Positions 1 to 6,817 of a stretch of DNA of 6,817 nt are shown here, piece by piece. The notes under the pieces were generated by a model. That model did not search any database, was not told the origin of the DNA, and saw nothing but the letters and a program-made list of their open reading frames with translations. The position numbers were made by a program, and so were the translations under genes. How positions within the stretch are numbered: the stretch's first letter is position 1; every line of letters starts with the position of its first letter. The DNA is from Deltaproteobacteria bacterium RIFOXYA12_FULL_61_11 (GTDB taxonomy: Bacteria; Bdellovibrionota_F; JAHFAK01; YA12-FULL-61-11). The stretch is from NCBI GenBank assembly GCA_001799195.1, contig MGSU01000119.1, positions 4,262 through 11,078 of the forward strand, written 5' to 3'.

Positions 1-183
1 AATTACTATGCTTCGACCGGCTACCGCCGACCAGCCGAGCACCACCGCTTGCGCCGACGGCAACTAGGTGCCCTCCTCCGCTTCTATTCGGCTCCTGCTC
101 GTCTCAGCTACCTGTTCGACCACCTGCGCACGCGAGAAGGAGCGATCGACCTAACCCGTAAACTGCTGCGGCATCTGACCTGA
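1..183 (+). CDS. C-terminal end of an unidentified protein (partial, 5' end outside the window)
   Basis: An open frame enters from the left edge and ends at TGA 181-183, giving 60 visible residues. The visible part is rich in Arg and Leu (for example RRRQLGALLRFYSAPARL, then LTRKLLRHLT at the end) and looks helical and basic. No catalytic motif is visible. A basic Arg/Leu helical tail with an RFY-type motif is common at the C-terminus of cobalamin-binding radical SAM proteins, and the next gene is one, so a second radical SAM enzyme is my best guess, but only a guess. The next gene starts 13 bases after this stop and its ribosome binding site follows the stop directly, so the two are probably one transcription unit. 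The frame is convincing because it stays open over the whole visible stretch, ends just before a strong ribosome binding site, and leaves no unexplained gap. Confidence 0.6.
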   Translation, partial: NYYASTGYRRPAEHHRLRRRQLGALLRFYSAPARLSYLFDHLRTREGAIDLTRKLLRHLT

Positions 184-190
184 GAGGAGG
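184..190 (+). promoter_or_regulatory. Ribosome binding site for the radical SAM gene
   Basis: GAGGAGG follows directly on the upstream TGA and lies 6 bases before the GTG at 197. It fixes the start of the radical SAM gene at this GTG although the codon is not ATG. Confidence 0.8.
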
Positions 191-196
191 ATCCGA

Positions 197-1645
197 GTGC
201 GGTTGCTCTTCGTCAACCCGACCCTGGCCGAGGACTTCAGCGCGCTGGATATCGCCATCACGGTGCTCGCCTCGGTCGTCAATGCCGGTGGGCGCCACCG
301 CGCGGCCATCTGCGACCTCACCTTCCACAGAAGGCACTGGCAACGCACCCTCGACCTGGCCATCGCTCGGCACCGCCCCGCTCTGATCGCGATGTCGACC
401 AATACCATGTACATGAAATTCGTGCGCCTTGTCGCGGATTATGCGGCCCGTGTCCATGGTCTGCCGGTCCTGGTAGGGGGGCACCACGCAACGAGGTTCC
501 CGGAAGAGACCATGGCCTTGGGCTGCTTCGCACACCTCCTCACCGGGGACGCCGAAGAAACCCTGCCCGGCCTCCTCGACCGGCTCGAGGCCAACCTTCC
601 CGCCGAGGATCTTCCCGGCTACTATCGACGTCTCGACGGGAACACGCTCCGGCCTGCGGCTCCCGGCCGCTTCTACCAGGACCTGCACCGCTTGCCCCAC
701 CTGGATTGGGACCTCTGGGAGGAACTCCCTCGCTATTTCTATTATTTGGGCATGCTCTACATGATCGGCTCGCGCGGCTGTCCCTATCGCTGCACCTTCT
801 GCGACGCGGTAGGACTCGACAATGCCGCAGAAGGTTCCTATTTCCGCCTTGCTCCTCCGGAACAGTACGCCAAGGAATTGGCTTGGCAGTGGGAAAAATA
901 CCGCGGCAAGGGCCTGCGGCTGGCCCAACTCTTCGACCCGGTGTTCACCCTGAACAAACCCTGGGTCTTGGCCTTCGCCAAGGCCTATATCGCCACCGGG
1001 GCGCATCGCGAATTCGGGTACAGCGTCTTTTCCCGCATCGACAACCTGGACCAGGAGCGCATCGAAGCCCTCGCCGAATCCGGGTGCAAACTCCTGCGCG
1101 TTGGCATCGAGGCGGGGAACGAGCGGGTTAGGAAAAATACCTATGCGAAAAATATCTCCAACCACGAGGTCCGCCGCATCATCACCCTGGCGCGCAAACA
1201 CGGACTTGGTTTCACCACCTTCTTCATCCTCGGAGGTCCCTCGGAGGACCGCCGCACCATGCTCGAGACCATCCGGTTGGCCCGCGAGGTCAACCCACGG
1301 CGCAGCGCCTTCTTCATCTACAAACCCTTTACCTCCGAGGGGCTGAAACAACTCCGGGAACATGGGTGTTCGGTCCACGAGGATCGCTGGGCCGCAGCCG
1401 ACAACATCTCGTTCGGTGCGGTCTTCGATTCTCCAAACTTCTCACGCGCAGAAGTCCAGGCCCTGCAACACCTGGCCTACTCCGTGACCTTCGGGCAGAG
1501 GCTCCTGGGCATGCTCCGAGAACACCCGGTGCTCTATTTCGCGCGGCTCTTCGCCTATGTCGGCCGCGGGTTGGCAGACGGGCTCTCCCCTGCCTACCTG
1601 GCCATGTATTTCCACGTCTACGGGTACGATTACATCGATCATTGA
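197..1645 (+). CDS. Cobalamin-binding-domain radical SAM enzyme (B12-binding/radical SAM, BchE-like superfamily), substrate unknown
   Basis: This 482-aa protein has the two-domain layout of the B12-binding radical SAM class. Residues about 1-130 form the Rossmann-like cobalamin-binding domain, opening MRLLFVNPTL and carrying the typical GGHHATRFPEET segment (GGHH at 94-97). The radical SAM core follows, with the 4Fe-4S cluster motif CPYRCTFC (Cys195, Cys199, Cys202), a VGIEAGNERVRK strand near residue 300 that fits the SAM-binding side of the barrel, and GGPSED at about 346-351. The C-terminal 100 residues are family-variable. Enzymes of this class cleave S-adenosylmethionine reductively and catalyse methylations, cyclisations or rearrangements in cofactor, lipid or natural-product pathways; nothing here tells which. 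The lower-ligand motif DxHxxG of classical B12 proteins is not visible, as in many members of this class. It starts with GTG behind a strong ribosome binding site and is probably co-transcribed with the upstream partial gene. It is likely cytoplasmic and oxygen-sensitive. Family assignment is firm, function open. Confidence 0.92.
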   Translation: MRLLFVNPTLAEDFSALDIAITVLASVVNAGGRHRAAICDLTFHRRHWQRTLDLAIARHRPALIAMSTNTMYMKFVRLVADYAARVHGLPVLVGGHHATRFPEETMALGCFAHLLTGDAEETLPGLLDRLEANLPAEDLPGYYRRLDGNTLRPAAPGRFYQDLHRLPHLDWDLWEELPRYFYYLGMLYMIGSRGCPYRCTFCDAVGLDNAAEGSYFRLAPPEQYAKELAWQWEKYRGKGLRLAQLFDPVFTLNKPWVLAFAKAYIATGAHREFGYSVFSRIDNLDQERIEALAESGCKLLRVGIEAGNERVRKNTYAKNISNHEVRRIITLARKHGLGFTTFFILGGPSEDRRTMLETIRLAREVNPRRSAFFIYKPFTSEGLKQLREHGCSVHEDRWAAADNISFGAVFDSPNFSRAEVQALQHLAYSVTFGQRLLGMLREHPVLYFARLFAYVGRGLADGLSPAYLAMYFHVYGYDYIDH

Positions 1646-1651
1646 GCTTCC

Positions 1652-3331
1652 TCAGAGCACCCGTCGGCGCCTACACGGAGGAGGTAGGTCTCGTTCTTCT
1701 TTTCTGTCCCTGACCCACACCTGGAGCCGGACGTCGTCGTGCTCCCGGAGGGGCAGGTCGATCGCGGAACGCCAGCCGCTCTCGACCAGTTCCAACCAAG
1801 TCGGGAGATGTCGTTCGAGCCAGGACAGTTCCAGGTCCGGAACCCGGGCGTCATAGAAGGGGCGGGTGGGCAGGATCAGGATGTCGACCGCTGCCCTGAC
1901 CACCTTGTCATCGTGGGTCTCGGCGCTGAGCTGAGAGAGCGAGACGAACTCCTGGGCTCCCAACCGGTGGGCCACTCCCCAGAGATCTCCACCCGGGATG
2001 AAGGTATCGGCGAAGAGCTGAACGGCCATGAGCTTACGCCTCGGAGACGCGGGTTCGAACTGCTCGAGCGACCAATGCCCCTCTGTCAAGACATACGGTT
2101 GTCGTAAACCTTCGGAGAAGAATTGCCGATCGAAGGACCCGTAGGTGAACTGACGCACTTCGCTGGACTCGCGCACCGTCTGGACCGCTGGAGGAGCGAG
2201 GAAGAGCAGGGTCAAACCGGCGGCCACAAGGGGCTTCCGAGGAACGAGCAGGCCGAGAATATCGCGCCAAGCCATGGAGAGAAGCAAGGCTCCCACCGGT
2301 ACGAGGACCAAGGTGTACCGCGTGCTCTTGGCCAGGACCAGGATCGAATAGCAGAGGTAGGGCCAAGCAGCCACAGAGGGGAGCCAGAGGGGCAATCGCC
2401 GGCGTACCCCGAGCCACAGGACGGAGAGGAGCGTCAACGCCCCAAGGTACCCTCCGACCTGGTGCTCCCACCACAAACGGCCGAAGGTGACGAAGTCAAT
2501 TCGGAGTGCCGAGGTGAACAGCACCGTCGGCTTATCCTCTCGAAGCTGCTGCAACACCTCGGGAAGGTGTTCGAAATACCAGGGGGCCGCGCATACGCAG
2601 CAGAGCGTGGCGGCCAGGGCAGTGGGGAGGATCGCCCTGCGCCATCCTCCGGACGGTACGGACCTTTCTCGGCGCAGCAACACCACCGCTGCACCGCAAC
2701 CGAGGAAGGTGAGGGCGAAGTAGGTGGTGGTCAACATTCCCAGCCCGACGAGCAAGCCCAGCGCCAACGCCGGTAGTACCCGGGTCATGCGAGCCGATTT
2801 CCAGACCGCATAGAGCGCCCACAGCAAGAGTACTTCGGATTGCAGCGCCATCAGGTACAAACGGGAATAGGCATAGATACCCGGGGAGAAGGCATAGAAC
2901 CAGGCCGCGATCAGGCCGAGGTGTGGACCACCGAGGGCACGTCCGAGAAAGAACAGAGCCAGTATCCCGAGCGCGAGAGTCACACTGCCGATCCAGAGGC
3001 TCTGGCCATCCATGCTCGTGCAGCCGAGGTGATGAAGAGCGAGCGCCGGATAACACAGGCCAGGCGGATAGACCGCTCCCCAGGTCGAGACCGTACGCAA
3101 CCATTTCCTTGGGTGTTGCTCGAGGGTCTGCGCAAACGCTTGACAGTTCAGATGATAGGATCCCGCGTGATGCACATCGACGGGAGTTGCATCCCGTTCC
3201 AGGACCAGAGCGTTGCACCACAGGTGGAAGAGCATGAGGCCGAGCAGGAGCGGCCAAGCATACCAATTGTCCCTCATGGAAGGGAGCAGCCCGAAGCGAA
3301 GCACAGAGCTCGGAGAACCAGACCTGGTCAC
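1652..3331 (-). CDS. Polytopic membrane glycosyltransferase-like protein (GT-C fold, PMT/ArnT-like)
   Basis: This 559-aa protein has a hydrophobic N-terminal two-thirds with many membrane helices (roughly 23-44, 112-130, 138-156, 160-177, 184-205 and more up to about 395), followed by a soluble C-terminal part. That is the layout of GT-C glycosyltransferases of the PMT/ArnT type, which move sugars from polyprenyl-phosphate carriers to lipids or proteins on the outer face of the inner membrane. Supporting features are an acidic first periplasmic loop (PVDVHHAGSY, Asp52), a YPPG motif at 88-91, and the segment FSPGIYAYSRLYLMALQSE at about 148-166, which resembles the 'SP...SR...' helix of the family. 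Asp52 as the catalytic acid is inference. The start is uncertain: GTG at 3331 gives the longest frame but has only a weak AGG upstream. GTG at 3304 and ATG at 3277 are alternatives, and all keep the first membrane helix. The next in-frame stop upstream is near 3395. The gene is transcribed away from the ATP synthase operon and ends 6 bases from the radical SAM stop. Donor and acceptor are unknown. Confidence 0.8.
   Translation of the reverse strand: MTRSGSPSSVLRFGLLPSMRDNWYAWPLLLGLMLFHLWCNALVLERDATPVDVHHAGSYHLNCQAFAQTLEQHPRKWLRTVSTWGAVYPPGLCYPALALHHLGCTSMDGQSLWIGSVTLALGILALFFLGRALGGPHLGLIAAWFYAFSPGIYAYSRLYLMALQSEVLLLWALYAVWKSARMTRVLPALALGLLVGLGMLTTTYFALTFLGCGAAVVLLRRERSVPSGGWRRAILPTALAATLCCVCAAPWYFEHLPEVLQQLREDKPTVLFTSALRIDFVTFGRLWWEHQVGGYLGALTLLSVLWLGVRRRLPLWLPSVAAWPYLCYSILVLAKSTRYTLVLVPVGALLLSMAWRDILGLLVPRKPLVAAGLTLLFLAPPAVQTVRESSEVRQFTYGSFDRQFFSEGLRQPYVLTEGHWSLEQFEPASPRRKLMAVQLFADTFIPGGDLWGVAHRLGAQEFVSLSQLSAETHDDKVVRAAVDILILPTRPFYDARVPDLELSWLERHLPTWLELVESGWRSAIDLPLREHDDVRLQVWVRDRKEERDLPPPCRRRRVL
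1669..1705 (+). terminator. Weak candidate intrinsic terminator after the radical SAM gene
   Basis: CCTAC at 1670-1674 can pair with GTAGG at 1684-1688 around a 9-base loop, with a possible outer G-U pair (1669/1689). A pyrimidine stretch rich in T follows (1690-1705). It lies about 25 bases past the radical SAM stop and inside the 3' end of the convergent glycosyltransferase gene. The stem is short and the T tract is interrupted by C and G, so this is only a candidate. Confidence 0.25.
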
Positions 3332-3362
3332 CTGGACGACCTGGGGATCGGTACACCCCTTA

Positions 3363-3392
3363 ACCCTAGCCTCCTGAAGAGGGCCGGGTCAA
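3363..3392 (-). promoter_or_regulatory. Weak candidate promoter for the glycosyltransferase gene
   Basis: On the minus strand TTGACC (3392-3387, five of six matches to the -35 consensus) is followed after 18 bases by TAGGGT (3368-3363, three of six to the -10 consensus). Transcription would start near 3356 and leave about 25 bases before the GTG at 3331. The position is sensible but the -10 box is poor. Confidence 0.3.
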
Positions 3393-3464
3393 CTCCATCG
3401 TACTAGGTCCACCATCCTGCCACAGCCGGCGAGACCAGGTGTTCCGAACTGCCCCGTAAATCAT

Positions 3465-3493
3465 TTGACATTTCCTCGGCAGGCACTTACAAC
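3465..3493 (+). promoter_or_regulatory. Sigma70-type promoter of the ATP synthase operon
   Basis: A perfect -35 box TTGACA (3465-3470) is followed by a 17-base spacer and TACAAC (3488-3493), which matches the -10 consensus at four of six positions including the key T1, A2 and A5. The spacing is ideal. Transcription should start near 3500 and give a leader of about 70 bases before the ATG at 3570. It is the only strong promoter-like pair I found in the divergent intergenic region, and no a/c subunit genes lie between it and the stalk gene, so it probably drives the whole operon. I see no clear operator or riboswitch in the leader. Confidence 0.65.
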
Positions 3494-3556
3494 TGCGTCG
3501 CGTTTGCAGCAGGCCCCCACAGCGCACAGGCCTCGCCGCGTTCACGACCCACTGTC

Positions 3557-3565
3557 GAGAGGAGG
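3557..3565 (+). promoter_or_regulatory. Ribosome binding site deciding the start of the b'-b fusion gene
   Basis: GAGAGGAGG lies 4 bases before the ATG at 3570. The reading frame is open further upstream to a TTG at 3465, but that TTG is part of the -35 promoter box, so the upstream extension is not translated and ATG 3570 is the start. Confidence 0.85.
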
Positions 3566-3569
3566 ACCG

Positions 3570-4535
3570 ATGCTCGAGCTCGACCCCCTGTTGCTCCTCA
3601 TCCATCTTGGCATCTATCTCGTTTTCCTCTTTCTCTTCGGGACCTTTGCCGTGAAACCCATCGTCGCTCACCTCAAGCTGCGGGAGCAACGGCTCGGCGG
3701 CTTGCGCCGCAAGAGCGACGAACTCGCCGCCGAACTCCAGGCCCTCCGGACCACGCTCGAACAGCGCACCGCCGAAGCCCAGATCGAAGGCGGCAAGCAC
3801 ATGGACGCCGTCCGCAAACGGGCCTCCGACGAGGAACACCGCTTGCTCGAAGAAGCCCGTGCGGCTGCCTCGAACCTGATCAAGCAGACCGAGACGCACC
3901 TGGCCGAGCAACTCGTCACCGCTCGGGCCGACCTCGAACGCCGCCTCTCCGAGATCAGCGGTTCCATCGTCTCGCGGCTCGGTGTCGTGGTACTGGGTCT
4001 CTGCGTCATGCTCGAGGATCAAGCTCTTGCCAGCTCCGCCGAGGGCGGCCATCACGCTTCGATCGGCGATCTGCTCTTCCCGGCCATCAACTTCGCCATC
4101 CTGGTCGTCCTACTCTTCAAGGTCCTCAAGAAACCGCTCTCCACCATGCTCCAGAAACGGCGCACGGGAGTGGCCGATTTCATCGCCCAGCACGAACAAC
4201 GCCAGGAACAGCTCGCGGCCGAGCTCGCTACGCTCCGCGACCGGGTCAGTGGTCTCGACCAGATTGTCGCCGAGATCGTCGAGGACAAACGCGCCGCCGC
4301 CATGGCGGACTATGAGAAAACCCTTGCTCATGCCCGCGCAGTGGCTGCCCAGATCGCCGACAATACCGAACGCATCTGCGCCTCCATGATTGTAAAGGCT
4401 ACGGCCGAATTGGTCGATGAGGCGCTGGATCGGGCGATCGCCGAGGCCGGTCTCCAACTCGCGGGCCGCAAAAACCTCGGGGTGGAGCAGGTGCTCGGCT
4501 CGCCTTCGCTGCGCAACCTCTGGGCTCAGAACTGA
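3570..4535 (+). CDS. atpF: Fused F1Fo ATP synthase peripheral stalk subunits b' and b (AtpF-type, two tandem b domains)
   Basis: This 321-aa protein contains two complete ATP synthase b-type units in one frame. Unit 1 (about 1-137) has a membrane helix at 5-26, a conserved Lys-Pro just after it (K29 P30), then about 100 residues of charged helix, ending ISGSIVSRLG like the usual C-terminus of b' subunits. Unit 2 has a second membrane helix at about 168-186 (INFAILVVLLFKVL), again a Lys-Pro (K188 P189) and basic KRR, then a long charged helix to the C-terminus. Single b or b' subunits are typically about 140-180 aa, so the length fits two. The b/b' pair forms the stator stalk that links the membrane a subunit to delta on top of F1. 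Between the units lies a short hydrophobic stretch (138-148) followed by EDQALA-SS, resembling a signal peptide with an Ala-x-Ala cleavage site. No ribosome binding site precedes the internal GTG (3987) or ATG (4008), and no stop lies near the junction in any forward frame. The gene is first in its operon, and atpH follows after 12 bases. Confidence 0.88.
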   Translation: MLELDPLLLLIHLGIYLVFLFLFGTFAVKPIVAHLKLREQRLGGLRRKSDELAAELQALRTTLEQRTAEAQIEGGKHMDAVRKRASDEEHRLLEEARAAASNLIKQTETHLAEQLVTARADLERRLSEISGSIVSRLGVVVLGLCVMLEDQALASSAEGGHHASIGDLLFPAINFAILVVLLFKVLKKPLSTMLQKRRTGVADFIAQHEQRQEQLAAELATLRDRVSGLDQIVAEIVEDKRAAAMADYEKTLAHARAVAAQIADNTERICASMIVKATAELVDEALDRAIAEAGLQLAGRKNLGVEQVLGSPSLRNLWAQN

Positions 4536-4547
4536 GGAGGCAACCCC

Positions 4548-5087
4548 ATGCTCAAGGAAACCCTGGCCAAGGTGTATGCCGAGTCCCTCTTCAACTTGGC
4601 CCACGCGGCCAAGACCGAACGCGATTGCCTCGACGAACTCCATCACTTCAATCGTTTCCTGCGCCATGAGGTCATCGCCGACTTCCTCACCTCCCCGGTC
4701 GTTCCTCTGGAACGCAAACGCGAGATTTGCACCGAGATCTTCGGTTTGACCACGTTCTCCGAGCCTCTGCGCAACATCGTCGCGCTCTTGCTCGAGCGCA
4801 AGAAGCTCGGCTTGCTCCCGGACATCGAGATCCACTTCACCCGTTTCCTCGAACGCCAGGAGGGCATCCTCCAAGTCGAGGTGCACAGCGGTTTCCCGGT
4901 CGGCGAGAACGAACTGGCGAGCATTGCCGGCAAACTCCACCAACTCTCCGGCGCCACCATCCGCCTACATCCCCGAGTAGACGAAACCCTGCTCGGCGGA
5001 TTAAAGCTGGTGATCGGCGATACGGTTATCGACGGAACGATCAAAGGATACCTGACCACGCTGCGTGAAACAGTCCGCCGCGCATGA
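4548..5087 (+). CDS. atpH: F1Fo ATP synthase subunit delta (OSCP homologue)
   Basis: This 179-aa protein has the usual length and layout of AtpH. An N-terminal helical bundle (about 1-105, opening [18 protein letters not shown]) binds the top of the alpha3beta3 head. The C-terminal domain carries the family signature around residues 144-165 ([15 protein letters not shown], then a DGTIKGYL segment). Delta joins the peripheral stalk to F1 and lets the stator resist rotor torque; it acts on the cytoplasmic face of the inner membrane. In this operon its direct partner is the C-terminal end of the upstream b'-b protein. The start ATG is preceded by GAGGAGG (4534-4540) at a spacing of 7 bases, and this ribosome binding site overlaps the TGA of the fusion gene, so translation of the two is likely coupled. 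atpA follows after 25 bases. No unusual residue or truncation is visible. Confidence 0.96.
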
Positions 5088-5094
5088 CGGACGG

Positions 5095-5106
5095 AAGGAG
5101 AAGGGG
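5095..5106 (+). promoter_or_regulatory. Ribosome binding site region deciding the atpA start
   Basis: AAGGAG (5095-5100) runs directly into AAGGGG (5101-5106). The second copy sits 6 bases before ATG 5113, the first sits 6 bases before an in-frame TTG at 5107. ATG is preferred because it gives the usual alpha N-terminus. A longer reading from GTG 5065 would lie inside atpH and has no support. Confidence 0.6.
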
Positions 5107-5112
5107 TTGCAC

Positions 5113-6636
5113 ATGGAAAACAAGGCGCTCGAGATGAAGGCCGACGAGATCACCAGCATCATCGTCAAGAAGATCGAGGGATTCCAGAAAGAGGTCACCG
5201 TGGCCGAGACCGGCACGGTGCTCACCGTCGGCGACGGCATCGCCCGCGTCTATGGCCTCTCCAACGCCATGGTCGGAGAGCTGATCGAGTTCCCCGGCGA
5301 GAATATGGGCATGGTCCTCAACCTCGAGGAGAGCAACGTCGGCTGCGCCCTATTCGGCCACGACGAGCACATTAAGGAAGGGGACACGGTCAAACGCACC
5401 GGCCGCATCATCTCCGTGCCGGTGGGCGAGAAAATGCTCGGTCGCGTGGTCGACGCACTCGGCACCCCCATCGACGGCAAGGGGCCGATCCAGAGCGACC
5501 TCACCCGCAAGGTCGAGATCAAGGCTCCGGGCATCGTCGCCCGGAAGAGCGTCCATGAACCGCTGCAGACCGGGCTCAAGGCCATCGATTCCATGGTCCC
5601 GATCGGCCGAGGCCAACGCGAGCTCATCATCGGCGACCGTCAAACCGGGAAGACGGCGGTGGCCGTGGACACCATCATCAACCAGAAGCACACCGACGTG
5701 CACTGCATCTACGTCGCGATCGGCCAGAAACGCTCGACCGTGGCCCAGGTCGTGGACAAACTGATGCAACACGGCGCCATGGACTACACCACCGTGGTCG
5801 CCGCCACGGCGAGCGAACCGGCTCCCCTGCAGTTCATCGCCCCCTACACCGGTTGCACCATGGGCGAGTATTTCCGCGACAACGGCAAGCACGCCCTAAT
5901 TATCTACGACGACCTCAGCAAACACGCCGTGGCCTATCGCCAGCTCTCCTTGCTGCTGCGCCGCCCACCGGGACGCGAAGCCTACCCCGGCGACGTCTTC
6001 TATCTCCACTCGCGCCTCCTCGAGCGCGCGGCCAAGATGAACGACGAACTCGGCGCCGGATCGCTGACCGCCTTACCCGTGATCGAAACCCAGGCCGGCG
6101 ACGTCTCGGCCTACATCCCCACCAACGTCATCTCCATCACCGATGGTCAGATCTACCTCGAAGCCAACCTCTTCTACTCGGGTATCCGGCCGGCCATCAA
6201 CGCGGGTCTCTCGGTTTCTCGCGTCGGCGGCGCGGCCCAGATCAAAGCGATGAAGCAGATCGCCGGCATGCTCAGGCTGGAACTGGCCCAGTACCGCGAA
6301 CTCGCCGCCTTCGCCCAATTCGGCAGCGACCTGGACAAATCCTCCCAGAAGCGCCTGCAACGGGGCCGCGTGCTCACCGAGATCCTCAAGCAGGACCAGT
6401 ACGTCCCCCTGCCCGTCGAGAAGCAGGTCCTCATCATCTTCGCCGCGACCAAGGGGTATCTGGACGATTACAAACTCCCGACCCTCTCGCGTTACGAACA
6501 GGAACTCAACACCTACATGGACCAGAAGCACGCTGACCTGCTCTCCGAGCTTGCCAAGAGCGGCAAGATCAGCGAGCAGCTCGAGCAGAAGCTCAAGGCG
6601 GCGCTGGACACCTTCAAGGGACAATTCCGCGAGTAA
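5113..6636 (+). CDS. atpA: F1Fo ATP synthase subunit alpha
   Basis: This 507-aa protein is a full-length alpha subunit (family usually about 500-515 aa). The N-terminal beta-barrel covers roughly residues 25-95, the nucleotide-binding domain about 96-375, and the helical C-terminal domain the rest. The P-loop is GDRQTGKT at 174-181 with Lys180. The Walker B strand is LIIYDDLS with Asp266/267. The position of the catalytic glutamate of beta is a glutamine (VAIGQK, Gln205), as expected for the non-catalytic alpha. The arginine finger that reaches into the beta catalytic site is in SVSRVGG at Arg370. The short loop [14 protein letters not shown] lacks the insertion found in the E. coli protein, which is the common form outside enterics. 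Three alpha alternate with three beta in the F1 head in the cytoplasm. It lies between atpH (25 bases upstream) and atpG (21 bases downstream) in one operon. All key residues are present and nothing looks degraded. Confidence 0.98.
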
Positions 6637-6657
6637 CCCCGAGAAGGAGGTCCGGTC

Positions 6658-6817
6658 ATGGCCAATCTGCGCGACATCCGCAAGCGCATCAGCAGCGTCA
6701 AGAGCACCCAGAAGATCACCAAGGCGATGAAGATGGTCGCCGCCTCGTACCTGCGACGCTACCAGGATCGTTTCAACTCCATCACCCGTTGTCAGAAGAA
6801 CCTGCAGAGGCTTCTCG
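6658..6817 (+). CDS. atpG: F1Fo ATP synthase subunit gamma (partial, 3' end outside the window)
   Basis: The first 53 residues are visible. They begin [20 protein letters not shown] and continue [10 protein letters not shown], the highly conserved N-terminal helix of gamma, which forms one strand of the coiled-coil rotor shaft inside the alpha3beta3 head. The strong ribosome binding site GAGAAGGAGG (6641-6650) ends 7 bases before the ATG. Its place directly after atpA is the standard order in F1 operons; atpD and atpC are expected to follow outside the window. Confidence 0.96.

Follow-up and report, generated by a model that had tools for sequence, protein, structure and literature searches.

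The peripheral stalk of ATP synthase holds F1 against the rotor, and the equal supply and side-by-side insertion of its chains are a basic question of assembly. Stalks of the bb' type contain b'b heterodimers (PMC9244403). The stretch of DNA analysed here, referred to as the window (6,817 nucleotides, bases 4262-11078 of contig C119 of the draft genome of Deltaproteobacteria bacterium RIFOXYA12_FULL_61_11, reaching the contig end), contains an open reading frame in which an initial annotation, made from the letters alone, had recognised the b' and b stalk subunits fused into one polypeptide. Two questions follow: whether the fusion is real, and whether its product could serve as a stalk in one piece.

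The fused gene and its operon

Reading of the window for open frames gave a single frame with an ATG start that encodes 321 amino acids (Table 1). A Pfam search matched PF00430 (ATP-synt_B) to two stretches of this protein (71.9 bits, E 7e-20, cut-off 28), and in the genome search both matches again fell within one stop-free frame, which bears out the claim of two b-type units in one uninterrupted frame, with Lys-Pro after each membrane helix (5-26 and 168-186). In both halves an Arg lies eight residues past the Pro (P30-R38 and P189-R197), which we take to be the position of R36 in E. coli b; R38 is invariant in the alignment, and structure models give each half a long charged helix. The gene has the operon placement of a stalk gene, next to those for delta and alpha, and strong Shine-Dalgarno sites are present on all genes of the run (fused b'-b, atpH, atpA and atpG). 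It encodes the b' and b stalk chains of ATP synthase joined end to end, and the fusion implies that both are supplied 1:1, the stoichiometry that the initial annotation had expected.

Table 1 Features of the fused stalk gene and its neighbours (positions in the window)
Feature	Position	Strand	Basis or remark
Shine-Dalgarno AGGAGG of the fused gene	3560..3565	+	Duplex -12.0 kcal/mol
Fused atpF'-atpF, 321 aa, two ATP-synt_B units	3570..4535	+	ORF and Pfam
b' half, aa 1-137, ends IVSRLG (aligns with IAEKLLG ending separate b' proteins)	3570..3980	+	Alignment
Membrane helix 1, aa 5-26	3582..3647	+	Followed by K29-P30
Third hydrophobic segment, signal-peptide-like h-region, aa 133-148, IVSRLGVVVLGLCVML	3966..4013	+	Hydrophobicity scan
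AxA motif A152-L153-A154	4023..4031	+	Signal peptidase I predicted to cut after base 4031
Predicted mature b half, aa 155-321, SSAEGGHH...	4032..4532	+	Start by inference
b membrane helix, aa 165-187 (about 168-186)	4062..4130	+	Followed by K188-P189
atpH (delta/OSCP), separate gene	4548..5087	+	PF00213, E 4e-36
atpA (alpha)	5113..6636	+	TIGR00962, 854 bits
atpG (gamma) start, ends at contig end	6658..6817	+	Position and sequence

Occurrence in other bacteria

Neighbouring separate b' and b genes are the usual arrangement, as had been stated, and this extends to the class of the window: G001, which comes from another family of that class and is the one further genome that the collection has for the phylum, carries two genes, so that close relatives cannot confirm the fusion. 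The search was therefore widened beyond relatives: a profile of nine b'+b pairs, of which eight had been joined up from separate genes, was run against 386 genomes from many families, and a full-length, single-frame, stop-free match was obtained in four of these (the window's own genome, G087, G342 and G219). All 14 sampled genomes of the family of G342 (f246) carry the fusion. When named genomes were scanned with the G342 protein, this group proved to be Silvanigrellales; among its members are Spirobacillus cienkowskii and, in the family with the 14 fusions, the isolate Fluviispira multicolorata (Silvanigrellaceae). In G442, from the same group, the fused gene lies on a 3.65-Mb contig. The fused arrangement was also found in G430 (phylum of G342) and in G446 (phylum of G219), where it ends at the contig end. 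Other genomes from those phyla have two genes, and further fusions sought in the phyla of G033, G087 and G273 were not found, except that of G087. The check for the same fusion in relatives, which the initial annotation had proposed, located it in other lineages. A plasmid search with the fused protein gave no match, and a search of named-genome contigs with the window protein found no relative.

Several candidates were rejected as fusions. The loci of G413, G403, G406, G423 and G421 show two separate ORFs; in G042, G043, G071, G096, G273 and others both halves were spanned only via stop codons and are adjacent genes; and G368 has a b-delta gene plus a separate b'.

In a tree of atpA, from which G219 was left out because its sequence was too short, the fused label changes at least three times on well-supported branches, the window's own placement being weakly supported. 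Three gains (window lineage, G087 and Silvanigrellales) are the simplest reading, and gains with losses are possible. Judged from these sequences, the b'-b fusion is rare, real and recurrent. Among the papers searched, none was found that describes a b'-b fusion, and an NCBIfam search of the operon returned a B/delta fusion family among its matches and no b'/b fusion family; the fusion is a new arrangement of a known protein pair.

The fused b'-b of G430 (L057 1346-2326), which represents another family of the Silvanigrellales' phylum, shares the WPYxQF motif at the b membrane helix, and this motif suggests that the fusion there may be older than the family.

The joint between the two halves

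The initial annotation overlooked a third hydrophobic segment, at residues 133-148, that is followed by ALA|SS. Across the joint the window protein reads IVSRLGVVVLGLCVML-EDQ-ALA, then SSAEGGHH. The separate b proteins of relatives usually begin with a basic residue, a hydrophobic stretch, AxA or a similar motif, and a short acidic or glycine-rich stretch before the membrane helix, as in G057 (...TIALA|SEAGEAS), G043 (...SIAYA|AEEGEH) and G387 (...GWALA|AGEGGH). Read against these starts, the joint is the end of b' running straight into what would be the signal peptide of b. In the window protein the h-region is short (some 12 residues are strongly hydrophobic) and E149-D150 lie in the c-region, two features that tell against a cut at this site.

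A hydrophobic segment lies between the halves in every fused protein scanned (15/15), and the AxA spacing is kept in most, the motif being imperfect in G434, G441, G430 and G087. Within 14 fusions of the Silvanigrellaceae clade, whose pairwise identity falls to 26%, the columns of A152 and A154 hold Ala in 12 proteins each and the neighbouring columns are variable. When one near-copy was dropped, A-x-A stood in one column pair in 10 of 13 clade proteins, a count that none of 20000 shuffles within each sequence attained, in which relatedness is not removed. A154 is also invariant in a five-protein alignment at about 20% identity.

Some bacterial b subunits have signal-peptide-like starts, and such starts make b'-b fusions topologically possible. 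Starts of this kind, with AxA or a similar motif, were observed on separate b genes in several phyla (L036, L039, L040, L042, L044, L048 and L065).

Predicted structure and the uncut chain

AlphaFold2, run on a five-sequence alignment, predicted long helices for both halves, whose modelling the initial annotation had suggested, at residues 6-129 and 176-299, the second with a one-residue break at 228. Over much of the cytoplasmic part of each half the pLDDT exceeds 90, and it is below 50 at 130-172. Fold searches with this model gave generic long-helix matches only and were uninformative.

The product might stay uncut as a three-helix membrane protein, in which b' is folded or bent back to the membrane to give a stalk of new shape. 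Three hydrophobic segments do form a topologically consistent chain, and the b' half of the window has GG pairs at 43-44 and 73-74 that could allow a bend, with a turn possible at the latter. The GG pair at 73-74 is missing, however, from the other fusions read, the predicted helix 6-129 is unbroken, the b' half matches separate b' proteins in length and can be aligned with them from end to end, and an uncut chain would have no need to keep the AxA spacing; we regard this outcome as unlikely.

The geometry of the chain bears on the same point. In a normal stalk the two chains, b' and b, extend in parallel from the membrane as far as the top of F1. By standard helix dimensions, rather than a model of the whole complex, b' residues 30-129 span about 150 Å as a helix (1.5 Å per residue), and with residues 133-150 placed in the membrane about three residues would connect that segment to the top of b'. 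The whole joint when stretched, about 36 residues, would reach at most about 125-135 Å, against roughly 180 Å to the periplasmic face. The joint is too short for that return, so an uncut chain could not put both halves in their usual positions and, on these dimensions, cannot form a normal parallel stalk. The proposal of a one-polypeptide stalk is thereby divided: the gene fusion is real, but the third hydrophobic segment, the cleavage motif and the short joint speak against a finished single chain with two helices.

A proposed precursor and its processing

Since the geometry of an uncut chain fails, cleavage is the simplest way out. The locus is probably a true atpF'-atpF fusion that retains the signal peptide of b at its joint and encodes a precursor that is cut to give a 1:1 b'b stalk. 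The ancestral b gene would have encoded a cleavable signal peptide at its start; once the stop and spacer that separated neighbouring atpF' and atpF were lost, that peptide would have remained at the joint. Insertion would proceed from b' (N-out, with its helix in the cytoplasm) through the internal signal sequence (in to out) to b (out to in). Signal peptidase I would then cut after A154 to leave a mature b starting SSAEGG. A putative second cut would free the C-terminus of b' through signal-peptide peptidase, an RseP-like protease or a cytoplasmic protease, and both chains could then pair in equal numbers as an ordinary parallel b'b stalk. The genome has three matches each to the S26 (signal peptidase) and M50 protease families, which is ordinary, though necessary for cleavage. 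On balance we also favour the wider proposal that several lineages make a b'-signal peptide-b precursor whose cleavage by signal peptidase and by a further protease has to precede assembly, and that such precursors arose by repeated stop loss where b has a signal peptide.

If the chain is cut, assembly of ATP synthase would depend on signal peptidase; if it is uncut, the stalk would have an unknown shape. A family-wide b'-b fusion with cultured members offers a direct test of stalk assembly.

Sequencing error, assembly artefact and internal starts

None of the three forward frames has a stop between 3880 and 4150, the nearest being a TGA at 3877 in frame +1, in agreement with the initial annotation. 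With no stop in any frame across the joint, no single indel yields two genes, and a one-base indel artefact is ruled out. GC by codon position is unchanged through the joint and of coding type throughout the gene. A larger artefact, in which the metagenome contig lacks a piece carrying a stop and a new start, would be in keeping with the draft state of this metagenome assembly (342 contigs, with an N-gap close to the window), and with the separate genes of the class relative G001. We consider it very unlikely, as the joint has no Shine-Dalgarno site, no single-base indel can divide the frame, and the same architecture occurs independently elsewhere, including in an isolate and on a very long contig; the presence of the fusion in other lineages makes a one-off artefact unlikely. 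The earlier judgement that sequencing error is an unlikely cause is upheld by the independent fusions in G087, in G219/G446 and in 14/14 family genomes.

An internal start at GTG 3987 or ATG 4008, both of them in frame, might make a separate b besides the fused chain. Shine-Dalgarno pairing at these codons is only about -3.3 to -3.5 kcal/mol, compared with -8.8 to -12.4 kcal/mol at the operon's real starts, and the claim that no ribosome binding site precedes an internal start therefore holds. The joint of G342 is without an in-frame start codon, so that b there cannot arise by internal initiation at the joint and must derive from the fused product, and every b' would in any case still be fused; internal initiation is accordingly given very little credence.

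Comparison with known systems

Separate b' (AtpF'/AtpG/AtpX) and b (AtpF) proteins of the bb' type, bacterial or chloroplast, are likewise ATP-synt_B proteins encoded in the order b'-b-delta-alpha; as in both halves of the window protein, a membrane helix is followed by Lys-Pro, with an Arg eight residues later. The window differs in having one gene and one frame, with the signal peptide of b kept as an internal segment. Mycobacterial b-delta (NCBIfam PRK13428, subunit B/delta) is also a natural fusion involving the peripheral-stalk b, but its joint sits where the ends of the chains come together, at the top of F1, and no return to the membrane is needed. In the window delta is separate and the fused chain has no OSCP/delta part; PF00213 is absent from it and was found only in the ORF at 4548-5087, and identity with b-delta was rejected on this ground. 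Subunit b of the alternate F1F0 ATPase (N-ATPase; TIGR03321) is also a long b-type protein, but consists of one long b unit compared with two here, and this identity was rejected because the window protein scores 65.7 bits against a TIGR03321 cut-off of 224.7.

The cytochrome b/c1 precursor encoded by Bradyrhizobium fbcH, a precedent, comprises two subunits of a bioenergetic complex in one chain with an internal signal peptide, and is cut by signal peptidase. The fused stalk protein resembles an internal-signal precursor of this kind in having a hydrophobic stretch (aa 133-148) and then A152-L-A154 at the start of its second protein. The complex is a different one, however; cleavage is established for fbcH and predicted here, and b' would need a second cut.

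Genome context

The source genome is a draft of 4.64 Mb in 342 contigs and is about 87% complete. Its only other strong b match is a 282-aa protein on contig C264 that scores 323.5 bits, above the TIGR03321 cut-off of 224.7, and belongs to the alternate F1F0 ATPase; in this 87%-complete genome no stalk gene other than the fused one was thus found for the canonical ATP synthase. That it is a decayed or unused copy, with another stalk gene serving the cell, would fit the incompleteness of the assembly, but is scarcely credible for a gene that heads the atpH-atpA-atpG run, has both halves complete, an open frame and coding-type GC by codon position throughout, and competes with no other strong b match than that of the alternate enzyme.

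Part of the alternate F1F0 (N-ATPase type) operon was located at L033 (G000:C264:1-6124), with alpha at 2977-4644 (-) and b at 4617-5462 (-), which exceed the TIGR03324 and TIGR03321 cut-offs respectively. In the window itself, the gene at 1652-3331 (-) encodes a 559-aa multi-helix membrane protein that had no match at E 0.001 among Pfam and NCBIfam models and by eye is PMT/ArnT-type glycosyltransferase-like. An N-gap (L032 4212-4261) immediately precedes the window. Two adjacent B12-binding radical SAM-like genes (+) lie at L032 about 3068-4211, assigned by eye only, and at window 197-1645, which matches PF02310 and PF04055 and, below cut-off, resembles ApyD/HpnJ-type families.
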